64,000 nucleotides of DNA. Origin: Olsenella sp. An293. Its GTDB lineage: Bacteria > Actinomycetota > Coriobacteriia > Coriobacteriales > Atopobiaceae. The notes beneath the pieces are model-generated. The model was not told the DNA's origin and ran no database searches. It worked only from the letters and a program-made list of their open reading frames with translations. Positions 1 to 64,000 of this stretch are shown one piece after another; position 1 is the stretch's first letter; each line of letters opens with the position of its first letter. A program made the position numbers and the translations under genes. The stretch spans positions 62,001-126,000 of the forward strand of contig NZ_NFIT01000003.1 in NCBI RefSeq assembly GCF_002159495.1, written 5' to 3'.

Positions 1-1
1 G

Positions 2-157
2 CGCGAGGTCGTGCAGATGCGCTTCGAGGAGGGGCTCACGCAGGTCGAGATCGCCGAGCGTCTGGGCATCTCCCAGGTGCAGGTCTCGCGCCTGCTGCGC
101 CGCACCCTGCGCCGCATCCAGGACAAGATCGACCCCGAGGGCCTCATGAGCTCATGA
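2..157 (+). CDS. RNA polymerase sigma factor, SigB/SigF-like, C-terminal fragment
   Basis: Only the last 51 residues are in the window. They carry the sigma-70 region 4 helix-turn-helix that contacts the -35 element: LTQVEIAERLGISQ followed by VQVSRLLRRTLRRI, then a short tail and TGA. The wording of the recognition helix (QVEIAERLGISQ-QVSRLLRR) is typical of the SigB/SigF/SigG alternative sigma group (stress or development in Gram-positives) rather than of housekeeping RpoD. The gene begins left of the window, so partner genes such as anti-sigma factors cannot be seen. The subgroup assignment is by motif resemblance. Confidence 0.82.
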   Translation, partial: REVVQMRFEEGLTQVEIAERLGISQVQVSRLLRRTLRRIQDKIDPEGLMSS

Positions 158-184
158 GACGGCGGGGGTCGTCGTCCCCGCGAA

Positions 185-248
185 GGTTGACAATCTCGTC
201 AGGTTATAGTGTCAACCTTGACGCTATAACCTGACGAGATTGTCAACC
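185..248. repeat. 31-bp inverted repeat made of two head-to-head 29-bp units
   Basis: Left arm 185-215 and right arm 218-248 are reverse complements with a single mismatch, separated by two bases. Each arm contains a 29-bp unit of form TTGACAAT-N13-A[GT]TGTCAA, which is itself dyad-symmetric at its ends. The same unit recurs at 10845-10915. It ends 15 bases before the start of the AI-2E-family gene, just ahead of its ribosome binding site, so it lies in that gene's promoter or leader region. No T-run follows, so it is not a classical terminator. Confidence 0.9.
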
Positions 249-262
249 CACGAAGGAGGAGC

Positions 263-1546
263 ATGACCAGATACGAGAAGTGGCGCCTGAGGGCCACCAT
301 AGCCTGGGCCATCGTCGGCGGCGTCGCGCTCTTCCTGCTGGCGGTGCGCGGCCTCGCCATCGTGGGACAGGCCGTCGAGCTGCTGCTCATCGGCGTCATC
401 GTGGGCTTTGTCTGCAGCCCCATCACCAACTGGCTCGAGGACCGGCGCGTCCCGCGCGGCTTCGCCGCCCTTCTCGCCCTGCTCATCGTGCTGGCCGCCA
501 TCGTCGCGGTGGTGGCGCTGTTCGTGGGGCCCTTCGCCCGCGAGCTCATGGTGCTCCTGCGAAACGTCCCCACCTACTTCACGCAGCTCCAGGACGGCCT
601 CGCCACCTTCTGGGACTACTTCGGCACGACGGGCAACACCAACGTCCAGAACACCGTGAACGCCCTGGTCCAGGTGCTCACCGAGGCGGGCTCCGGCATA
701 GCCTCCGACCTTGCGCGCAACCTCTCCTCGGGCCTCGTCGCCAACCTTACCGACCTCGCGGGCCACTTCGTGACCTTCTTCCTGGGCCTGATCTTGGCGT
801 ACTGGTTTGCGCTCGACTACCCCAAGATCATGCGCGAGCTCGCCGTGATCGCGGGCCCGGAGTACGACGAGGAGATGGTGCTCACCTTCGCCGTCCTCTC
901 CCGCTCCATGGGCGGCTACATGCGCGGGACCCTCATCACCTCGCTCGCCAACGGTCTCATGGTGGCCGCCGGGCTTGCGCTCATCGGCCACCCTTATGCG
1001 GGCCTCATCGGCATCGCCACGTTCGTGCTGCACTTCGTGCCCGTGATCGGCCCGTTCCTCTCGTCGATCTCCGCCGTGCTCCTGGGCTTCTTCGTGAGCC
1101 CGGTCTGCGCGTTCTGGACGCTCGTCATCACCGTGGTGGCCCAAAACGTCACCGACAACGTGCTCTCGCCGCTCGTGATGCAGTCCTCCATCAAGATCCA
1201 CCCCGCGCTCTCGCTCGTGGGCATCATCATCGGCGGGGCCCTGGGCGGCGCGGTGGGCATGCTCCTGGCGGTGCCGCTCACGGCCGCGATCAAGGGCTTC
1301 TTCGTCTACTACTTCGAGTCCCACACCGGCCGCCAGCTCGTCTCGCGCGAGGGCGCGCTCTTTGGGAGCACGCCGTTCAACTACGCCGACGGCCGACCCC
1401 AGCCCACCTTCGACGCCCTCGACGACGACACCTTCATCGCGCGCTCGCGCCTGCTCGACGGCCTCACCCGCCTGCACGAGCAGAAGGCCGAGCCCAAGGC
1501 CCCCGCCGCCGCGGGCCAGGACGCGCCGGGCGAGAAGGACGCGTAG
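263..1546 (+). CDS. AI-2E family transporter (TqsA/YtvI-type membrane protein)
   Basis: 427-residue polytopic membrane protein. Hydrophobic segments occupy roughly residues 12-35, 40-55, 65-90, 165-185 and 215-345, with the family hallmark near the C-terminal end of the membrane region (HPYAGLIGIATFVLHFVPVIG, then NVTDNVLSPLVMQSS and a glycine-rich helix). The family exports small molecules; members have been linked to autoinducer-2 export or sodium/proton antiport, and substrate cannot be read from sequence. ATG at 263 is preceded by AGGAGGA at 254-260. The tail after residue 370 is hydrophilic and ends in a GEKDA motif whose coding unit is tandemly repeated past the stop. An almost perfect palindrome lies directly upstream. 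Confidence 0.85.
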   Translation: MTRYEKWRLRATIAWAIVGGVALFLLAVRGLAIVGQAVELLLIGVIVGFVCSPITNWLEDRRVPRGFAALLALLIVLAAIVAVVALFVGPFARELMVLLRNVPTYFTQLQDGLATFWDYFGTTGNTNVQNTVNALVQVLTEAGSGIASDLARNLSSGLVANLTDLAGHFVTFFLGLILAYWFALDYPKIMRELAVIAGPEYDEEMVLTFAVLSRSMGGYMRGTLITSLANGLMVAAGLALIGHPYAGLIGIATFVLHFVPVIGPFLSSISAVLLGFFVSPVCAFWTLVITVVAQNVTDNVLSPLVMQSSIKIHPALSLVGIIIGGALGGAVGMLLAVPLTAAIKGFFVYYFESHTGRQLVSREGALFGSTPFNYADGRPQPTFDALDDDTFIARSRLLDGLTRLHEQKAEPKAPAAAGQDAPGEKDA

Positions 1547-1581
1547 GGCGAGAAGGACGCGTAGGGCGAGAAGGGCGCGTA
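1528..1581 (+). repeat. Three tandem 18-bp units spanning the stop codon
   Basis: Three consecutive 18-bp copies of GGGCGAGAAGGACGCGTA (third copy with one change) run through the end of the AI-2E-family gene. The unit is in phase, so each copy encodes GEKDA followed by TAG; the stop codon is present three times in a row. Only the first stop is used. Confidence 0.9.
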
Positions 1582-1940
1582 GGACATCCGCCGCCCTCAC
1601 CCGCGGCGCCGCCGATCGTCACCCGGGCCCGTCCCGCGTGCGACGCCGATACTCGGCGCAATCGCGAAGAGTCGCGCGTGCGACGTTTGCCCCGGAGACG
1701 CCGCCGGACGCGCGTGAAGGCCGCCTAAGACGGGAGCCCGCGCGCCCTTGCCGCGGTCGAGACCGCCCGTTCCGGGCGGGGGCTCGGGCGCAGCCGCCGT
1801 GCCGAGGAACCACTGGTATCACCCGATTTGCCGCTCGAACGGGCGATGGAGGATCTTCCGAAGTGTGAAACCATGATGGAGGGCCCGTCTCGCCGCGCGC
1901 GAGGCTTCGGCCGCCTGTCAGACGACGAAGGGAGATGCTC
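1547..1940. other. Intergenic region with no gene
   Basis: About 390 bases between the AI-2E-family gene and the esterase. Apart from the tandem 18-bp units, it holds a direct repeat GCGTGCGACG (at about 1638 and 1675) and a GC hairpin around 1772-1790 (CCGCCCG/CGGGCGG) without a T-run. No convincing reading frame with a ribosome site is seen on either strand, and no clear promoter could be assigned for the esterase. Confidence 0.5.
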
Positions 1941-3890
1941 ATGAGAAAACGTTTCCTCGGTCTGCTCGGCGCCCTGTGCGCCCTGGCGTTGGCGGTGGGA
2001 CTGATGCCCGCCCGCGCACTTGCGGACGACGCCGCCCTCTACGTCGCCCTGGGCGACAGCGTCTCTGCGGGCTACGGGCTTTCTGAGGGGGAGGAGTCCT
2101 TCCCCGAGCTCGTCGCGCAGGAGCGCGGCTACGAGCTCACCAATCTCGCCTCGAACGACGGCGTCACCTCTGAGACGCTGCTCGCTCAGCTGGGAGACGA
2201 GAGCGTGGCAAGCGCCGACGTCATCACCATCACCGTGGGCGGCAACGACCTCATGGGCGCGCTGTACGCCTATCTTGCGGATGAGATCAACGCCGACCCC
2301 GTGCTGTCCGGCGCGCTTGGCAACGCGATGACGCCCGAGCTCGTCGAAAGCCTGCTGGCCAGCTCCGGCGGCGCGGCCGACCTCACCCTCGTCAACATGC
2401 TCAAGGGCCTGCTCGCTGGGTTCCCCGCCTCCGAGCAGGCGACCGAGGCCCTCGCTGAGCTCGCGACCAACGTGGGCACGGCCATCACCGCGATCAAGAC
2501 GGCGAACCCCGACGCCACGATCGTCCTCGTGAACCAGTACAACCCCTACGGCAGCCTCGCCGTCGAGGAGCTCGAGGACGTCGTCGCCGCCTTCGAGCAG
2601 GGCGTTCAGGCCATGAACCAGGGCTTCTCGGCCGTCGAGGCCGCCGGATGTCTCGTGGCGGACGCGCACGGCGCCTTCGAGGGCGCCGAGTCCAACCCCT
2701 GCAACGCGGCGGTCGTGGACCTGAAGACGGTCAACCTCGACTTCCATCCCAACGCCTACGGCCACCAGCTCATCGCCCAGGCGGTCGCGGACGTGCTGCC
2801 CGAGACACCCGAGGAGCCCGGCGACGTCGACTCCGACTGGGTCTCCGTCGTCGAGGGTCTCGTCGCCACCGAGGCGGGCCATGACTACAGCGTGGACCTG
2901 TGGGGCGACACCGTGGTGCCCTCCCTCGTGTTCCAGGCCGTCGCCGGTCGTGACGTGGACGTGCGCCTCAACGTGTCCCCGGGCGTCTCCTGGACCTTCA
3001 ACGGCACCGACGTCCCGACCGACGCCAAGCTCTCCGACCTCGACCTTGCCGTGACGCTCGGCACCGGGACCGTGCCCGAGGGCGCGCTCTCGCTCGTCGG
3101 CGGCCTCTTTGGCTACGTCGAGCTCACGATCGCCCACGACGGGGCCTTCGGCTTCCCCATGACCCTCGAGGCCGACCTGGGGCTTCCCGCGGGCGGCATC
3201 TACGCCAACGCGTATCGCTACGACGAGGGCGCCGGCATGCTGCGCTTCGAGGGCTCCTCGGTCGTGGCGCAGGACGGCACGGTCAGCATGACCGTCGACC
3301 ACGCCTCCGCCTGGGTGGTCACGTTTGACTCCGTCTCTCATGAGCTCACCTTCTCCGACGCCGCCGAGGGCGAGTGGTACTCCGAGCCCGTCCGCTGGAT
3401 GTACTTCAACGGCTTCATGAACGGGTATCCCGACGGCACCTTCGGCATCGGCCGCACGATCACCCGCGCCGAGGCAGCGTCGGTGCTCTACAACCTCGCC
3501 GGCATGCCCGCCGTCGAGGTCGGCGAGCTTCCCGCCGACGTCGAGGAGGGCGAGTGGTACACCGCGCCGATCGCCTGGTCGCTCCAGACCGGCGTCTTCA
3601 AGGGCAACGGCGACGGCTCCTTCGGACTCTTCTCGGCGCTCTCTCGCGAGCAGGCCGCCTGCATCCTGTTCAACTCCGCCCAGGCGGCAGGCGAGGACGT
3701 CTCCGCCCGCGCCGACCTCACCGCGTTCGGCGACGCCGACACCCTCTCTGCCTGGGCCGCCGACGCCATGAGCTGGGCCGTCTCCGAGGGCATCTTCAGC
3801 GGCAGCGGCGAGGGCAACCTCGAGCCCGGGCGCAGCATCACCCGCGCCGAGTTTGCCACGATCCTCATGAACCAGAGGCTCGCCGGCTAG
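1941..3890 (+). CDS. Secreted GDSL/SGNH esterase with three SLH repeats
   Basis: 649 residues from ATG 1941, chosen over ATG 1935 because AAGGGA at 1928-1933 is then correctly spaced. An N-terminal signal peptide (MRKRF, hydrophobic core, ending PARALADD) is followed by an SGNH hydrolase domain: block I GDSVSAGYG with nucleophile Ser about 40, block III VGGNDL near 100, and the Asp/His block DFHPNAYGH near 267-275. A beta-rich linker follows (about 290-460). The C-terminus has three S-layer-homology repeats (about 466-649; WYSEPVRWMYFNGFMNGYPD, GTFGIGRTITRAEAASVLY and two diverged copies), which bind secondary cell-wall polymers. Inferred role: wall-anchored esterase or lipase; the substrate is unknown. 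Confidence 0.87.
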   Translation: MRKRFLGLLGALCALALAVGLMPARALADDAALYVALGDSVSAGYGLSEGEESFPELVAQERGYELTNLASNDGVTSETLLAQLGDESVASADVITITVGGNDLMGALYAYLADEINADPVLSGALGNAMTPELVESLLASSGGAADLTLVNMLKGLLAGFPASEQATEALAELATNVGTAITAIKTANPDATIVLVNQYNPYGSLAVEELEDVVAAFEQGVQAMNQGFSAVEAAGCLVADAHGAFEGAESNPCNAAVVDLKTVNLDFHPNAYGHQLIAQAVADVLPETPEEPGDVDSDWVSVVEGLVATEAGHDYSVDLWGDTVVPSLVFQAVAGRDVDVRLNVSPGVSWTFNGTDVPTDAKLSDLDLAVTLGTGTVPEGALSLVGGLFGYVELTIAHDGAFGFPMTLEADLGLPAGGIYANAYRYDEGAGMLRFEGSSVVAQDGTVSMTVDHASAWVVTFDSVSHELTFSDAAEGEWYSEPVRWMYFNGFMNGYPDGTFGIGRTITRAEAASVLYNLAGMPAVEVGELPADVEEGEWYTAPIAWSLQTGVFKGNGDGSFGLFSALSREQAACILFNSAQAAGEDVSARADLTAFGDADTLSAWAADAMSWAVSEGIFSGSGEGNLEPGRSITRAEFATILMNQRLAG

Positions 3891-3925
3891 CGCCCGCGCC
3901 CCCCCGGCCTCGTGCCGGCTGTCAT

Positions 3926-3957
3926 GGGGCCGTCCGCCTTGGCGGGCGGCCCCCTTT
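3926..3957 (+). terminator. Rho-independent terminator after the esterase
   Basis: GGGGCCG-T-CCGCC pairs with GGCGG-G-CGGCCCC across a short TT loop, followed by CTTTG. The T-run is short, as is common in GC-rich genomes. Confidence 0.7.
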
Positions 3958-4150
3958 GCGTGCGGGGAGGCGCGTCGCCCGTCCTTCTCGCCCGCCGACG
4001 TGCCGTTCCGGGAGTTCCGTCCGGATTCCGCACGTGCCTCAAAGACGTGCGGCTTCCGGTCGGTTTCGGGCCCAAGACCGTCCGGATTCCGCCTGTTCCT
4101 TGGAGGGTGCGGCGTCGGGCTGGCGGATGCCTGTCGCGGCGGGCGACACG

Positions 4151-4159
4151 TGCTAAAAT
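4151..4159 (+). promoter_or_regulatory. Candidate extended -10 for alaS
   Basis: TGCTAAAAT, an extended -10 (TGn then TAAAAT), lies 45 bases before the alaS start in otherwise GC-rich DNA. No recognisable -35 is seen. Confidence 0.45.
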
Positions 4160-4203
4160 AACCAGCTTGTATGCGCATAAAAACCCGACCGCAGGGGAGA
4201 CCA

Positions 4204-6864
4204 ATGAGCACCGCCGACTACAAGACCATGACCACCGCGGAGATCCGCGAGGACTTCCTCCACTTCTTCGAGAGCAAGGGCTGCAAGCTCTACCCCTCGT
4301 CCTCGCTCGTCCCGGACGACCCGTCGCTGCTGCTCACCAACGCCGGCATGAACCAGTTCAAGGAGTACTACCAGGGCAAGAAGACCATGCCCGAGATCGG
4401 CGCGTGCTCCTGCCAGAAGTGCCTGCGCACCAACGACATCGACAACATCGGCGACGCCACGCACCTCTCGTTCTTCGAGATGCTCGGCAACTTCTCCTTT
4501 GGCGGCTACTCCAAGGCCGACGCCATCGCCTGGGCCTATGACTTCATCACCAGCCCCGAGCACCTGGGCCTTCCGCCCGAGCGCCTCTACATGACCGTCT
4601 TCGAGGACGACGACGAGGCCATCGAGCTGTGGCACGAGCAGGGCGTCCCCTACGACCACATCTCCCGCCTCGGCGCTGACGACAACTTCTGGGCGGCCGG
4701 CCCCACCGGCCCCTGCGGCCCGTGCTCCGAGATCTACTTCGACCAGGGCGAGGAGTTTGGCTGCGGCGGCGAGCACTGCGGCCCCGGCTGCGACGACTGC
4801 GACCGCTTCCTGGAGTTCTGGAACCTCGTCTTCACGCAGTACGACCGCCAGGAGGACGGGTCGCTGCCGGAGCTGCCGCACAGAAACATCGACACCGGCA
4901 TGGGCCTCGAGCGCATCGCCGCGATCATGCAGCACAAGGGCACCAACTATGACGGCGACCTGCTGCAGACCCTGATCGGCGTGGGCGAGCGCCTCTCCGG
5001 CAAGACCTATGGCGACGACCCGGCCAGCGACCGCAGCCTGCGCATCGTGGCCGACCACGCCCGCGCGGTCACCTTCATGATCGGCGACGGCATCCTGCCC
5101 TCCAACGAGGGGCGCGGCTACGTCCTGCGCCGCCTGCTGCGCCGCGCGGTCTACCACGGTCGGCTCATGGGCATCGAGGGCGAGTTCCTGAGCGCCTACG
5201 TCGAGGAGATCTGTCGCCTCATGGGCGAGAACTACCCGGCTATCGTGGAGAGCCACGCCCTGATCGACGGCATCGTCCGCGCCGAGGAGGAGCGCTTCGG
5301 CGCGACGCTCGACGCCGGCGAGGAGAGCCTCGAGGCAGAGCTCGGCAAGCTCGCCGACGGCGAGCAGCTCCCCGGCGAGGTCGCCTTCAAGCTGCACGAC
5401 ACCTACGGCTTCCCCATCGATCTCACGCGCGAGATCTGCGAGGGCCGCGGCGTGGTCGTGGACATGGACGCCTTTGACGCCTGCATGACCGAGCAGCGCG
5501 AGCGCGCCCGCGCCTCCGCCAACCGCGACGCCTGGGGCACCTTCAACGACGTCTGGACCGCGCTCTCCGACCGCCTGGCCGCCACCGAGTTCTGCGGCTA
5601 CGACAGCGACGCCGCCGAGGCGACCGTCCTGGCCGTCGTCGCCGACGGCGAGGAGGTCGAGCGTGCCGAGAAGGGCGCCGAGGTCGAGGTCGTTCTCGAC
5701 CGCACGCCGTTCTATGCCGAGATGGGCGGCCAGGTGGGCGACACCGGCACCATCTCCAGCGCCGGCGCGCGCCTGCGTGTGACCGACACCAGGGTCAAGG
5801 GCTCCCTCTACGCCCACGTGGCCGTGGTGGAGGAGGGCACGCTCGCCGCGGGCGACGCCGTGAGCGCCGCCATCGACGCCGGCCGGCGCGAGCTCATCCG
5901 CCGCAACCACACCGCCACCCACCTGCTCGACGCCGCCCTCAAGAAGGTTCTGGGCGAGCACGTCTCCCAGGCCGGCTCCCTTGTGGCCCCCGACCGCCTG
6001 CGCTTTGACTTCACCCACTTCGAGGCCGTGACCGCCGACGAGCTCGCCCGCATCGAGGGCATGGTCAACGCCGAGATCTTTGCCGGCGAGCCCATCGTGA
6101 CCCGCGTCATGGGCATCGACGAGGCCAAGGCCTCCGGCGCCGTCGCCCTGTTTGGCGAGAAGTACGGCGACGTGGTGCGCGTCGTCTCCACCGGCGAGTC
6201 CGACGAGCCCTTCTCGCGCGAGCTCTGCGGCGGCACCCATGCGCGCAACACCGCCGACCTGGGGCTGTTCAAGATCGTCTCCGAGGGCTCGGTGGGCTCC
6301 AACGCCCGCCGCATCGAGGCCGTGACCTCGATGGGCGCGATCGAGTACGTGGACGAGCGGCTGCTCGCCCTCGACGACGTGGCCCGCGAGCTCAAGTGCC
6401 GCCCGGACGACGTCGCCGAGCGCGTGGCGACGCTTCAGGCTGAGCTTCGCGAGACGCGCAAGGCCCTCGAGGCCGCCACGACCGGCGCCGGCGCCGGCAA
6501 GGTGGCCGACGCGTACAAGTCCGCCGTGCAGCTCGACGGCTACAAGGTCGTCGTCGCGCGCCTGGACGGGCTCTCCGGCAAGGAGATGCGCTCCGCCTGG
6601 GACGGCATCCGCGACGCCGCTGGCGGTGACGCCGTGGCCTGCGTGATCGCCTCCGCCACGCCCGACGGCAAGGTGGCTCTGCTCGCCGGCGGCACCGACG
6701 GCGCCGTGGCGAAGGGCTTCTCGGCCGGCTCTATCATCAAGGACATCGCGGGCCTCGTCGGCGGCCGCGGCGGTGGCAAGCCCGCCATGGCGCAGGCCGG
6801 AGGCTCTGACCCCTCCGGCATCGACGCCGCCCTCGACGCGGCCCGTTCGGCGCTCGGAATCTAG
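4204..6864 (+). CDS. alaS: Alanine-tRNA ligase
   Basis: 886 residues from ATG 4204, with GGGGA just upstream; the 11-residue N-terminal extension available in frame is unlikely. Class II synthetase catalytic domain (about 1-450) with AlaRS-typical stretches: FFESKGCKLYPSSSLVP, TNAGMNQFKEYY, the cysteine-rich QKCLRTNDIDNIGDATHLSFFEM, and the RYVLRR-like GRGYVLRRLLRRA. The editing domain has the zinc-binding HxxxH in NHTATHLL (about 567) and the Cys/His pair in CGGTHARN (about 675). The C-terminal oligomerisation domain ends at 886. It charges tRNA-Ala and clears mischarged Ser/Gly. Its stop overlaps the GTG of ruvX by one base. Confidence 0.97.
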   Translation: MSTADYKTMTTAEIREDFLHFFESKGCKLYPSSSLVPDDPSLLLTNAGMNQFKEYYQGKKTMPEIGACSCQKCLRTNDIDNIGDATHLSFFEMLGNFSFGGYSKADAIAWAYDFITSPEHLGLPPERLYMTVFEDDDEAIELWHEQGVPYDHISRLGADDNFWAAGPTGPCGPCSEIYFDQGEEFGCGGEHCGPGCDDCDRFLEFWNLVFTQYDRQEDGSLPELPHRNIDTGMGLERIAAIMQHKGTNYDGDLLQTLIGVGERLSGKTYGDDPASDRSLRIVADHARAVTFMIGDGILPSNEGRGYVLRRLLRRAVYHGRLMGIEGEFLSAYVEEICRLMGENYPAIVESHALIDGIVRAEEERFGATLDAGEESLEAELGKLADGEQLPGEVAFKLHDTYGFPIDLTREICEGRGVVVDMDAFDACMTEQRERARASANRDAWGTFNDVWTALSDRLAATEFCGYDSDAAEATVLAVVADGEEVERAEKGAEVEVVLDRTPFYAEMGGQVGDTGTISSAGARLRVTDTRVKGSLYAHVAVVEEGTLAAGDAVSAAIDAGRRELIRRNHTATHLLDAALKKVLGEHVSQAGSLVAPDRLRFDFTHFEAVTADELARIEGMVNAEIFAGEPIVTRVMGIDEAKASGAVALFGEKYGDVVRVVSTGESDEPFSRELCGGTHARNTADLGLFKIVSEGSVGSNARRIEAVTSMGAIEYVDERLLALDDVARELKCRPDDVAERVATLQAELRETRKALEAATTGAGAGKVADAYKSAVQLDGYKVVVARLDGLSGKEMRSAWDGIRDAAGGDAVACVIASATPDGKVALLAGGTDGAVAKGFSAGSIIKDIAGLVGGRGGGKPAMAQAGGSDPSGIDAALDAARSALGI

Positions 6865-7277
6865 TGCGGGTCCTCGCGCTCGACATCGGCGAGGTGCGCG
6901 TCGGGGTTGCGGTGAGCGACCCCGACGGGCGCGTCGCGTCCCCGGTCTGCGTGCTGCCGGCGCCCGAGGTGCTTGGCTGCGCGCGCAGCTTCCGCCGCGT
7001 CCTGGAGGACTGGGAGCCCGACGTTCTTCTCTGCGGGCGACCCCTCACCCTCTCCGGGGAGGAGGGGCCCCAGGCGGAGCGCATCAAGAATCAGGCACAA
7101 AAGATCGCAAAATCCTGCGAACTTCCGCTGGAGTTTGCCGACGAGCGCCTCTCGTCGGCGGAAGCTAAGCGTATCCTGAAAGAACAGGGCCTCTCCGAGC
7201 GCTCGATGCGCGGCAAGGTCGACATGGTTGCCGCGTCCCTGTTCCTGCAGTCCTGGCTCGACGCCAGGCAGAGCTGA
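6864..7277 (+). CDS. ruvX: Holliday junction resolvase RuvX (YqgF)
   Basis: 137 residues, GTG start overlapping the alaS stop. RNase H-like fold of the YqgF family: first acidic residue in LALDIGEVRVGVAVSD, the central FADERLSS motif with its conserved acidic pair, and the C-terminal GKVDMVAASLFLQSWLD with the last acidic residue. Family roles are pre-16S rRNA 5' maturation and Holliday-junction resolution. The order alaS-ruvX-mltG is a widely conserved Gram-positive arrangement and supports the call. Confidence 0.93.
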   Translation: MRVLALDIGEVRVGVAVSDPDGRVASPVCVLPAPEVLGCARSFRRVLEDWEPDVLLCGRPLTLSGEEGPQAERIKNQAQKIAKSCELPLEFADERLSSAEAKRILKEQGLSERSMRGKVDMVAASLFLQSWLDARQS

Positions 7278-7286
7278 AAGGGCACG

Positions 7287-8558
7287 ATGGCCACTACCGA
7301 CGGCAGGACCCCCTCGACCCGCGGGTCCCACTTCAGCACCGACGGCGCGACCGAGCGCCGCGACACCGCCCCCTCCCACGCCGAGCACGCCCAGCCCGCC
7401 GAGGCTCCCGCCGCGCTCGGTACCGTGAGCGCGCCGCGCAGCGCGCTCTCGGGCAGCCGCGTCTCGAGCCGCACCGCCGCCGCGACGCGTCGCGCGGGCA
7501 GCCGCCGCGTCCAGCGCGACGAGACCGCCCGCCGCCAGAGCCGCGCCCCGTTCTTCGCGCTCGCCTTCGTTGCGGTCGCGGTGGTCGTCGGCTTTGTCCT
7601 CGTGGTCATCCCCGCGCTGACGGGGAGCACGGGCGAGGGGGAGACGCAGGAGGTCGTCGCCGGCAACACCGTGACCATCACCGTGCCCGAGGGCTCGGGC
7701 GCCGCCGCCGTCGCCGACGCGCTCTTCGACGCCGGCGCCATCGCCAACAAGAGCGAGTTCCTTTCCGAGGTCCGCCGCACCAACGCCGAGGCGAGCCTCA
7801 AGAGCGGCACCTACGAGATCGTCACCGGCACCGACCAGTCCGACATCATCGCGATGCTCACCACCGGCCCGGTCATGGCCGTGAGCTTCACCATCCCCGA
7901 GGGCTACACCCTCGCGCAGATCGCCGCGGTGGTCGAGCAGGAGGCGAACATCCCCTCCGCCGACTTCCTCGCCCAGGCCAAGGCCTCGGCATACGTGGAC
8001 GACTACCCCTTCCTGGCCGACGTCACGGACGACTCGCTCGAGGGATACCTCTTCCCCAAGACCTACGGCTTCCCCACGTCCGACGTCACCGCCGACGACG
8101 TGATCCGCGCGATGCTCGACCAGTTCCAGACCGAGGTCGCGAGCATCGACTTCAGCGCGGCCATCGCCTCGATCCAGGAGCGCTACGGCATCACCGTCAA
8201 CGAGGACGACATCATCACGATGGCCTCGATCATCGAGCGCGAGGCCGCGACCGACGAGCAGCGCGCCGACATCGCCTCGGTCTTCTACAACCGCCTCGAG
8301 ATCGGCATGATGCTCCAGAGCGACGCCACCCTCGTCTACTCGCTCGGCCGCGACGTCACCGCCGACGACCTCAAGGTCGACGACCCCTACAACACCTATA
8401 CGCGCGAGGGCCTCACGCCCACGCCGATCTGCTCGCCCGGCCTGCCCTCCATCCAGGCGGCGGCCAACCCCTCGGAGACCAGCTACCTCTACTTCTACAT
8501 CACCCCCGACACCGCGACGTTCTCCGAGACCTACGACGAGCACACGCAGTCCTGGTAG
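7287..8558 (+). CDS. mltG: Endolytic murein transglycosylase MltG
   Basis: 423 residues; ATG 7287 follows AAAGGG. The N-terminus (about 1-90) is a low-complexity Ala/Ser/Arg-rich cytoplasmic region, followed by one membrane segment (about 91-113, PFFALAFVAVAVVVGFVLVV) and an extracytoplasmic YceG domain: a LysM-like part (EGSGAAAVADALFDAGAI) then the catalytic core MASIIEREA with the conserved Glu near 316, FYNRLEIGMMLQSDATL, and the closing SPGLPSIQAAANP. MltG cuts nascent glycan strands near the membrane and so helps set chain length. Confidence 0.95.
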   Translation: MATTDGRTPSTRGSHFSTDGATERRDTAPSHAEHAQPAEAPAALGTVSAPRSALSGSRVSSRTAAATRRAGSRRVQRDETARRQSRAPFFALAFVAVAVVVGFVLVVIPALTGSTGEGETQEVVAGNTVTITVPEGSGAAAVADALFDAGAIANKSEFLSEVRRTNAEASLKSGTYEIVTGTDQSDIIAMLTTGPVMAVSFTIPEGYTLAQIAAVVEQEANIPSADFLAQAKASAYVDDYPFLADVTDDSLEGYLFPKTYGFPTSDVTADDVIRAMLDQFQTEVASIDFSAAIASIQERYGITVNEDDIITMASIIEREAATDEQRADIASVFYNRLEIGMMLQSDATLVYSLGRDVTADDLKVDDPYNTYTREGLTPTPICSPGLPSIQAAANPSETSYLYFYITPDTATFSETYDEHTQSW

Positions 8559-8570
8559 CAGGTGGTGACC

Positions 8571-9071
8571 ATGGGGCTCTTCTCGGCGACGCGCTACGTT
8601 GCCTCCCTGCCGCAGGTGAGCGTGGAGGGGCTCGTGCGCGACGGCGTGCGGCTCGTGCTGCTCGACCGTGACAACACCTGCGTCCCGCGCGACGCCCACG
8701 CGGCTCCGGCGGCGGTCGAGGACTGGCTCGCCCGCGCCCGCGAGGCCGGGCTCGAGCTGTGCCTGGTGTCCAACAACTTCCACACGAGCCACGTGAGTCG
8801 CACCGCGCGCGAGCTCGGCGTGGACTTCGTCGACCACGCGATGAAGCCGCTTCCGCTGGCGCTTCGGCGCGCGATGCGCCGCTTTGGCGCGCGGCCCGGC
8901 GAGACCGTGATGATCGGAGACCAGGTCTACACCGACGTCGCCGCCGGCAACCTCGCCGGCGTGCGCACGGTGCTCGTGCGCCCGCAGTCCCGGGCGGACC
9001 TCTGGTACACCCACGTCTTTCGCGTCTTCGAGCGGCTCGCCCTGCGCGGCAGGACCTTCGAGGGCGAGTAG
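8571..9071 (+). CDS. yqeG: YqeG family HAD-IIIA phosphatase
   Basis: 166 residues from ATG 8571 (GTG codons upstream at 8562 and 8565 are in frame but less well placed). The HAD motifs are present: motif I VLLDRDNTCVPR with the nucleophile Asp, motif II LVSNNF, and motifs III/IV in KPLPLALRRAM and MIGDQVYTDVAAGN. YqeG belongs to subclass IIIA; relatives dephosphorylate phosphatidylglycerophosphate, so a lipid-head-group role is possible but unproven here. It follows mltG by 12 bases. Confidence 0.88.
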   Translation: MGLFSATRYVASLPQVSVEGLVRDGVRLVLLDRDNTCVPRDAHAAPAAVEDWLARAREAGLELCLVSNNFHTSHVSRTARELGVDFVDHAMKPLPLALRRAMRRFGARPGETVMIGDQVYTDVAAGNLAGVRTVLVRPQSRADLWYTHVFRVFERLALRGRTFEGE

Positions 9072-9137
9072 GGCCAAGGGTCGCGGGCCGGATCCCGCCG
9101 AGGGGCGCCTCAAGGCGTTCCCCCGCGCCGCGCTCAC

Positions 9138-9146
9138 TGCTAGAAT
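9138..9146 (+). promoter_or_regulatory. Extended -10 for aroK-aroB
   Basis: TGCTAGAAT stands 28 bases ahead of the aroK start. The same TGC+TAGAAT string occurs before efp and cca, which makes it a convincing vegetative -10 for this organism. Confidence 0.6.
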
Positions 9147-9174
9147 CGGGAGCGGTAGATTCGGAGGAGGGTGC

Positions 9175-9723
9175 GTGCAGGACAGCAGCGGGGGATACGT
9201 CGTTCACGAGGGGTGCGACCACATCTTCTTCGTGGGCTTTCTCGGAGCGGGAAAGTCGACGCTCGCCCGCAACCTCGGCGTGCTCTTCCATCGTCCCCAC
9301 GTGGACACCGACCGCCTCGTCGAGCGAGCCCTGGGCAAGACGGTGGCGCAGGTCTTCGCCGAGGACGGGGAGGCGGCCTTCCGCGACGCCGAGACGCGTG
9401 AGCTCTCGCGCCTCTCCGCGCGCAAGTCGCTGCTCGTGAGCTGCGGCGGAGGCATCGTCGAGCGTCCCGAGAACTGCGAGCTCATGCACGAGATGGGCGC
9501 GGTGCTGTTCCTCGACGGGGACCTCGCCGACTCCCTGCGCCAGATTCGCTGTCCCGAGCGGCGGCCGGACCTGGGGACGGCCGAGCACGCAGCGGAGGTC
9601 TACCGGCATCGCCGGCCGCTCTACGAGGCTGCCGCCGACCTCACCATTGACATTCGGAACAAGACGTTTGAGCAGGTGGCGCACGAGGCCGGCCAGCTGC
9701 TCTGGGAGAGGGGCCTGCTATGA
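9175..9723 (+). CDS. aroK: Shikimate kinase
   Basis: 182 residues; GTG 9175 behind GGAGGA at 9163-9168. P-loop GFLGAGKST (about 22-30), shikimate-binding DTDRLVE, the FRDAE arginine, CGGGIV, and lid/binding arginines in CPERRPDLG and RHRRPLYE are all intact, so the enzyme looks functional. It phosphorylates shikimate at the 3-hydroxyl. The stop overlaps the next ATG (ATGA), so translation with the aroB-like gene is coupled. aroA, aroC, aroD and aroE are not in this window. Confidence 0.92.
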   Translation: MQDSSGGYVVHEGCDHIFFVGFLGAGKSTLARNLGVLFHRPHVDTDRLVERALGKTVAQVFAEDGEAAFRDAETRELSRLSARKSLLVSCGGGIVERPENCELMHEMGAVLFLDGDLADSLRQIRCPERRPDLGTAEHAAEVYRHRRPLYEAAADLTIDIRNKTFEQVAHEAGQLLWERGLL

Positions 9724-10835
9724 GCGACGAGACGGTCGAGGAAGTCGGCGAGCTGCACCGCATGAGGCAGTGGGTGGCGCTGCGAGGCTCCTCGATGGAC
9801 GTGCGCGGCGGTATCGGGCTCTCCGGGCACGTGGCCAAGGACCTGCGCACCGCCGTCGGCAAGCCCCACGCCTGCGCCCTCGTGGGGGAGCGCGGGGTCT
9901 CCGACGAGCTGCTCGCCACCAACCACCGCGACCTCTCCTCCGCCGGCTTCGAGGTCCGTCCCCTCGAGATGCCGGGGGACGGATGCGACCTCGCCCGGGT
10001 CGAGGCGCTCGCCGAGCGCCTGCTCGAGGCGCGCGTGACGGCGGACGACCTCGTGGTCGTCATCGGCGGCGACGAGACGCTCTCGTGCGCCGCGCTCGCG
10101 TGCTCCCTGTGGTGCGGCGGCGTCTCGCTCGTCGAGGTCCCGATCGACGCGGTCAGCGCGGTCCGCTCCTCGGTGACGCCGCGCCCGCTCGACCTGGCCG
10201 GCGCCCCGCAGATGCTGAGCCATGACGCGGGTGCTCGCTTTGCCATCGTCGACGTGCGCCTGTTTGACCTCGACCCCGTCCACGAGGAGCTGCGCCACGC
10301 CTTCGCGCTCATGGCCGCGACGGCCGCGTGCGACTCCAACAAGGCCTTCGAGCGGCTCTGGGACTCCACCGACGAGCTCGTCGCCGGCAATGAGCAGGTC
10401 ATCTTGCGGCAGATCCTGGACGCGGTGAAGAGCCGTGGGCGCGTCGTGGGCTCCACCTCCGCCGCGACCCGGCAGTCCGTCTCCTATGGCGAGGACTTCG
10501 CCCGCGCGCTGCGCTCCGTCGCGGGGGACTCCGTGCCCGCATCGTCGCTGCTCGCCGACGGGCTGCGCTTCTCGGCTCGCCTCGCCGTGGCCCTCGAGCA
10601 GCTCTCCGTCGACGACATGTTCACCCAAGACGAGCTCCTCGAGCGCCTGGGGCTCGGGACCTGCGAGGTCCCCGTCGACCCCGACGCCCTTGTCGCCGCC
10701 CTCAAGCAGGAGCGCTTCTCGCGCACCAACCGCTTCATGATGGCGACCCCGCGCGCCCTCGGGCGCGTGCGCCTGAGCGTGATCCCCGACGACCTGCTCG
10801 CAGAGCACGCCGCCGCCTGGTGCGCCTCCCGCTAG
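9720..10835 (+). CDS. aroB: AroB-like protein, degenerate 3-dehydroquinate synthase
   Basis: 371 residues with the overall length and fold pattern of 3-dehydroquinate synthase, sitting where aroB normally follows aroK. The landmark motifs are altered: the NAD-binding GGGVxGDxAGF region reads IGGDETLSCAALAC; the DSSVGGKTG region reads VRSSVTPRPLDL, losing the conserved Lys; the zinc-binding GHTFGHA stretch reads GEDFARA, losing both His; and the HGEAV zinc His region reads SSLLADG. A Glu aligned with the remaining ligand (HEEL) is kept. Catalysis as DHQ synthase therefore looks unlikely. Whether it is a pseudoenzyme or has a new activity cannot be told from sequence. Confidence 0.7.
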   Translation: MSDETVEEVGELHRMRQWVALRGSSMDVRGGIGLSGHVAKDLRTAVGKPHACALVGERGVSDELLATNHRDLSSAGFEVRPLEMPGDGCDLARVEALAERLLEARVTADDLVVVIGGDETLSCAALACSLWCGGVSLVEVPIDAVSAVRSSVTPRPLDLAGAPQMLSHDAGARFAIVDVRLFDLDPVHEELRHAFALMAATAACDSNKAFERLWDSTDELVAGNEQVILRQILDAVKSRGRVVGSTSAATRQSVSYGEDFARALRSVAGDSVPASSLLADGLRFSARLAVALEQLSVDDMFTQDELLERLGLGTCEVPVDPDALVAALKQERFSRTNRFMMATPRALGRVRLSVIPDDLLAEHAAAWCASR

Positions 10836-10844
10836 CGATATGGG

Positions 10845-10931
10845 TTGACAATCACGTCAGGTTATATTGTCAACCCGTCATGAGGGTTGACAATATAACC
10901 TGACGTGATTGTCAAATGACGTGATTGTCAA
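10845..10931. repeat. Perfect 32-bp inverted repeat plus a third half-copy
   Basis: Arms 10845-10876 and 10884-10915 are perfect reverse complements around the 7-base loop GTCATGA. Each contains the same 29-bp unit as at 185-248. A 15-bp end, TGACGTGATTGTCAA, at 10901-10915 is repeated directly at 10917-10931, stopping two bases before the AAAGGAA ribosome site of pepP. It is not followed by a T-run. Candidate operator or small palindromic mobile element. Confidence 0.92.
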
Positions 10932-10945
10932 AGAAAGGAAGCAGC

Positions 10946-12070
10946 ATGGCAGACAACACTGCATGCGCGGGGCGCGTCGAGCGCCTGCGCGAGCTCATGG
11001 GGGAGCGCGGCTACGACGCCGTCATCCTGCGCAACAACCCCGACCTGCGCTGGCTCACCGGCGCCGAGCGCACCTTCGACTTCGAGGTCGCCCACACCGC
11101 CATGGTGACGCGCGACGACCTCTGGCTCCACACGGACTCCCGCTACTACAACACCTTCCGCGAGCGCCTGGGCGCCGACTGCCCCTGGAAGATCGACCAG
11201 GACGTCATCGCCCCCGCCCGCTGGGCCGCCGAGCGCGCCCGCTGCGCCCGCGCCCGCGTGGTGGCCGTCGAGGACACCTGCACCCTCTCGTTCTTTGACG
11301 ACTTCACCGCCGAGTGCGCCGCCGTCGGCATCGCCTGCCTCACGCCGCGCCTGCACGGCGACATCTGCGACCTGCGCAGCGTCAAGGACGCCGAGGAGGT
11401 CGAGCTCATGAGGCGCGCCCAGGAGGTCACCGACGCCGCCTTCGACCACATCTGCGGCTTCATCCATGCCGGCCTCACCGAGCAGGAGATCCGCGTCGAG
11501 CTGGAGAACTACATGCTCTCCCATGGCGCCGACGAGCTCTCCTTTGGCACGATCATCGCAGCCGGCGCAAACGGCGCGAACCCCCACGCCCAGCCCGGCC
11601 CCTACGTGGTCCAGGAGGGCGACCTCATCGTCATGGACTACGGCGCCGGCTACCATGACTACCACTCCGACATGACGCGCACCGTCTGCGTGGGCGAGCC
11701 GAGCTCCGAGCAGCGCGCCGTCTACGACGTCGTCCGCCGCGCTCACGAGGCCTGCGCCGCCGCGGTGCGTGCGGGCGTGGTCGGCCGCGACATCCACCAG
11801 GTGGCCGTCGACGTCATCACCGAGGCGGGCTACGGCGAGTACTTCGGCCACGGCCTCGGCCACGGCGTGGGCCTCGAGATTCACGAGCGCCCCAACTTCA
11901 ACCGCGCCTGGGACCGCCCGGTGCCCGCGGGCTCCGTCGTGACCATCGAGCCGGGCATCTACCTGCCGGGCAAGTTCGGCATCCGCCTCGAGGACTTTGG
12001 CCTCGTGACCGAGGACGGCTACGAGCCCTTCACCTGCTCCACCCACGACCTCGTGATCGTCGGCAAGTAA
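10946..12070 (+). CDS. pepP: Xaa-Pro aminopeptidase (M24B)
   Basis: 374 residues from ATG 10946 with AAAGGAA at 10933-10939; the in-frame TTG at 10925 falls inside the repeat and is rejected. Creatinase-like N-terminal domain (LRNNPDLRWLTGAE) and pita-bread catalytic domain with the dinuclear metal ligands in order: MDYGAGYHDYHSDMTRT (two Asp), GHGLGHGVGLEIHE (His), TIEPGIYLPG (Glu) and GIRLEDF (Glu). It removes N-terminal residues that precede proline. In many Gram-positives pepP directly precedes efp; here the man PTS operon lies between them. Confidence 0.94.
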   Translation: MADNTACAGRVERLRELMGERGYDAVILRNNPDLRWLTGAERTFDFEVAHTAMVTRDDLWLHTDSRYYNTFRERLGADCPWKIDQDVIAPARWAAERARCARARVVAVEDTCTLSFFDDFTAECAAVGIACLTPRLHGDICDLRSVKDAEEVELMRRAQEVTDAAFDHICGFIHAGLTEQEIRVELENYMLSHGADELSFGTIIAAGANGANPHAQPGPYVVQEGDLIVMDYGAGYHDYHSDMTRTVCVGEPSSEQRAVYDVVRRAHEACAAAVRAGVVGRDIHQVAVDVITEAGYGEYFGHGLGHGVGLEIHERPNFNRAWDRPVPAGSVVTIEPGIYLPGKFGIRLEDFGLVTEDGYEPFTCSTHDLVIVGK

Positions 12071-12072
12071 CC

Positions 12073-12176
12073 GAGAAGAACCTTGCTTTGGGGCCCGTCG
12101 GGCGTGTCTCCGTGCGAAGAGGACTGTTTGAGCGCGGGGACACGCCCGACGGCTTTGCCGCCGCACGTTCTTCTCG
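12073..12176. repeat. Hairpin element with conserved core (copy C)
   Basis: Arms CCGTCGGGCGTGTC (12095-12108) and GACACGCCCGACGG (12139-12152) enclose TCCGTGCGAA-GAGGACTGTTTGAGC. The core GAGGACTGT[CT]TGAGC recurs in both elements at 46251-46459, while these stems are unrelated in sequence. A second outer pair, GAGAAGAAC (12073-12081) and GTTCTTCTC (12168-12176), encloses it. It lies downstream of pepP. Confidence 0.75.
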
Positions 12177-12195
12177 CCCGTTGAGCGGGGAAATG

Positions 12196-12237
12196 TGAAC
12201 GAAACATCTTCACCAGGTGACCACAACTTGATAGAAT
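12196..12237 (+). promoter_or_regulatory. Promoter and operator candidate of the man PTS operon
   Basis: -35-like TTCACC (12209-12214), a 17-base spacer and -10 TAGAAT (12232-12237). An 11-bp perfect palindrome TCACC-A-GGTGA (12210-12220) covers the -35 and its downstream edge, and a second dyad GTGAA-N9-TTCAC (12196-12214) overlaps it. A repressor binding here would block the polymerase. A leader of about 100 bases separates it from the gene. The regulator is not in the window. Confidence 0.5.
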
Positions 12238-12343
12238 GTGGACGGTACGTGGAGCAATGGGGGAGAAGTTGTGCAGGGGGAACCTGTCGCTGCGCGTACG
12301 GTTCTGTAGGTAGGAGTCCGCGAAAAGAAGAAGGAGGTATGCG

Positions 12344-13342
12344 GTGGTTAGCATTGTTCTAGCCAGTCACGGCTCGTTCGCCGAGGGCATCAAGATGTCC
12401 GGCCAGATGATCTTTGGCCCTCAGGAGAACGTCGCCGCCGTGACGCTCACGCCCGACATGGGGCCAGATGACCTCAGGGCAAAGATCCTCGAAGCTGTCT
12501 CCGGCTTCGACGACCAGGATCAGGTGCTGTTCCTGGTCGACCTCCAGGGTGGCACGCCCTGGAACCAGGTGTCGCTGCTGCTCGGGGAGGAGGGGCACGA
12601 GAACTGGGTCGCCGTCGGCGGCATGAACCTCCCGATGCTCATCTCCGCCTATGGCGAGCGCATGGGCAGCGATTCCGCCGCCGAGGTCGCCAAGGCCATC
12701 TATCCCGAGGCCAAGGCCGGCGTCTGCATCAAGCCCGAGGAGCTCGCCCCCGCCGAGGCCGCCGCGCCCGCAGCCGCCCCGGCCGCCGCGCCCGCCGGCG
12801 CGATCCCGCCCGGCACCGTGCTCGGCGACGGCCACATCAAGATCGCCCACTGCCGTGTGGACACCCGCCTGCTCCACGGCCAGGTCGCCACGGCGTGGAC
12901 CAAGCAGATCAACCCGGACCGCATCATCGTCGTCTCCGACGGCGTCGCTCACGACGAGCTGCGCAAGACGATGATCACCCAAGCCGCGCCTCCGGGAGTC
13001 AAGGCCCACGTCATCCCGATCTCCAAGATGATCGAGGTCGCCAAGGACCCGCGCTTCGGCGCCACCAAGGCGTTCCTGCTCTTCGAGACCCCGCAGGACG
13101 TGCTCAAGGCCGTCGAGGGCGGTGTCGACATCAAGAACGTCAACCTCGGCTCCATGGCCCACTCCGTGGGCAAGGTCGTCGTGACCCAGGCCATCGCCAT
13201 GGACCAGGACGATTACGACACGATCGAGAAGCTCTCCTCGCTGGGCGTCAAGTTCGACGTCCGCAAGGTCCCGGCGGACTCGCCCGAGAACTTCGAGAGC
13301 ATGATGAGCAAGGCCAAGGCCGAGCTCGCTGCACAGGCATAA
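12344..13342 (+). CDS. manX: PTS mannose-family EIIAB component
   Basis: 332 residues; GTG 12344 follows AAGGAGG at 12331-12337. EIIA domain (1-about 130) with the phosphorylated His 9 in VLASHGSFAEG and FLVDLQGGTPWNQ; an Ala/Pro-rich hinge (about 138-160); EIIB domain with the second phospho-His at 178 in RVDTRLLHGQVAT. The fused EIIAB relays phosphate from HPr to the sugar entering through EIICD. First gene of a four-gene operon. Sugar specificity (mannose, glucose or glucosamine) is inferred from the family. Confidence 0.95.
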   Translation: MVSIVLASHGSFAEGIKMSGQMIFGPQENVAAVTLTPDMGPDDLRAKILEAVSGFDDQDQVLFLVDLQGGTPWNQVSLLLGEEGHENWVAVGGMNLPMLISAYGERMGSDSAAEVAKAIYPEAKAGVCIKPEELAPAEAAAPAAAPAAAPAGAIPPGTVLGDGHIKIAHCRVDTRLLHGQVATAWTKQINPDRIIVVSDGVAHDELRKTMITQAAPPGVKAHVIPISKMIEVAKDPRFGATKAFLLFETPQDVLKAVEGGVDIKNVNLGSMAHSVGKVVVTQAIAMDQDDYDTIEKLSSLGVKFDVRKVPADSPENFESMMSKAKAELAAQA

Positions 13343-13355
13343 GAAGGAGGGAAGC

Positions 13356-14168
13356 ATGTCGGTATTCACAATCATCCTGATTGTCTTTGTTGCCTTCCTT
13401 GCCGGCATGGAAGGCGTTCTCGACCAGTGGCAGTTCCACCAGCCGCTCGTCGCCTGCACGCTCATCGGTCTGGTGAGCGGTTACCTCGAGGCTGGCATCA
13501 TCCTCGGCGGCACCCTGCAGATGATGGCCCTCGGCTGGGCCAACGTCGGCGCCGCCGTCGCCCCTGACGCCGCGCTCGCCTCGGTCGCGTCCGCGATCCT
13601 GATGGTCATCGCCCTCATCGGCGGCTCCGACCAGGGCACGGCCATCTCCACGGCCATCGCCGTCGCCGTCCCGCTGTCCGTGGCCGGTCTGTTCCTGACC
13701 ATGATCGTCCGTACCATCGCCATCCCCATCGTCCACATCATGGACGGCGCGGCGGCGCGCGCGGACTACACCGCCCTCGACGTCTGGTCGATCATCGCGA
13801 TCTGCCTGCAGGGCATCCGTATCGCCATCCCGGCTGCGGCTCTGTGCTTCATCCCGTCCGAGGCCGTCATGGGCGCCCTCAACATGATGCCCGCGTGGCT
13901 GAACGAAGGCATGACGATCGGCGGCGGCATGGTTGCGGCCGTCGGCTACGCCATGGTCATCAACATGATGGCGACCAAGGAGGTCTGGCCGTTCTTCGCG
14001 CTGGGCTTCTGCCTCGCCGCCATCTCCCAGCTCACCCTCATCGCCCTCGGCGTCATCGGCATCTCCCTGGCCCTCATCTACCTGGGCCTGAAGGAGGTCG
14101 CCAAGTCCGGTGCCGGCGCTGCCGGCTCGGGCGACCCGCTCGGCGACATCCTGGACGACTACGAGTAG
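13356..14168 (+). CDS. manY: PTS mannose-family EIIC permease
   Basis: 270 residues, ATG 13356 behind AAGGAGGG. Strongly hydrophobic with the EII-Sor family start (IVFVAFLAGMEGVLDQWQFHQPLV) and GTLQMMALGWANVGAAVAPDAALASV. It forms the membrane channel for sugar together with EIID. It sits 13 bases after manX and 19 bases before manZ, so the genes are co-transcribed. Confidence 0.95.
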   Translation: MSVFTIILIVFVAFLAGMEGVLDQWQFHQPLVACTLIGLVSGYLEAGIILGGTLQMMALGWANVGAAVAPDAALASVASAILMVIALIGGSDQGTAISTAIAVAVPLSVAGLFLTMIVRTIAIPIVHIMDGAAARADYTALDVWSIIAICLQGIRIAIPAAALCFIPSEAVMGALNMMPAWLNEGMTIGGGMVAAVGYAMVINMMATKEVWPFFALGFCLAAISQLTLIALGVIGISLALIYLGLKEVAKSGAGAAGSGDPLGDILDDYE

Positions 14169-14187
14169 GAAGGGAGGAGAGGCATAC

Positions 14188-15129
14188 ATGGCAGATAAGA
14201 TCACGCTTTCCAAGAGCGACCGCCTCGCGGTTTGGTTCCGTCACCAGTACCTCCAGGGCTCCTGGAACTACGAGCGCATGCAGAACGGCGGCTGGTGCTT
14301 CTCTATGATCCCCGCGATCAAGAAGCTCTACCCCAACAAGGAGGACCAGATCGCGGCCCTCAAGCGCCACATGGAGTTCTACAACACGCACCCGTACGTG
14401 TCGTCCCCGGTCATCGGCGTCACGCTCGCCCTCGAGGAGGACCGTGCCAACGGCGCCCCCGTTGAGGACGCGGCCATCCAGGGCGTCAAGGTCGGCATGA
14501 TGGGCCCGCTCGCCGGCGTCGGCGACCCCGTCTTCTGGTTCACCCTCAGGCCCCTGCTCGGCGCCCTCGGCGCGTCGCTCGCCATGGGCGGCTCCATCAT
14601 GGGCCCGATCCTGTTCTTCGTGCTGTGGAACGTCATCCGCCTGGCCTTTGAGTGGTACACGCAGGAGTTTGGCTACAAGCTCGGTACCTCCATCACCAAG
14701 GACCTCTCCGGCGGCCTGATGGGCAAGATCACCGAGGGCGCCTCGATCCTCGGCATGTTCGTCATCGGCGGCCTGGTGGAGCGCTGGGTGTCCATCAAGT
14801 TCACCCCGATCGTCTCCACGGTCACGCAGTCTGAGGGCGCCTACATCGATTGGAACGCCATCGCCGAGACCGCCGGCAGCGGCGCCCAGGGCGTCGCGGA
14901 CGCCATCCAGAGCGCCCTGTCCCAGTACAGCTCGCTCGGCGCCACCGGCCTTTCCATCGACAAGGTGACCACGCTCCAGGCCAACCTCGACCAGCTGATC
15001 CCCGGCCTCGCGGCCGTGGCCGTCACGCTGCTGTGCTGCTGGCTGCTCAAGAAGAAGGTCTCCCCGATCGCCATCATCATTGGCATGTTCGCGATCGGCA
15101 TCCTCGGCCACCTCGCCCAGATCCTCTAG
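14188..15129 (+). CDS. manZ: PTS mannose-family EIID permease
   Basis: 313 residues from ATG 14188 with GGAGGAGAGG upstream; an in-frame upstream extension into manY is rejected. Typical EIID motifs: RHQYLQGSWNYERMQNGGWCFSMIPAIKKLY, the motif MGPLAGVGDPVFWFTLRPLLGALG, and hydrophobic segments at about 125-150, 180-200 and 270-310. Together with EIIC it forms the transporter and, in lactic acid bacteria, the receptor for class IIa bacteriocins and an entry port for phage DNA. Confidence 0.95.
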   Translation: MADKITLSKSDRLAVWFRHQYLQGSWNYERMQNGGWCFSMIPAIKKLYPNKEDQIAALKRHMEFYNTHPYVSSPVIGVTLALEEDRANGAPVEDAAIQGVKVGMMGPLAGVGDPVFWFTLRPLLGALGASLAMGGSIMGPILFFVLWNVIRLAFEWYTQEFGYKLGTSITKDLSGGLMGKITEGASILGMFVIGGLVERWVSIKFTPIVSTVTQSEGAYIDWNAIAETAGSGAQGVADAIQSALSQYSSLGATGLSIDKVTTLQANLDQLIPGLAAVAVTLLCCWLLKKKVSPIAIIIGMFAIGILGHLAQIL

Positions 15130-15239
15130 GCGCTCGGCCAGCCCGACCTCTCGGGGCCGCGCACTCGCAAGAAGTGTCACAATGGCATTTCCTGCGGGGC
15201 GCGGCCCCGCGCTTGTCTCGGAAAGGAGTGGGCACGGTC

Positions 15240-15626
15240 ATGGCCCAGTCTCAGAACACCAAGGTCGACCTCGCCATCCCCGCCACGATGTTCGTGGGGC
15301 TCACCACCACCGGCAACATGATGGTGGGTGACAAGGCCCTCGAGTACTATAACGTGCGCAACGTCGAGGACTACATCCAGATCCCCTGGGACCAGATCGA
15401 CCACATCGCGGCGTCGGTGCTCTTCGGCGGGCGCGTCATCCCGCGCTTTGCCGTCTTCACCAAGGAGAACGGCCACTTCGCCTTCTCCACCCGCAACAAC
15501 CACGCGGCTCTCCGCGCCATCCGCACCTACATCGGGGGCGAGAAGATCGTGCGCTCGGAGACCTTCTTCGGCGTGCTGCGCGCCGGTGTGGTGGGCCTCT
15601 GGCACCGCATCACGCGCCGCGGGTAG
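15240..15626 (+). CDS. manO: DUF956 protein (ManO-like)
   Basis: 128 residues from ATG 15240; AAAGGAG at 15222-15228 (a GTG nearer the ribosome site is possible). Soluble, with the DUF956 pattern MFVGLTTTGNMMVGDKALEYYNVRNVEDYIQIPWDQID and FTKENGHFAFSTRN. DUF956 genes follow man PTS operons in many Gram-positives and are thought to adjust the operon's expression or activity; no catalytic motif is visible. It lies 110 bases after manZ with no clear terminator between them. Confidence 0.85.
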   Translation: MAQSQNTKVDLAIPATMFVGLTTTGNMMVGDKALEYYNVRNVEDYIQIPWDQIDHIAASVLFGGRVIPRFAVFTKENGHFAFSTRNNHAALRAIRTYIGGEKIVRSETFFGVLRAGVVGLWHRITRRG

Positions 15627-15699
15627 GTTCTGCGCCTGGGGCGTCCCGGCCCTGTTCTTCTCGGCAATTTAGGCGTTTTCATGGGCCGCCGCCCGCCCG

Positions 15700-15708
15700 T
15701 GCTAGAAT
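15700..15708 (+). promoter_or_regulatory. Extended -10 for efp
   Basis: TGCTAGAAT, identical to the element before aroK and cca, 52 bases before the efp start. Confidence 0.6.
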
Positions 15709-15760
15709 ACGGGGTCGTATGTACGCGCCCCAGCCGGGGCATTGAGGGAAAAGAGCACAC

Positions 15761-16324
15761 GTGGCAACCATCAGCACCGCAGACTTCAAGAACGGCATGG
15801 GCCTCAAGATCAACGAGAAGTACTACACGATCGTCGAGTTCCAGCACGTCAAGCCCGGCAAGGGCGGCGCCTTCGTCCGCTACAAGATCCGCGACCTCAA
15901 GACCGGCCGCGTGATCGACCAGACCTGCAACGCCGGCACCAAGTTCGAGAACGTGCAGCTCATCACCAAGGAGATGCAGTACCTCTACAACGACGGCGGC
16001 ACCTACTACTTCATGGACAACGAGACCTACGAGCAGGTCGAGCTTCCCGCGGACTTCATCGGCGACAACGCCAAGTGGTTCAAGGAGAACGACAACGCTC
16101 AGCTGCTCTACGCCGACACCGAGCTTCTGGGCGTCGAGCCCCCGATGTTCATCGAGGCCGAGATCACCGAGACCGACCCCGGCTTCAAGGGCGACACCGT
16201 CCAGGGCGGCACCAAGCCCGCCACCATCGAGACCGGCGCCGTCATCCAGGTCCCGATGTACCTCAACCAGGGCGAGCGCATCAAGGTCGACACCCGCACC
16301 GGCAAGTTCGTGAGCCGCGTCTAG
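15761..16324 (+). CDS. efp: Elongation factor P
   Basis: 187 residues, GTG start. The KOW-like N-domain carries the tip loop HVKPGKGGAFVR with Lys 34 at the position that is post-translationally modified in some bacteria; two OB domains follow, ending in GERIKVDTRTGKFVSRV. EF-P relieves ribosome stalling at polyproline. No modification gene (epmA/earP/ymfI) is seen in this window. A strong terminator follows. Confidence 0.97.
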   Translation: MATISTADFKNGMGLKINEKYYTIVEFQHVKPGKGGAFVRYKIRDLKTGRVIDQTCNAGTKFENVQLITKEMQYLYNDGGTYYFMDNETYEQVELPADFIGDNAKWFKENDNAQLLYADTELLGVEPPMFIEAEITETDPGFKGDTVQGGTKPATIETGAVIQVPMYLNQGERIKVDTRTGKFVSRV

Positions 16325-16348
16325 GCCTCGCCTCGCATCGCGACGCCG

Positions 16349-16377
16349 CCCGCGGGGGAGACCCCGCGGGCTTTTTT
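16349..16377 (+). terminator. Rho-independent terminator after efp
   Basis: Nine-base-pair stem CCCGCGGGG/CCCCGCGGG with a GAGA loop, followed by C and six T. Confidence 0.9.
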
Positions 16378-16406
16378 GTCGGCGGCGCAGGCCAGCCGCC
16401 AACGGG

Positions 16407-16412
16407 TATACT
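16407..16412 (+). promoter_or_regulatory. -10 of the asp23-nusB operon
   Basis: TATACT, 59 bases before the Asp23-family start and directly after the efp terminator. No convincing -35. Confidence 0.45.
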
Positions 16413-16470
16413 GTTGTGAACAAGCGCACGCAGCGGGCCTTCGCGCCCGGATTCGACAAGGGGGTCCAAC

Positions 16471-16833
16471 ATGGCCGAAAGCGAGCTCCACGTCTCTGGC
16501 ATCGGCATCTCCAAGGGCGTCGTCTCCACGATCGTCTCCATCGCCGCCCGCCGCGTCGAGGGCGTCGCCTCCGTGGGCGGCAACGACATCACCTCGAGCC
16601 TCATCTCCGTCTTCACCAGCAGGACCGTGGCGCCCGAGAACGCCGTCGAGTCCTACGTCGAGGATGACCGCCTGCACGTGACCGTTCACCTGGCCGTCTT
16701 CTACGGCTACCCCTTCACCAAGCTCGCCGCCGACGTGCGCGATGAGGTCGCCGCCGCCGTGACCGAGCAGATCGGCGTCGGCGTCGCCGCCGTCGACGTG
16801 TGCATCGACAGCCTCGTCTTCCCCAAGGAGTAA
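16471..16833 (+). CDS. Asp23/Gls24 family envelope stress protein
   Basis: 120 residues. Family motifs SGIGISKGVVSTIVSIAARRVEGVASVGG, RLHVTVHLAVFYGYPFTKLAADVRDEV and the C-terminal VAAVDVCIDSLVF cover the whole protein. Asp23-like proteins form membrane-proximal polymers and are linked to envelope stress. The placement efp-asp23-nusB is conserved in Gram-positives. It runs directly into nusB. Confidence 0.92.
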   Translation: MAESELHVSGIGISKGVVSTIVSIAARRVEGVASVGGNDITSSLISVFTSRTVAPENAVESYVEDDRLHVTVHLAVFYGYPFTKLAADVRDEVAAAVTEQIGVGVAAVDVCIDSLVFPKE

Positions 16834-16834
16834 C

Positions 16835-17383
16835 TTGAGCACTCACTTCGGCGGGCGCACGCTCGCCCGCAGCCAGGCCCTCCAGCTGCTGTTCCAGGCG
16901 GAGGCCAACTCCCGCGCCGTGCTTTCGGTCCTCGATGGCGACTACGCCCTCTCGCAGGGCCCTCTTGATGACTACGCCCGCAGGCTCGCCCTCGGCGCGG
17001 ATGAGATGCGTCCCGACCTCGACGCCGTCATCGCGATGCGCTCGACTGGCTGGTCCGTGGGCCGCCTCAATGCCGTCGATCGCAACCTGCTGCGCCTCGC
17101 GCTCTACGAGATGCTCTGCGTCGACGAGGTCGACGTGGCGGTCACCATCGACGAGTGCGTCGAGCTCGCCAAGGCCTACGGCACCGACGAGTCCTCGCGC
17201 TTCGTGAACGGCCTTCTGGGCCGCGTCGCCGACGACCTCGACGCCGGCGTCGACGTCGTCTCCAAGGCTCGCGAGCAGGCCGAGAAGAACGTGGAGGCCG
17301 AGGCCGATCAGGACATGGACGCGGAGGCCGAGGAGGCGGCCGAGCAGGACGCCGAGGCCGAGCAGGACGCGGAGACCGAGTAG
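16835..17383 (+). CDS. nusB: Transcription antitermination factor NusB
   Basis: 182 residues; TTG start two bases after the preceding stop, with AAGGAG at 16825-16830. NusB core RTLARSQALQLLFQAE, RLNAVDRNLLRLALYEMLCVDEVDVAVTIDECVELAKAYGTDESSRFVNGLLGRV (about 10-130). NusB binds boxA with S10 for rRNA antitermination. The last 40 residues are an acidic Ala/Glu/Asp/Gln-rich low-complexity tail not found in the standard family. The stop overlaps the xseB start. Confidence 0.93.
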   Translation: MSTHFGGRTLARSQALQLLFQAEANSRAVLSVLDGDYALSQGPLDDYARRLALGADEMRPDLDAVIAMRSTGWSVGRLNAVDRNLLRLALYEMLCVDEVDVAVTIDECVELAKAYGTDESSRFVNGLLGRVADDLDAGVDVVSKAREQAEKNVEAEADQDMDAEAEEAAEQDAEAEQDAETE

Positions 17384-17685
17384 TGGCCCGCATCGACGTC
17401 TCCCAGTACCAGACCTTCGGCGACATCACCGAGCGCCTCGACGACATCGTCGCGCAGGTTCGCGACAAGGACGTCTCGCTCGAGCGCTCGCTCGACCTCT
17501 TCGACGAGGCCATCGTGCTCGGATCCAAGGCCGTGAGCCTCGTCGACGCCACGGACTTCTCGCCCGAGGAGGAGGCGCGCCTCGCAGTGGAGCCCCCCTC
17601 CGAGGACGCTGCCGAGAAGGACGGCGAGCCCGAGGTCCCGGCCGGCGAAGAGCGGCCGGACGAGCCCGCGGGTGACGGACGCTAG
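17383..17685 (+). CDS. xseB: Exodeoxyribonuclease VII small subunit
   Basis: 100 residues from GTG 17383, which shares a base with the nusB stop. The XseB helical hairpin is clear: FGDITERLDDIVAQVRDKDVSLERSLDLFDEAIVLGSKAV. A proline/glutamate-rich tail of about 35 residues follows. XseB works with the large subunit XseA to degrade single-stranded DNA; xseA usually lies immediately upstream but is absent here. Confidence 0.88.
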   Translation: MARIDVSQYQTFGDITERLDDIVAQVRDKDVSLERSLDLFDEAIVLGSKAVSLVDATDFSPEEEARLAVEPPSEDAAEKDGEPEVPAGEERPDEPAGDGR

Positions 17686-17686
17686 G

Positions 17687-18421
17687 ATGGCCCGCCGTCG
17701 CCTCGACGCCGAGCTCGTCGAGCAGGGGTTCTTCTCGACCGTGGACGAGGCGATGCGCGCCGTGATGGCGGGCGACGTCTCCACGAGCGACCGACGACTC
17801 TCCTCGCCCGGGGAGCAGGTGCGCCCCGGCATCGAGCTGCACGTGCGCGGGCGCTCGCGCTACGTGAGCCGTGGGGGGCTCAAGCTCGAGCGCGGGCTCG
17901 ACCACTTTGGCATCGACCCGGAGGGGCTTGCGTGCCTCGACGTGGGCTGCTCCACCGGTGGCTTCACCGACTGCCTGCTCAAGCGCGGGGCCGCGTCGGT
18001 CATCTCCGTGGACGTGGGCTATGCGCAGTTCTCGTGGGAGCTGCGCGGCGACGACCGCGTGCGGCTGCTCGAGCGCACCAACATCATGGACGTGCCGGCG
18101 CTCGTGGGCACGGGCGTCTGTGACCTCGCCGTCTGCGACGTCTCCTTCACCTCCGTCGTCACCGTGCTTCCCGCCGTCCTGGAGCTGCTGCGTCCCGGCG
18201 GGACCTTCCTCACGCTCGTGAAGCCCCAGTTCGAGGCCGCGCGCGAGGATGTGGGGGAGGGGGGCGTCGTGCGGGACCCCGCCGTCCGCGCGGCGACCCT
18301 CGCGCGTGTGCGCGCGGCCTTCGAGGAGGCCGGGATGACCGTGCTCGGCGACTGCGAGAGCCCCATCACCGGCCACAAGGGCAACGTCGAGTACCTCCTC
18401 TGCGGCCGGCGCGAGCGGTAG
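17687..18421 (+). CDS. tlyA: TlyA family rRNA 2'-O-methyltransferase / hemolysin
   Basis: 244 residues from ATG 17687; an in-frame GTG at 17672 overlapping xseB is the alternative. N-terminal S4 RNA-binding domain (RRRLDAELVEQGFFSTVDEAMRAVMAGDV) then an FtsJ-type methyltransferase: SAM motif LDVGCSTGGFTDCLL, VDVGYAQFSWELR, CDVSFTSVVTVLP and LVKPQFEAAREDVGEGGVV. Known members methylate 16S and 23S rRNA and set capreomycin sensitivity. The hemolysin name is historical. Confidence 0.92.
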   Translation: MARRRLDAELVEQGFFSTVDEAMRAVMAGDVSTSDRRLSSPGEQVRPGIELHVRGRSRYVSRGGLKLERGLDHFGIDPEGLACLDVGCSTGGFTDCLLKRGAASVISVDVGYAQFSWELRGDDRVRLLERTNIMDVPALVGTGVCDLAVCDVSFTSVVTVLPAVLELLRPGGTFLTLVKPQFEAAREDVGEGGVVRDPAVRAATLARVRAAFEEAGMTVLGDCESPITGHKGNVEYLLCGRRER

Positions 18422-18448
18422 ACGGGCCCTTTTTTCGCGCCGACGGGA

Positions 18449-18454
18449 TAGAAT
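18449..18454 (+). promoter_or_regulatory. -10 of the nadK-recN operon
   Basis: TAGAAT (in GGGATAGAATC) 34 bases before the nadK start, after a T-rich stretch that follows tlyA. Confidence 0.5.
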
Positions 18455-18487
18455 CAAAGCGATGCGTAGGTGATCGAAAGGGTGGCC

Positions 18488-19345
18488 GTGAAGGTTCTCA
18501 TCGTTCCCAACTACTCCCGCGCCGACGCCCTGGAGGGCGCGCGCCATCTCGAGGACTGGCTCGGCGACCAGGGCATCGACGCCACGTGGGCGCGCGACAA
18601 GAAGCTCTTCCCCGACGCCGAGGACACCGCGGAGGGCTGCGAGCTCGTGGTCTCGCTCGGCGGCGACGGCACGCTGCTGCGCGCCGCGCGCACCGTGGGC
18701 TACTCGGGCGTCCCCATCGTGGGCATCTCCTACGGGCACCTCGGCTTTCTCACGGCGGCAGGTCCCGAGGACCTCATCGTGACCGTCGAGGACGCGCTCG
18801 CGGGCGAGCTGCACGTGTCGCGGCGCGCCACGCTCGACATCGAGTGCGAGTTCGAGGCCAAGGACGGCTCCGTCTCCACGCGCCACTGCTTCGCCCTCAA
18901 CGACTTTGCCGTCTCGCGCGGAGGTGCCGGCAACATGGTCGAGTTCGACGTCTCCGTCTCGGGCAAGCACATCGACCGCCTGCGCGGCGACGGCTTCGTG
19001 GTCTCCACGGCCACCGGCTCCACCGGCTATGCGCTTGCCGCGGGCGGGCCCATTGTGACCCCCGAGTTCACGGGCATGGTGTGCGTGCCCATCGCCCCGC
19101 ACACGATCATGGCGCGCGCGTTTCTCACCTCGCCCGCCGACGTCGTGGAGATCGAGATGAGCCCCGAGCGTCCCGTGATGCGCCACTTCTTCGCCGACGG
19201 CCAGCCCGTCCCGCGCGAGAAGGGCACGCGCGGCGTGCGCGCGTGCGTGCGTCGCGGACCCGGCGACGTCGTGCTTCTCGACCGCAGCACCCAGAGCTTC
19301 TACGACTCGGTCTCGCGCGTCTTCTACGGGCAGGTGGGAAAGTAG
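18488..19345 (+). CDS. nadK: NAD kinase
   Basis: 285 residues from GTG 18488, placed by GAAAGG at 18476-18481. The GGDG motif that binds ATP phosphates is at 58-61 (LGGDGTLLRAAR); also GHLGFLT, NDFAVSRG and the NAD-binding STATGSTGYALAAGGPIV. It makes NADP from NAD. The next gene, recN, starts immediately after the stop, as in many bacteria. Confidence 0.95.
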   Translation: MKVLIVPNYSRADALEGARHLEDWLGDQGIDATWARDKKLFPDAEDTAEGCELVVSLGGDGTLLRAARTVGYSGVPIVGISYGHLGFLTAAGPEDLIVTVEDALAGELHVSRRATLDIECEFEAKDGSVSTRHCFALNDFAVSRGGAGNMVEFDVSVSGKHIDRLRGDGFVVSTATGSTGYALAAGGPIVTPEFTGMVCVPIAPHTIMARAFLTSPADVVEIEMSPERPVMRHFFADGQPVPREKGTRGVRACVRRGPGDVVLLDRSTQSFYDSVSRVFYGQVGK

Positions 19346-20976
19346 ATGATCGACGAGTTGCACGTGCGCGACGTCGCGCTGATTCGTGACGCTGGCATCG
19401 AGCCGGCCCCGGGGCTCACCGTGCTCACGGGCGAGACGGGTGCGGGCAAGACCGCGCTGCTCTCCTCGATCAAGCTGCTGGTGGGGGAGCGCGCCGACGC
19501 GGGCATGGTCCGCGAGGGCGCCTCGTCGCTCGAGGTCGAGGGGCGTCTGTTCCTGCGCGGCGACGACGAGGACGGCACCGTGGTGCGCCGCCGCGTGACC
19601 AGCGACGGCCGCGGGCGCGTTGAGCTGGACGGCCACATGGCGAGCGTGCGCGAGCTCGCCGCGCGCGTGGGCTCGACCGTCGACCTCTGCGGTCAGCACG
19701 AGCATCAGCGCCTGCTCGCGCCCCAGGCCCATGTGGAGCTGCTCGACTCGTGGGCGGGCGCGCCGGCGGCCGAGGCGCTCGGGGCGTATCGCGACGCCCT
19801 CGCCGCGGCGCAGGAGGCGGCCGCTGAGCTCGAGCGCGTCCGAGAGATGGGGCGCGCGACGGGGGAGCGGCTTGAGGAGGCCGCCTTCGTGCTCCGGCGC
19901 ATCGACGAGGTCGACCCGCGCGAGGGCGAGCTCGAGGAGCTCGAGGCGCAGCTGCCGCGCGTGGAGCACGGCGAGGCCCTCATGGCGGCCGCCTCCGGCG
20001 CCCGCGAGCTGCTCTCCGGCGACGGCGGGGCGTGTGACGCCCTCGGCGAGGCGGTGAGCGCGCTCAGGGACGCCGCGCGCTATGACGACGCGCTCGGGGC
20101 GTGGGCCAAGACCCTCGAGAGCTCGCTCATCGACGTCGAGGACGTGGCGGCAGAGCTGCGCGACTACGCGGACGAGGTCGACTTCGACCCCGACGAGCTC
20201 GAGCGCCTGCAGACGCGCCTCTCGCGCCTCGAGGGGCTCATGCGCGCCTACGGGCCGCGCATGGTCGACGTGCTCGAGCGTCGTGACGAGGCCCGCGAGG
20301 TCGTGGCGGCCGCGAGCGACGGCGGCGAGCTCGAGCGGCGCGCCGCCGAGGAGCTCGAGCGCCGCGAGGAGCAGCTCTCCCGCGCGGCGGATGCCTTGGA
20401 CGCCGTGCGCGCCGAGGCCGCCCCGCGCCTGGCCGCGGCCGTCTCGGAGCAGATGGGCTTTCTCGAGATGGGCACGGCGGCCCTCGAGGTCAGCTGCGAG
20501 CGCCTGTCCCGCGCGGAGTGGGCCCGCTCCGGCCCCTCGCGCGTCGAGTTCCTCTATCGCCCCGCCGCCGGCCTCACGGCCCGGCCGCTGCGCAAGATCG
20601 CGTCGGGCGGCGAGGTCAGCCGCGTGATGCTCGCCTGCAAGGTGGTGCTCGGCGAGGCGGACGACTGCGAGACGCTGGTCTTCGACGAGGTCGACGCCGG
20701 CGTGGGCGGCGCCACGGCGGTCGCGCTCGCGAGCGTGCTGGCGCGCCTCGCCCAGACCCATCAGGTGATCGTGGTCACGCACCTCGCCCAGGTGGCGGTG
20801 GCGGCCCAGAAGCACTACCTCGTGAGCAAGTCCGAGGGGGAGCTCCCCGAGACCTCGCTCATCGAGATCTCGGGCGAGGAGCGCGTCGCCGAGGTGGCGC
20901 GCATGCTCTCAGGCGACACCGGCGCCGCGAGCCGCGACCTCGCCCGCGAGATGCTGGCCGAGCGCGGCGCCCGCTG

Positions 20977-20977
<1 letters not shown>
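19346..20977 (+). CDS. recN: DNA repair protein RecN
   Basis: 543 residues, ATG directly abutting the nadK stop. SMC-like: Walker A GETGAGKT at 29-36, CGQHEHQRLL, a central coiled coil (about 150-380), ABC signature LRKIASGGEVSRVML, and Walker B LVFDEVDAGVGG with the H-loop VTHLAQVA. It acts in early double-strand-break repair. Length is close to the family norm. Confidence 0.96.
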
Positions 20978-22816
<1,839 letters not shown>

Positions 22817-22823
22817 GGGCGCG

Positions 22824-23747
22824 ATGAGCCTCGAGGACGCGCGCAGCGAGTATCTCGGCTATCTCTCCGTCGAGCGGGGGAGCTCCGCCAACACCGTCGA
22901 GGCGTATGGCCGCGACCTCGCCCGCTACGTGGCATGGCTTTCCGAGCGCGGCGTGGACGAGCCCGAGGACGTGACCCGCGAGCTCGTCGAGGCCCACGTG
23001 GCGGCGCTCATCGACGTGGGCCTGGCGCCCGCCTCGGTCGAGCGCGCGGTCTCGGCTATCAAGGGGCTCCATCGCTTCATGGTGGCCGACGGCATCTGCG
23101 AGGCCCATCCCACCTCCGACCTCCCGCTGCCCTCCAAGCCCGAGCGCCTGCCGGACGTGATCTCGGTGGCCGACGCCGCGCGCCTGCTCGACCAGCCGTT
23201 CCCGCAGACGCCCGCCGGCCTGCGCGACCACGCCATCCTCGAGGTCCTCTACGGCTGCGGCCTGCGCGCGAGCGAGCTCGTGGGGCTCGACCTTCGCGCG
23301 ACCCTCATCGACGAGGGCCTTCTGCGCGTCTTTGGCAAGGGCGAGAAGGAGCGCGTCGTCCCCGTCCTCGGCACGGCGGCCGAGGTGCTCGAGGCCTACC
23401 TCGACCGCGGCCGAGGCGCGCTCGTGGGACGGCGCCCCACCCAGGCGGTCTTCCTCAACGTCCGCGGCGGGCGCATCTCCCGGCAGTCGGTCCATGCGAT
23501 CGTCGAGAAGTACGGCCGCGTCGTCGGCATCAAGGGGCTGCACCCCCACACGCTCCGGCACAGCTTCGCGACGCACCTGCTCGAGGGCGGGGCGGACCTG
23601 CGCGTGGTGCAGGAGCTTCTCGGCCACGCCAACGTGGCCACCACCCAGCTCTACACCCACGTCGACCGCACCCACGTGAGGCGCGTGTACCTCGCCGCAC
23701 ATCCCCGCGCCCAGAGCCGCGACGAGGGGTCGCCCCTCTCGCCCTGA
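22824..23747 (+). CDS. xerD: Tyrosine recombinase XerD
   Basis: 307 residues, 7 bases after pyrG. SAM-like core-binding domain (about 1-95; YLGYLSVERGSSANTVEAYGRDLARY) and catalytic domain with the full set: Arg in GLRASELVGL (about 147), Lys in GKGEKERVVP, HTLRHSFATHLL (His/Arg about 243-246), GHANVATTQLYTHV with His and the nucleophile Tyr about 278. As a housekeeping XerD next to pyrG it resolves chromosome dimers at dif with XerC. It is not the phage integrase of the element at 51 kb. Confidence 0.93.
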   Translation: MSLEDARSEYLGYLSVERGSSANTVEAYGRDLARYVAWLSERGVDEPEDVTRELVEAHVAALIDVGLAPASVERAVSAIKGLHRFMVADGICEAHPTSDLPLPSKPERLPDVISVADAARLLDQPFPQTPAGLRDHAILEVLYGCGLRASELVGLDLRATLIDEGLLRVFGKGEKERVVPVLGTAAEVLEAYLDRGRGALVGRRPTQAVFLNVRGGRISRQSVHAIVEKYGRVVGIKGLHPHTLRHSFATHLLEGGADLRVVQELLGHANVATTQLYTHVDRTHVRRVYLAAHPRAQSRDEGSPLSP

Positions 23748-23774
23748 TGACAGGCTAATCTCTGCCTGTGTCCC

Positions 23775-23938
23775 GCGCCCCGGCCTCCCGCATCTCTCCG
23801 TGCTCACCGGACCCCGCCGCGTAGGGGCAACGCGCCCGCCTCCCTGCTCACTGCTTCGCAGAAATCGCGGGAGGCGGGCGCGTTGCCCCTACGCTGCTTC
23901 GCAGAAATCGCCGGAGAGATGCGGGAGGCCCGGGGCGC
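23775..23938. repeat. Nested palindromes: one hairpin element inside another
   Basis: Outer arms 23775-23800 and 23912-23938 pair with a single-base bulge. Inner arms 23819-23844 and 23869-23894 are a perfect 26-bp inverted repeat. The inner loop (23845-23868) reads TGCTCA then CTGCTTCGCAGAAATCGC. The same TGCTCAC directly follows the left outer arm (23801-23807) and the same TGCTTCGCAGAAATCGC directly precedes the right outer arm (to 23911). So both elements share a core while their arms differ, and the inner one interrupts the outer one's core. Confidence 0.85.
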
Positions 23939-24044
23939 GCTTGTCGGAATGCGTCTGAGCGAGGAGGGCGGCCCCTCGTCGCGCCTCTGGGCGCGGCGCA
24001 GGTCGAGGTCCACTGGGCGCCAACAACCTTATTACTTGTTGATG

Positions 24045-24109
24045 CGCTTAATGATTCGGGGGTATCGCAGGGGACCGGTGCTTCTCGCTTAATGATTTGG
24101 GGTTATCGC
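24045..24109. repeat. Two 24-bp direct repeats, 41 bp apart
   Basis: 24045-24068 and 24086-24109 match at 22 of 24 positions (CGCTTAATGATT, then GGGG, then TATCGC). They are AT-richer than their surroundings and lie about 350 bases before mraZ. Function unknown. Confidence 0.75.
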
Positions 24110-24404
24110 GTAGGGGAGGGGCGTGATGGGGGTCGCGGCGTGCGATGGGCCAGGATCGTTAAGCCTCCGAGCCCTCATGCCCGTTTTGTGGGAGGGCGTC
24201 CCACCACGGCTTGAGCGGCGGTTTCACGGCAGCGACACAAATCGTTTGAGGGAGAGGCGAACAGGGGAGGCGTGCTTGTGGCTCAGCGGCCTGAAGGGCC
24301 CAACATCTGGGGTGTCGCTTCTGCTCGATAACCGTCCAGACCCAGATTTCAACCGCAAGGTGTAGCGAAGTGTTTTTCTGTGTCGCAAAGTGGGGGCAAT
24401 GACG

Positions 24405-24410
24405 TATAGT
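24405..24410 (+). promoter_or_regulatory. -10 of the dcw cluster promoter
   Basis: TATAGT in GACGTATAGTATTCG, 52 bases before mraZ. The -35 region is unclear. Confidence 0.45.
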
Positions 24411-24462
24411 ATTCGCACGCTCCGAACGGGGCGAGGTTTTTCGTCTCTCGAGGGGAGGGTGC

Positions 24463-24924
24463 ATGCTCGCCGGTTCGTATCCGATGTCCGTGGATGCAAA
24501 GGCGCGCGTCACCCTGCCGGCCGTCTTCCGCAAGCAGCTCGTGGAGGGCGACAGAAAGACGATATACCTTCTCCCTCTGAAGGAGTGCGTGAACGGCTTC
24601 ACCCCTGAGGGGCTCGAGAGGTTCATCGACGGACTCTTCGTTGAGCGCGGTGAGAACACCTTCGATCCCCGCAGTCGCAAGGACGTTCAGCTCAGGACGA
24701 GGCTCTGGGCGAGCGCCGTGGAGGTCGACATCGACTCCGCCGGGCGCGTGGCCCTGGGCAAGCTCGACACGGCCAAGGCCGGAACGCGCGAGCGACTCGG
24801 GCTGACCGACGACGTCACGGTCGTGGGCGCCGGGGACCACTTCGAGGTGTGGAACACCGAGCAGTGGAACGCGACGCAGGAGAGCTTCGAGGACGATCTC
24901 GACGCGCTTCTCTACCACGACTGA
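24463..24924 (+). CDS. mraZ: Transcriptional regulator MraZ
   Basis: 153 residues, slightly longer than the usual about 143. Two SpoVT/AbrB-like swapped-hairpin halves: SYPMSVDAKARVTLPAVFRKQL (5-26) and VEVDIDSAGRVALGKL (about 86-100), each with the conserved D-x-x-[AG]-R motif. MraZ oligomers bind repeats upstream of their own gene and control the dcw operon in other bacteria. First gene of the cluster. Confidence 0.94.
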   Translation: MLAGSYPMSVDAKARVTLPAVFRKQLVEGDRKTIYLLPLKECVNGFTPEGLERFIDGLFVERGENTFDPRSRKDVQLRTRLWASAVEVDIDSAGRVALGKLDTAKAGTRERLGLTDDVTVVGAGDHFEVWNTEQWNATQESFEDDLDALLYHD

Positions 24925-24942
24925 CGGAGGGGGTGAGCGGTC

Positions 24943-25905
24943 TTGACAGCAGAATATCGGCACGTACCCGTGATGCTCGCCGAGGTCCTCGCCGAGCTCG
25001 ACCCCCAGCCGGGGGAGGTGACCTGCGACTGCACCCTCGGGGGAGCGGGTCACACCGTCGAGCTCGCGCGTCGCGTGGCCCCGGACGGCCTGTCGCTTGG
25101 GATCGACCAGGACGACATGGCCCTCAAGGCGGCGACGGAGCGCCTCTCCCGCGAGGCGCCCGAGGCGAGCGTCCGCACCCTCAGGGGCAACTTCGGGGAC
25201 CTCGACGAGCTTCTCGTCGAGGCAGAGGTCCCCGGGGTCGACTGCTTTCTCTTCGACCTCGGCGTCTCGTCCCCCCAGCTCGACATCCCGGAGCGCGGCT
25301 TCTCGTACCACGAGGACGCGCCCCTGGACATGCGAATGAATTCGGGCAAACACACCACAACCGCAGCAGAGGTCGTGAACACCTACAACGAAGCAGACCT
25401 CGCCCGAATCTTTCGCGTATACGGTGACGAGCGCTTTGCGGGCCGCATCGCCCGCAAGATCGTGGAGACCCGCGACGCAGCCCCCATCGAGACGACCCTT
25501 CAGCTCGTCGAGGTCATCAAGGCCGCGATTCCCGCGGCGGCGAGAAGAACCGGCGGCCACCCGGCCCGCCGCACCTTCCAGGCACTGCGCATCGAGGTCA
25601 ACCATGAGCTCGACGTGCTCGACCGCGGCCTCAGGGCGGCGGTGAGATGGGCCAACCCCGGTGGCAGGATCTGCGTCATCTCCTACCACTCGCTCGAGGA
25701 CCGCATCGTGAAGCACGTCTTCTCCGAGCTCTCCCAGGGGTGCACCTGCCCGCCGGACCTCCCGGTGTGCGTGTGCGGTCACGTGCCGGTACTCAAGGTC
25801 AGGACCAGAAAGCCCCTCGTCGCGTCCGACGAGGAGGTCGCGGCCAACCCGCGGTCGCGAAGCGCCCTCATGAGGGTGGCGGTCAAGCTCGACGCCAGCG
25901 ACTGA
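24943..25905 (+). CDS. rsmH: 16S rRNA (cytosine-1402-N4) methyltransferase RsmH
   Basis: 320 residues from TTG 24943 (GGAGGGG at 24926-24932; a GTG nearer by is out of frame). SAM-binding CTLGGAGHTVELA, FDLGVSSPQLDIPERGFSYHEDAPLDMRM, and the C-terminal ISYHSLEDRIVKHVF all match the family. It methylates N4 of C1402 in the ribosomal P site. Standard position after mraZ. Confidence 0.96.
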   Translation: MTAEYRHVPVMLAEVLAELDPQPGEVTCDCTLGGAGHTVELARRVAPDGLSLGIDQDDMALKAATERLSREAPEASVRTLRGNFGDLDELLVEAEVPGVDCFLFDLGVSSPQLDIPERGFSYHEDAPLDMRMNSGKHTTTAAEVVNTYNEADLARIFRVYGDERFAGRIARKIVETRDAAPIETTLQLVEVIKAAIPAAARRTGGHPARRTFQALRIEVNHELDVLDRGLRAAVRWANPGGRICVISYHSLEDRIVKHVFSELSQGCTCPPDLPVCVCGHVPVLKVRTRKPLVASDEEVAANPRSRSALMRVAVKLDASD

Positions 25906-26218
25906 GGACGACAGCAACGCCGTAGCCGGCCTCGTGCCGTCTGCCATAGCAAACGCACCACCAACGCACCACCACGCAGCTCAAACGCACCACCAACGCA
26001 CCGTCACACAGCCCAGACGCACGAAACACGCACCGCCACGCAGCTCAAACGCACCACCGCATCACCACGCAACGTACCGTCAACCAACCGTCAAGCACCA
26101 CCTTAAGGTTCGCATCCCACGCGAGGGAAGCAAGAGTCAAGCAACCCTCAAGTTCCCAGCGTTCCTGCTATGTTCAGAGGGCACAGCGGCCTGCACCGCG
26201 CACACGCAAGGAAGTCAC
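25906..26218. repeat. Degenerate C/A-rich repeat region before ftsL
   Basis: 313 bases with strong strand asymmetry: the top strand is C/A-rich and G-poor. Degenerate units of ACGCACCACC recur from about 25950 to 26075, and a longer unit, CACGCAGCTCAAACGCACCA, occurs twice (about 25973 and 26037). Further on come ACCGTCAACC and ACCGTCAAGC. The frame is open here but its translation is Pro/His/Thr/Ala noise. TGCTATGTT near 26166 could be an extended -10 for ftsL. Confidence 0.65.
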
Positions 26219-26704
26219 ATGAGGTATCAGGGGTCAGAGGCATATTCGGTGAGGGCCGCGGAGCGCGCGTGGGAGCGCCCCTCGCAGAATCCCTCCCCCT
26301 CCTTCGAGGTCGTCTCGGGCGGCGGGCTCGACGCCCGCGTCCGCCAGGGCGTCTCGCGCGAGTTTCTCACCCGCGTCCGTGCGGTCGTGCTGATCGCGGC
26401 GCTGTTCTTCGCCGTGAACCTCGCCCGCGTCGCGCTCTCCGCCGCGACCGTCTCGGTGCTCCAGGCCAACTCCGACCTCACCGAGCAGATCGACGCCGCG
26501 CAGACGCTGAGCTCCAACCTCAGGATCGAGCGCTCTGTGCTCTCGAGCAACGCTCGCATCAGCCGCATCGCCACGCAGAACTACGGCATGGTCATCCCCG
26601 GCGAGCGCGTCACCGTCGTCCTCGACGAGCCGGCGCCCGAGGGTGCTCATGGTGATGCTGCGCAGTCCTCGACGGAGACGGGCGAGCAGGCCAGCGTCGG
26701 CTAG
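26219..26704 (+). CDS. ftsL: Cell division protein FtsL-like
   Basis: 161 residues from ATG 26219 with AAGGAAG upstream; an open frame reaching back through the C/A repeat is discounted. Short cytoplasmic N-terminus, one membrane helix (about 57-78, VRAVVLIAALFFAVNLARVAL), then a leucine-zipper-like coiled coil (LQANSDLTEQIDAAQTLSSNLRIERSVLSSNARI) and a NYGMVIP segment. FtsL forms the septal FtsQ-FtsB-FtsL complex that activates FtsWI. Assigned by topology and position; similarity to FtsL is always weak. Confidence 0.82.
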   Translation: MRYQGSEAYSVRAAERAWERPSQNPSPSFEVVSGGGLDARVRQGVSREFLTRVRAVVLIAALFFAVNLARVALSAATVSVLQANSDLTEQIDAAQTLSSNLRIERSVLSSNARISRIATQNYGMVIPGERVTVVLDEPAPEGAHGDAAQSSTETGEQASVG

Positions 26705-26714
26705 ACTGGCTAGC

Positions 26715-28502
26715 GTGAGAAACGGCAGCAGACATACCCGCCCCGGGCGGAGGAACCATCCAGAGGCCTCGTACGACGAGGCCTCTCGTGCGCGCTACCG
26801 CCTCAGGGCCTCGCGGCCCGGAGGGTCGGGCAGCGGCGGCGCCGACCACGGGCTCTCGATCACGAGGCGCGTCTTTCTCGCCCTCTTTGGCGTCGTCGCG
26901 GCGCGCCTGGGCTTTCTGCAGCTGATCGACGGGGCCAACCTCTCGGCCAAGGCCGAGAGCCAGCGCACCAACCGCATCGTGCTGCATGCCAAGCGCGGCA
27001 CGATCTTCGACCGTAACGGCAACGTCCTCGCCATGAGCGAGGAGTGCGAGACGATCTACGCCAACCCCAAGGAGATCGAGGACCCCTCGGGCGTCGCGTC
27101 GGCGCTGGTCAAGGTGCTTGGCGGCGAGAAGCAGGACTACATGGACCTGATCACGCCCGCCGACACCACCTTCGTCTACATCAAGCGCCAGGTCGACCAG
27201 GAGCTCGCCGACGAGCTCAAGGACCTGCTCGCCGAGCGCGAGCTGAGCGGCATCTACTACCTCGCCGACACCAAGCGCGTCTATCCCTACGGCAGCGTCG
27301 CGGCGCAGGTCCTCGGCATGGTCAACGTCGACGGCCAGGGCACCTCGGGCCTCGAGTACCAGTACAACGACCTGCTCACGGGCACCGACGGCGAGATGCT
27401 CGTCGAGACCGGCCTCACCGGCACGCCCATCGCGGGCGGCGCCTCGCACGTGACCGAGGCGAGAAACGGCACCGACATCGTCATCTCCCTCGACGTGGAC
27501 CTCCAGCAGGCCTGCGAGTCGATCATCAAGGAGGCCGTGGGCACCTACGACGCGGACTCCGGCTCGGTCATGGTGACCGACCCCCACACCGGCGAGATCC
27601 TCGCTGCCTGCTCGACGCCGCTCGCGGACTTCTCGGACCTCTCCGACGAGGCGGCCCTCAACCTCAAGCTCGTCTCGAGCTCCTTCGAGCCGGGCTCGGT
27701 CTTCAAGGTCCTCACGACCTCCATCGGGCTCGACCTCGGGCTCTACACGCCCGAGACGGTCTTCTCGGTCCCCGCCTTCTACAAGGTCGGTGACGACTAC
27801 GTCACCGACGACGACGGACGTGACTACACGGAGGACATGTCCGTGCGCGAGATGATGCGCCGCTCCTCCAACACGGCGATGGCGATGCTCGTCACCGAGG
27901 TCATCGGGGCCGAGGCCTTCGCCGAGGGCGTGGACCGCTACGGCATCGGGCATCTTACCGGCATCGACTTTCCCGGTGAGACCCAGGGCCTCGTGCGCAC
28001 GCCCGCCGAGTACGACGGCTCGACGGCCGGCTCGATGGCCTTTGGCCAGGCGCTCGCCATCCCCATGGTCCAGATCGTGCGCGCCTACGGCGCCGTCGCG
28101 AACGGCGGCACGCTCATGACGCCGCACTTCCTCGTGACGAAGGGCGACGAGGACGTCGAGTGGCCCGCGGGGGACCGCGCGGTCTCCGAGGAGACCTGCG
28201 CCCTGGAGACCGACATCATGCGCACCGTCGTGGCCGAGGGCACGGGCAAAAACGCCCGGATCGAGGGGTACGACATCGCCGGCAAGACCGGCACGGGCGA
28301 GCAGGCCTCGGAGGACGGTGGCTACATGGCCGGGTCGTTTGTCGCCTCGCTGTGCGGCTTCGCCAACGCGGGCGACCCCGAGGTCCTCGTCTACGCGGGC
28401 CTCAACCACATCCCTCACCTTGCGTCCGCGTCCGCGGCAAACGTCTTCCACGACGTGATGTCCCAGGCCGTCAACATCCTGGGCATCTCGCCCTCGTCAT
28501 AG
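26715..28502 (+). CDS. ftsI: Septal peptidoglycan transpeptidase FtsI (PBP2b/3 type)
   Basis: 595 residues from GTG 26715, 10 bases after ftsL; starts at 26643-26655 would overlap ftsL with Arg-rich atypical sequence. Membrane anchor about 58-78 (RRVFLALFGVVAARLGFLQLI), dimerisation domain with RGTIFDRNGNVLA, transpeptidase domain with SVFK (catalytic Ser about 328), SSN in MMRRSSNTAMAM and KTGTGEQAS (about 523). No PASTA repeats. It crosslinks septal wall with FtsW as partner. Confidence 0.93.
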   Translation: MRNGSRHTRPGRRNHPEASYDEASRARYRLRASRPGGSGSGGADHGLSITRRVFLALFGVVAARLGFLQLIDGANLSAKAESQRTNRIVLHAKRGTIFDRNGNVLAMSEECETIYANPKEIEDPSGVASALVKVLGGEKQDYMDLITPADTTFVYIKRQVDQELADELKDLLAERELSGIYYLADTKRVYPYGSVAAQVLGMVNVDGQGTSGLEYQYNDLLTGTDGEMLVETGLTGTPIAGGASHVTEARNGTDIVISLDVDLQQACESIIKEAVGTYDADSGSVMVTDPHTGEILAACSTPLADFSDLSDEAALNLKLVSSSFEPGSVFKVLTTSIGLDLGLYTPETVFSVPAFYKVGDDYVTDDDGRDYTEDMSVREMMRRSSNTAMAMLVTEVIGAEAFAEGVDRYGIGHLTGIDFPGETQGLVRTPAEYDGSTAGSMAFGQALAIPMVQIVRAYGAVANGGTLMTPHFLVTKGDEDVEWPAGDRAVSEETCALETDIMRTVVAEGTGKNARIEGYDIAGKTGTGEQASEDGGYMAGSFVASLCGFANAGDPEVLVYAGLNHIPHLASASAANVFHDVMSQAVNILGISPSS

Positions 28503-28521
28503 CAAGAAGAAAGGATGCACG

Positions 28522-29961
28522 ATGATCAAGATGACCGTAGCGGAGCTTGCCCGCGTCACGGGCGCGGAGGTGCTCCTGGAGGGCGCCTCCGACGTGACGG
28601 GCGAGGTCGTCGTCGACTCGCGCGCGGTGGGCGAGGGAGGGCTGTTCGTCGCCTTCGCCGGCGAGTGCGTCGACGGCAACGCCTACCTCGCCTCCGCGGC
28701 AAAGGCGGGCGCCGCCGCGGTGGTCGCCTCCGCCGACCCCGGCGAGGAGGCGCTCGCCGCCGCCGGCGCGGCGGGCTGCGCGGTGCTGCGCGCCGCCGGC
28801 GACGACAGCGAGGAGTTCCTGCTGCGCCTCGCCCGTGCCTGGCGCGAGCTTCACCCCTCATGGTTTGTCGTGGCGGTCACCGGGTCGGTGGGCAAGACCA
28901 CGACCAAGGAGATGCTCGCCGCGGGCTTTGGCTCCCAGCGCCGCTGCCACGCCACACGGGGCAACCTCAACAGCCTCATCGGCCTTCCGCTCACGGTCTT
29001 CTCCGCCCCCGAGGACTCCGAGGTCCTGGTGTGCGAGCTCGGCATGAACCACCCGGGCGAAATCGGCCGCATGGCCTCGGCCTGCCGTCCCGCGTTCGCC
29101 TGCATCACCAACGTGGGCACGAGCCACATCGGCATCCTCGGCAGCCGCGAGAACATCGCGCGCGCCAAGGCGGAGGTCGTCTCGGGCCTTGCCGCCCACG
29201 ACGGCGCGGGCCCGCTGCTCGCACTCACGAGCTCGGGCGACTTCACGGGCTTCATCGAGCGGGGCTTCTGCGAGCCCGCCGGCGTGGAGACGCTGCGCGT
29301 GGGCTCGGGCGAGAAGGACGCCGTGCGGGCCTCGGGCGTCACCCTCGACGCCGAGGGCCGCGCGCGCTTCACCGTGACGTGCTCGGACGGCTGGGGCCGC
29401 GAGGTCGCGCTGTCGCTTCCCGGGCGCAAGGTCGTGGACGACTTCCTGCTCGCCCTGGCGCTGATCTGGCGCGCCGGGCTCGACCGCGACGTCGCGACGG
29501 ACTCGATCGAGGCCATGCGTCCCACGAGCATGAGGCTCGACGTGCGCGAGGCCGCGTCCGGCGCCCGCGTCATCGACGACTCCTACAACGCCGCCCCGGC
29601 CTCGATGGCCTCGTCGCTCGACGTCCTCGCCTCCATGGAGACCGCGGGACGTCGCATCGCCGTGCTCGGCGAGATGGGCGAGCTCGGTGACGAGGCGGCG
29701 CGCCTCCACGGCTACGTGGGCGCCTATGCCGCCGCAAAGGGCGTCGACCTGCTCGTCCTCATCGGCGACGAGCTCGCCGGCGCCATGGCCGAGGCAGCGC
29801 TCACGATGGGGCTCTCCGAGGACGCCGTGGAGCGCTTCGCCTCCGTGGACGAGGCGGTGCGCGTGATCGGGCCCGTCCTCGCGCCCGGCGACCTCGTGCT
29901 CGTCAAGGCGTCCCGCGCCTCTGGTCTGGACATGTTCGTGAGGGGAGTGCTCGACCGATGA
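28522..29961 (+). CDS. murF: UDP-MurNAc-tripeptide D-Ala-D-Ala ligase
   Basis: 479 residues, ATG 28522 with AAGAAAGGA. Mur ligase: ATP loop VTGSVGKTTTKEML (about 119-130), the MurF signature ELGMNHPGEIGRMA, TNVGTSHIG, and DDSYNAAPASM. It adds D-Ala-D-Ala to the cytoplasmic precursor. murE, which normally precedes it, is absent from the cluster. Overlaps mraY by 4 bases (ATGA). Confidence 0.95.
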   Translation: MIKMTVAELARVTGAEVLLEGASDVTGEVVVDSRAVGEGGLFVAFAGECVDGNAYLASAAKAGAAAVVASADPGEEALAAAGAAGCAVLRAAGDDSEEFLLRLARAWRELHPSWFVVAVTGSVGKTTTKEMLAAGFGSQRRCHATRGNLNSLIGLPLTVFSAPEDSEVLVCELGMNHPGEIGRMASACRPAFACITNVGTSHIGILGSRENIARAKAEVVSGLAAHDGAGPLLALTSSGDFTGFIERGFCEPAGVETLRVGSGEKDAVRASGVTLDAEGRARFTVTCSDGWGREVALSLPGRKVVDDFLLALALIWRAGLDRDVATDSIEAMRPTSMRLDVREAASGARVIDDSYNAAPASMASSLDVLASMETAGRRIAVLGEMGELGDEAARLHGYVGAYAAAKGVDLLVLIGDELAGAMAEAALTMGLSEDAVERFASVDEAVRVIGPVLAPGDLVLVKASRASGLDMFVRGVLDR

Positions 29962-30989
29962 TCGGAAATCCCGCCTATCCCACCTACCAGGTGTTTCTCG
30001 CCGTCGGCCTCGCCGCGCTGGTCACCGGGCTCTTGATGCCGCTGTTCATCCGCCTCATGCGCCACGAGGGCGTGGGGCAGCAGATCCGCGCGGACGGCCC
30101 CCAGCGCCACCTCGTGAAGCAGGGGACGCCCACGATGGGCGGCATCATCATCCTCGTGGGCGTGCTCGTCTCGGTGGGGCTGCTCGCCGAGTGGACCCCC
30201 GCGCTCGTCCTCGCGGTGGCCGCGACGCTCGTGACCGGCTCGCTCGGCCTGCTCGATGACATCGAGTCGGTCGCGCACGGCCGCTCGCTGGGCCTCACCC
30301 CCTCGCAGAAGATGGCGGGCCTCATCTTGATCTCGGTCGTCTTCTGCCTCGTTGCCGTCAACGTCTGCGGGACCCCCGCCGCGGTGAGCTTCCCCGGCGG
30401 CCTCTCCATCGACCTCGGGGTGCTCACGACCACCTTCGAGGTGGGCGGCGCCCGGATCGCCGTCCCCTGGCTCTACCTCGCCTTCGTCTTTCTGCTCATG
30501 GCCGGCCTCTCCAACGCCGTCAACCTCACCGACGGACTCGACGGCCTCGCCGGCGGCTGCTCGATGGTGGTCATGCTCGTGATGGCGATGGTCGCCTTCA
30601 GCTACGGCGAGCTCGACCTCGCGATCTTCGCCGGCGCCGTCGCGGGCGCCTGCGTGGGCTTTCTCTGGCACAACTGCTACCCGGCCTCGATCTTCATGGG
30701 CGACACCGGGTCGCTGGCGCTCGGCGCCGCCCTCGCCGCCCTCGCCGTCCTCACCAAGGCGGAGGTCGTGTCGCTGATCATGGGCGGCGTCTTCGTCTGC
30801 GAGGCCCTCTCGGTCATGATCCAGGTCACGAGCTTCAAGCTCACCGGCAAGCGCGTCTTCCTCATGACCCCGATCCACCACCACTTCGAGCAGATGGGCT
30901 GGGCGGAGAACAAGGTCGTCGTGCGGTTCTGGATCGTCTCCGCCGCCTTCGCGGCCCTCGGTTTCGCGCTCTACTTCCAGCTCGGATAG
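29958..30989 (+). CDS. mraY: Phospho-MurNAc-pentapeptide transferase MraY
   Basis: 343 residues with about ten hydrophobic segments. Hallmarks: KQGTPTMGGIIIL, LLDDIESV with the conserved Asp pair, NAVNLTDGLDGLAGG, FMGDTGSLALGAALAAL and LMTPIHHHFE. It transfers the precursor to undecaprenyl phosphate, giving lipid I at the inner membrane face. Start codon overlaps the murF stop. Confidence 0.97.
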   Translation: MIGNPAYPTYQVFLAVGLAALVTGLLMPLFIRLMRHEGVGQQIRADGPQRHLVKQGTPTMGGIIILVGVLVSVGLLAEWTPALVLAVAATLVTGSLGLLDDIESVAHGRSLGLTPSQKMAGLILISVVFCLVAVNVCGTPAAVSFPGGLSIDLGVLTTTFEVGGARIAVPWLYLAFVFLLMAGLSNAVNLTDGLDGLAGGCSMVVMLVMAMVAFSYGELDLAIFAGAVAGACVGFLWHNCYPASIFMGDTGSLALGAALAALAVLTKAEVVSLIMGGVFVCEALSVMIQVTSFKLTGKRVFLMTPIHHHFEQMGWAENKVVVRFWIVSAAFAALGFALYFQLG

Positions 30990-31000
30990 GGGAGAAAACC

Positions 31001-32416
31001 ATGTCCTCTCAGGCACATCTCGGCGACGTCCTCGTGCTCGGGCTCGGCCGCACCGGCGAGTCCGCTGCCCGCTACCTCGCGGCGCTCGGACCCGGGCGCG
31101 TGAGCTCCGTCACCCTCTACGGCGGCGTCAGCGCGCAGGCGGGGGAGCGCACGGAGGCGCTCGAGGGCGCCGGCGTGCGCGTCGTCTGCGGGACCGAGGA
31201 GGTGTCAGGCTCCTTCGACCTCGCCGTCGCCTCGCCCGGCATCCCCATGGACTCGGCCTTCTTCCGCGCCGCCCGGGACTGCTCGCGCGAGGTCGTGAGC
31301 GAGCCCGAGCTCGCCTGGCGCGAGAGCCCCGAGCGCTGGATCGCCGTCACGGGGACCAACGGCAAGACCACCACCACCTCGCTCGCCACGCACCTGCTGC
31401 GCGAGGGCGGCCTCGCGGCGCGCTCCGTGGGCAACATCGGGACGCCGCCCACCGAGGCCGTCCCGGACCGCACCGAGGGGGACTGGCTGGTTGCGGAGCT
31501 CTCGAGCTTCCAGCTCGCCGAGACGAGCCTCTTTCACCCCCGCGCCGCCGTGCTGCTCAACGTCACGCCCGACCACCTCGAGTGGCACCACACGATGGAG
31601 GCCTACGCCGCCGCCAAGGAGCGCGCCTTCGCCAACCTGGGCGCGGGCGACCTCGCCGTCGTCTCCGTCGACGACGACTGGTGCCGCGCCGTGGCGGGGC
31701 GCTGCGAGGCGCGCGGCGTGCGCACCTGCCGCCTCTCCGTCTGCTCCGAGCCCGACGCGCCCTGCGCGGCCTTCCTGCGCGAGGGGACGCTCGTGGTGCG
31801 CCTCGACGGCGTCGAGCACGAGCTGCTGCCCGCCGACGAGCTCAAGATCTTTGGCCTGCACAACGCCGAGAACGCGCTCGCCGCGGCCGCCGTCGCCCTC
31901 GAGGCGGGCGTGACGCGCGACGACGTCCGCGCGGGCCTCAGGTCCTTCTCGCCCATCGAGCACCGCATCGAGCCCGCCGGCACCGTCGCCGGGGTGCGCT
32001 ACGTCAACGACTCCAAGGCGACCAACACCGACTCCGTCGAGAAGGCGCTCACTGCCTTCGACGCCGGCACGATCGTTGTCATGCTCGGCGGGCACGACAA
32101 GATGACCGACCTCGCCTCCCTCGCGGGCGCCGTCTGCGAGCGCTGCCGCGTCGCCGTGTGCTTCGGCGAGGCGGGGGAGCGCATCGCGGGCGCGCTCGAG
32201 GCCGCCCGCGCCGAGCGCGGCTCCGGGCTCGAGGTCCTGCGCGCCCCGCACCTGCGCGAGGCCTTCTCCGCCGCCCGCGCCGCGGCGCGCCCCGGCGACA
32301 CCGTGCTCCTCTCGCCGGCGTGCTCCTCGTTTGACGAGTTCTCCAACATGGCCGAGCGCGGCCGCCTCTTCAAGCGCCTCGTGTCCGAGCTTGCCGACGA
32401 GGGGGCGCTCTCGTGA
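31001..32416 (+). CDS. murD: UDP-MurNAc-L-alanine:D-glutamate ligase
   Basis: 471 residues, ATG 31001 after GGGGAGAA. N-terminal Rossmann-like VLVLGLGRTGESAARYL, ATP loop VTGTNGKTTTTSLATHLL (about 116-132), ELSSFQL, LLNVTPDHLEWH, and the C-terminal NDSKATNTDSVEKAL. It adds D-Glu. The stop overlaps the ftsW GTG. Confidence 0.96.
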   Translation: MSSQAHLGDVLVLGLGRTGESAARYLAALGPGRVSSVTLYGGVSAQAGERTEALEGAGVRVVCGTEEVSGSFDLAVASPGIPMDSAFFRAARDCSREVVSEPELAWRESPERWIAVTGTNGKTTTTSLATHLLREGGLAARSVGNIGTPPTEAVPDRTEGDWLVAELSSFQLAETSLFHPRAAVLLNVTPDHLEWHHTMEAYAAAKERAFANLGAGDLAVVSVDDDWCRAVAGRCEARGVRTCRLSVCSEPDAPCAAFLREGTLVVRLDGVEHELLPADELKIFGLHNAENALAAAAVALEAGVTRDDVRAGLRSFSPIEHRIEPAGTVAGVRYVNDSKATNTDSVEKALTAFDAGTIVVMLGGHDKMTDLASLAGAVCERCRVAVCFGEAGERIAGALEAARAERGSGLEVLRAPHLREAFSAARAAARPGDTVLLSPACSSFDEFSNMAERGRLFKRLVSELADEGALS

Positions 32417-33972
32417 CGGCGCGCCAGCGCACGGCCGTCGCCCGGCCCCGTGACGGGCGGGCCCCGAGGGGGGAGGGGACGCTGCTCGGCGTACCCGAGC
32501 GCTTCATGCGCCCGCGCCTGGTGCTCATCGCCTGCGTGGGCATCCTGGTGGCCTTTGGCACGCTCATGGTCTACTCCGCCTCCTCGGTGACCGCGCTCGG
32601 CGCGACGGGGGACGCCGCCTACTACCTCAAGCGGCAGCTGATGTTCGCCGCGGTGGGAAGCGTCGTCGCGGTGGGCCTTGCGGTGCTCGACTATCGCGTC
32701 TGGGTGAGGCGCTTCCTGATGCCCATCTGGGTCGTCACGGTGGCGCTGCTCGCGCTGGTCATCGTCGCGGGAACCGACAACGACATGGGCGCCACGCGCT
32801 GGATTAACCTCGGCTTCTTCGACCTGCAGCCCTCGGAGTTCGCAAAGCTCACGATCGTGTTCACGGCGGCCAACGTCGCCGAGCGCTACTTCGAGGAGGG
32901 CTCGCTCGACTGGAGCGGGTTTCTCAGGCTCGTCATCGTGGGCGTGGGCGTGCCGCTCGTGCTCATCGTCGTCCAGCCCGACAAGGGCTCGACGATGGTA
33001 CTGGGCCTCACGATAGTGGTGATGGGGTATCTCGCGGGCGTGCCCAAGAGGATCCTGGTCGGCCTTCTGGTCATGGGCCTCCTCGGGTTTCTCGCCCTCT
33101 CGCTGAAAGACGACTACTCCCGCCAGCGCCTGCTGACCATGCTCGATCCGTGGAGCGACCCCTTCGACACCGGCTACCAGCTCATCCAGGGGTTCTACGC
33201 CTTTGGCTCGGGAGGCCTGCTTGGCGTCGGGATCGGCTTCTCGCGCCAGAAGTACTCCTACCTGCCGATGGCGCACAACGACTTCATCTTCGCCGTCATC
33301 GGCGAGGAGTGCGGCCTTCTGGGCACCCTCGGCGTGCTCGCGGGATTTGCGGTGTTCCTGTGGGCGGGCTTTCAGATCGCGCGCTACGCCCCCGACCTCT
33401 CGGGGCGCCTCGTGGCGGCGGGCTGCACCACGCTCGTGATCGTGCAGCTGCTCCTCAACGTGTGCGGCGTGCTCGGGCTCTTCCCGCTCTCGGGCAAGCC
33501 GATCCCGTTTTTGTCCTACGGAGGCTCTTCGATCCTCGCGAGCCTCATGCTCGTGGGCATGATCGTCTCGGTCTCGGTGCACTCGCGCCTGCCCGAGACG
33601 GCCTACGACGGCGTCCGGCACACCTGGCAGCTCGAGGACGAGGGGCGCGACCCCGCCGGCCTCGAGCTCGTGGGGGAGCCCGCGGCGCGCTCGGGCCGCG
33701 GACGCGCCTCCTCGGGGGGCGCTCAGGCGAGCCCCGGGTTCACCGTCGTCGAGGGCGGCGCCCGCCGGGGCGCCTCGGGCTCAGGGCGCTCGAGCGGCCG
33801 CGCGACGACCGGGCGCGGGGCCGCGGGGCGCGGCGGATCGGGCCGCGGCACGGGCGCGCGCGGGTCGAGCGGGCGCGGGTCGACGGGCGGCGGCCGACGC
33901 GGCAGAATAGACCTCGGCCCCAGCGCGAGCGACCGCCTGCGCGGGCGCGACAAGGGGCCCAGGACACGATAG
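32413..33972 (+). CDS. ftsW: Septal glycosyltransferase FtsW with RG-rich tail
   Basis: 519 residues, GTG overlapping the murD stop. SEDS fold: about ten membrane segments between 38 and 390, with MVYSASSVTALG, WINLGFFDLQPSEFAKL, the extracellular DPWSDPFDTGYQLIQGFYAFGSGG and the signature PLSGKPIPFLSYGGSS. It polymerises lipid II with FtsI. From about residue 405 the protein continues as a long hydrophilic tail with many RG, GRG and GRGS tripeptides, much longer than usual and probably disordered. Confidence 0.95.
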   Translation: MTARQRTAVARPRDGRAPRGEGTLLGVPERFMRPRLVLIACVGILVAFGTLMVYSASSVTALGATGDAAYYLKRQLMFAAVGSVVAVGLAVLDYRVWVRRFLMPIWVVTVALLALVIVAGTDNDMGATRWINLGFFDLQPSEFAKLTIVFTAANVAERYFEEGSLDWSGFLRLVIVGVGVPLVLIVVQPDKGSTMVLGLTIVVMGYLAGVPKRILVGLLVMGLLGFLALSLKDDYSRQRLLTMLDPWSDPFDTGYQLIQGFYAFGSGGLLGVGIGFSRQKYSYLPMAHNDFIFAVIGEECGLLGTLGVLAGFAVFLWAGFQIARYAPDLSGRLVAAGCTTLVIVQLLLNVCGVLGLFPLSGKPIPFLSYGGSSILASLMLVGMIVSVSVHSRLPETAYDGVRHTWQLEDEGRDPAGLELVGEPAARSGRGRASSGGAQASPGFTVVEGGARRGASGSGRSSGRATTGRGAAGRGGSGRGTGARGSSGRGSTGGGRRGRIDLGPSASDRLRGRDKGPRTR

Positions 33973-33985
33973 CAGGGAGAGGCTC

Positions 33986-35116
33986 ATGGACGAGAGACAC
34001 CTCGAGGTCGCGATCGCCGCGGGCGGCACGGCCGGACACATCAACCCCGCGCTCGCGCTCGCCGAGGAGCTGCGCGACCGCGGCCACCACGTGACGTTTT
34101 TTGGCCAGACCTCCAAGCTCGAGGGACGGCTCGTCCCCGAGGCGGGCTTCGAGCTCGTGCCGGTGGTCGTGAGCGGCTTCGACCGCTCCCGCCCCTGGAC
34201 GCTCGCGAGCTCGCTCGCGCGCATGCGGCACGCCCAGTCCCAGATCAAGGGCCGCTTCGCCGAGAAGGGCGCGCCCGACGTCGCCGTGGGCTTTGGCGCC
34301 TACGTCGAGATGCCGCTGCTCAACGCCTGCCATCGCGCCGGCGTGCCCTATCTGCTCCACGAGCAGAACTCGGTCCCGGGCCTGGCCAACAAGGCGCTCG
34401 CCCCGCACGCGGAGGCCGTGTGCATCTCGGTGCCCGCGGCGCGCGAGGTCTTCGAGCGGGCCAAGCGCCCCGCGCGCTCCGTGGTGCTCACGGGAAACCC
34501 GGTCCGCCGCAGCGTGTCGTCCGCGAGCCGCGAGGCGGGACGGGCCGCCTTTGACGTCGAGCCCGACGAGACGCTCCTGCTCGTCTTTGGCGGGTCGCTC
34601 GGGGCGGCCCACATCAACGAGGGCGTCTGCCGCCTCAAGCGGGAGCTGCTCTCCCGCGAGGGGCTCGTCGTGGTCCACTCCACCGGCGCGGACGGCTTCG
34701 ACGAGACCGTCTCGGCCCTCGCGCTCACGCCCGACGAGCAGCTCCGCTGGCGCGTCATGCCCTACATCTCCAACATGGGCGAGGCGCTCGCGGCCGCCGA
34801 CCTCGTGCTCTCCCGGGCCGGGGCGTCCTCGATCGCCGAGATCGCGGCGCTCGCCGTCCCCAGCCTCCTGGTGCCCTATCCCCACGCGACGGCCGACCAC
34901 CAGACCACCAACGCCCGCTTCCTGACGGACGCCGGCGCGGCGGAGCTCGTGCCCGACGACAAGATCGACGAGCCCGTCTTCTCCGAGACGCTGCTCGGCC
35001 TCGTCGACGACGCCGCCCGCCGCGAGCGGATGCGCGCCGCGGCGCGCGGCCTCGCCCAGACGAGCGCGTCGGTGGCCCTCGCGGACCAGGTTGAGGCGGC
35101 CGTCCGGCGCAGCTGA
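33986..35116 (+). CDS. murG: Lipid II synthase MurG
   Basis: 376 residues, ATG 33986 after GGGAGAGG. GT-B glycosyltransferase: AAGGTAGHINPALALAEEL, GFGAYVEMPLLNA, HEQNSVPGLANK, FGGSLGAAHINEG and SRAGASSIAEIAAL. It adds GlcNAc to lipid I on the cytoplasmic membrane face. Confidence 0.96.
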   Translation: MDERHLEVAIAAGGTAGHINPALALAEELRDRGHHVTFFGQTSKLEGRLVPEAGFELVPVVVSGFDRSRPWTLASSLARMRHAQSQIKGRFAEKGAPDVAVGFGAYVEMPLLNACHRAGVPYLLHEQNSVPGLANKALAPHAEAVCISVPAAREVFERAKRPARSVVLTGNPVRRSVSSASREAGRAAFDVEPDETLLLVFGGSLGAAHINEGVCRLKRELLSREGLVVVHSTGADGFDETVSALALTPDEQLRWRVMPYISNMGEALAAADLVLSRAGASSIAEIAALAVPSLLVPYPHATADHQTTNARFLTDAGAAELVPDDKIDEPVFSETLLGLVDDAARRERMRAAARGLAQTSASVALADQVEAAVRRS

Positions 35117-35244
35117 CCCTCCGCTCCCGACCTGCCGCCAAAGGCCCGTCCACCCGCGTTCCCGGCCGGACGAAAGCTCCGGTTGAGACTCCCGCGCGCT
35201 CGCGGGATTTGTGCGGAGGTGCCGCGACGCCGCCCGATTTGAGA

Positions 35245-35250
35245 TACATT
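35245..35250 (+). promoter_or_regulatory. -10 candidate before murC
   Basis: TACATT in an AT-rich patch (GATTTGAGATACATTAGAGG) within the 170-base gap between murG and murC, the only sizeable gap in this part of the cluster. Suggests an internal promoter for murC-murB-ftsQ. No good -35. Confidence 0.35.
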
Positions 35251-35286
35251 AGAGGGCGCACGATAGGCCACGTCGAAAGCGGACCC

Positions 35287-36714
35287 ATGGTCGAGAACAA
35301 CGCTGAGGTCGAAAACGTCACGAGTGCCCACTTCATCGGAATCGGTGGCGCGGGGATGAGCGGCATCGCCCTCGTCCTGCACGAGCGCGGATGTCGCGTG
35401 ACCGGCTCCGACCTCAAGAGCTCCCACTACGTCCGCGAGCTCGAGGCGGCCGGCATCGACGTCCACGTGGGCCACGAGGCCGCCACGATCGACGAGGTCG
35501 CCCCGCAGGTGGTGGTCACCTCGACCGCCATCCCCGAGACCAACCCCGAGGTCGTCCGCGCCCACGAGCTCGGCATCCCCATCTGGCCGCGCGCCAAGAT
35601 GCTCTCGTGGCTCTCGGGCACCCAGCGCACCGTCGCCGTCGCGGGGACGCACGGCAAGACCACCACGTCCTCGATGGTCGCCACGATGCTCGACAAGATG
35701 GGGCTCGACCCCTCCTTCCTGATCGGCGGCGTCGTCGAGGGCTACGGCACCAACGGCCGCAACGGCGCCGGCGAGCACTTCGTCTGCGAGGCGGACGAGT
35801 CCGACGGCTCCTTCCTCTACCTCAACCCCAACGTGGTCGTGGTCACCAACATCGAGGCGGACCACCTCGACCACTACGGCACCCTCGAGAACATCGAGAA
35901 GACCTTCTGCACCTTCATGGGCCTCGTCGGGGACGAGGGCACGGTCGTCGTCAACGGTGACGTCGCCCGCTACGTCGAGCTCGCCCGCTCCACGGGCAGG
36001 CGCGTGGTCACCTACGGCTTCAGTCCCTCCTGCGACTACGTCTGCGTCCCCGAGGACGGCGGGCACACCCTGGCCAGCACCTTCTCCGTGCGGCTGCCGG
36101 GCGGCCGCAGCGACGTCCGCGTGACGATCAGCGCCAACCCCGGGCGTCACAACATGGCCAACGCGACCGCGGCCATCGCCGTGGCCGACGTGCTCGGCCT
36201 CGACCCCGTCGCCGCCGCTGAGGCCCTCAGCCAGTTCAAGGGCGCGCGCCGTCGCTTCACGCACGTGGGCGACGTGGGCGGCGTGACCGTCGTCGACGAC
36301 TACGGGCACCACCCCACCGAGATCTCCGTCACGCTCGGCGCGGCGGCCGACCTCGGCTTCAAGCGCGTCGTGTGCGTCTTCCAGCCGCACCGCTACAGCC
36401 GCACCCAGGCGCTCGCCGACGAGTTCGGGCGCGCCTTCGACCACGCCGACGTCCTGCGCGTCATGGACGTCTTCCCCGCGGGCGAGCTGCCCGTCCCGGG
36501 CGTCTCTGGCAAGACCGTCGTCGAGGCGGTGCGCCACCTGGGCAACGTCCTCGACGTCGCCTACGTCCCCAACCGAAAGAAGCTCATCGAGGACCTCTGC
36601 GACATCGTCCGCCCCGGTGACCTCCTCATCACGCAGGGCGCCGGCGACGTGACCACGATGGGCCCGGCCTTCATCGCCGCCATGCGCGAGCGGGAGGGCG
36701 GTCGCGCCCAGTGA
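35287..36714 (+). CDS. murC: UDP-MurNAc:L-alanine ligase
   Basis: 475 residues from ATG 35287; a longer in-frame start at 35209 has no ribosome site. GIGGAGMSGIALVLHERG, ATP loop AGTHGKTTTSSMVATML, EADESDGSFL, NIEADHLDHYG, and DDYGHHPTEISVTL. It adds the first amino acid to UDP-MurNAc. Overlaps murB by 4 bases. Confidence 0.97.
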   Translation: MVENNAEVENVTSAHFIGIGGAGMSGIALVLHERGCRVTGSDLKSSHYVRELEAAGIDVHVGHEAATIDEVAPQVVVTSTAIPETNPEVVRAHELGIPIWPRAKMLSWLSGTQRTVAVAGTHGKTTTSSMVATMLDKMGLDPSFLIGGVVEGYGTNGRNGAGEHFVCEADESDGSFLYLNPNVVVVTNIEADHLDHYGTLENIEKTFCTFMGLVGDEGTVVVNGDVARYVELARSTGRRVVTYGFSPSCDYVCVPEDGGHTLASTFSVRLPGGRSDVRVTISANPGRHNMANATAAIAVADVLGLDPVAAAEALSQFKGARRRFTHVGDVGGVTVVDDYGHHPTEISVTLGAAADLGFKRVVCVFQPHRYSRTQALADEFGRAFDHADVLRVMDVFPAGELPVPGVSGKTVVEAVRHLGNVLDVAYVPNRKKLIEDLCDIVRPGDLLITQGAGDVTTMGPAFIAAMREREGGRAQ

Positions 36715-37625
36715 GCGTCCTCAACGCCTACATGGCCCTCTCGGGGGCCGTCGACGCCGACGTGCGCCGAGACGAGCGGCTCTCCCGCAGGACCTTCTAC
36801 CGCATCGGGGGGGCCGCGGCGCTGTATGTCGCGGCCCACAGCTACGAGGCGCTCTCGAGGACGCTTGCCGTGCTTGCCGCCGAGCGCGTTGAGTGGGTGA
36901 TCTTGGGCAAGGGCTCCAACCTGCTCGTCTCGGACGAGGGGTATCGGGGCTGCGTCATCACGCTCGACGGCGAGTTCGCCCGCCACTCCTTCGCGGAGGA
37001 CGGCGCGCTCACCGCCGGCGCCGGCTCGACGCTCTCGCGCCTGGTCAACGACGCGCTCAAGGCCGGCCTCACGGGCCTCGAGCCCCTCGTGGGCATCCCG
37101 GGCACGTTTGGCGGCGCCCTCTCGATGGACGCGGGCACGCGTCGCGAGTGGGTCGGCCCGCTCGTCCGCGACCTCGTGGTGCTGCGCCCCGGGGAGGGCA
37201 TGCACCGCTACGGCGGGGGAGAGATCGCGTGGGGCTATCGCTCGACGTCGCTTCCCACCTCGGAGATCATCCTCGAGGCAACGCTTTCCCTCGAGCCCGG
37301 CGACCCGCGCGCGATCGCCGAGGACATGGACGCCCGCCTCAGGCGGCGTCGCGAGGCCCAGCCGCTCGCGGTCCCGAGCTGCGGGTCCGTCTTCAGGAAC
37401 CCGCCCGACGGCTCTGCCGGCGCCCTGATCGAGTCCTGCGGGCTCAAGGGGGTCACGTGCGGCGGGGCCCAGATCTCGCCCGAGCACGCCAACTTCATCG
37501 TCAACCGTGGGGGCGCCACCGCCGCCGACGTCATCGCGCTCATCTCGCGCGCCCACGACGCGGTCCTCGAGCGGCACGGCATCGACCTCGCCTGCGAGGT
37601 CAAGCTGCTCGGCTTCGGCGCGTAG
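36711..37625 (+). CDS. murB: UDP-N-acetylenolpyruvoylglucosamine reductase
   Basis: 304 residues, GTG start overlapping the murC stop. FAD-binding VILGKGSNLLVSDEGY, PLVGIPGTFGGALSMDAGT, YRSTSLP and the catalytic SCGSVFRNPP, closing with GAQISPEHANFIVNRGGATAADV. It forms UDP-MurNAc. Confidence 0.96.
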   Translation: MSVLNAYMALSGAVDADVRRDERLSRRTFYRIGGAAALYVAAHSYEALSRTLAVLAAERVEWVILGKGSNLLVSDEGYRGCVITLDGEFARHSFAEDGALTAGAGSTLSRLVNDALKAGLTGLEPLVGIPGTFGGALSMDAGTRREWVGPLVRDLVVLRPGEGMHRYGGGEIAWGYRSTSLPTSEIILEATLSLEPGDPRAIAEDMDARLRRRREAQPLAVPSCGSVFRNPPDGSAGALIESCGLKGVTCGGAQISPEHANFIVNRGGATAADVIALISRAHDAVLERHGIDLACEVKLLGFGA

Positions 37626-37638
37626 CGGAGGGGGCGAC

Positions 37639-38913
37639 GTGGCCAAGGACACCAGCAGGCGCCCCACCAAGCGCCAGAAGACGCCGGTCAACGCGCCCGG
37701 CACGCAGAAGGCCCCGGCCGCCTCGGGCTCCCCCAAGCCGTCGCGCCCGCGCCCCGCGGCCAAGCTCGCCACGCCCAAGCCCAAGCCCGCGGCCAAGCCC
37801 AAGAAGGCGACGGCCCCCAAGGCCAAGGCCGCCGTCGCCTCCAAGGCGGCGTCGTCGGCCCGCGCCATCGCCGGGAAGGCGGGCGTGCGCTCGCTCGTGG
37901 GCAAGCCGTCCGCGCCCTCCACCCCCAAGGAGCGCAGGGAGCGCCATCAGCGCGGCCAGACGCTGCGCCTTCTCGCCATGATCGGCGCCGGCCTGCTCGC
38001 GCTTCTGCTCGTGGCGGCGCTCGCCCTGTTCGCCCTGCGCGACTCCTCGGTCTTCTCGATCGACTCGGTCGAGGTCGCGCCGACCGAGCACGTCTCCGAG
38101 GAGGACATCAGAAACCTCGTGAAGGTGCCCCAGGGCTCGACGCTGCTCAACGTCGACACCGCCTCCATCGAGGCCGCCCTCAAGAAGGATCCCTGGGTCG
38201 CCGCCGTCGACTTCGAGCGCGCCTTCCCCCACACCCTCAAGATCTCGATCCAGGAGCAGGCGATCGACGCCCTCGTGGTGATGAGCTCGGGCTCGATCGC
38301 GTGGTATCTCGGCGACGCGGGCACGTGGATCCAGCCGACGAGCGTCACCTCCTCCGAGGACAAGTCCATCAACGACGCGGCGCTCGAGCGAGCGATCGCC
38401 GAGGGCTGCCTGCTTATCACCGACGTCCCGGCGACCGTGTCCCCGGTCGCGGGCTCCGTCGCGACCGACGCCGCCCTGATCGCGGTCCAGGAGTTCCGCG
38501 AGGCCTTCTCCGACGACTTCGCGAGCCAGATCGTGAGCTACTCCGCGCCGTCCGAGGACAACGTCTCGTGCACGCTCGCGAGCGGGGTCGAGGTCCTTCT
38601 CGGCTCCCCGACCGACATCGCCACCAAGCAGAGCCTCATCGAGAAGATCGTCTCCCAGTACCCGGGGTCGCTCCTGTTCATCAACGTGCGCGTCCCCACC
38701 GAGAAGGGCGTCTCGTTCCGCGGCATCGACTCCGAGAACGTCCAGGAAGGCTCGGGCGTGGTCTCCTCCGGCGAGGACCAGGGCCTCGACGGGGAGGGCC
38801 TGGACACCGGGCAGCAGGGCCTGGAGGAGACGGGCGACGCCGCCCAGGGCGAGCAGGACCAGGGCGAGCAGGACATGCCCGCTCAGGGTGAGGATGAGGG
38901 TTCCCAGGAGTGA
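37639..38913 (+). CDS. ftsQ: Cell division protein FtsQ/DivIB
   Basis: 424 residues from GTG 37639, behind GGAGGGGG. A long Lys/Pro/Ala-rich, histone-tail-like cytoplasmic segment (1-about 110), one membrane helix (about 114-135, LLAMIGAGLLALLLVAALALFA), POTRA domain (FSIDSVEVAPTEHVSEEDIRNLV), the FtsQ beta domain (DPWVAAVDFERAFPHTLKISI) and an acidic Gln/Glu/Gly tail. The N-terminal segment is unusually long for the family. Part of the septal FtsQBL complex. Confidence 0.9.
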   Translation: MAKDTSRRPTKRQKTPVNAPGTQKAPAASGSPKPSRPRPAAKLATPKPKPAAKPKKATAPKAKAAVASKAASSARAIAGKAGVRSLVGKPSAPSTPKERRERHQRGQTLRLLAMIGAGLLALLLVAALALFALRDSSVFSIDSVEVAPTEHVSEEDIRNLVKVPQGSTLLNVDTASIEAALKKDPWVAAVDFERAFPHTLKISIQEQAIDALVVMSSGSIAWYLGDAGTWIQPTSVTSSEDKSINDAALERAIAEGCLLITDVPATVSPVAGSVATDAALIAVQEFREAFSDDFASQIVSYSAPSEDNVSCTLASGVEVLLGSPTDIATKQSLIEKIVSQYPGSLLFINVRVPTEKGVSFRGIDSENVQEGSGVVSSGEDQGLDGEGLDTGQQGLEETGDAAQGEQDQGEQDMPAQGEDEGSQE

Positions 38914-39137
38914 GCCCCTCCGTTCGCCTGAGGGTTTTCTGGTGAGCGGCACCCACGTTGAGCTAGGAACTTCACGAATTCGCCAAACTGTTTGACGAGC
39001 GACCCTCAAGTGTGCCAATATACGTCGCTTTATCCAAAGCGTTGACGTGAACCTGAGCTTGAGGGTTTTGCCGGCGTGGCGGTGAGGCAGCACGCAAGCA
39101 AGCAACCCTGCAGACAGGCCCTTTCGAGGAGGACACG
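38914..39137 (+). promoter_or_regulatory. ftsZ promoter region
   Basis: AT-richer gap of 224 bases before ftsZ. TTGACG near 38993 with AATATA/TATACG about 18-21 bases downstream is the best promoter candidate. TGAGGGTTTT occurs twice (about 38928 and 39061), once before and once after it, as a possible regulatory repeat. FtsZ thus probably has its own promoter. Confidence 0.45.
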
Positions 39138-40262
39138 ATGATCAAGGATACCGACACCCTCAGCAACTACCTCGCCGTCATCAAGGTCGTGGGCGTGGGC
39201 GGAGGCGGCACCAACGCGGTGAACCGCATGATCGAGGAGGGCATCCGCGGCGTCGAGTTCGTGGCCGTCAACACCGACGCCCAGGCGCTCGCCATCTCCG
39301 ACGCCGACATCAAGGTCCACATCGGCACCGACATCACCAAGGGCCTCGGCGCCGGCGCCAACCCCGAGGTCGGCAAGGAGGCCGCCGAGGACACCCGCGA
39401 CGAGATCAAGGCCGCGCTCGCGGGCGCCGACATGGTCTTCATCACCGCCGGCGAGGGCGGCGGCACCGGCACCGGTGCGGCCCCCGTGGTGGCCGACATC
39501 GCCAAGAACGACGTGGGCGCCCTCACGGTGGGCGTCGTCACCAAGCCCTTCACCTTCGAGGGCCGCAAGCGCTTCTCCTCCGCCATGGAGGGCATCAAGA
39601 ACCTCTCCGAGAACGTCGACACCCTCATCGTGATCCCCAACGACCGCCTGCTCGACCTCTCCGAGAAGAAGACCACCATGCTCGAGGCCTTCCGCATGGC
39701 CGACGACGTGCTGTGCCAGGGCACCCAGGGCATCACCGACCTCATCACGGTCCCCGGCCTGATCAACCTCGACTTCGCCGACGTCTGCACCATCATGAAG
39801 AACTCCGGCACCGCCATGATGGGCATCGGCACCGCCTCCGGCGACAACCGCGCCACCGACGCCGCCGAGGAGGCCATCTCCAGCCGCCTGCTCGAGGGCT
39901 CCATCGACGGCGCCACGCGCGTCCTGCTCTCGATCGCCGGCAACAAGGACCTCGGCATCCAGGAGATCAACGACGCCGCCGACCTCGTCGCCAAGAACGT
40001 CGACCCCGAGGCCACGATCATCTTCGGCACCGTCGTCGACGAGTCGCTCGGCGACCAGGTCCGCGTGACCGTCATCGCCACGGGCTTCAGCGACGGCAAC
40101 GTCCAGCAGCCCCTGCCCTCGATGTCCATGCCGGTCTCCCGTCCCGCGGCCCCCGCTCGCCAGCAGAAGTCGAGCGCCCCGGCCTCGACCTCGAGCCGCT
40201 CCGGGTCGTCCAACGACAAGGAGTTCGACATCCCCGAGTTCCTGAAGCGCAGCCGCATCTAG
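39138..40262 (+). CDS. ftsZ: Cell division GTPase FtsZ
   Basis: 374 residues, ATG with GAGGAGG upstream. [18 protein letters not shown], tubulin signature [10 protein letters not shown] (about 108-117), T7 loop [11 protein letters not shown], and the C-terminal peptide [11 protein letters not shown] that binds partners such as SepF. Builds the Z-ring. ftsA is missing upstream, as usual in Actinobacteria. Confidence 0.98.
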
Positions 40263-40264
40263 CG

Positions 40265-41122
40265 ATGCCCTGCTTGGAGCGATACCAGTCCGGCGAGGTG
40301 ACCCTGCTCTCCGACGCGCGCGTCGCGGGCGGGGTCACCTTCGCCTTCACGGAGCGGACCGGCGGCGTCTCCGCGACGCCGTACGCCTCGCTCGACCTCG
40401 GCGACGCCTGTGGGGACGACCCCGCGTCCGTCGCCGAGAACCGGCTCCGCGCGCTCGCGGCGCTCGGCGCCGACGGCCTGGCCGGGCGTCTCGTCAACCC
40501 GAGGCAGGTGCACGGCGACGAGGTCGTGTGCGTGCGCTCCGGCGACGAGGCCTCGGTCCGAGAGGCCCAGCGCCTCGCGCGCCTCGGCGCCGACGCCGTC
40601 GTCTGCACCGCCCCCGACGTCCCCGTCCTTCTGTGCTTTGCCGACTGCGTCCCCGTGGTGATCGCCTGCCCGGGCGGCTTCGCGGTCGCGCACTCGGGAT
40701 GGCGGGGGACCCTGTCCCGGATCGCCGCCAAGGCGGCGCGGGCGCTCTGCGAGCAGGCGGGCGCGCTTCCCGGCGAGCTCGTCGCCTACGTGGGCCCCCA
40801 CATCCTCGTGGACGACTACGAGGTGTCCGCCGAGCTCGCCGAGCGCTTCTCGGAGGAGTTCGGGTCGGGCGTCATCGCGGGGGAGCGCAGGCTCGACCTC
40901 ACGGCGGCGGTCCTTTCGGCCCTCGCCGAGGCGGGCCTCGACGCCTCGCAGGTGGCGTGCTGCGCCGATTCGACCGCCTCCTCGACGGGGCGGTTCTTCT
41001 CGTACCGGGCCGAGGGGGGAACCTGTGGCCGGCACGGCGCGATCGCCGTCCTGGGCGGCTCGCGGGCCGCGTGGAGGCCGCTCGAAGACGGGCAAGGGTC
41101 GGGGGAGGAGAGGACGCGATGA
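40265..41122 (+). CDS. pgeF: YfiH/PgeF family purine nucleosidase-like protein
   Basis: 285 residues, ATG two bases after ftsZ. The zinc-site residues of the family are present: His in NPRQVHGDEV, Cys in CFADCVPVVI and His in AHSGWRGTLSRIA. The usual GPSIGPCCYEV block reads VGPHILVDDYEVS, so the second cysteine motif is altered. Family members act on purine nucleosides or repair misincorporated amino acids in peptidoglycan. Conserved position beside ftsZ. Confidence 0.9.
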   Translation: MPCLERYQSGEVTLLSDARVAGGVTFAFTERTGGVSATPYASLDLGDACGDDPASVAENRLRALAALGADGLAGRLVNPRQVHGDEVVCVRSGDEASVREAQRLARLGADAVVCTAPDVPVLLCFADCVPVVIACPGGFAVAHSGWRGTLSRIAAKAARALCEQAGALPGELVAYVGPHILVDDYEVSAELAERFSEEFGSGVIAGERRLDLTAAVLSALAEAGLDASQVACCADSTASSTGRFFSYRAEGGTCGRHGAIAVLGGSRAAWRPLEDGQGSGEERTR

Positions 41123-41844
41123 GCGAGGACCAGACGTACGCGAGCTTCCTGAGCTCCCGTCGGGAGGAGATTCTCGAGCGGATCGGCGCCTCCGCGCGCC
41201 GCTCCGGTCGCGAGCCCGGGCAGGTCGAGGCCATCGCGGTCTCCAAGACCGTCGGTCCCGACGAGGTCCTTCTCGCCCGCCGCGCGGGATGGGGCCGCTT
41301 TGGCGAGAACCGCCCGCAGGAGCTCGTCCGCAAGCTCGAGGCCCTCTCCGGGGAGCCCGAGATGACGGGCGTTCGCTTTGACATGATCGGCAACCTCCAG
41401 AAGAACAAGATCAACCAGGTGATCGGTCGGGTTTCGCTCATCCATTCGATCTCATCCGCGCATCTCGCCCAGGCGGTGTCGACGCGCTGCGAGGCGCGCG
41501 GCATCGTCGCCGACGTGCTGCTCGAGACCAACGTCTCCGGCGAGGCGTCCAAGTCGGGCTTCTCCTGCGAGGAGCTTCGGGCGGCCGCCGAGTCGGTGGT
41601 GGCGCTGCCGGGCATCCGCGTGCTCGGCCTGATGACGATGGCGCCCGCCGGCGACCCCGCCGCGGCGCGTCGGACGTTCTCGGGCCTGCGCGAGCTCGCC
41701 GAGGAGCTGCGCGCGCGGACGGGGCTTCCCCTCGAGACGCTCTCCTGCGGGATGAGCGACGACTTCGAGGCCGCGGTCGAGGAGGGCTCGACCCTCGTGC
41801 GGCTCGGACGATGCGTGTTCGACCAGGGCTACGCCCTGAGCTGA
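41119..41844 (+). CDS. yggS: YggS family pyridoxal phosphate-binding protein
   Basis: 241 residues; ATG overlaps the pgeF stop (ATGA). Single-domain fold-type III PLP protein: the PLP lysine in AIAVSKT, FGENRPQELV, FDMIGNLQKNKINQVI, LETNVSGEASKSGF and SCGMSDDFEAAVEEGSTLVRLGR. Involved in PLP homeostasis. Typical neighbour of sepF and proC. Confidence 0.95.
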   Translation: MSEDQTYASFLSSRREEILERIGASARRSGREPGQVEAIAVSKTVGPDEVLLARRAGWGRFGENRPQELVRKLEALSGEPEMTGVRFDMIGNLQKNKINQVIGRVSLIHSISSAHLAQAVSTRCEARGIVADVLLETNVSGEASKSGFSCEELRAAAESVVALPGIRVLGLMTMAPAGDPAAARRTFSGLRELAEELRARTGLPLETLSCGMSDDFEAAVEEGSTLVRLGRCVFDQGYALS

Positions 41845-41898
41845 CAGTACTGACGGAGCGTGGCCGCGCCTCGCGCGCGGCGGAAGAAGGAGGAGAGC

Positions 41899-42567
41899 AT
41901 GGGCTTTCTCGACACGATCAAGGACCGTCTCCGCGGCGGCGCGGGCGACGACTACTACGAGGACGACTACTACGAGGACGAGGAGGGCTACGAGGGCGAG
42001 CAGGGAGGCTACGCCCACGAGTCCCGCCGTCGCGACACGGGCTCCAGCCCGCGCCTGCTCGGCAACACCCCGCGCCCCGAGGCCGAGAGCGTCTCGGTCT
42101 TCACCCGCTCCGGCCGCCCGGTGAGCGCCCGTCCCGCCCCGTCCCAGCCCTCGCAGGGCTCCTACTCCTCGGGCGGCTACGCCGACGACGCCTCGCGCCA
42201 CTCCTCCCAGGACGTGACCTCCGCGATGCGCCCCATCCCCACCCCCGGCGACCTCGGCCCGCGCACCATCTCGAGGGCGAACAACTCCGGCCAGCTGCCC
42301 CCCTACGTCCTGAAGCCCGTCTCCTATGACGACGTTCAGACGGTCGTCCGCCGCGTCCGTACCGGCCAGCCGGTCGTCCTGGTCTTCCGCAACACCAACA
42401 TCGAGACCGCCAAGCGCATCCTCGACTTCTCCTTTGGCCTCTCCTTCGGCATCGGCGGCGAGGTCAGCGAGCTCGGCGACCGGGTCTTCGTCGTGCTGCC
42501 GTGCGGCATCGAGCTCGCCCGCGCCGACATCGACAAGCTCGTCGCCGACGGCGACCTCGTCCGGTAG
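41899..42567 (+). CDS. sepF: Cell division protein SepF
   Basis: 222 residues, ATG 41899 behind AAGGAGG. N-terminal amphipathic membrane-binding helix MGFLDTIKDRLRGG, then a conspicuous Asp/Glu/Tyr tract (about 14-36), a Ser/Pro-rich linker, and the SepF core (about 140-222; VLKPVSYDDVQTVVRRVRTGQPVVLVFRN, ETAKRILDFSFGL). SepF tethers FtsZ to the membrane, the role FtsA plays elsewhere, fitting its absence here. Confidence 0.94.
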   Translation: MGFLDTIKDRLRGGAGDDYYEDDYYEDEEGYEGEQGGYAHESRRRDTGSSPRLLGNTPRPEAESVSVFTRSGRPVSARPAPSQPSQGSYSSGGYADDASRHSSQDVTSAMRPIPTPGDLGPRTISRANNSGQLPPYVLKPVSYDDVQTVVRRVRTGQPVVLVFRNTNIETAKRILDFSFGLSFGIGGEVSELGDRVFVVLPCGIELARADIDKLVADGDLVR

Positions 42568-42575
42568 GCGCCGTC

Positions 42576-43388
42576 ATGAGCGAGACCCTCTCCGTCAGCG
42601 TCGGCATCGTCGGCGCCGGCTCCATGGGCGGATCGATCGCGCGCGGCCTGCTCGAGGCGGGCGCGATCGTCCCCGAGCGTCTGCTCGCCGCAGACCACGA
42701 CCCCGCCCGCACCGAGGCGCTCGCCGCGCTCGGCGCGCACGTCTTCCCGGATGGGGCGGCGCTTGTCGACGCGGGCCCGGACGTGGTGGTCCTCGCCGTG
42801 AAGCCCCAGGTGCTGCCCGACGTCATGGCGCAGTGCGCCGCGGGGCTTGCCGGGAGGCTCGTCATCTCGATCGCGGCGGGCGTCGCGCTCTCGACGATCG
42901 AGGCGGCCCTTCCCGGCGCGCGGGTGGTCCGCGCGATGCCCAACCTGCCGGTGCAGGTGCGCTCCGGCGCCACGGCGCTCGCCGCCGGGTCCCTGGCGAC
43001 GGCAGCCGACGTCGAGCTCGCCCGCAAGGTCTTCGCCGCGCTCGGCGCCGCTCAGGTCATGCGCGAGGACCAGCTCGACGTCTCCGGCGCCGTCGTGGGG
43101 ACGGCGCCCGCGTTCTTCTCGCTGTTTGTCGACACGCTCACGCGCGCCGGCGTCCGCGCGGGGCTTCCCGCCCAGGCGTGCCGCGAGATGCTCGAGACGA
43201 CCATGCGCGGCTGCGCCGAGCAGCTCCTGGCCGAGGGCGTCCACCCGCGCGCCTACATGGAGCGCGTGACGTCGCCGGGCGGGACCACCGCCGCGGCACT
43301 GCGCGAGCTCGAGCCGCTCGTGGCCGCCGGCTCCGAGGAGGCGGTCGACGCCGCGCTCGCGCGCACGCGAGAGCTTGCCGAGGGCTGA
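42576..43388 (+). CDS. proC: Pyrroline-5-carboxylate reductase
   Basis: 270 residues from ATG 42576, nine bases after sepF. Rossmann start VGIVGAGSMGGSIARGLLEAG, VVLAVKPQVLPDVM, VRAMPNLPVQVRSGATAL, and the C-terminal DVSGAVVGTAPAFF and ERVTSPGGTTAAALREL. Last step of proline synthesis; its place between sepF and yggT is common in Gram-positives. Confidence 0.94.
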   Translation: MSETLSVSVGIVGAGSMGGSIARGLLEAGAIVPERLLAADHDPARTEALAALGAHVFPDGAALVDAGPDVVVLAVKPQVLPDVMAQCAAGLAGRLVISIAAGVALSTIEAALPGARVVRAMPNLPVQVRSGATALAAGSLATAADVELARKVFAALGAAQVMREDQLDVSGAVVGTAPAFFSLFVDTLTRAGVRAGLPAQACREMLETTMRGCAEQLLAEGVHPRAYMERVTSPGGTTAAALRELEPLVAAGSEEAVDAALARTRELAEG

Positions 43389-43405
43389 TCGTGGGTACCA
43401 TGTGC

Positions 43406-43457
43406 GTTGGGGACCGTCCCCAACTCGCATATGCAAATTGGGGACAGTCCCCAATTT
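43406..43457. repeat. Pair of REP-like palindromes
   Basis: GTTGGGGACCGTCCCCAAC (43406-43424) and a 23-bp perfect palindrome with TTGGGGAC-A-GTCCCCAA at its centre (43435-43457), 10 bases apart. This GGGGAC/GTCCCC palindrome type is found in many genomes near REP-associated tyrosine transposases (RAYTs); none is encoded in the window. Confidence 0.8.
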
Positions 43458-43479
43458 GAAGGTTTAGGAAAGGCGGGGC

Positions 43480-43749
43480 ATGAGCCTCTACACCATACTC
43501 TCTGTCGTCCAGCGGCTCTTTGACATCTACGGCTGGCTCATCGTCATCTGGTGCATCCTGTCCTGGGTGCCTCGGACGGGGTCCGGCTTCTTCGAGGACC
43601 TCCGGGCGGCCATCGCGACCCTCGTGGAGCCCTTCGTCGGCCTCTTCAGGCGCTTCATCCCGCCCGTCATGGGCGTCGACTTCTCGCCGGTTGTGGCGAT
43701 ATTGGCGCTCAGCCTCATCGAGCGGTTGCTGTATTACCTGATTTTGTAG
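43480..43749 (+). CDS. yggT: YggT family membrane protein
   Basis: 89 residues. Two membrane segments (about 5-28 and 68-89) around a loop with the family motif WVPRTGSGFFEDLRAAIATLVEPFVGLFRRFIPPVMGVDFSPVVAILAL. Small YggT proteins lie between sepF/proC and divIVA in Gram-positives and are thought to act in envelope or division functions; the mechanism is unknown. Confidence 0.9.
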   Translation: MSLYTILSVVQRLFDIYGWLIVIWCILSWVPRTGSGFFEDLRAAIATLVEPFVGLFRRFIPPVMGVDFSPVVAILALSLIERLLYYLIL

Positions 43750-43807
43750 ACTGTAGTGGTAAGGTTAAGCGGACGTGACCGCGTCCGCGAAGCGAAAGGG
43801 AACAAGA

Positions 43808-44479
43808 ATGGCAATCACACCAGCAGACATCGAGCAGCAGACCTTCTCTCCCTCCAAGCACGGCTATGACACCGAGGAGGTCGACGCCTTCCTGGAGCAG
43901 CTCTCCGCCGAGGTGGACGCGATGCTCCAGAAGATCGCGGACCTCAAGGGCCGCCTGACCTCCACCGAGCAGCAGCTCTCCGCCGCCCAGGCGCAGATTG
44001 CCAGCCTCGAGGAGCGCGGCTCCTCCACCGCCCCGGCCCCCGTCGCCCCGGCGCCGGCTCCCGCCACCGACTCCATCACCGCGTCCGAGCGTCAGATTTC
44101 CCAGGTCCTCATCGTGGCGCAGCAGTCCGCCGACAAGCTCCTCGCCGAGGCGCGCGACTCCGCCGAGCGCATCCGCAACGACGCCGACGCCAAGGCCCGC
44201 GAGGTCATCCGTCAGGCGCTCGCCGAGAAGCAGAACGAGCTCGACGAGATCGACCGTCTGAAGGCCTCCCGCGAGGACTTCCGCGCCGAGTACAAGAAGC
44301 TCCTGCAGCACTTCATGGACGATGCCGAGGCCATGTTCCCGGCGCAGGTCTCCTTCTCCAGCGCCCCCACCGGCTCCGCCGGCACCACCCACACCGACGT
44401 CCCGACCGCCGCTCCCACGCCCGTGGCTCCCGCCCCGGCGCCGGCTGTCAACGTCGCCGACTTTGGTGACCTCGACTAG
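43808..44479 (+). CDS. divIVA: DivIVA/Wag31-like polar division protein
   Basis: 223 residues from ATG 43808. The DivIVA N-terminal membrane-binding motif ITPADIEQQTFSPSKHGYDTEEVDAFLEQL is followed by coiled coil (about 35-75), an Ala/Pro linker, and a second coiled coil with ILIVAQQSADKLLAEARDSAERI (about 95-175), ending in an Ala/Pro/Val-rich tail. In Actinobacteria it organises polar growth; here it closes the cluster. Confidence 0.93.
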   Translation: MAITPADIEQQTFSPSKHGYDTEEVDAFLEQLSAEVDAMLQKIADLKGRLTSTEQQLSAAQAQIASLEERGSSTAPAPVAPAPAPATDSITASERQISQVLIVAQQSADKLLAEARDSAERIRNDADAKAREVIRQALAEKQNELDEIDRLKASREDFRAEYKKLLQHFMDDAEAMFPAQVSFSSAPTGSAGTTHTDVPTAAPTPVAPAPAPAVNVADFGDLD

Positions 44480-44505
44480 CTCCTCGTTGAGCACGCCTCC
44501 GCGCG

Positions 44506-44539
44506 GCCCCGCGTCCTTGTCGGCGCGGGGTCGTTTTCG
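44506..44539 (+). terminator. Terminator after divIVA
   Basis: Nine-pair stem GGCCCCGCG/CGCGGGGTC with a 10-base loop, followed by GTTTTCGTC. It closes the dcw cluster. Confidence 0.75.
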
Positions 44540-44577
44540 TCTTGAGGCTCTTGGGCCGAGAAGGGCGAGAAGGTGCG

Positions 44578-44931
44578 AGGTGGGCCTATAAGCCGGGTTC
44601 TGTCGTGGGCGGCCATTTATCTACTGCGGCTGTCACCAGCCGCCTCTAGCGCGCAACCCGAGCGCAGTGCGGGCCACACCATGGCGCTCCTATTTGCGTT
44701 TGCTCCGGATGGGGCTTGCCAAGCCGCCGTGTTGCCACGACGCTGGTGGTCTCTTACACCACCGTTTCAGCTTTTCCCTCAACGGGCCAGGCCCGCCAGC
44801 GGGAGTCTTCTTTTCTGCGGCGCTTTCCGTCGGGTCACCCCGCCCGGCCGTTAGCCGGCATCCTGCCCTGTGGAGCCCGGACTTTCCTCATGGCGCTTTC
44901 GCGCCCCGCGGTCGCCTGGCCCACCTCGCGC
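44578..44931 (-). ncRNA. rnpB: RNase P RNA (bacterial type A)
   Basis: Read on the minus strand, the 5' end GAGGTGGGCCAGGCGACCGC is followed by the conserved GAGGAAAGTCCGGGCTCCAC, GGCAGGATGCCGGCTAACGG, GAGGGAAAAGCTGAAACGG with GGTGTAAGAGACCACC, CAAATAGGAGCGCC and GTAGATAAATGGCCGCCCAC, ending with ACAGAACCCGGCTTATAGG and CCCACCTC, which pairs with the 5' end. This is the catalytic RNA that matures tRNA 5' ends. Length about 354 nt; exact ends are inferred from the terminal stem. Confidence 0.95.
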
Positions 44932-44936
44932 CAAGG

Positions 44937-44942
44937 ATTCTA
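44937..44942 (-). promoter_or_regulatory. -10 of rnpB
   Basis: TAGAAT on the minus strand (in GGTAGAATCC), 6 bases upstream of the rnpB 5' end, as expected for direct initiation at the mature end. Confidence 0.6.
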
Positions 44943-44956
44943 CCATGAAAATGACC

Positions 44957-44987
44957 TTGAGCCGCGGCACTCGCCTTGGACTACAAT
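44957..44987 (+). promoter_or_regulatory. Promoter candidate of the EIIA gene
   Basis: TTGAGC (44957-44962) and TACAAT (44982-44987) with a 19-base spacer, divergent from rnpB and 60 bases before the EIIA start. Confidence 0.4.
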
Positions 44988-45047
44988 ACGACTGCGAATC
45001 GCACACATCGCCGCCCCCGACGGCACGCAGCAGGAAAGGTTACGCAC

Positions 45048-45584
45048 GTGGGTCTTCTCGACAAGCTGAGTCGGACGCTGCCCGGCGCCAGGAGGGCGCC
45101 CGAGGCGGTCCCGGCGCCCCAGGACCCCGAGGCCATCCTCGCTCCCGTCACGGGGCAGGTGGTCGCCCTCGACGCGGTGCCCGACCCCGCCTTCTCCCAG
45201 GGGATGCTGGGGTGCGGTCTGGGCATCCGCGCCCAGGAGGACGTGGCGTTCTCCCCGGTGTCGGGGACGGTGGTGGCCGACGTCAAGACCAAGCATGCCC
45301 TGCTCATCCAGTCCGAGAACGGCGCGGAGGTCCTCCTTCACGTGGGCCTGGACTCGGTGCGCCTGCGCGGCGCGGGGTTCCGGGCGTTTGTCCGCAAGGG
45401 CGACCGCGTCCGAGCCGGTCAGCCCGTCATGAGCTTCGACCGCGCACTGATGAGCGAGCGCGGGCTCGACGACACGGTGGTCGTGACCGTGACCAACGCC
45501 GACGCCTTCGCCTCGGTGCGGGTCGTGTGCGACAGCGACGTCGAGGTGAGCGCCGGAAGCGAGCTCATCAGGTGCGAGCGGTGA
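45048..45584 (+). CDS. crr: PTS glucose-type EIIA component
   Basis: 178 residues from GTG 45048 behind AGGAAAGG. EIIA-Glc fold: ILAPVTGQVVALDAVPDPAFSQGMLGCGLGI, FSPVSGTVVADVKTKHALLIQSENGAEVLLHVGLDSV with the phospho-acceptor His about 98, and the partner His in KTKHALL. A free-standing EIIA can phosphorylate several EIIBC transporters and may regulate carbon use. Overlaps yigZ by 4 bases. Confidence 0.92.
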   Translation: MGLLDKLSRTLPGARRAPEAVPAPQDPEAILAPVTGQVVALDAVPDPAFSQGMLGCGLGIRAQEDVAFSPVSGTVVADVKTKHALLIQSENGAEVLLHVGLDSVRLRGAGFRAFVRKGDRVRAGQPVMSFDRALMSERGLDDTVVVTVTNADAFASVRVVCDSDVEVSAGSELIRCER

Positions 45585-46222
45585 CGGGGGAGTCCTATCG
45601 CACGCCGCGCGTCGGCGTCGAGGCCGTGGGCGAGTTCGAGGACCGTCGCAGCCGCTTCATCGCGCAGCTTGCCCACGTGGAGAGCGAGAAGGACGCGGAG
45701 GCCTTCATCGAGCAGGTGCGCTCGCGCCATCACGACGCGCGCCACAACGTCCCCGCCTGGATCCTCGCGGACGGCCGCGAGCGCTGCTCCGACGACGGCG
45801 AGCCCAGCCGGACCTCGGGGATGCCCACGCTCGAGGTCCTGCGCGGCGCGGGCCTGGCCAACGTCTGCTGCGTGGTCACGCGCTACTTCGGCGGGACGCT
45901 GCTGGGCCCCGGCGGCCTCGTGCGCGCCTACACCGCCGCCACCCAGGCAGCCGTCGAGGCGGCCGAGACAGACGACAAGATCGTCGAGATGACGCTGGTG
46001 ACGCCGGTCACCGTGCAGCTGCCCTACGCCCTCTACGACCGCGTGACCCGCCTCGCGACGAATGCCGGCGGAAAGGTGGCCGACTCGCTCTTTGCCGAGG
46101 ACGTGCAGCTCTCCCTGGTCTTTCGCACCGGGGAGGAGGCACCCTTCGTCGCCGCCGCCCGCGAGCTCGCCAACGGTGACGACATCGCCCGCGCGCACGA
46201 GCCCCGCTTCGCGGAGTTCTAG
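45581..46222 (+). CDS. yigZ: YigZ/IMPACT family protein
   Basis: 213 residues, GTG overlapping the EIIA stop. UPF0029 N-terminal domain: EFEDRRSRFIAQLAHVESEKDAEAFIEQVRSRHHDARHNVPAWIL, DDGEPSRTSGMPTLEVLRGAGLANVCCVVTRYFGGTLLGPGGLVRAY, then the EF-G-V-like domain. Function in bacteria is unsettled; eukaryotic IMPACT regulates translation. Confidence 0.93.
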   Translation: MTGESYRTPRVGVEAVGEFEDRRSRFIAQLAHVESEKDAEAFIEQVRSRHHDARHNVPAWILADGRERCSDDGEPSRTSGMPTLEVLRGAGLANVCCVVTRYFGGTLLGPGGLVRAYTAATQAAVEAAETDDKIVEMTLVTPVTVQLPYALYDRVTRLATNAGGKVADSLFAEDVQLSLVFRTGEEAPFVAAARELANGDDIARAHEPRFAEF

Positions 46223-46250
46223 TCTCAACTTCCTCCGACCCGACTCGCCC

Positions 46251-46330
46251 CGTCGGGCAACGTCCGGCGCTCAGACAGTCCTCGCCGCAGAAGGCGCGGC
46301 TGCGGAACTCGCGGCGGACGTTGCCCGCCG
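46251..46330. repeat. Hairpin element with conserved core (copy A)
   Basis: Stems 46251-46266 and 46315-46330 (one mismatch) enclose a 48-base core. On the minus strand the core reads AGTTCCGCAG, an inner hairpin CCGCAG/CTGCGG, then GCGAGGACTGTCTGAGC. Copy B has the same core on the opposite strand but different stems. Confidence 0.9.
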
Positions 46331-46366
46331 GGGCTTGGGCGCTGCGGCTAGAGTCGGCCGAGACAA

Positions 46367-46459
46367 GGGTCGCCCCCGGGCTTGTCCCGCGCGCAGTTCC
46401 GCAGCCGCGCCTTCTGCGGCGAGGACTGTCTGAGCACGGGGCAAGCCCGGGGGCGACCC
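46367..46459. repeat. Hairpin element with conserved core (copy B)
   Basis: 23-bp stems 46367-46389 and 46437-46459 (one mismatch) enclose, on the plus strand, AGTTCCGCAG, the inner hairpin and GCGAGGACTGTCTGAGC, identical to copy A over about 41 bases. Located between the convergent yigZ and pepC genes; no T-run. Confidence 0.9.
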
Positions 46460-46474
46460 ATGGGGTGCGTATGT

Positions 46475-47926
46475 CTACAGCCGCGGCGCGAGCGCGAGGC
46501 CTACGGTGGTCCAGGGGTCGACCTCCTCGACGGGGGCGTTGTCCCAGAGGTCGAGCAGGTCCGCGGGCACGAACTCGCGGCGCACGACGACCTCGCCGCC
46601 GTAGGTGCGGAACCACTCGGCGCTCGCCACGAGGTAGCCGCCCTTGCAGGCGTCCTCGCCCCAGCTGTTCTCGATGCGCCAGGCCACCGGACGGCAGTCG
46701 GCGCCCAGCTCGACGCCCTGGAAGGTCATCGCGTGGGTGTTGCGCGTCTCGTGCGCGTCGATCATCTCGGCGCGGTCCATGGAGAGGTCGACGCCAAAGA
46801 GTCCCTCGTAGTCCATCGTGTCGCACGCGAGCACGCCGGGGAAGTCCTCGATCTTGCGCGGGAACTGCTGGCCCACGTCGCACGCCATCTCGCAAGGCAC
46901 GCCGGCGCGAAGCGACGCCACGGCGGCGTCCTCGAGCGCCTCGACGGGCACGTTGAGCATCTTGAGAGGCGTGCCGCCGGCCATGGTGTCGGAGAAGCGG
47001 CGGTGGAAGACGTGGCCGAAGGGGCGGGTCTCGCCGGGCATGCTGACGAGCTGCACGTAGTCGCTCGGGTCGAGGGGCACGTAGCGCTCGGCGAACTCGC
47101 GCGGCGTGATGCCGCGGTCCACGAGGAGCCGCCGCGGCGCGTCCTTCTCGCATGCCGGGCGGTCGTCACCGGACTGCTCCACGAGCTGGGAGGCCTTGAT
47201 GCGGCAGTTCTTGCCCACGGGGACCTCGAGGTCAAAGGTCAGCGGCGGCTCGCCGAGGCACACGGAGAGGACGCGGTGGCAGTCGGCGACCATGCCCTCC
47301 TTGGCCTCGCGCAGGTCTGCAACGTCGGCGCCCTCGGCCGCGAGGCGGCGCAGCTCCATCGCGCTCTTGTGGAAGAGGCGCTCGAGCTGGGCGTTCATCT
47401 GGTCGGCGTCCTTGGTGCAAGCGCTCTCGGGCATGACGTCCTTGGGCACGAGGCCCCACTTGCGGATGATGTTCATAGCGGCGGGGTAGTAGTTGCCGTC
47501 GCCCATGCAGTGGCCAAGAAGCCCCGAGACCTCGCGGGAGTCGAGCGGCAGCGCGGCGGTCTCGATGACGTACTCGAGACCCACGTTGAACTTCTCGAGC
47601 TTGTCGTAGAAGAAGCCGAAGGCCTGGGAGAACTCGAAGTCGTCGACGTCGAGCAGGTCCATCGTGGCGGCGCGCGCCACGTTGAAGGCGGCGAACATCC
47701 AGCAGCGGCCGGAGTGGCGCTGGTTGGTGACCTTGCCGGTGCGCGCGCGGCTCACGGCAAAGGTGTCGTGATAGGTGCGCATGGTCGTGACGTCGCGCGC
47801 GGCGGCGTGGACGTTCATCGAGGTGACGGCGTTTCTCGCCACGCGGTTGGCTCGGTCGGCGGAGAAGGTCGAGGTGAGCTCGTTAGCGCGCTCGGGCGCG
47901 ATCGCGCCGGGGGTGTAGTCGCTCAT
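46475..47926 (-). CDS. pepC: Aminopeptidase C (bleomycin hydrolase family, C1B), copy 1
   Basis: 483 residues. Papain-like triad: Cys 75 in QRHSGRCWMFAA, His in NTHAMTFQGV and Asn in RIENSWGED, with the intervening MDLLDVDDFEFSQAF and RRLLVDRG stretches typical of PepC. The family is a hexameric cytoplasmic aminopeptidase with broad specificity. It lies 10 bases downstream of a diverged paralogue and is probably co-transcribed with it. Confidence 0.94.
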   Translation of the reverse strand: MSDYTPGAIAPERANELTSTFSADRANRVARNAVTSMNVHAAARDVTTMRTYHDTFAVSRARTGKVTNQRHSGRCWMFAAFNVARAATMDLLDVDDFEFSQAFGFFYDKLEKFNVGLEYVIETAALPLDSREVSGLLGHCMGDGNYYPAAMNIIRKWGLVPKDVMPESACTKDADQMNAQLERLFHKSAMELRRLAAEGADVADLREAKEGMVADCHRVLSVCLGEPPLTFDLEVPVGKNCRIKASQLVEQSGDDRPACEKDAPRRLLVDRGITPREFAERYVPLDPSDYVQLVSMPGETRPFGHVFHRRFSDTMAGGTPLKMLNVPVEALEDAAVASLRAGVPCEMACDVGQQFPRKIEDFPGVLACDTMDYEGLFGVDLSMDRAEMIDAHETRNTHAMTFQGVELGADCRPVAWRIENSWGEDACKGGYLVASAEWFRTYGGEVVVRREFVPADLLDLWDNAPVEEVDPWTTVGLALAPRL

Positions 47927-47936
47927 GTGTGCCCCC

Positions 47937-49295
47937 CTAGCGCGCGCGGGCGAGCGAGCCCATGGGGTCCCACGGTGCGAGCACGGTGGGCTCCTCGGTC
48001 TCGTAGGTCGCGCGCTCCTCGTCGCTCAGGTACTTCTTGTCAACGACGACCTGGTAGACGTACTCGTTGAACCAAGGGTCGGACAGGGTGTCAAAGCCGT
48101 TGCGACCGTGGTCGGCGCCCCAGCTGTTCTCGACCTTCCAGAGCGTGGGGTGGCCCTCGGCGTCGAGGTTGACGCCCTCGAGGACCATGGCGTGGGTCAT
48201 GAGCGACTCGCCGTAGTCGAGGCGCTCCGCGCGGTCCATGCAGCCCTCGACCTCAAAGCCGAAGAGGGCGTCGACGTCCAGGGCGGCCGTGTCCATGATG
48301 CCCTCCTCGCGCAGGTAGCTCTGGCCCACGTCGCAGCCAAACCACACGGGGAGGTTGTCGCGCAGCTGAGCGACCGCGCACTCCTTGAGGCGCTCGATCG
48401 GGAGGTTGAGGTAGCGCACGCCGCCGTCCTCGATGACGTTGCCGAGGCGGCTCACGGTGTAGGTGTGGCCGAAGGGCTTGTCGACGGTGGGGGCGGAGAT
48501 GAGGCTCACGTAGTCGTCGACGTTCATGTCCACGACGGAGGCGAAGAACTCCTGAGGCGTGTAGGTGCCGGAGAGCGCGAGCTTGTCGTTCTTGTCGCGC
48601 AGACGGACCTCGAAGGACGCGGGCGGCTCGCCGAGGCAGGTCGCGAGGAGGTGATAGACGTCACCCATCATCTCCTTCTTCATCTCCTCGAGATCCTCGC
48701 GGCAGACGCCCGCCTCGTGGCTCTGGCGCAGGCGCTTGGCGGCGCCGCGCAGGTAACGGGTGAGGCAGGAGTCCATCTCGCGGGTGTTGCGCGAGCAGGC
48801 GGTCTCGGGCATGGCCTCCTTGGGCACCACGCCGTACTTCTTGACGAGGCTGCGAAACATGTCCCACTGGCCGCCGTCGCCCACGGGCGCCATGAGCAGG
48901 TAGGACACGAGACGGCCGTCGAGCGGCTCGTCCAGGGTGTCGAGGATGTTCTCGAAGAACCAGTTGCTCTTCTCGAGCTTGTCCCAGAACAGGGGATAGG
49001 TCTGGGAGAGCTCGAAGGTCTTGAGGTCGTAGCGGTGGATGACGCGGTAGCGCATGGTGTTGAGGCTCGCGAACATCCAGCAGCGGCCGGAGCGCTGCTG
49101 GTCGCAGCGATCTCCCTGCTTGACCTCGACGTCGAAGGTGAGCGCGTTGGCGGCCACCCCCTCGGGCACGCGCGCTGCGGCGGTGATGCCGTTGGAGCTC
49201 ACCGCGTTCTTCGCGACGATGTTGACGCGCTCGGAGCGGAACTGGTCGTGCGCCGACGCCAGGTCGTCGACGGTTACCGAAGTCATCTCGTCCAT
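47937..49295 (-). CDS. pepC: Aminopeptidase C (bleomycin hydrolase family, C1B), copy 2
   Basis: 452 residues from ATG 49295 (minus), preceded by GGGAGG; an in-frame ATG at 49334 is less well placed. Triad: Cys 72 in QQRSGRCWMFAS, His in MTHAMVLEGV and Asn in KVENSWGADHG. Clearly paralogous to copy 1 but well diverged, so the duplication is old. First gene of the two-gene unit. Confidence 0.94.
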   Translation of the reverse strand: MDEMTSVTVDDLASAHDQFRSERVNIVAKNAVSSNGITAAARVPEGVAANALTFDVEVKQGDRCDQQRSGRCWMFASLNTMRYRVIHRYDLKTFELSQTYPLFWDKLEKSNWFFENILDTLDEPLDGRLVSYLLMAPVGDGGQWDMFRSLVKKYGVVPKEAMPETACSRNTREMDSCLTRYLRGAAKRLRQSHEAGVCREDLEEMKKEMMGDVYHLLATCLGEPPASFEVRLRDKNDKLALSGTYTPQEFFASVVDMNVDDYVSLISAPTVDKPFGHTYTVSRLGNVIEDGGVRYLNLPIERLKECAVAQLRDNLPVWFGCDVGQSYLREEGIMDTAALDVDALFGFEVEGCMDRAERLDYGESLMTHAMVLEGVNLDAEGHPTLWKVENSWGADHGRNGFDTLSDPWFNEYVYQVVVDKKYLSDEERATYETEEPTVLAPWDPMGSLARAR

Positions 49296-49556
49296 AGTCT
49301 TGCCTCCCGTTTGTTGGATGATTTGACCGCTCACGAGGATAGCACTCGCGTTCTTGCAGCGGCAGGCCCCCGTGGGTTCCCGTGCCCCCGTGCAAAACGT
49401 GCCATCAATGCATATTCGGGCAGGTCGCGAAACAAAAGCCGCCTTCGATACATGGGATTATCGCGCCGTTCCGAAAACGTCTCTGCGTTTTCCCAGTTGA
49501 GCTGTGTCTGCATGAGCCGGTTTTCCCAAGAGATTTCCCTCTGGGGCGGATTTTGC

Positions 49557-49618
49557 ATGGATTGAGATGAGGTTTTGCTTGGCGGAGCGCCCAGATATGG
49601 ATTGAGGGACGGTTTTGC
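49557..49618. repeat. Two 22-bp direct repeats before pepC2
   Basis: On the minus strand each reads GCAAAACC-N4-CTCAATCCAT. Spacing of 40 bp (about four helical turns) would put bound proteins on the same face of the DNA. About 260-320 bases upstream of pepC2. Confidence 0.6.
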
Positions 49619-49692
49619 AGAGACGTGGGCGCGAGCGCTTGCGGAGCGGCTCCCGTCCCAGGCGGGCGGGACGCGCCCGGGGTCGGGGCCCA

Positions 49693-49701
49693 TGCTAGAA
49701 T
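49693..49701 (+). promoter_or_regulatory. Extended -10 for cca
   Basis: TGCTAGAAT, identical to those before aroK and efp; 34 bases before the cca start. Confidence 0.6.
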
Positions 49702-49735
49702 CGGGCAAGACGAGCCCAGGGCCAAGGGAGGCGGC

Positions 49736-51130
49736 ATGAGTCGCGACATCGAGATGCGCCTCGCGCGCGAGCTGCCCGCCTACGCGCTTCGCGTGGTCGG
49801 CGCGCTCGAGGCCGCCGGGCACGAGGCCTGGGTCGTGGGAGGCTGGGTGCGCGACGCCCTGCTCGGCCGGCCCGGTCACGACGTCGACGTCACGACCTCG
49901 GCGCCCTGGCAGCAGACGGCCCGCGTGCTGCGCGCCGCGGGCATCGAGGTGCACGAGACGGGGACGGCGCACGGAACCGTGACCGCCGTCGTCGACGGCA
50001 GTCCCGTCGAGACCACCACCTATCGCGTCGAGGGGGCCTACACCGACCGCCGGCATCCCGACGAGGTTCGCTTTGTCACGGACGTGCGCGAGGACCTCGC
50101 CCGCCGGGACTTCACCGTCAACGCGATGGCCTTTCACCCGAAGCGAGGCCTGCTCGACCCCTTTGACGGAGAGAAAGATCTTGCGGCGCGGGTCATCCGC
50201 GCGGTTGGGGAGCCGCGTCGGCGCTTCGAGGAGGACGCCCTGCGCGTGCTGCGCGCCGTGCGCTTCGCATGTCGGCTTGACGCCAGGATCGATTCGGCCA
50301 CGCAGGATGCCCTCGTCTCGTGCGCGCCCGAGCTCGCCCAGATCGCGCACGAGCGCATCGGCCAGGAGCTGGACGGCATTCTCGCGACAGGCCGGGCCGC
50401 CTGGGCGCTGCGCCACGAGTTCGCCGTGATGGCCGCCGCCGTCCCCGAGCTCGCGCCGATGGCGGGCTTTGACCAGAAGAGCCCCTATCACGCCCACGAC
50501 GTGCTCGAGCACACGGCGCGCGTCTGCGCGGGCGTGGAGGAGTTCACGGGCGGCGGCGCCTCGCAGGCGCTGCGCTGGGCGGCGCTCCTGCATGACGTCG
50601 CCAAGCCGGAGTGCTGGAGCGAGGACGTGTCCGGCCGCGGACACTTCTTCGGCCATCCCGAGGCGGGGGCCCGGACGGCCCGGCGCGTCATGGCGCGTCT
50701 GGCGATTCCCGGCGACGTATCGCGCGCTGCCGCGGCGCTGGTGCTGCTGCACGACTTCGAGATCCGCGCGACGGCCCCCTCCATGCGTCGCATGCTCTCC
50801 GAGCTGGAGCGGGCCTGCCCGGGCCAGGCGCGCAGGCTCTCCTTCGACCTGCTCGACCTCAAGCGCTCCGACGCGGTTGCCAAGGCGCCGCAGTGCACGG
50901 GCTATGCCGTGGAGCTCGACCAGATGACCCGCGCGCTGCGCGCCGAGCTCGCCGCCGGGGCGGTCTGGCGCGTGGGCGACCTCGCCGTGGGCGGCGCGGA
51001 CGTGATTCGCGAGCGCGGCATCGAGCCGGGCCCGGGCGTGGGCATGGTGCTCGCGCAGCTGCTCGCCACGGTCATGGATGGCCAGCTGCCCAACGACCGC
51101 GAGGCTCAGCTCGAGTGGCTCCGGTGGTAG
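49736..51130 (+). CDS. cca: CCA tRNA nucleotidyltransferase with HD domain
   Basis: 464 residues, ATG 49736 behind AAGGGAGG. Nucleotidyltransferase head WVVGGWVRDALLGRPGHDVDVTT with the DxD metal pair, then REDLARRDFTVNAMAFHP and EDALRVLRAVRFACRL; C-terminal HD domain with DVLEHTARVC and LLHDVAKPEC. It adds or repairs the CCA end of tRNAs, and the HD domain adds phosphohydrolase activity. Last host gene before the integrated element. Confidence 0.95.
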   Translation: MSRDIEMRLARELPAYALRVVGALEAAGHEAWVVGGWVRDALLGRPGHDVDVTTSAPWQQTARVLRAAGIEVHETGTAHGTVTAVVDGSPVETTTYRVEGAYTDRRHPDEVRFVTDVREDLARRDFTVNAMAFHPKRGLLDPFDGEKDLAARVIRAVGEPRRRFEEDALRVLRAVRFACRLDARIDSATQDALVSCAPELAQIAHERIGQELDGILATGRAAWALRHEFAVMAAAVPELAPMAGFDQKSPYHAHDVLEHTARVCAGVEEFTGGGASQALRWAALLHDVAKPECWSEDVSGRGHFFGHPEAGARTARRVMARLAIPGDVSRAAAALVLLHDFEIRATAPSMRRMLSELERACPGQARRLSFDLLDLKRSDAVAKAPQCTGYAVELDQMTRALRAELAAGAVWRVGDLAVGGADVIRERGIEPGPGVGMVLAQLLATVMDGQLPNDREAQLEWLRW

Positions 51131-51153
51131 GGGATGGGCTTGGGCGGCAAGCA

Positions 51154-51188
51154 CAAGAAAAGGACCGGGGCGTGTGACCCCGGTCCTT
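51154..51188 (-). terminator. Terminator of the original tRNA-Glu gene (minus strand)
   Basis: Eleven-pair stem AAGGACCGGGG/CCCCGGTCCTT with a 7-base loop; on the minus strand it is followed by TTTTCTTG. It sits 8 bases beyond the CCA end of the tRNA remnant. It may also stop cca transcription from the other side. Confidence 0.8.
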
Positions 51189-51195
51189 GAACGTT

Positions 51196-51242
51196 TGGTA
51201 GCCCGTACCAGATTCGAACTGGTGATCTCCGCCTTGAGAGGG
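51196..51242 (-). other. attL: 3' remnant of tRNA-Glu(CTC)
   Basis: Read on the minus strand: CCCTCTCAAGGCGG (anticodon loop CTCTCAA with CTC, then the 3' anticodon strand), GAGATCA, T-arm CCAGTTCGAATCTGG, and TACGGGCTACCA (3' acceptor strand plus CCA). The 5' half is missing: the bases before it (GGGATAA) do not pair with GGCGG. This is the usual scar left when an element integrates into the 3' end of a tRNA gene. The intact tRNA should be at the other end, beyond the window. Confidence 0.85.
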
Positions 51243-51253
51243 TTATCCCACAG

Positions 51254-51380
51254 CAGCGACTGAGGACAACTGACATACACAAAAGAGCGTCTGAGCAGGT
51301 CTTTTGCAGCAACGGACAGCGACTGACAGAACCTGACGAAAACAGAGTTCCGGTCGCTGTTGTGTCCCGGTTGTGTCCCG
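51254..51380. repeat. Direct repeats next to attL, possible integrase arm sites
   Basis: CAGCGACTGA occurs at 51254-51263 and 51317-51326, and GTTGTGTCCCG occurs twice in tandem at 51359-51369 and 51370-51380. Short direct repeats within about 150 bases of the crossover are typical of arm-type binding sites of phage tyrosine integrases. Confidence 0.55.
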
Positions 51381-51424
51381 TCCGCAACCAGGCCGACGCA
51401 ATGGTCAGATCGAAGGAGGCCACC

Positions 51425-51730
51425 ATGAACTACAGCGCAGCAGACATTGAAGCCATGTGCGAGCTCGAGGACTACTCCCACTTCCGCGCTGAGCTCGTTG
51501 AGATCTCACCGCAAAGCTTTACGCTCGAAGAGCTCAAGGAGATTCTCGGAGACATGATTCGAAGCAAGGTCGCCCTGGAAGACAGCATGCGAGAGCACTT
51601 CGCAATGCTCGGAGAGCTCGAGCAGACCCAGCTGCTCGACATGCTGGGAGCCAGCGGCTGCAAGGACCGCGACTGGTGGTACCGGATGCTCATGGATGGT
51701 CCGGTGCACAGGGAGTTCCCGACAATCTGA
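51425..51730 (+). CDS. Small acidic protein of unknown function in the integrated element
   Basis: 101 residues from ATG 51425 with a perfect AAGGAGG at 51413-51419, followed by a terminator, so it is a complete single-gene unit. Predicted all-helical and acidic (AADIEAMCELEDYSHFRAEL, LEELKEILGDMI, MREHFAMLGELEQTQLLDML). No family is recognised. It lies immediately inside attL and is transcribed towards the two-gene cargo. Could be an accessory or regulatory protein of the element. Confidence 0.7.
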   Translation: MNYSAADIEAMCELEDYSHFRAELVEISPQSFTLEELKEILGDMIRSKVALEDSMREHFAMLGELEQTQLLDMLGASGCKDRDWWYRMLMDGPVHREFPTI

Positions 51731-51752
51731 AGCGAATAAGAAAAGACAGCAT

Positions 51753-51785
51753 GCCCCGCGAATATGAAATCGCGGGGCTTCTTAA
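51753..51785 (+). terminator. Terminator after the 101-residue gene
   Basis: GCCCCGCGA/TCGCGGGGC stem with an 8-base loop followed by TTCTTAATG. Confidence 0.75.
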
Positions 51786-51897
51786 TGAATGTGGGAGACA
51801 ATGGCCCCCATGAACAGCGGTCAAATCGAAGAAAAATGGAGATCTCAGTTCGCGTCGAAAACGTATACCTCATACCACAGAGGGGATAGCGACGGCA

Positions 51898-53430
51898 TTA
51901 GCTTGGCATATAGCCTATCTTGTCCACGCCCACGATTCCTCGCCTGTCGTAGCTGATGCTGATGGTATGGGGGGAGGCGTGCTTAACAGAGGCTGTCCGG
52001 GTTCTTCCAAGACGGACATCTGCGCTAGCCAAGTTGGCACTTTTCACCGAGGCCTTCTTGATTCCCAATCTGTCCTTTGTCCCCTCGGGTAGCTCGTAGC
52101 TCTGCCGAACCAGCCCAAAGAAGGTGAACCCAGACTCGTTGGCAAGACTCAGCACGAGAGACTTCGCCGGGGAGAACGCGAGACCGCCCGCAGCAGACCC
52201 GACAAGAGAGCCAATGAGCATGGGGATGGCAGCGCCACCCGAGACAACGGATGCCACCCCAGCGCCGACCAAAGAGATAGCCGAGACGAATGCTCCCTGT
52301 GTGAATCCGTCCATAAGCTCCTTTTGGGTCTTCTGTCCGTTCGCGACGAGAAAAGCGTCTTTGCATGTTTCAACGGTGAGCACAACAAGTGTCCCAATGA
52401 CCGCTGGCCCCATGGATCTGCTCGCCGCCCTCATGATTCCCTGCCCGAACATGCCCTTCGCAGCGGCAGCGGTGATTGCTGCAGATGCTGAACCGTTGAT
52501 AAAACCCGTTGTCCCCCCGTCCAAGGTGGCGGCACCAATGGTGCGAATGTCCTCCTCTGAAAGCTCTCCCTCAGTGATGAGCTTGTCTATAGCGCGGTAG
52601 ATTTCCGGAGCAACTTTTAAGGCGGCAGAAACAGCAGCAGCCGTTGCGCCCGCCTTGAGAGATTGCCTCAGCAGGTGCTGGGTCTCGACGAGCTGAGCCG
52701 GGGTCATGCCGTCATCCGCAGAATCGAGGTGACGGCCACTGCTCACCTCAATGGCCTTCTTCCTCGCCTCGTCTACTGTCAGCGCCCTCCCCTCGACGCC
52801 GTCTTCGCCTCTCACGCGATCTACAAGTCCGTCGGCAACCTTCTTCCACCTCTGCACCTCAGCGTCCTTGCCGAGTGCCTTGCTCTTTGCGAGAAGCTTG
52901 AAGGCCTCCTGCCGGCAATCTTCAAGCTTGTCAGGTGCAACGAGACCAAACTGCCCTTCGTAGAGAAGGTCGGAGGGGCTCGCACCGGGCCTTCCCTTAA
53001 GCGCCGCCCACTCGTCGAAGCCCATCATCGCTGAATCGGCGGATGCCTTGTACCGGTCAAAGAGAGTGGTGCCAAGCGCCCTAACGGTCTGATAGGGGCT
53101 CTCGTAAATCTTAAGCTGGTACGCCGTACCAGGTCCCGCAACATCGACCGAGCCGAGGTCGTGCGAGTGAAGAACCTCGAATCTCACATCGCTTCCCTTG
53201 ACGGCGGCGTCGATGTTCGCCGTCCCAGCGGCATACTCCTCAGCGAGGAATCCCTTGAGGGACTCCTGGGCCGGCTTTGTTGCCTGATAGTAGTCGTATG
53301 CGTTCATCCGACGGTAAAGCTCGTCTATTGCCGCCTGGACGCCGCGAATGTAGTTGACGCCAACCTCCGCGCCAAGATGGCCGCCGCCCTGTCTGAGAAC
53401 GAAATCGTAGCCGCGTTCGAAGTCATCCAT
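51898..53430 (-). CDS. Unrecognised 510-residue protein: nuclease-like N-terminus plus glycine-zipper membrane region
   Basis: 510 residues from ATG 53430 (minus; GGAGG upstream). No family is recognised with confidence. N-terminal part: GGGHLGAEVGVNYIRGVQAAIDELYRRMN, LKGFLAEEYAAGTANIDAAVKGSD, then GSVDVAGPG-TAYQLK. The latter (Asp 96, Gln 105-x-Lys 107, with Glu 64/65 before) resembles a PD-(D/E)xK nuclease core. Residues about 330-450 are Gly/Ala-rich and hydrophobic (SAAITAAAAKGMFGQGIM, ISLVGAGVASVVSGGAAIPMLIG), suggesting membrane insertion. The tail is basic. Second gene of a two-gene minus-strand unit at the element's left end. The nuclease and membrane readings are inference. Confidence 0.75.
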   Translation of the reverse strand: MDDFERGYDFVLRQGGGHLGAEVGVNYIRGVQAAIDELYRRMNAYDYYQATKPAQESLKGFLAEEYAAGTANIDAAVKGSDVRFEVLHSHDLGSVDVAGPGTAYQLKIYESPYQTVRALGTTLFDRYKASADSAMMGFDEWAALKGRPGASPSDLLYEGQFGLVAPDKLEDCRQEAFKLLAKSKALGKDAEVQRWKKVADGLVDRVRGEDGVEGRALTVDEARKKAIEVSSGRHLDSADDGMTPAQLVETQHLLRQSLKAGATAAAVSAALKVAPEIYRAIDKLITEGELSEEDIRTIGAATLDGGTTGFINGSASAAITAAAAKGMFGQGIMRAASRSMGPAVIGTLVVLTVETCKDAFLVANGQKTQKELMDGFTQGAFVSAISLVGAGVASVVSGGAAIPMLIGSLVGSAAGGLAFSPAKSLVLSLANESGFTFFGLVRQSYELPEGTKDRLGIKKASVKSANLASADVRLGRTRTASVKHASPHTISISYDRRGIVGVDKIGYMPS

Positions 53431-53431
53431 C

Positions 53432-54067
53432 TCACGCCTCCGCGAAACCACGCATCTTCTCGGTGTAGAAAAGCTTGACAGCGAACTGGTACTTCTGATC
53501 CTCGATCTCAGCACCTTTTGTGGCAAAGATGGTGAGGTCGTCAACTCCATGTTTGATAAAGCCGCCGATTCCCTCGAAGAAGCCCCCGATGACCTCAAGT
53601 GGGTTGTTGGGACCGTCCTTCGAGTCAGTGTCCGCCACGTGGAAGTCGGCGAGAAGGTCGGGGAAGTCTTGGCCGTATGACCGAGCGAAAGCAAGAAAAT
53701 CCCAATACTGCTCGCGAGTCCCAGGACCTGAATCGACGGCGATGGAAGCCTGCTTTCCACTGACGAGGATATGGACGCCGCCACCCTCGATCCTGTCAGT
53801 CGACTGGGCATTGAGGGCCTCAATGTAGTCACGAGCAAAGCCAGGGTCCCCGACGAACACGACCTTCTGGTCGGACGTGAGCGGGTTGTCGTTGAAGAGC
53901 CGCTCGTTGTAAATGACGGTGCGAATCGACCCGTCAACTGGGCCGACAACGTGATCACGATCCTTATCGTCGGCGGTACCCACGAGGTTGTGAAGCAGCT
54001 TCGAGTATTTGCCGCGCCCATCGGCTTCCACGATGACAATGGTCTCGGGCTCTGGGATACCGAACAT
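53432..54067 (-). CDS. Unrecognised 211-residue protein, partner of the 510-residue protein
   Basis: 211 residues from ATG 54067 (minus; AGGGGG upstream). Alternating beta/alpha pattern: PETIVIVEADGRGKYSKLLHNLV, SIRTVIYNERLFNDNPLTSDQKVVFVGDPGFARDYIEAL, GGGVHILVSGKQASIAVD, then IGGFFEGIGGFIKHG near the C-terminus. No nucleotide-binding or catalytic signature is certain. Its stop lies one base before the next start, so the two are translated together. It has its own near-perfect -10 and is likely expressed in the integrated state. Confidence 0.75.
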   Translation of the reverse strand: MFGIPEPETIVIVEADGRGKYSKLLHNLVGTADDKDRDHVVGPVDGSIRTVIYNERLFNDNPLTSDQKVVFVGDPGFARDYIEALNAQSTDRIEGGGVHILVSGKQASIAVDSGPGTREQYWDFLAFARSYGQDFPDLLADFHVADTDSKDGPNNPLEVIGGFFEGIGGFIKHGVDDLTIFATKGAEIEDQKYQFAVKLFYTEKMRGFAEA

Positions 54068-54101
54068 CGCGCCCCCTAAGAAGCGAAGGATCAATACAAA
54101 G

Positions 54102-54107
54102 ATTATA
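54102..54107 (-). promoter_or_regulatory. Consensus -10 of the two-gene cargo
   Basis: Perfect TATAAT on the minus strand (in AGAATCTATAATCTTTG), 35 bases upstream of the 211-residue gene. The -35 (TGGCAG at about 54130-54125) is weak. It differs from the TAGAAT boxes of the host genes. Confidence 0.55.
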
Positions 54108-54151
54108 GATTCTGCACGGATGTCCTGCCACGTACGCCGGAGGGGTGCCTT

Positions 54152-55531
54152 TTAGGAGCCCTTCGCAGTGAGGTACCCCGCACCACCCGCGCCGTCGATC
54201 CTCATGTACTGGTAGCCCGCGCGCGAGCTCGCGTAGGTCGTGCCCGCCCCGCCCACGAGCGAGGCGCACTGGTAGAACGTCTGGAAGCCGGAGATCCCGG
54301 AGGACGGCAGCGCCCAGTCGGCGTCCGCCCAGATCGTCACGAGCGAGCCGCACCCGCCGAAGGTGTAGGCGAGGTCCTCGAGCGAGGACGGGTCGAGCCC
54401 GGAGAGGTCGATCTCCGTGAGCCCCTCGCAGCTGTTGAAGGTGTGCTGCATCTCGCGCACGCCCCTCAGGTTCCCCATGCCCTCGACCTCGGTGATGGCC
54501 TGGTGGCCGTAGAACCAGTAGTTCGTGTTCACGTGGTCGTAGGAGGCCATGTCCGCCGCTACGGTCACCCACTCCACGTCGTGCCGGTGGTCGTACCAGG
54601 GCTGGTAGCCCACCGAGTTGTACCGCGCGTTCGCGCACAGGCGCCCCGACGACACGAGCTCGCGCCCCGCCTCCGGCTCGGTCGCGGAGGTAAGCACCAG
54701 CTCGCCGTCCGCGTAGAGGAAGCATCGGAACCACTCCCGGTTGTCGGCGTCGGGGTAGGTCAGCACTCCGGACTCGCCGAAGTTGAGCGCGTCGTGGTCG
54801 TCCGTCTGCTCGGGGACGTACCCCTCCCCGCCGACGAGCCTCCTGCAGCCGCTGAACATCAGGGAGCCGGAGGTCACGCTCCCCATGAAAACCTCCGCCC
54901 AGATCGTCTCGAGCGAGGCGCAGCTCACGAACATCTGGTTCATGCTCGTCACGCCGGAGAGCTCCTCGAAGCCCTCCACCTCCACGAGGTTCTCGAAGCC
55001 GTGGAAGAGGTAGGCGGCGCTCTCGAGGCCTCCCTCGGAGAAGTCGTCGTCGAACACCGCCCGCGTGACGGAGAGCTTGTCTTCGTCCCAGGGGCGGGCG
55101 CCGGCGGACGAGTAGCCCTCCGGGTCGACCTCCCACGCCTTGAGGATGACGGCTCCCGGCACGTCGGAGGAGCGCCCGTCGCGGTAGTTGAACTCGAGCG
55201 TCCCGTCCGCGAGCAGGAGGGCGCGCATCTTCACGCCCACGTCCCAGGCCAGCGCAAGGATCGCCGGGGCCATCTCGGAGGGCAGGTAGGTCTCGGAGAG
55301 CCCGTTCTGCGCGCGGATCGCGTCGGCGATGCCGTCGAAGACGGAGTCTGAGATCACGCCCGTGCCGGACGTCGCCGGCGCCTGGTAGGGCGTCCCCGTT
55401 TTGGATCCGTCGAGGGCCAGCACGGCAGCGGCCATCTCGGAGGGCAGGTAGGTCCCCGTCCCGCCGTTCTGGACTCGGATCGCGTTGGCGATGTCGGTGA
55501 GCACGCCCTTGTCTATCGTCCCCACGGCCAT
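54152..55531 (-). CDS. Phage tail fibre/receptor-binding protein with DUF285/BspA-type leucine-rich repeats
   Basis: 459 residues. Two N-terminal copies of a tail-knob module (ADAIRAQNGLSETYLPSEMAPAIL, and a first copy with IANAIRVQNGGTGTYLPSEM). The rest is BspA/DUF285-like repeat sequence (LESAAYLFHGFENLVEVEGFEELSGVTSMNQMFVSCASLETIWA and LTEIDLSGLDPSSLEDLAYTFGGCGSLVTIWAD). Last gene of the minus-strand tail operon; start overlaps the preceding stop (TGATG). BspA-type repeats mediate surface adhesion in oral and gut bacteria, so a host-binding role is inferred. Confidence 0.8.
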   Translation of the reverse strand: MAVGTIDKGVLTDIANAIRVQNGGTGTYLPSEMAAAVLALDGSKTGTPYQAPATSGTGVISDSVFDGIADAIRAQNGLSETYLPSEMAPAILALAWDVGVKMRALLLADGTLEFNYRDGRSSDVPGAVILKAWEVDPEGYSSAGARPWDEDKLSVTRAVFDDDFSEGGLESAAYLFHGFENLVEVEGFEELSGVTSMNQMFVSCASLETIWAEVFMGSVTSGSLMFSGCRRLVGGEGYVPEQTDDHDALNFGESGVLTYPDADNREWFRCFLYADGELVLTSATEPEAGRELVSSGRLCANARYNSVGYQPWYDHRHDVEWVTVAADMASYDHVNTNYWFYGHQAITEVEGMGNLRGVREMQHTFNSCEGLTEIDLSGLDPSSLEDLAYTFGGCGSLVTIWADADWALPSSGISGFQTFYQCASLVGGAGTTYASSRAGYQYMRIDGAGGAGYLTAKGS

Positions 55532-57081
55532 CAGAACTCCACCCCGCTCAGGTCGTCGAGCGCCGCGATCTGCTGCGCCACGTACTCCTTGGTCGCGTAG
55601 GCGGAGAGGTCGGGCGTCGCGCCCGGCGCCCCGTCCTCGCCGTCCTGCCCGGGTGCGCCTTGCGGCCCCTGCTCTCCCGCCTCGCCCTTGAGGCCGGAGA
55701 AGGCGAACGCAAACGTGCGCGCCCCCGGCGTGCCGCCGAGCGTCACGGTCACGGACGGCGTGCCCGTGGACGAGTCCACCGTGGCGGTCGCGCCCGTGAT
55801 CTCGGCGTCGGCCCCGTCCTGGCCGTCAGCGCCGGGCGCGCCGTCTTGGCCATCGGCCCCATCCTCGCCGTCGGCACCTGGTGACCCCGGGACTCCCTGC
55901 GGGCCACGCAGAGCCTCGAGCTGCTCGGACGAGAAGTCCGAGTAGGTGAACGGGTCACCCTTCTCGCCCCGCTCGCCTTTGAGGTCGACAGAGCTCGTGC
56001 CGCTCGCACTCGTCACCGTAAGCACCGTGCCATTCCACGAGTGCGTGACGCTCACTCCGTCAGCGCCATCGGCTCCCGGTGCACCATCCAGCCCGTCCGC
56101 ACCATCCTCACCCGGATCGCCCTTCGGCCCCTTGAGCGCCGCCAGTTGCTCGGCGGTGAAGTCGGCATACGTAAAGGCATCGCCCTTCTCGCCACGCTCG
56201 CCGTCATCGCCCTTGTCTCCCTTCGCGCCGTGGAGAAGCGTTGCCGTAGTAGTGCCGCTGGCGTCGGTCACCACAACCACCGCCCCTTCGGCAGTCTGCG
56301 TCACGGAGGCCGTCGGGCTCACACCGTCCGCCCCATCCTTACCATCGGCGCCGGGAGCACCATCGGCTCCGTCCTTGCCGTCAACACCAGGCGCCCCGTC
56401 CTTACCGTCAACGCCCGCAGGCCCCGGCTCGCCGTCGGCCCCGTCGAAGTCCCCGCGCTCGGCAGCAGCCAGCAGCTCCTCTTTTGCCTCTATCGCAGCC
56501 GCGGCGGCAGCGTTCGCCGCGGCAACGGCGCCCGAAGCTCCAGCAGCCTCCTCAACCGCCTGCTCCGCTGTGGCAACCGCGCCCTGGGCCGTCGTAACCG
56601 CCTCCTGCGCCTTGGAAACTGCCTCGGCAATAAGCGTATCGGCATTCTCGTATTTCTTTATAGCGTCGAGAAAGAGCGAGAATCCGTCCTCAGACTCGGC
56701 GCCGCCCACGAGCACCTTCTCCACGCGCACCTCGAACGCACACGTCGAGATTGAGCTCCCTCCGGGAAGCGACACCATCACCTGGCAGTCGACCGAACCC
56801 TCGGCGCATGCCATAGCAGCCGGATAGAACACGGAGAATGCACCAGTCTCCGTATCAACCTCATCGAACGGCTCGCACCCTCGCTCGCGCGTCGCGCGGT
56901 GACGCCACAGCAGATACACGCTCGCACCCGAAAGGTCGACCGCCTCACCGTCCCGCCTCACCAAAAGAGCGATGCCACGCCCCTCCGCATCGGCGGGAGA
57001 GGCAACCAAGGCGCCCGCAAACACGTCATCGCAGGACTCCCAGACCAGCTCATGCAGGCCGAAACCATCAAGACCAGCCAT
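55531..57081 (-). CDS. Baseplate protein: BppU-type N-terminus, coiled coil, collagen-like repeats
   Basis: 516 residues. N-terminal BppU-like domain (about 1-130: [62 protein letters not shown]). A helical segment (about 145-215) leads into several blocks of Gly-X-Y collagen-like repeats ([19 protein letters not shown] and similar) alternating with short beta domains. It ends with [17 protein letters not shown] plus VEF, the same ending as the upstream protein. Such proteins form trimeric tail appendages. Confidence 0.82.
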
Positions 57082-58361
57082 CAGAACTCCACCCCCGAGA
57101 GGTCATCGAGCGCGGCTATCTGCTGCGCAACGTACTCCTTTGTTGCCAGCGCGGGCACCTCGCCACCGGCAGCCACGCCTGCCGCCTGTTCGATGGCAGC
57201 CACGCTCGCGCCCACGGCGGCAACGGTATCGCCCGCAGCACCCGCCACGTCCTCAACCGCCGCCACCCGAGCCTCGACAGAGCTGCGCTCCGCAAACGCC
57301 GTGCGCGGGACAGCACCGATCGAGTAGCGCGCCTCCACCGCATCCCCGAAGAGCCGCACGCGACGCACCACCCGCGCCCGAAGGCGCCATGCAGGATCGC
57401 GCGACGAGTCCACCACCGCGACCTCGTCTCCGAGTCCAACAAAGACAGCACCCGAAAGCGCCACGGCGTCCACCTCGTAGCTCACCAGCGGAGCGCACGT
57501 CTCCGCAAGAGCCTCCTGCGTGCGGGCGAGAAGAACCTCGGGGTCCTCAACATCCGCGAACGTCACCTCTCCAAAGCGGTGCACGCGGCCGCCCGAGCCG
57601 TCTGGCAGGCCCCACAGCAGCCTCGCTTCATCGTCGCCGACCCAGTCGACACCACCGTTCACCTCACCGAACGTGAGCTTGCGCCGATACCCGCCCGTGA
57701 AGGCGCCCGTCTCGTCCACCACGGGCAACCCGGCCCCATAGCCGTAGAGCGCCGTGAAGACCTCGTCCTCAGCAACCGTGCGCGTGCATCCCGCCATGTT
57801 CCGCCCGTACTCGAGCCGCGCGCCGCGCCACGAGCCCAAAGCAGCCACCGCTCGCACGGTGCGCGATGACACGCAGCCGCCCGAAACCGCGATCGCGGGC
57901 TCAATCTCGCACCCCCACACCTCGCACACGCGCCTGAGAGCCGCGAGCCGGTTCACGTGGTAGATGTAGCAGCCGTGATCGCCAAACCAACCAAGCGTGG
58001 ATGCCTGCCAACGCGTCCCCTCGAGCACGACGCCCAACGCACCGTAGAGCCCCGAGCCTGACACCCGCTCCTCCTCGACATAGCTACCGAGAAGGTCGCA
58101 CAGGCTCGACTCCGCGTATACCTCGCACGCGGCACCCAGCGCCTCGTCCGTGCGCACCACCACGTGCTCGCGCCATCGCCCGTCCTGGGGGTCTCGCCAC
58201 AGGATGCGATCGTATTTCTCAGGCGTCTCCAGGCAGGGGAACGAGAGTACGTCCTCTCCTCCCAGCTCCTCGCGATGCTCCACCGCGCCAGCCGGGTGCA
58301 GAATCCCGATACGCTCATCAGCGCGGTCGAACCAGAAGAGCGTCGGAGCCGTGCCGCCCAT
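57081..58361 (-). CDS. Tail-associated (Tal-like) protein
   Basis: 426 residues from ATG 58361 (minus), chosen because it overlaps the Dit stop in the TGATG arrangement used by its neighbours; ATG 58370 is the alternative. The pattern matches siphophage tail tip/Tal proteins: [44 protein letters not shown]-like and [10 protein letters not shown], then a C-terminal helical stretch ([30 protein letters not shown]) and the [17 protein letters not shown] end. No lysozyme or peptidase signature is certain. Confidence 0.78.
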
Positions 58362-59101
58362 CAGAGCCATCTTTCTGTGAAGTTTGCTGTGAAGTCCGCG
58401 CAGCCCGTGAAGGACAGCTCGTGCGGACCCGGTTCCAGCCAGAAGAAGTCGCTGTCGAGCGTCACGTCGGAATCTGCAGCCTCGCCGTCAACCCATGCGC
58501 GCCCGGCACCGCAGTCGATGATGACCTCCTCGCCGCCCAGGAACGCTCGCTCCACCTCGACATGAGCACCCGTGTCATCGTCCTCGACGGTCACTCCATC
58601 ACCAGCCGCCGCTTCCATCACGAACGTCGGCAACGTCCTATACGAGCCGCCAACGACAAACGACAGTCCTGCGCCGCCGCCAGCGGGCACGACCTCCTGC
58701 CCCTGCCCCCATGCAACGGGATCGAACGCCGTGAACGCCAGCTCGCAGGAACCGTCCTCGAAGAGGGCGTCCCAGGCATCCGCGCCTGTGCACACGGCGT
58801 TGCGATAGACGAGCCCCGGTTCGCCGGGGAGCTCCAAGTCGCATCCGGCATCCGAGGCGAGCCACGCCGCCGCTTCGTGGCGCAACGCAGAGAGCCCCTC
58901 CGCGTCCTCGTCTTCGGCAAGGTCGAGGAAGAGCCGCACGCGCAGAGTCTTGGGCGGGATACGTGCAGAGAGCAGGACCGCACCGGCACGGCCTGGCACC
59001 TCAGCGGCGTCCACGGAGAGGCCGTGTGCCGCGGGCAGTACCACCTCGGCGGTCGAGAAGGACGAGAAGTCGTGCCCATCGAACTTGATGGAGCGCGCCA
59101 T
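58361..59101 (-). CDS. Distal tail protein (Dit-like)
   Basis: 246 residues. The N-terminus SIKFDGHDFSSFSTAEVVLPAAHGLSVDAAEVPGRAGAVLL is the Dit pattern; FVVGGSYRTLPTFVMEAA and the C-terminal WLEPGPHELSFTGC correspond to the galectin-like half. Dit forms the hub at the end of a siphophage tail. Normally it follows the tape-measure gene; here its upstream neighbour is a 60-codon gene and no tape measure is present. Confidence 0.82.
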   Translation of the reverse strand: MARSIKFDGHDFSSFSTAEVVLPAAHGLSVDAAEVPGRAGAVLLSARIPPKTLRVRLFLDLAEDEDAEGLSALRHEAAAWLASDAGCDLELPGEPGLVYRNAVCTGADAWDALFEDGSCELAFTAFDPVAWGQGQEVVPAGGGAGLSFVVGGSYRTLPTFVMEAAAGDGVTVEDDDTGAHVEVERAFLGGEEVIIDCGAGRAWVDGEAADSDVTLDSDFFWLEPGPHELSFTGCADFTANFTERWL

Positions 59102-59283
59102 CAGAGCCGTCCTCTCGCGCGACCATAGGACACCGCTCGGCGCTGCTCTCGCTCCGAGAGCTCCTCGTCTCGGAAGCGGTCACCGGAACGGCGCAGGCGA
59201 ACGTCGGCGTGAGAACCGCGCTCGTCGTGCCAAGTGCCCTGACTGCCACCCGCCCCGCTCTTCGTGCCCTTCCTATCGGTCAT
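59101..59283 (-). CDS. Small basic/acidic protein in the structural operon, unknown function
   Basis: 60 residues from ATG 59283 (minus; GGGAG just before it). Very polar (TDRKGTKSGAGGSQGTWHDERGSHADVRL and a tail rich in Arg). Start and stop overlap both neighbours (ATGA and TGATG), which supports it being translated. It occupies the place where tail-tube and tape-measure genes are expected. Confidence 0.6.
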   Translation of the reverse strand: MTDRKGTKSGAGGSQGTWHDERGSHADVRLRRSGDRFRDEELSEREQRRAVSYGRARGRL

Positions 59284-59672
59284 ATCTCCCTCGCAACCGT
59301 CAGCCTCACCGTGAATGCCCACACGAAGCGCCCGCTCGAGTCGCGCTCCCTGAAAGCCGGCGCGTCCGTATCGATGCCCAGGATGCGCACCCCGGAACCC
59401 GCCACGTTCCACTCGGCGCGACCGGACAAGCGCACAGCCGCTTCGCACAGAATCGCGACATCGCATGCGGCAGCATCCGTTTCGCGGACGGCAAACACCT
59501 CCACCGAAGAGACTCCGCGTTCCTCGCCGTCTTGGCGGCTCTCACGCGAGAAGCCCGCCCAGCGAACCACGACGGGCTGTTCGCTCAACAGTGCGCTTGG
59601 CGCGATACAGAACACGTCACTGACTCCCGCCGCGCGCAGCATCCCCGCCACGGCATCCACGACCGCCCTCAT
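59280..59672 (-). CDS. Putative tail terminator / minor capsid protein
   Basis: 130 residues. Opening helix MRAVVDAVAGMLRAAG, then SVEVFAVRETDAAACDVAILCEAAVRLSG and the closing beta hairpin RFVWAFTVRLTVA, resembling small tail-terminator or minor-capsid proteins that follow the head-closure protein in Gram-positive siphophages. Overlaps both neighbours by 4 bases. Assigned by size, pattern and position. Confidence 0.6.
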   Translation of the reverse strand: MRAVVDAVAGMLRAAGVSDVFCIAPSALLSEQPVVVRWAGFSRESRQDGEERGVSSVEVFAVRETDAAACDVAILCEAAVRLSGRAEWNVAGSGVRILGIDTDAPAFRERDSSGRFVWAFTVRLTVAREI

Positions 59673-59995
59673 CGCAGCTCCACTTCCCAGTGGTGCACGC
59701 GTCCGTTGAACCCCTCGAAGCGCGAAACCTTAGCAGCCACGTACGACCTCCCATGCACCTCGACGCGCGAGCCCGCGGGAATCTCGAAAGCACCTGCGCT
59801 CATGACGGCATCCACGAAGAGCGTGCCCGCCCCGGCGTCCGCGCTGCGGTGCGCATTGGCGACCACCGACTGTGCCCGCTCGAACCTCACGTGCGAGATG
59901 GCGCGCGGCTCGCCAAAGCCGCCATCGACCGCCGGCTCGCGCACTAGGCACGAGTCCGACAGCAGCCTCGCGGGTATCGGACGCAGCCACGCCAT
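59669..59995 (-). CDS. Putative minor capsid / head-closure protein
   Basis: 108 residues. The start MAWLRPIPARLLSDSCLVREP and the end VEVHGRSYVAAKVSRFEGFNGRVHHWEVEL match the minor capsid protein 1 pattern of Gram-positive phages (head-tail joining). Start and stop overlap the neighbouring genes. Confidence 0.68.
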   Translation of the reverse strand: MAWLRPIPARLLSDSCLVREPAVDGGFGEPRAISHVRFERAQSVVANAHRSADAGAGTLFVDAVMSAGAFEIPAGSRVEVHGRSYVAAKVSRFEGFNGRVHHWEVELR

Positions 59996-60351
59996 CAGCG
60001 CACCCCGCAGAACAGGAGCCCCGTCCCAGCAAGTTCTTTCTCGCAGGCGTAGGTCGCCTGCTCCTCACCGGTGGTTCCCCGGTTGTCGTAGTGCGTCACC
60101 GAGAAGGACCCGAGCTGGAATCCGCCCACCTGTCCCTCGCCAAACTCCGCGAACGCCTCGGCTGCCGCGCACACCGCACGCCGGTACGCAAGCTCGTCCG
60201 CCTCGCACGCGGGAACGCGACCGCCGCAGATCCATCGCACGTGACGCTCGGCGGCGGGAAGTGCGCCCGTGAACGCCTCCACGCCCATCCCGCCGCCGTA
60301 CGTGTCGCGATAGAAGCCAAAGTCAACCGACGTCGCGCCTGCACAGCCCAC
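59995..60351 (-). CDS. Putative head-tail connector protein
   Basis: 118 residues from GTG 60351 (minus), 9 bases after the capsid gene. Central helical stretch ACEADELAYRRAVCAAAEAFAEFG and the segment GGFQLGSFSVTHYDN are typical of small gp6/connector-like proteins encoded directly after the major capsid gene. Family assignment is by position and size. Confidence 0.62.
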   Translation of the reverse strand: MGCAGATSVDFGFYRDTYGGGMGVEAFTGALPAAERHVRWICGGRVPACEADELAYRRAVCAAAEAFAEFGEGQVGGFQLGSFSVTHYDNRGTTGEEQATYACEKELAGTGLLFCGVR

Positions 60352-60360
60352 AACGAGCCC

Positions 60361-61377
60361 CTACTCCAGCGGGGCCACGGACGCGTACACGCCGTCGAGC
60401 TTGTTGTCGAGCAGCTCCACGATGCCGTACTTGCGATACTTCATCATGTAGGAGTCAAGCGTCTCCAGCTCGTCGGGACTGAACACGCGGCTCGCCACGT
60501 GCTTGTCGAACTTGATCACGGCGCTCTTCTCCACCACGAGGAAGTTGATCGGCGCGCCCGCGCCCACGAGCTCGTAATACGTGGAGAGGCCGCTCTTCTG
60601 CGGACTCGCGACCTTGGAGTAGGTTCCGGAGCTCTCGGTGTAGTAGGTCTTGCCGCTCACGATATCGGTGTCGGAGGTGAGCTCGTAGGCGCCCTCGGCA
60701 GGCGCATAGCCAAACTGGTCCTCGTCACCGGAGAGCAGGTCTATGTGCGAGTAGAAGCGCACCTGCGGCACCTCAACGATGCGGGAGAACCGCTCGAGCA
60801 CGCGGTTCGAGCGCGTCGGGTTCGCAAGGCTGAAGTCATCCAGCACGCCCTTGAGCGTCGGCGTGATGAAGAGGTAACGAGAGCCCGTGGTCACCTGCGC
60901 CTCGTCCATGGCGTTCGTCACGGCGCGCAGGGCGGCGAGCACGTCCTCCGCCTCGGCGTCGGAATAGTCGGTCGTGGCGGTGGAAACGCCCTCGTACCCT
61001 GCGATCTCGGCAAAGGTGAAGGCGTCGGCCTCCGGCGCCACCTGCGTGCGCTGGAGCTCGGAGCCGGCCTCGACGAAGCAGTCGAGCACGCCGGCCTCCT
61101 CCACGTCCATGACGTCGGCCAGAAGGCGGATGCCCCGGTCGTAGTTGAAGGTCTTCGTCTCAAACTCGTAGGTGATGCTGCCGGTCTTGTAGCCCACGTT
61201 GCGCGTGTAGTCGCCGAGGCCCGAGACCTGGATCTTCGGCACCATGATCTCCTTGGCGTTGCGGCCGGCGCGCACCATGCGGCGCGGGCTGTTCAGGCAC
61301 GCGGAGACCGCCGCGCGCTGGTAGACCTCGTCGAGGATGGTCGTGTAGTTCTTGGTGGATGCGATACTGTTGGCCAT
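60361..61377 (-). CDS. Phage major capsid protein
   Basis: 338 residues. N-terminal ILDEVYQRAAVSACLNSP, VPKIQVSGLGDYTRNVGYKTGSITYEFETKTFNYDRGIRLLADVMDVEEAG, FITPTLKGVLDDF and VVEKSAVIKFDKHVASRVF follow the pattern of GP20-scaffold-associated HK97-fold major capsid proteins. A central insertion (about 230-275, YELTSDTDIVSGKTYYTESSG) looks like a surface-exposed decoration. Follows the scaffold gene by 3 bases. Confidence 0.88.
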   Translation of the reverse strand: MANSIASTKNYTTILDEVYQRAAVSACLNSPRRMVRAGRNAKEIMVPKIQVSGLGDYTRNVGYKTGSITYEFETKTFNYDRGIRLLADVMDVEEAGVLDCFVEAGSELQRTQVAPEADAFTFAEIAGYEGVSTATTDYSDAEAEDVLAALRAVTNAMDEAQVTTGSRYLFITPTLKGVLDDFSLANPTRSNRVLERFSRIVEVPQVRFYSHIDLLSGDEDQFGYAPAEGAYELTSDTDIVSGKTYYTESSGTYSKVASPQKSGLSTYYELVGAGAPINFLVVEKSAVIKFDKHVASRVFSPDELETLDSYMMKYRKYGIVELLDNKLDGVYASVAPLE

Positions 61378-61380
61378 CTG

Positions 61381-61890
61381 CTACTCCTCGTCCACGATGC
61401 CCGCGATCTCGCGCCACCGCTTCATCGTCTTGCCCTCGTCGGATGCGGCCCCCGCGTTGGGGAGACCGGTCTTGCCGCCCTGCCTGGAGGCAACCCCCTC
61501 GAACAGCCACGGCTCGGCCTCCTTCAGCTTGGAGACGTCCCCGCCGTGCTCGTCGAGAAGGACGCGGGCTGCCCTCACGTTGCGCGCGCCAGCCATCGTG
61601 AGCTCGAACTCGACGCGCTGCTCCTCGCCCTGGCGCCGCAGCTCGTCCATCTCCGCACGCAGGGCCTCTGCCGCCTCGGCGGACTTGGCCGCCTCCGCGA
61701 TCGCTCCCTCTAGCTCTGCAATCTTTGCGTCACGCTCGGCGAGAAGAGCCTCGTAGTCCGTACCCGCTCCCGCTGCGCCGGCGCCGCCGGACGTCAGCGG
61801 CTCCTGCGCCGCCTGCTGCGGTTCGCCCCGCGCCGCCTGACTGTTCGTCTCCTGGAGCTCCCGCGTCTTGCCATCGACCTCACCGTCCAT
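61381..61890 (-). CDS. Phage scaffolding protein (GP20-like)
   Basis: 169 residues from ATG 61890 (minus; AAAGGCGGG upstream). Hydrophilic, with a coiled coil (about 48-95; LLAERDAKIAELEGAIAEAAKSAEAAEALRAEMDELRRQ) and the C-terminal PWLFEGVASRQGGKTGLPN pattern of phage minor structural GP20/DUF4355. Scaffold-then-capsid order is standard. The portal and terminase genes expected next are not visible before the window edge. Confidence 0.82.
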   Translation of the reverse strand: MDGEVDGKTRELQETNSQAARGEPQQAAQEPLTSGGAGAAGAGTDYEALLAERDAKIAELEGAIAEAAKSAEAAEALRAEMDELRRQGEEQRVEFELTMAGARNVRAARVLLDEHGGDVSKLKEAEPWLFEGVASRQGGKTGLPNAGAASDEGKTMKRWREIAGIVDEE

Positions 61891-61921
61891 AGATGGGCCC
61901 GCCTTTCTCGTCGGGCAGGCC

Positions 61922-61960
61922 AAGAAAAAGCCTGCACCCGGTATTCCACGGATACAGGCT
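61922..61960 (-). terminator. Terminator-like hairpin ahead of the structural operon (minus strand)
   Basis: On the minus strand AGCCTG-TAT-CCG ... CGG-GTG-CAGGCT is followed by TTTTCTTG. It lies 32 bases upstream of the scaffold start, so it would end transcription entering the capsid genes unless antiterminated. Confidence 0.6.
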
Positions 61961-62039
61961 ATCGGCGTGTCACAAGCACGCTCTCCGAAGAGCTCGATGA
62001 CTGCGGGCGTAATAACTCTGTGAGCAGAAGAATTTCCTC

Positions 62040-62112
62040 TTGTATACAGAAGACCAATGTTCGAGTACAATCTTACCTAGATGTTTACAACATGCTTTGT
62101 TTGTATACAGAA
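62040..62112 (+). promoter_or_regulatory. Promoter of the ATPase-subtilase pair with two palindromic sites
   Basis: TTGTATACAGAA occurs at 62040-62051 and 62101-62112; its centre TGTATACA is a perfect 8-bp palindrome. Between them lies TACAAT (62066-62071), the best -10. Two identical operator-like sites on either side of a promoter suggest repression, possibly by looping. The repressor is not identified. Confidence 0.5.
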
Positions 62113-62139
62113 TGCTTGGCAATGAATATGGAGAGGGCC

Positions 62140-63231
62140 ATGCAAGCTGAAGTGCTACGTATTATAGAGGGCGGACTCACTGGAGACAGAACCAAAGTGC
62201 TCAACTACGCCAGAACGTTGGCGGACAACTTGGAGCAGTCTGGGGACCCTCGCTTCGCGAAGCGAATACGCACGACTTTGGCGGGCAAGCGTTTCAATGT
62301 TGCGACGCTTGACGGGCTCTCTTCAAAGCCCGTAGACCAAGAAAGCCGCATGGAAATCGTCGATGTTGAGATTGTCTTGCCGGAAGACGTTGATCTCATC
62401 CTCAGCGACTTTCTCCGCAATGAGATTGACGGCGTCGTAGCAATGCGCGGCAAGCGAGACATCCTGGCACGTCACGGAATGGACGCGCAGAACTATTTGC
62501 TGCTGTATGGCCCACCTGGATGTGGAAAGACCAGCATAGCTCGCTATATAGCGGCGCAGACCGGTCTCCCGCTCGTAACAGCCCGTCTTGACAGCCTTGT
62601 ATCCTCTCTGCTTGGGAGTACCGCAAAGAACATTCGTAAGGTATTCGATTACGCGGCAAAGCAAGAATGCGTGCTGTTTCTCGATGAGTTTGACGTGGTC
62701 GCAAAGCGCCGAGATGACGAAAACGAGCTTGGGGAGCTTAAGCGGGTGGTGAACAGCCTTCTTCAGAATATCGACTCGTTCGGTGAGGGGAGCATCCTCA
62801 TTGCCGCGACGAACCATCAGGATCTGCTGGACCCCGCCGTCTGGCGTAGGTTCAACAAGGTCATAGAGGTTCCCATGCCCGCGAATGGCGAGCTTGAAGC
62901 ATATGCTCAGCGTTTCATTCAGCCCTGCATGTCTACGAGAATTAAACCGAAGCTCTATAGCGCGCTTGGGGGCCTTAGCTTTTCGGATCTCAGCACGGCA
63001 ACCAAGAACGCATTCTATAGCGCCACGCTCGAAGGTTTAGACGGCATGTTTACGGCATACCATCTCGCACGTGAAACGTATCTTCTCAAGCATCACAGGC
63101 TTGATGACCAGGAGGGTTTTATCCGCTATCTCATCGATGCGGGATGCACCTTGAGAGAAATCCATGAGAGGACATCAATATCGATGCGTCGCATCCAAAC
63201 GGTTTCTCGAGCAGCAAGAAGTGAGGAGTAG
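62140..63231 (+). CDS. ietA: AAA+ ATPase, IetA-like
   Basis: 363 residues from ATG 62140, chosen because GGAGAGG at 62130-62136 is well spaced; ATG 62122 and 62128 are alternatives. An N-terminal helical region (EGGLTGDRTKVLNYARTLADNLEQSG) precedes one AAA+ module: Walker A YGPPGCGKTS (about 123-132), Walker B VLFLDEFDVV (about 179), sensor 1 AATNH and arginine finger RRF. Directly followed by a subtilase gene. An AAA+ ATPase next to an S8 peptidase is the IetAS type, known for plasmid incompatibility/toxin effects and as an anti-phage system. Base composition is clearly more AT-rich than the host genes. Confidence 0.8.
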   Translation: MQAEVLRIIEGGLTGDRTKVLNYARTLADNLEQSGDPRFAKRIRTTLAGKRFNVATLDGLSSKPVDQESRMEIVDVEIVLPEDVDLILSDFLRNEIDGVVAMRGKRDILARHGMDAQNYLLLYGPPGCGKTSIARYIAAQTGLPLVTARLDSLVSSLLGSTAKNIRKVFDYAAKQECVLFLDEFDVVAKRRDDENELGELKRVVNSLLQNIDSFGEGSILIAATNHQDLLDPAVWRRFNKVIEVPMPANGELEAYAQRFIQPCMSTRIKPKLYSALGGLSFSDLSTATKNAFYSATLEGLDGMFTAYHLARETYLLKHHRLDDQEGFIRYLIDAGCTLREIHERTSISMRRIQTVSRAARSEE

Positions 63232-63233
63232 CA

Positions 63234-64000
63234 ATGCCTGATGACTTTCTGCCCATAACGGTGTTTCGTCAGCGCTCTATCGATGAGGAGCGAGTTGAGG
63301 GTCGCGGACAGAAGGAAAAGCCAAAGTGGGTCCTTACAGGAGATGACCTTGTTAATAAATCGCACGCCCTCGTGAGCGATTTCGTTGAAAGTTATGCCGA
63401 CGCTCAGCACAATCCCGACTTGCCCTACGTCTACGAAGTGACTCTAGACAAGCGCGATACCGCCAAGTCGAAACGCAGAGCGATAACAGACATGTTCGAG
63501 GTGGACGGGGCCGACGGAGCGTCCCGCGTCATGGGGATGCGCGGAAGCAAGAGCCTCATTGTCCGCGCCTGGGGCAACGAGCAGTTGCAGACGATACAAA
63601 CGCGCCTTGAAGATTACGAGCGCTACGACATGGCGCTGTCATGCATCGACTCAATCGAGAGGTTCCACCCCACAATCGAAATGGAAATCGATAAAGACGT
63701 GTATAAGGTCCGCCTACTAGACTTCGAGGAGGAAAGCTCCCCGTATGCCGAAATCTTCGAAGAACAACTCGGGAAGCTCGGCATCCCGCACAAGAAGCTG
63801 GAGTATGCAAAGGGTTTGACGGTGTATCGCATCCATGCGAGCACCGATCAGGTCAAGGCGGTGGTAGACGGAGCGGCAGGCGAGACACTGTTTTTCATTC
63901 GCCCGATGCCAAGATGTGTTGCCACGCTTGACGGCGCGTCTGGACTCGCTATTCCCGGAATACAGTCACCCAATCCGGGAGTGGACTATCCGCTCATCGG
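63234..64000 (+). CDS. ietS: Subtilase (S8 peptidase) N-terminal part, IetS-like, cut by the window edge
   Basis: 255 codons from ATG 63234 (GAGGAG at 63223-63228), two bases after the ATPase stop, open to the right edge. The visible part is the non-catalytic N-terminal region: PDDFLPITVFRQRSIDEERVEGRG, SDFVESYADAQHNPDLPYVYEVTLDKRD, SLIVRAW, LEDYERYD. It ends IQSPNPGVDYPLIG, the lead-in that in these proteases precedes the catalytic Asp strand (VLDSG). No catalytic residue is inside the window, so the protease call rests on this pattern and on the AAA+ neighbour. Confidence 0.7.
   Translation, partial: MPDDFLPITVFRQRSIDEERVEGRGQKEKPKWVLTGDDLVNKSHALVSDFVESYADAQHNPDLPYVYEVTLDKRDTAKSKRRAITDMFEVDGADGASRVMGMRGSKSLIVRAWGNEQLQTIQTRLEDYERYDMALSCIDSIERFHPTIEMEIDKDVYKVRLLDFEEESSPYAEIFEEQLGKLGIPHKKLEYAKGLTVYRIHASTDQVKAVVDGAAGETLFFIRPMPRCVATLDGASGLAIPGIQSPNPGVDYPLI

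Follow-up and report, generated by a model that had tools for sequence, protein, structure and literature searches.

A dispersed palindromic element of bacterial genomes with a conserved internal loop and paired, locus-specific arms that may be rewritten by template switching

In the window, that is, the whole 64,000-nucleotide stretch of Olsenella sp. An293 DNA analysed here, two hairpin elements lie side by side between a plus-strand YigZ-like gene with UPF0029 and DUF1949 domains, which ends at 46222, and a minus-strand gene for a C1-type peptidase (46475-47926). Element A occupies 46247-46334 on the minus strand, where arms at 46247-46270 and 46311-46334 (92% complementary) flank a core holding the S2 strand GCGAGGACTGTCTGAGC (46269-46285, minus) and the S1 strand AGTTCCGCAG (46300-46309, minus). 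Element B occupies 46364-46462 on the plus strand, and its arms at 46364-46396 and 46430-46462 (88% complementary) flank the same S1 (46395-46404, plus) and S2 (46419-46435, plus) strands. The first-pass annotation had described an exact 41-nt core, AGTTCCGCAG-CCGCGCCTTCTGCGG-CGAGGACTGTCTGAGC, common to A and B in opposite orientation and within unlike stems, and this was confirmed. Its statement that the outer stems are unrelated holds for the stems as such, which do differ between A and B, but not for the inner approximately 8 arm positions (weakly up to 12), which follow the family consensus AAGGTCCG. Immediately beyond the common 41 nt, the GAGTT of A corresponds to CAGTT in B, and two classes of S1 are therefore distinguished. 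The stretch holding A folds with -63.1 kcal/mol (z -4.55) and that holding B with -81.0 kcal/mol (z -7.36), and in the covariance model R1, built from 31 genus copies, A scores 81.9 bits at 46257-46324 and B 57.9 bits at 46379-46447. At the Rfam gathering score the window gives RNase P only (Bacterial RNase P class A RNA at 44573-44927, minus strand, 279.8 bits), and 16 further loci from several phyla give no match; the below-threshold hits at A and B are unrelated microRNA families and one antisense family. In the corresponding YigZ-like/peptidase gap of 19 genus genomes (L256-L274), long hairpins of several other families, for example CATATGGGACAG, GTGCAAAAGGGACAG and ACAAATCCGGAATTGAG, are present where A and B are missing.

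A third copy, C (12095-12152, plus strand), is flanked by an M24 peptidase gene and by a PTS gene, and had been said to show the same principle. It does have a third stem (arms 12095-12115 and 12132-12152) and an S2 strand with 3 mismatches (12117-12133), but the S1 strand and the inner hairpin are absent, and R1 gives it 18.6 bits. Genomes G015 and G016 carry a '- +' pair of elements with both strands kept at this site, S1 and inner hairpin included, and C thus seems to be a shortened copy. A further outer pair, CCGAGAAGAAC (12073-12082) and GTTCTTCTCG (12166-12178), surrounds C, which may on this ground lie inside a second palindrome. At 23778-23934 on the minus strand there are two palindromes, one in the other, with outer arms at 23778-23800 and 23912-23934, inner arms at 23816-23844 and 23869-23897, and remnants of the same core in each (TGCTCAC, GCTTCGCAGAAATCGC); found both by R1 (20.4 bits, E 0.0033, at 23833-23880) and as inverted repeats, the region is a probable decayed nested element, arranged as if one element had inserted within another. 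When only the window is searched for the 17-mer with at most 3 mismatches, 3 matches are found against 0.76 expected, a number reached in 7 of 100 shuffles and so not strongly above chance. Another hairpin family, TTGACAAT...ACCTGACG, is present at 185-248 and 10845-10915 of the window, with arms of 31-32 nt that are 97-100% complementary.

Over the whole genome, by contrast, the excess above chance is strong, and further copies, whose absence the first-pass annotation had regarded as evidence against its proposal, are abundant. The string GAGGACTGTYTGAGC occurs 13 times in the organism's own 2.31-Mb genome (reversed control, 0) and is present in 18 of the 40 genomes of the relatives search, its own included; the pattern GCGAGTT-N13..43-CTGTYTGAGC gives 18 copies in its own genome and is found in 30 of the 31 genus genomes, own again included, with a reversed control of 0 in all 31. 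The earlier observation is right, and wider than first noted. Draft genomes probably undercount the elements, because contigs of G026, the single genome of its genus, end inside long-armed copies (L061, L071, L072).

The most constant part of the element is a two-strand internal loop in which (G/C)AGUU faces CUGUYUGA, often adjoined by a second small loop, GCAG facing CGA, and this loop of about 25 nt is almost letter-for-letter constant in at least five bacterial phyla. The inner helix varies by matched changes, such as CTTGCCG/CGGCAAG, CTTGGCG/CGCCAAG, TTTTGC/GCAAA, CCGAG/CTCGG and others. When 15 pairs of the structure were named and scored over 31 copies, 93.3% of cells were paired versus a shuffled mean of 74.6%, none of 500 shuffles being as high, and changes on both sides were observed in 12 of the 15 pairs. 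The arms, with a median length of 26 bp in 154 genus elements, comprise from the fifth position 3,328 Watson-Crick pairs, 80 G.U, 58 A.C, 94 other mismatches and 29 gaps; beyond position 8 their sequence information is 0.1-0.5 bit, except at position 15, which is often G, while pairing is 76% at position 9 and 90-99% at positions 10-28. An alignment of 31 copies with 14 nt of arm on each side (A1) has no invariant column outside the core, and beyond 14 nt the arms reach at most 0.96 bit, at one position. Given such low information together with 90-99% pairing, a conserved core with largely unshared yet complementary arms is a measured property of the family. In G026 the locus-specific arms extend to about 150 paired positions, and in L030 they take up the gap between two genes.

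Reversal of the strand order, to S2-hairpin-S1, is common in other families and phyla, and this permuted core is found in Pseudomonadota, Nitrospirota, Bacteroidota, Patescibacteria and other Actinomycetota. Because exact patterns yielded most copies, part of the constancy seen in the searched letters follows from the method, and a search using one strand served as a check. This S2-only scan of genome contigs returned at least 120 stretches, the matches listed including Gallionella, Burkholderiales, Nitrospira, Porticoccaceae, Patescibacteria, Barnesiella and Adlercreutzia; among the 130 S2 matches listed, an S1 strand stands beside 116 (after S2 in 87, before it in 29) and in neither place in 14, S1 being present in 12% of random windows from the same loci. 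In 27 of the 32 genomes reached from the listed S2 loci the exact pattern CTGTYTGAGC-N2..32-CGAGTTCCGCAG occurs, with up to 27 copies and a control of 0. A phylum sample gave the permuted core in 12 of 198 genomes, in several of them as a single hit, at a frequency not above that of the control, and such single hits mean little because the reversed control itself hits 8 of the 198. Plasmids contain a match in 17 of 72,556 records, one of which covers 80% (Roseomonas, 84% identity, inside a transposase gene). An Ilyobacter (Fusobacteriota) plasmid has 11 partial matches, of which one was examined and folds the same way, and partial matches in Parabacteroides and an Aureibacter plasmid, one place examined in each, fold as core hairpins. 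On the Aureibacter plasmid (L537, 1501-2532) the core hairpin stands just before two tyrosine recombinase genes, a single case. Carriage by phages was rejected: partial matches occur in 69 of 50,697 phage records, with none covering 80% of the 36-nt core query, and viral contigs gave one stretch, which lacks S1. Partial matches in 5 of 5,426 E. coli genomes likewise include none covering 80% of that query.

How arms of unshared sequence stay paired can be followed at orthologous sites, where both arms alter in step. In a gene resembling IorA (POR_N, TPP_enzyme_C and ferredoxin domains), an element lies in frame in a linker in 16 of 21 parsed genomes, the other 6 of 27 loci being unparsed (G013, G019, G236, G007, G017, G021), and the insert length is divisible by 3 in 16 of 16 parsed. 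The 5 empty sites have a linker of 87 or 93 nt with no element and, by eye, no paired arms; thus the situation that the first-pass annotation had named as contrary to its idea, empty sites already containing both arms, was not seen there. Many of the filled copies are decaying, since the S2 strand is altered in 9 of 16. Among the 15 of the 16 that the pattern retained (all but G008), pairing holds at 326 of 390 arm positions, against a column-shuffle mean of 268 and maximum of 283 and at most 306 of 390 in 1000 trials of swapping whole arms. Because these orthologous arms differ widely and yet stay paired, pairing has been renewed after insertion. In the GltB gene, for which 17 of 29 loci were unparsed, two compensated pairs in the arm separate G016 from G006, and relatives are found in G013 and G024; GltB of G018 has no core, though it is 96-98% identical to G016 there. 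The GltB linker (L422-L450) bears hairpins of at least three families across species, in frame in the parsed genomes, and in G000 a hairpin similar to the TTGACAAT...ACCTGACG family takes the place of half the element. For one arm pair of element B, the window has T-A, G237 has T.G and G006 has C-G. Judged by eye from arms and inner hairpins, the core is flipped between genomes at the IorA site (G016) and at L001 and L012, and whole '- +' cassettes are inverted at four sites, namely C, L002, L290 and L292.

Neighbouring genes also contribute to the arms. Of 141 intergenic elements, 12 have an arm that overlaps a called gene by at least 4 nt, 11 of them on one side only. At eight loci, representing four independent sites, it extends 7-26 nt past the stop codon into the gene: L047 and L051 (one site), L232, L233, L300 and L313 (one site with the same gene end), L303, and L321, which is weak. 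Here the 3' end of the gene serves as one arm, and the arm on the far side of the core repeats it in inverted form; for example, 53 of 61 positions agree in L303 and, in L051, 30 of 31. These loci rest on an in-house gene caller seeded with three window genes. The earlier suggestion that the arms are copied from, or adapted to, each site therefore stands as regards adaptation, given the in-step changes of orthologues, and in part as regards copying, given the eight gene-end loci.

The related idea that insertion itself produced the arms, a single time, by inverted copying of the target, and that only decay has followed, would account for the match of arm ends to gene ends, for the very long, locus-specific arms of G026, and for the sites where one arm stands alone, L005 in G006 (without a core) and L294 in G018. 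The single arm in G006 could, however, be either a deletion scar or a pre-insertion state, and some empty sites (L005, L294) may be deletions, so that single-arm sites fit both readings. Arms that were only ever to decay should not differ as widely as those of the IorA orthologues while remaining paired, no target-site duplication accompanies the elements, and copying after insertion explains the same data. We therefore consider the making of inverted target copies at insertion, as first proposed, to be quite improbable.

Whether the structure is maintained as RNA or as DNA bears directly on its interpretation. RNA internal-loop motifs typically allow their two strands to come in either order. 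A structured RNA, the loop of which would bind a protein or ligand in transcripts while the pairing of the arms is upheld by selection on the RNA stem, would agree with the occurrence of the core strands in either order here, with a letter-for-letter loop flanked by covarying helices, with the T-A, T.G, C-G series in the arm of B, and with the excess of G.U over A.C mismatches of 66:29 in columns 5-24. Against this, gene orientation shows no preference: among 151 genus elements, 134 are intergenic, 10 inside called genes and 7 at locus edges, and the intergenic ones comprise 46 in sense with both neighbours, 60 against both, 28 between convergent genes and none between divergent genes, copies at orthologous sites being counted separately (as a baseline, 2 of the 24 window gaps of at least 80 nt are divergent). 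Cores flip in place, antisense copies exist inside GltB, and locus-specific arms reach about 150 paired positions. The G.U:A.C ratio is moreover 80:58 overall, 65:50 over 121 clusters, 39:29 in the S2-S1 forms and 3:4, near 1, in IorA, versus 33:0 when the same count is made on 18 tRNAs. The gene-orientation counts and this mild lean suggest upkeep mainly at the DNA level, and structured RNA as the main cause, one of two options named in the first-pass annotation, is in our judgement unlikely, although the 66:29 count leaves room for some strand-specific effect or RNA role. Ordinary intrinsic transcription terminators would be strong hairpins near gene ends, as these are, and A and B do lie between convergent genes, but four consecutive T after the arm are seen in 0 of 151 elements in the sense direction and in 1 of 151 in the other, and there are in-frame copies inside genes; this explanation was rejected, and we regard it as extremely improbable.

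Based on these findings, we propose, with somewhat better than even confidence, that A, B and C are representatives of a palindromic DNA element that is dispersed and non-coding, with arms that are rewritten by template switching and a core that is a putative recognition site. The observations to be accommodated are strands in either order around the hairpin, arms that change in step, both orientations at single sites, arms copied from genes, and empty sites. According to the available text of two papers, template switching between inverted repeats homogenises the arms and inverts the spacer (PMC8604942), and template switching both creates and repairs stems (PMC8794818). In the light of these descriptions, the in-step arms, the gene-end copies and the flips of cores and cassettes bear the marks of template switching (PMC8604942, PMC8794818), and we infer that this process produced the arm changes and inversions. 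During replication, the hairpin would cause the polymerase to switch template, and such a switch could copy one arm onto the other, pull flanking DNA into the palindrome and flip the core, which would keep the arms complementary without inheritance of any fixed arm sequence. The loop would serve as the recognition site of a putative protein that moves or maintains the element, its mobility being suggested by the presence and absence of elements. Some observations fit this proposal less well: the G.U over A.C excess of 66:29 in the solid part of the arm counts against template switching alone, which predicts no such lean; the gene-end support comes from only four independent sites, the weak L321 among them; and a near-identical core across phyla is unusual for a selfish element. 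No partner protein was found in the Y1/RAYT comparisons and among the ORFs near elements that were examined. The 588 ORFs near elements of L105-L224 include, by eye, no obvious shared neighbour gene, their largest clusters being translations of the repeat itself and the others common families. Neither clean excision nor target-site duplication was seen among 151 elements; a direct repeat of 2-5 nt at the arm ends occurs in 11 of the 151 versus 12.6 expected by swapping, although the arm ends may have moved by growth. On this count target-site duplication was rejected, and with outer arms that differ between copies and thus provide no shared terminal inverted repeats, the element does not fit a MITE of a DDE transposase.

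A Y1/HUH transposase of the RAYT type, which mobilises REP sequences, would be an obvious candidate for such a protein, since the elements are intergenic palindromes in close inverted pairs with none between divergent genes, and Y1_Tnp is present in 28 of the 31 genus genomes. The number of elements is, however, unrelated to that of Y1 genes (rho 0.05, p 0.77); G005 has 9 copies and no Y1 was found in it, and nine genomes of other phyla, mostly drafts, have 2-22 copies and no Y1 match. Searches by tblastn for RAYT relatives in the element loci examined found none, the Y1 loci from other-phylum genomes contain no permuted core, and no conserved foot tetranucleotide exists outside the core. RAYT genes have here other hairpins upstream, several of the GGGACAG type, and GCGAGTT near RAYT genes is, by eye, the end of the neighbouring gene. 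With no core beside the RAYT loci examined and no correlation of numbers, the RAYT link is largely refuted, and REP sequences mobilised by RAYT are a very unlikely identity for the element.

The arrangement of the copies in pairs offers a further view of possible mobility. All 20 close pairs found in the genus have the '- +' arrangement, their cores 59-106 bp apart, some of the pairs being orthologues of each other. In L105-L224, neighbouring opposite pairs are 12 times '- +', 235-1,663 bp apart, and never '+ -', with one further pair '- -', and 8 of the 12 enclose an ORF of at least 80 aa. The L153 pair encloses the host gene for formiminotransferase-cyclodeaminase, and each of the other seven (L120, L128, L134, L157, L201, L203, L222) surrounds a single gene. 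Two of these genes strongly match candidate defence families in PADLOC, one coding for a RelA/SpoT protein (PDC-S33, E 3e-104) and one for a second protein (PDC-S67, E 2e-68). The remaining ORFs in these seven loci include an Mrr_N protein, an 8xMP membrane protein, a DUF2971 match just under the cut-off and others with no match; records of Gallionellales, Gallionellaceae, Sideroxydans and Ferrigenium account for four of the seven loci. Inside the gene-bearing outward pairs of some betaproteobacteria no transposase was seen. Not every neighbouring pair is '- +'. In Barnesiella, G269 and a Patescibacterium, successive copies often have a common orientation, and the genes scanned there are unremarkable. 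In Barnesiella (G248), neighbours at distances of 0.7-15 kb are mostly same-way, with one '+ -'; L546, L550, L553 and L554 are also same-way, and L555 is '+ -'. A second hairpin, TTGGTTACTTT...AAAGTAAC, follows the core after approximately 77-110 bp in betaproteobacteria, Ilyobacter and Parabacteroides (L535-L536 included). A more far-reaching, and in our opinion rather doubtful, extension would be a mobile system common to several phyla and recognisable only by its hairpin, in which a putative enzyme would recognise the AGUU/CUGUYUGA loop once single-strand DNA has folded and would mobilise units with an outward-facing copy at either end. If outward pairs bound cassettes, they would provide a route for the travel of single defence genes.

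Apart from the question of mobility, a constant loop of about 25 nt amid rewritten surroundings in at least five phyla implies a strong, as yet unnamed recognition event. The elements form natural sets of orthologous sites, filled, empty and inverted, in which the growth of palindromes can be traced in both coding and non-coding DNA, and they carry a warning that near-perfect covariation in dispersed hairpins need not indicate a functional RNA.

The element is best read as one of the broad kind that includes REP sequences, MITEs and the palindromes of Rickettsia, and it differs from each of them in particular features. With REP, BIME and REPIN sequences, as characterised in the available text of PMC6006769, it shares short intergenic many-copy palindromes in inverted pairs that are absent between divergent genes. 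However, it keeps an internal loop rather than a stem or a foot tetranucleotide, its arms are unshared, and it has no link with Y1_Tnp. Rickettsia palindromic elements (RPE) are palindromes found in frame in protein-coding genes and between genes. Compared by description, they resemble the in-frame palindromes inside IorA, GltB and a DEAD helicase gene here, whereas the present element is seen in many phyla and has unshared arms. The attC sites of integrons are folded hairpins with few kept positions and variable stems; by this description they are alike in both respects, but the close pairs of the present element are inverted. MITEs and enterobacterial RU elements are likewise small, non-coding and dispersed, and sometimes lie within genes according to the available text of PMC2759123, but the present element has neither a target-site duplication nor a fixed terminal repeat. 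Template-switch (quasi-palindrome) mutation resembles it in the homogenisation of arms and the inversion of the spacer, but is described, in the available text of PMC8604942 and PMC8794818, for scattered inverted repeats and RNA genes, and would here act around one dispersed conserved core. Literature searches of the PMC library by core or tail strings returned no matching description. What is known is the broad class of dispersed bacterial palindromes, and what appears to be new is the combination of a kept internal loop with rewritten arms.
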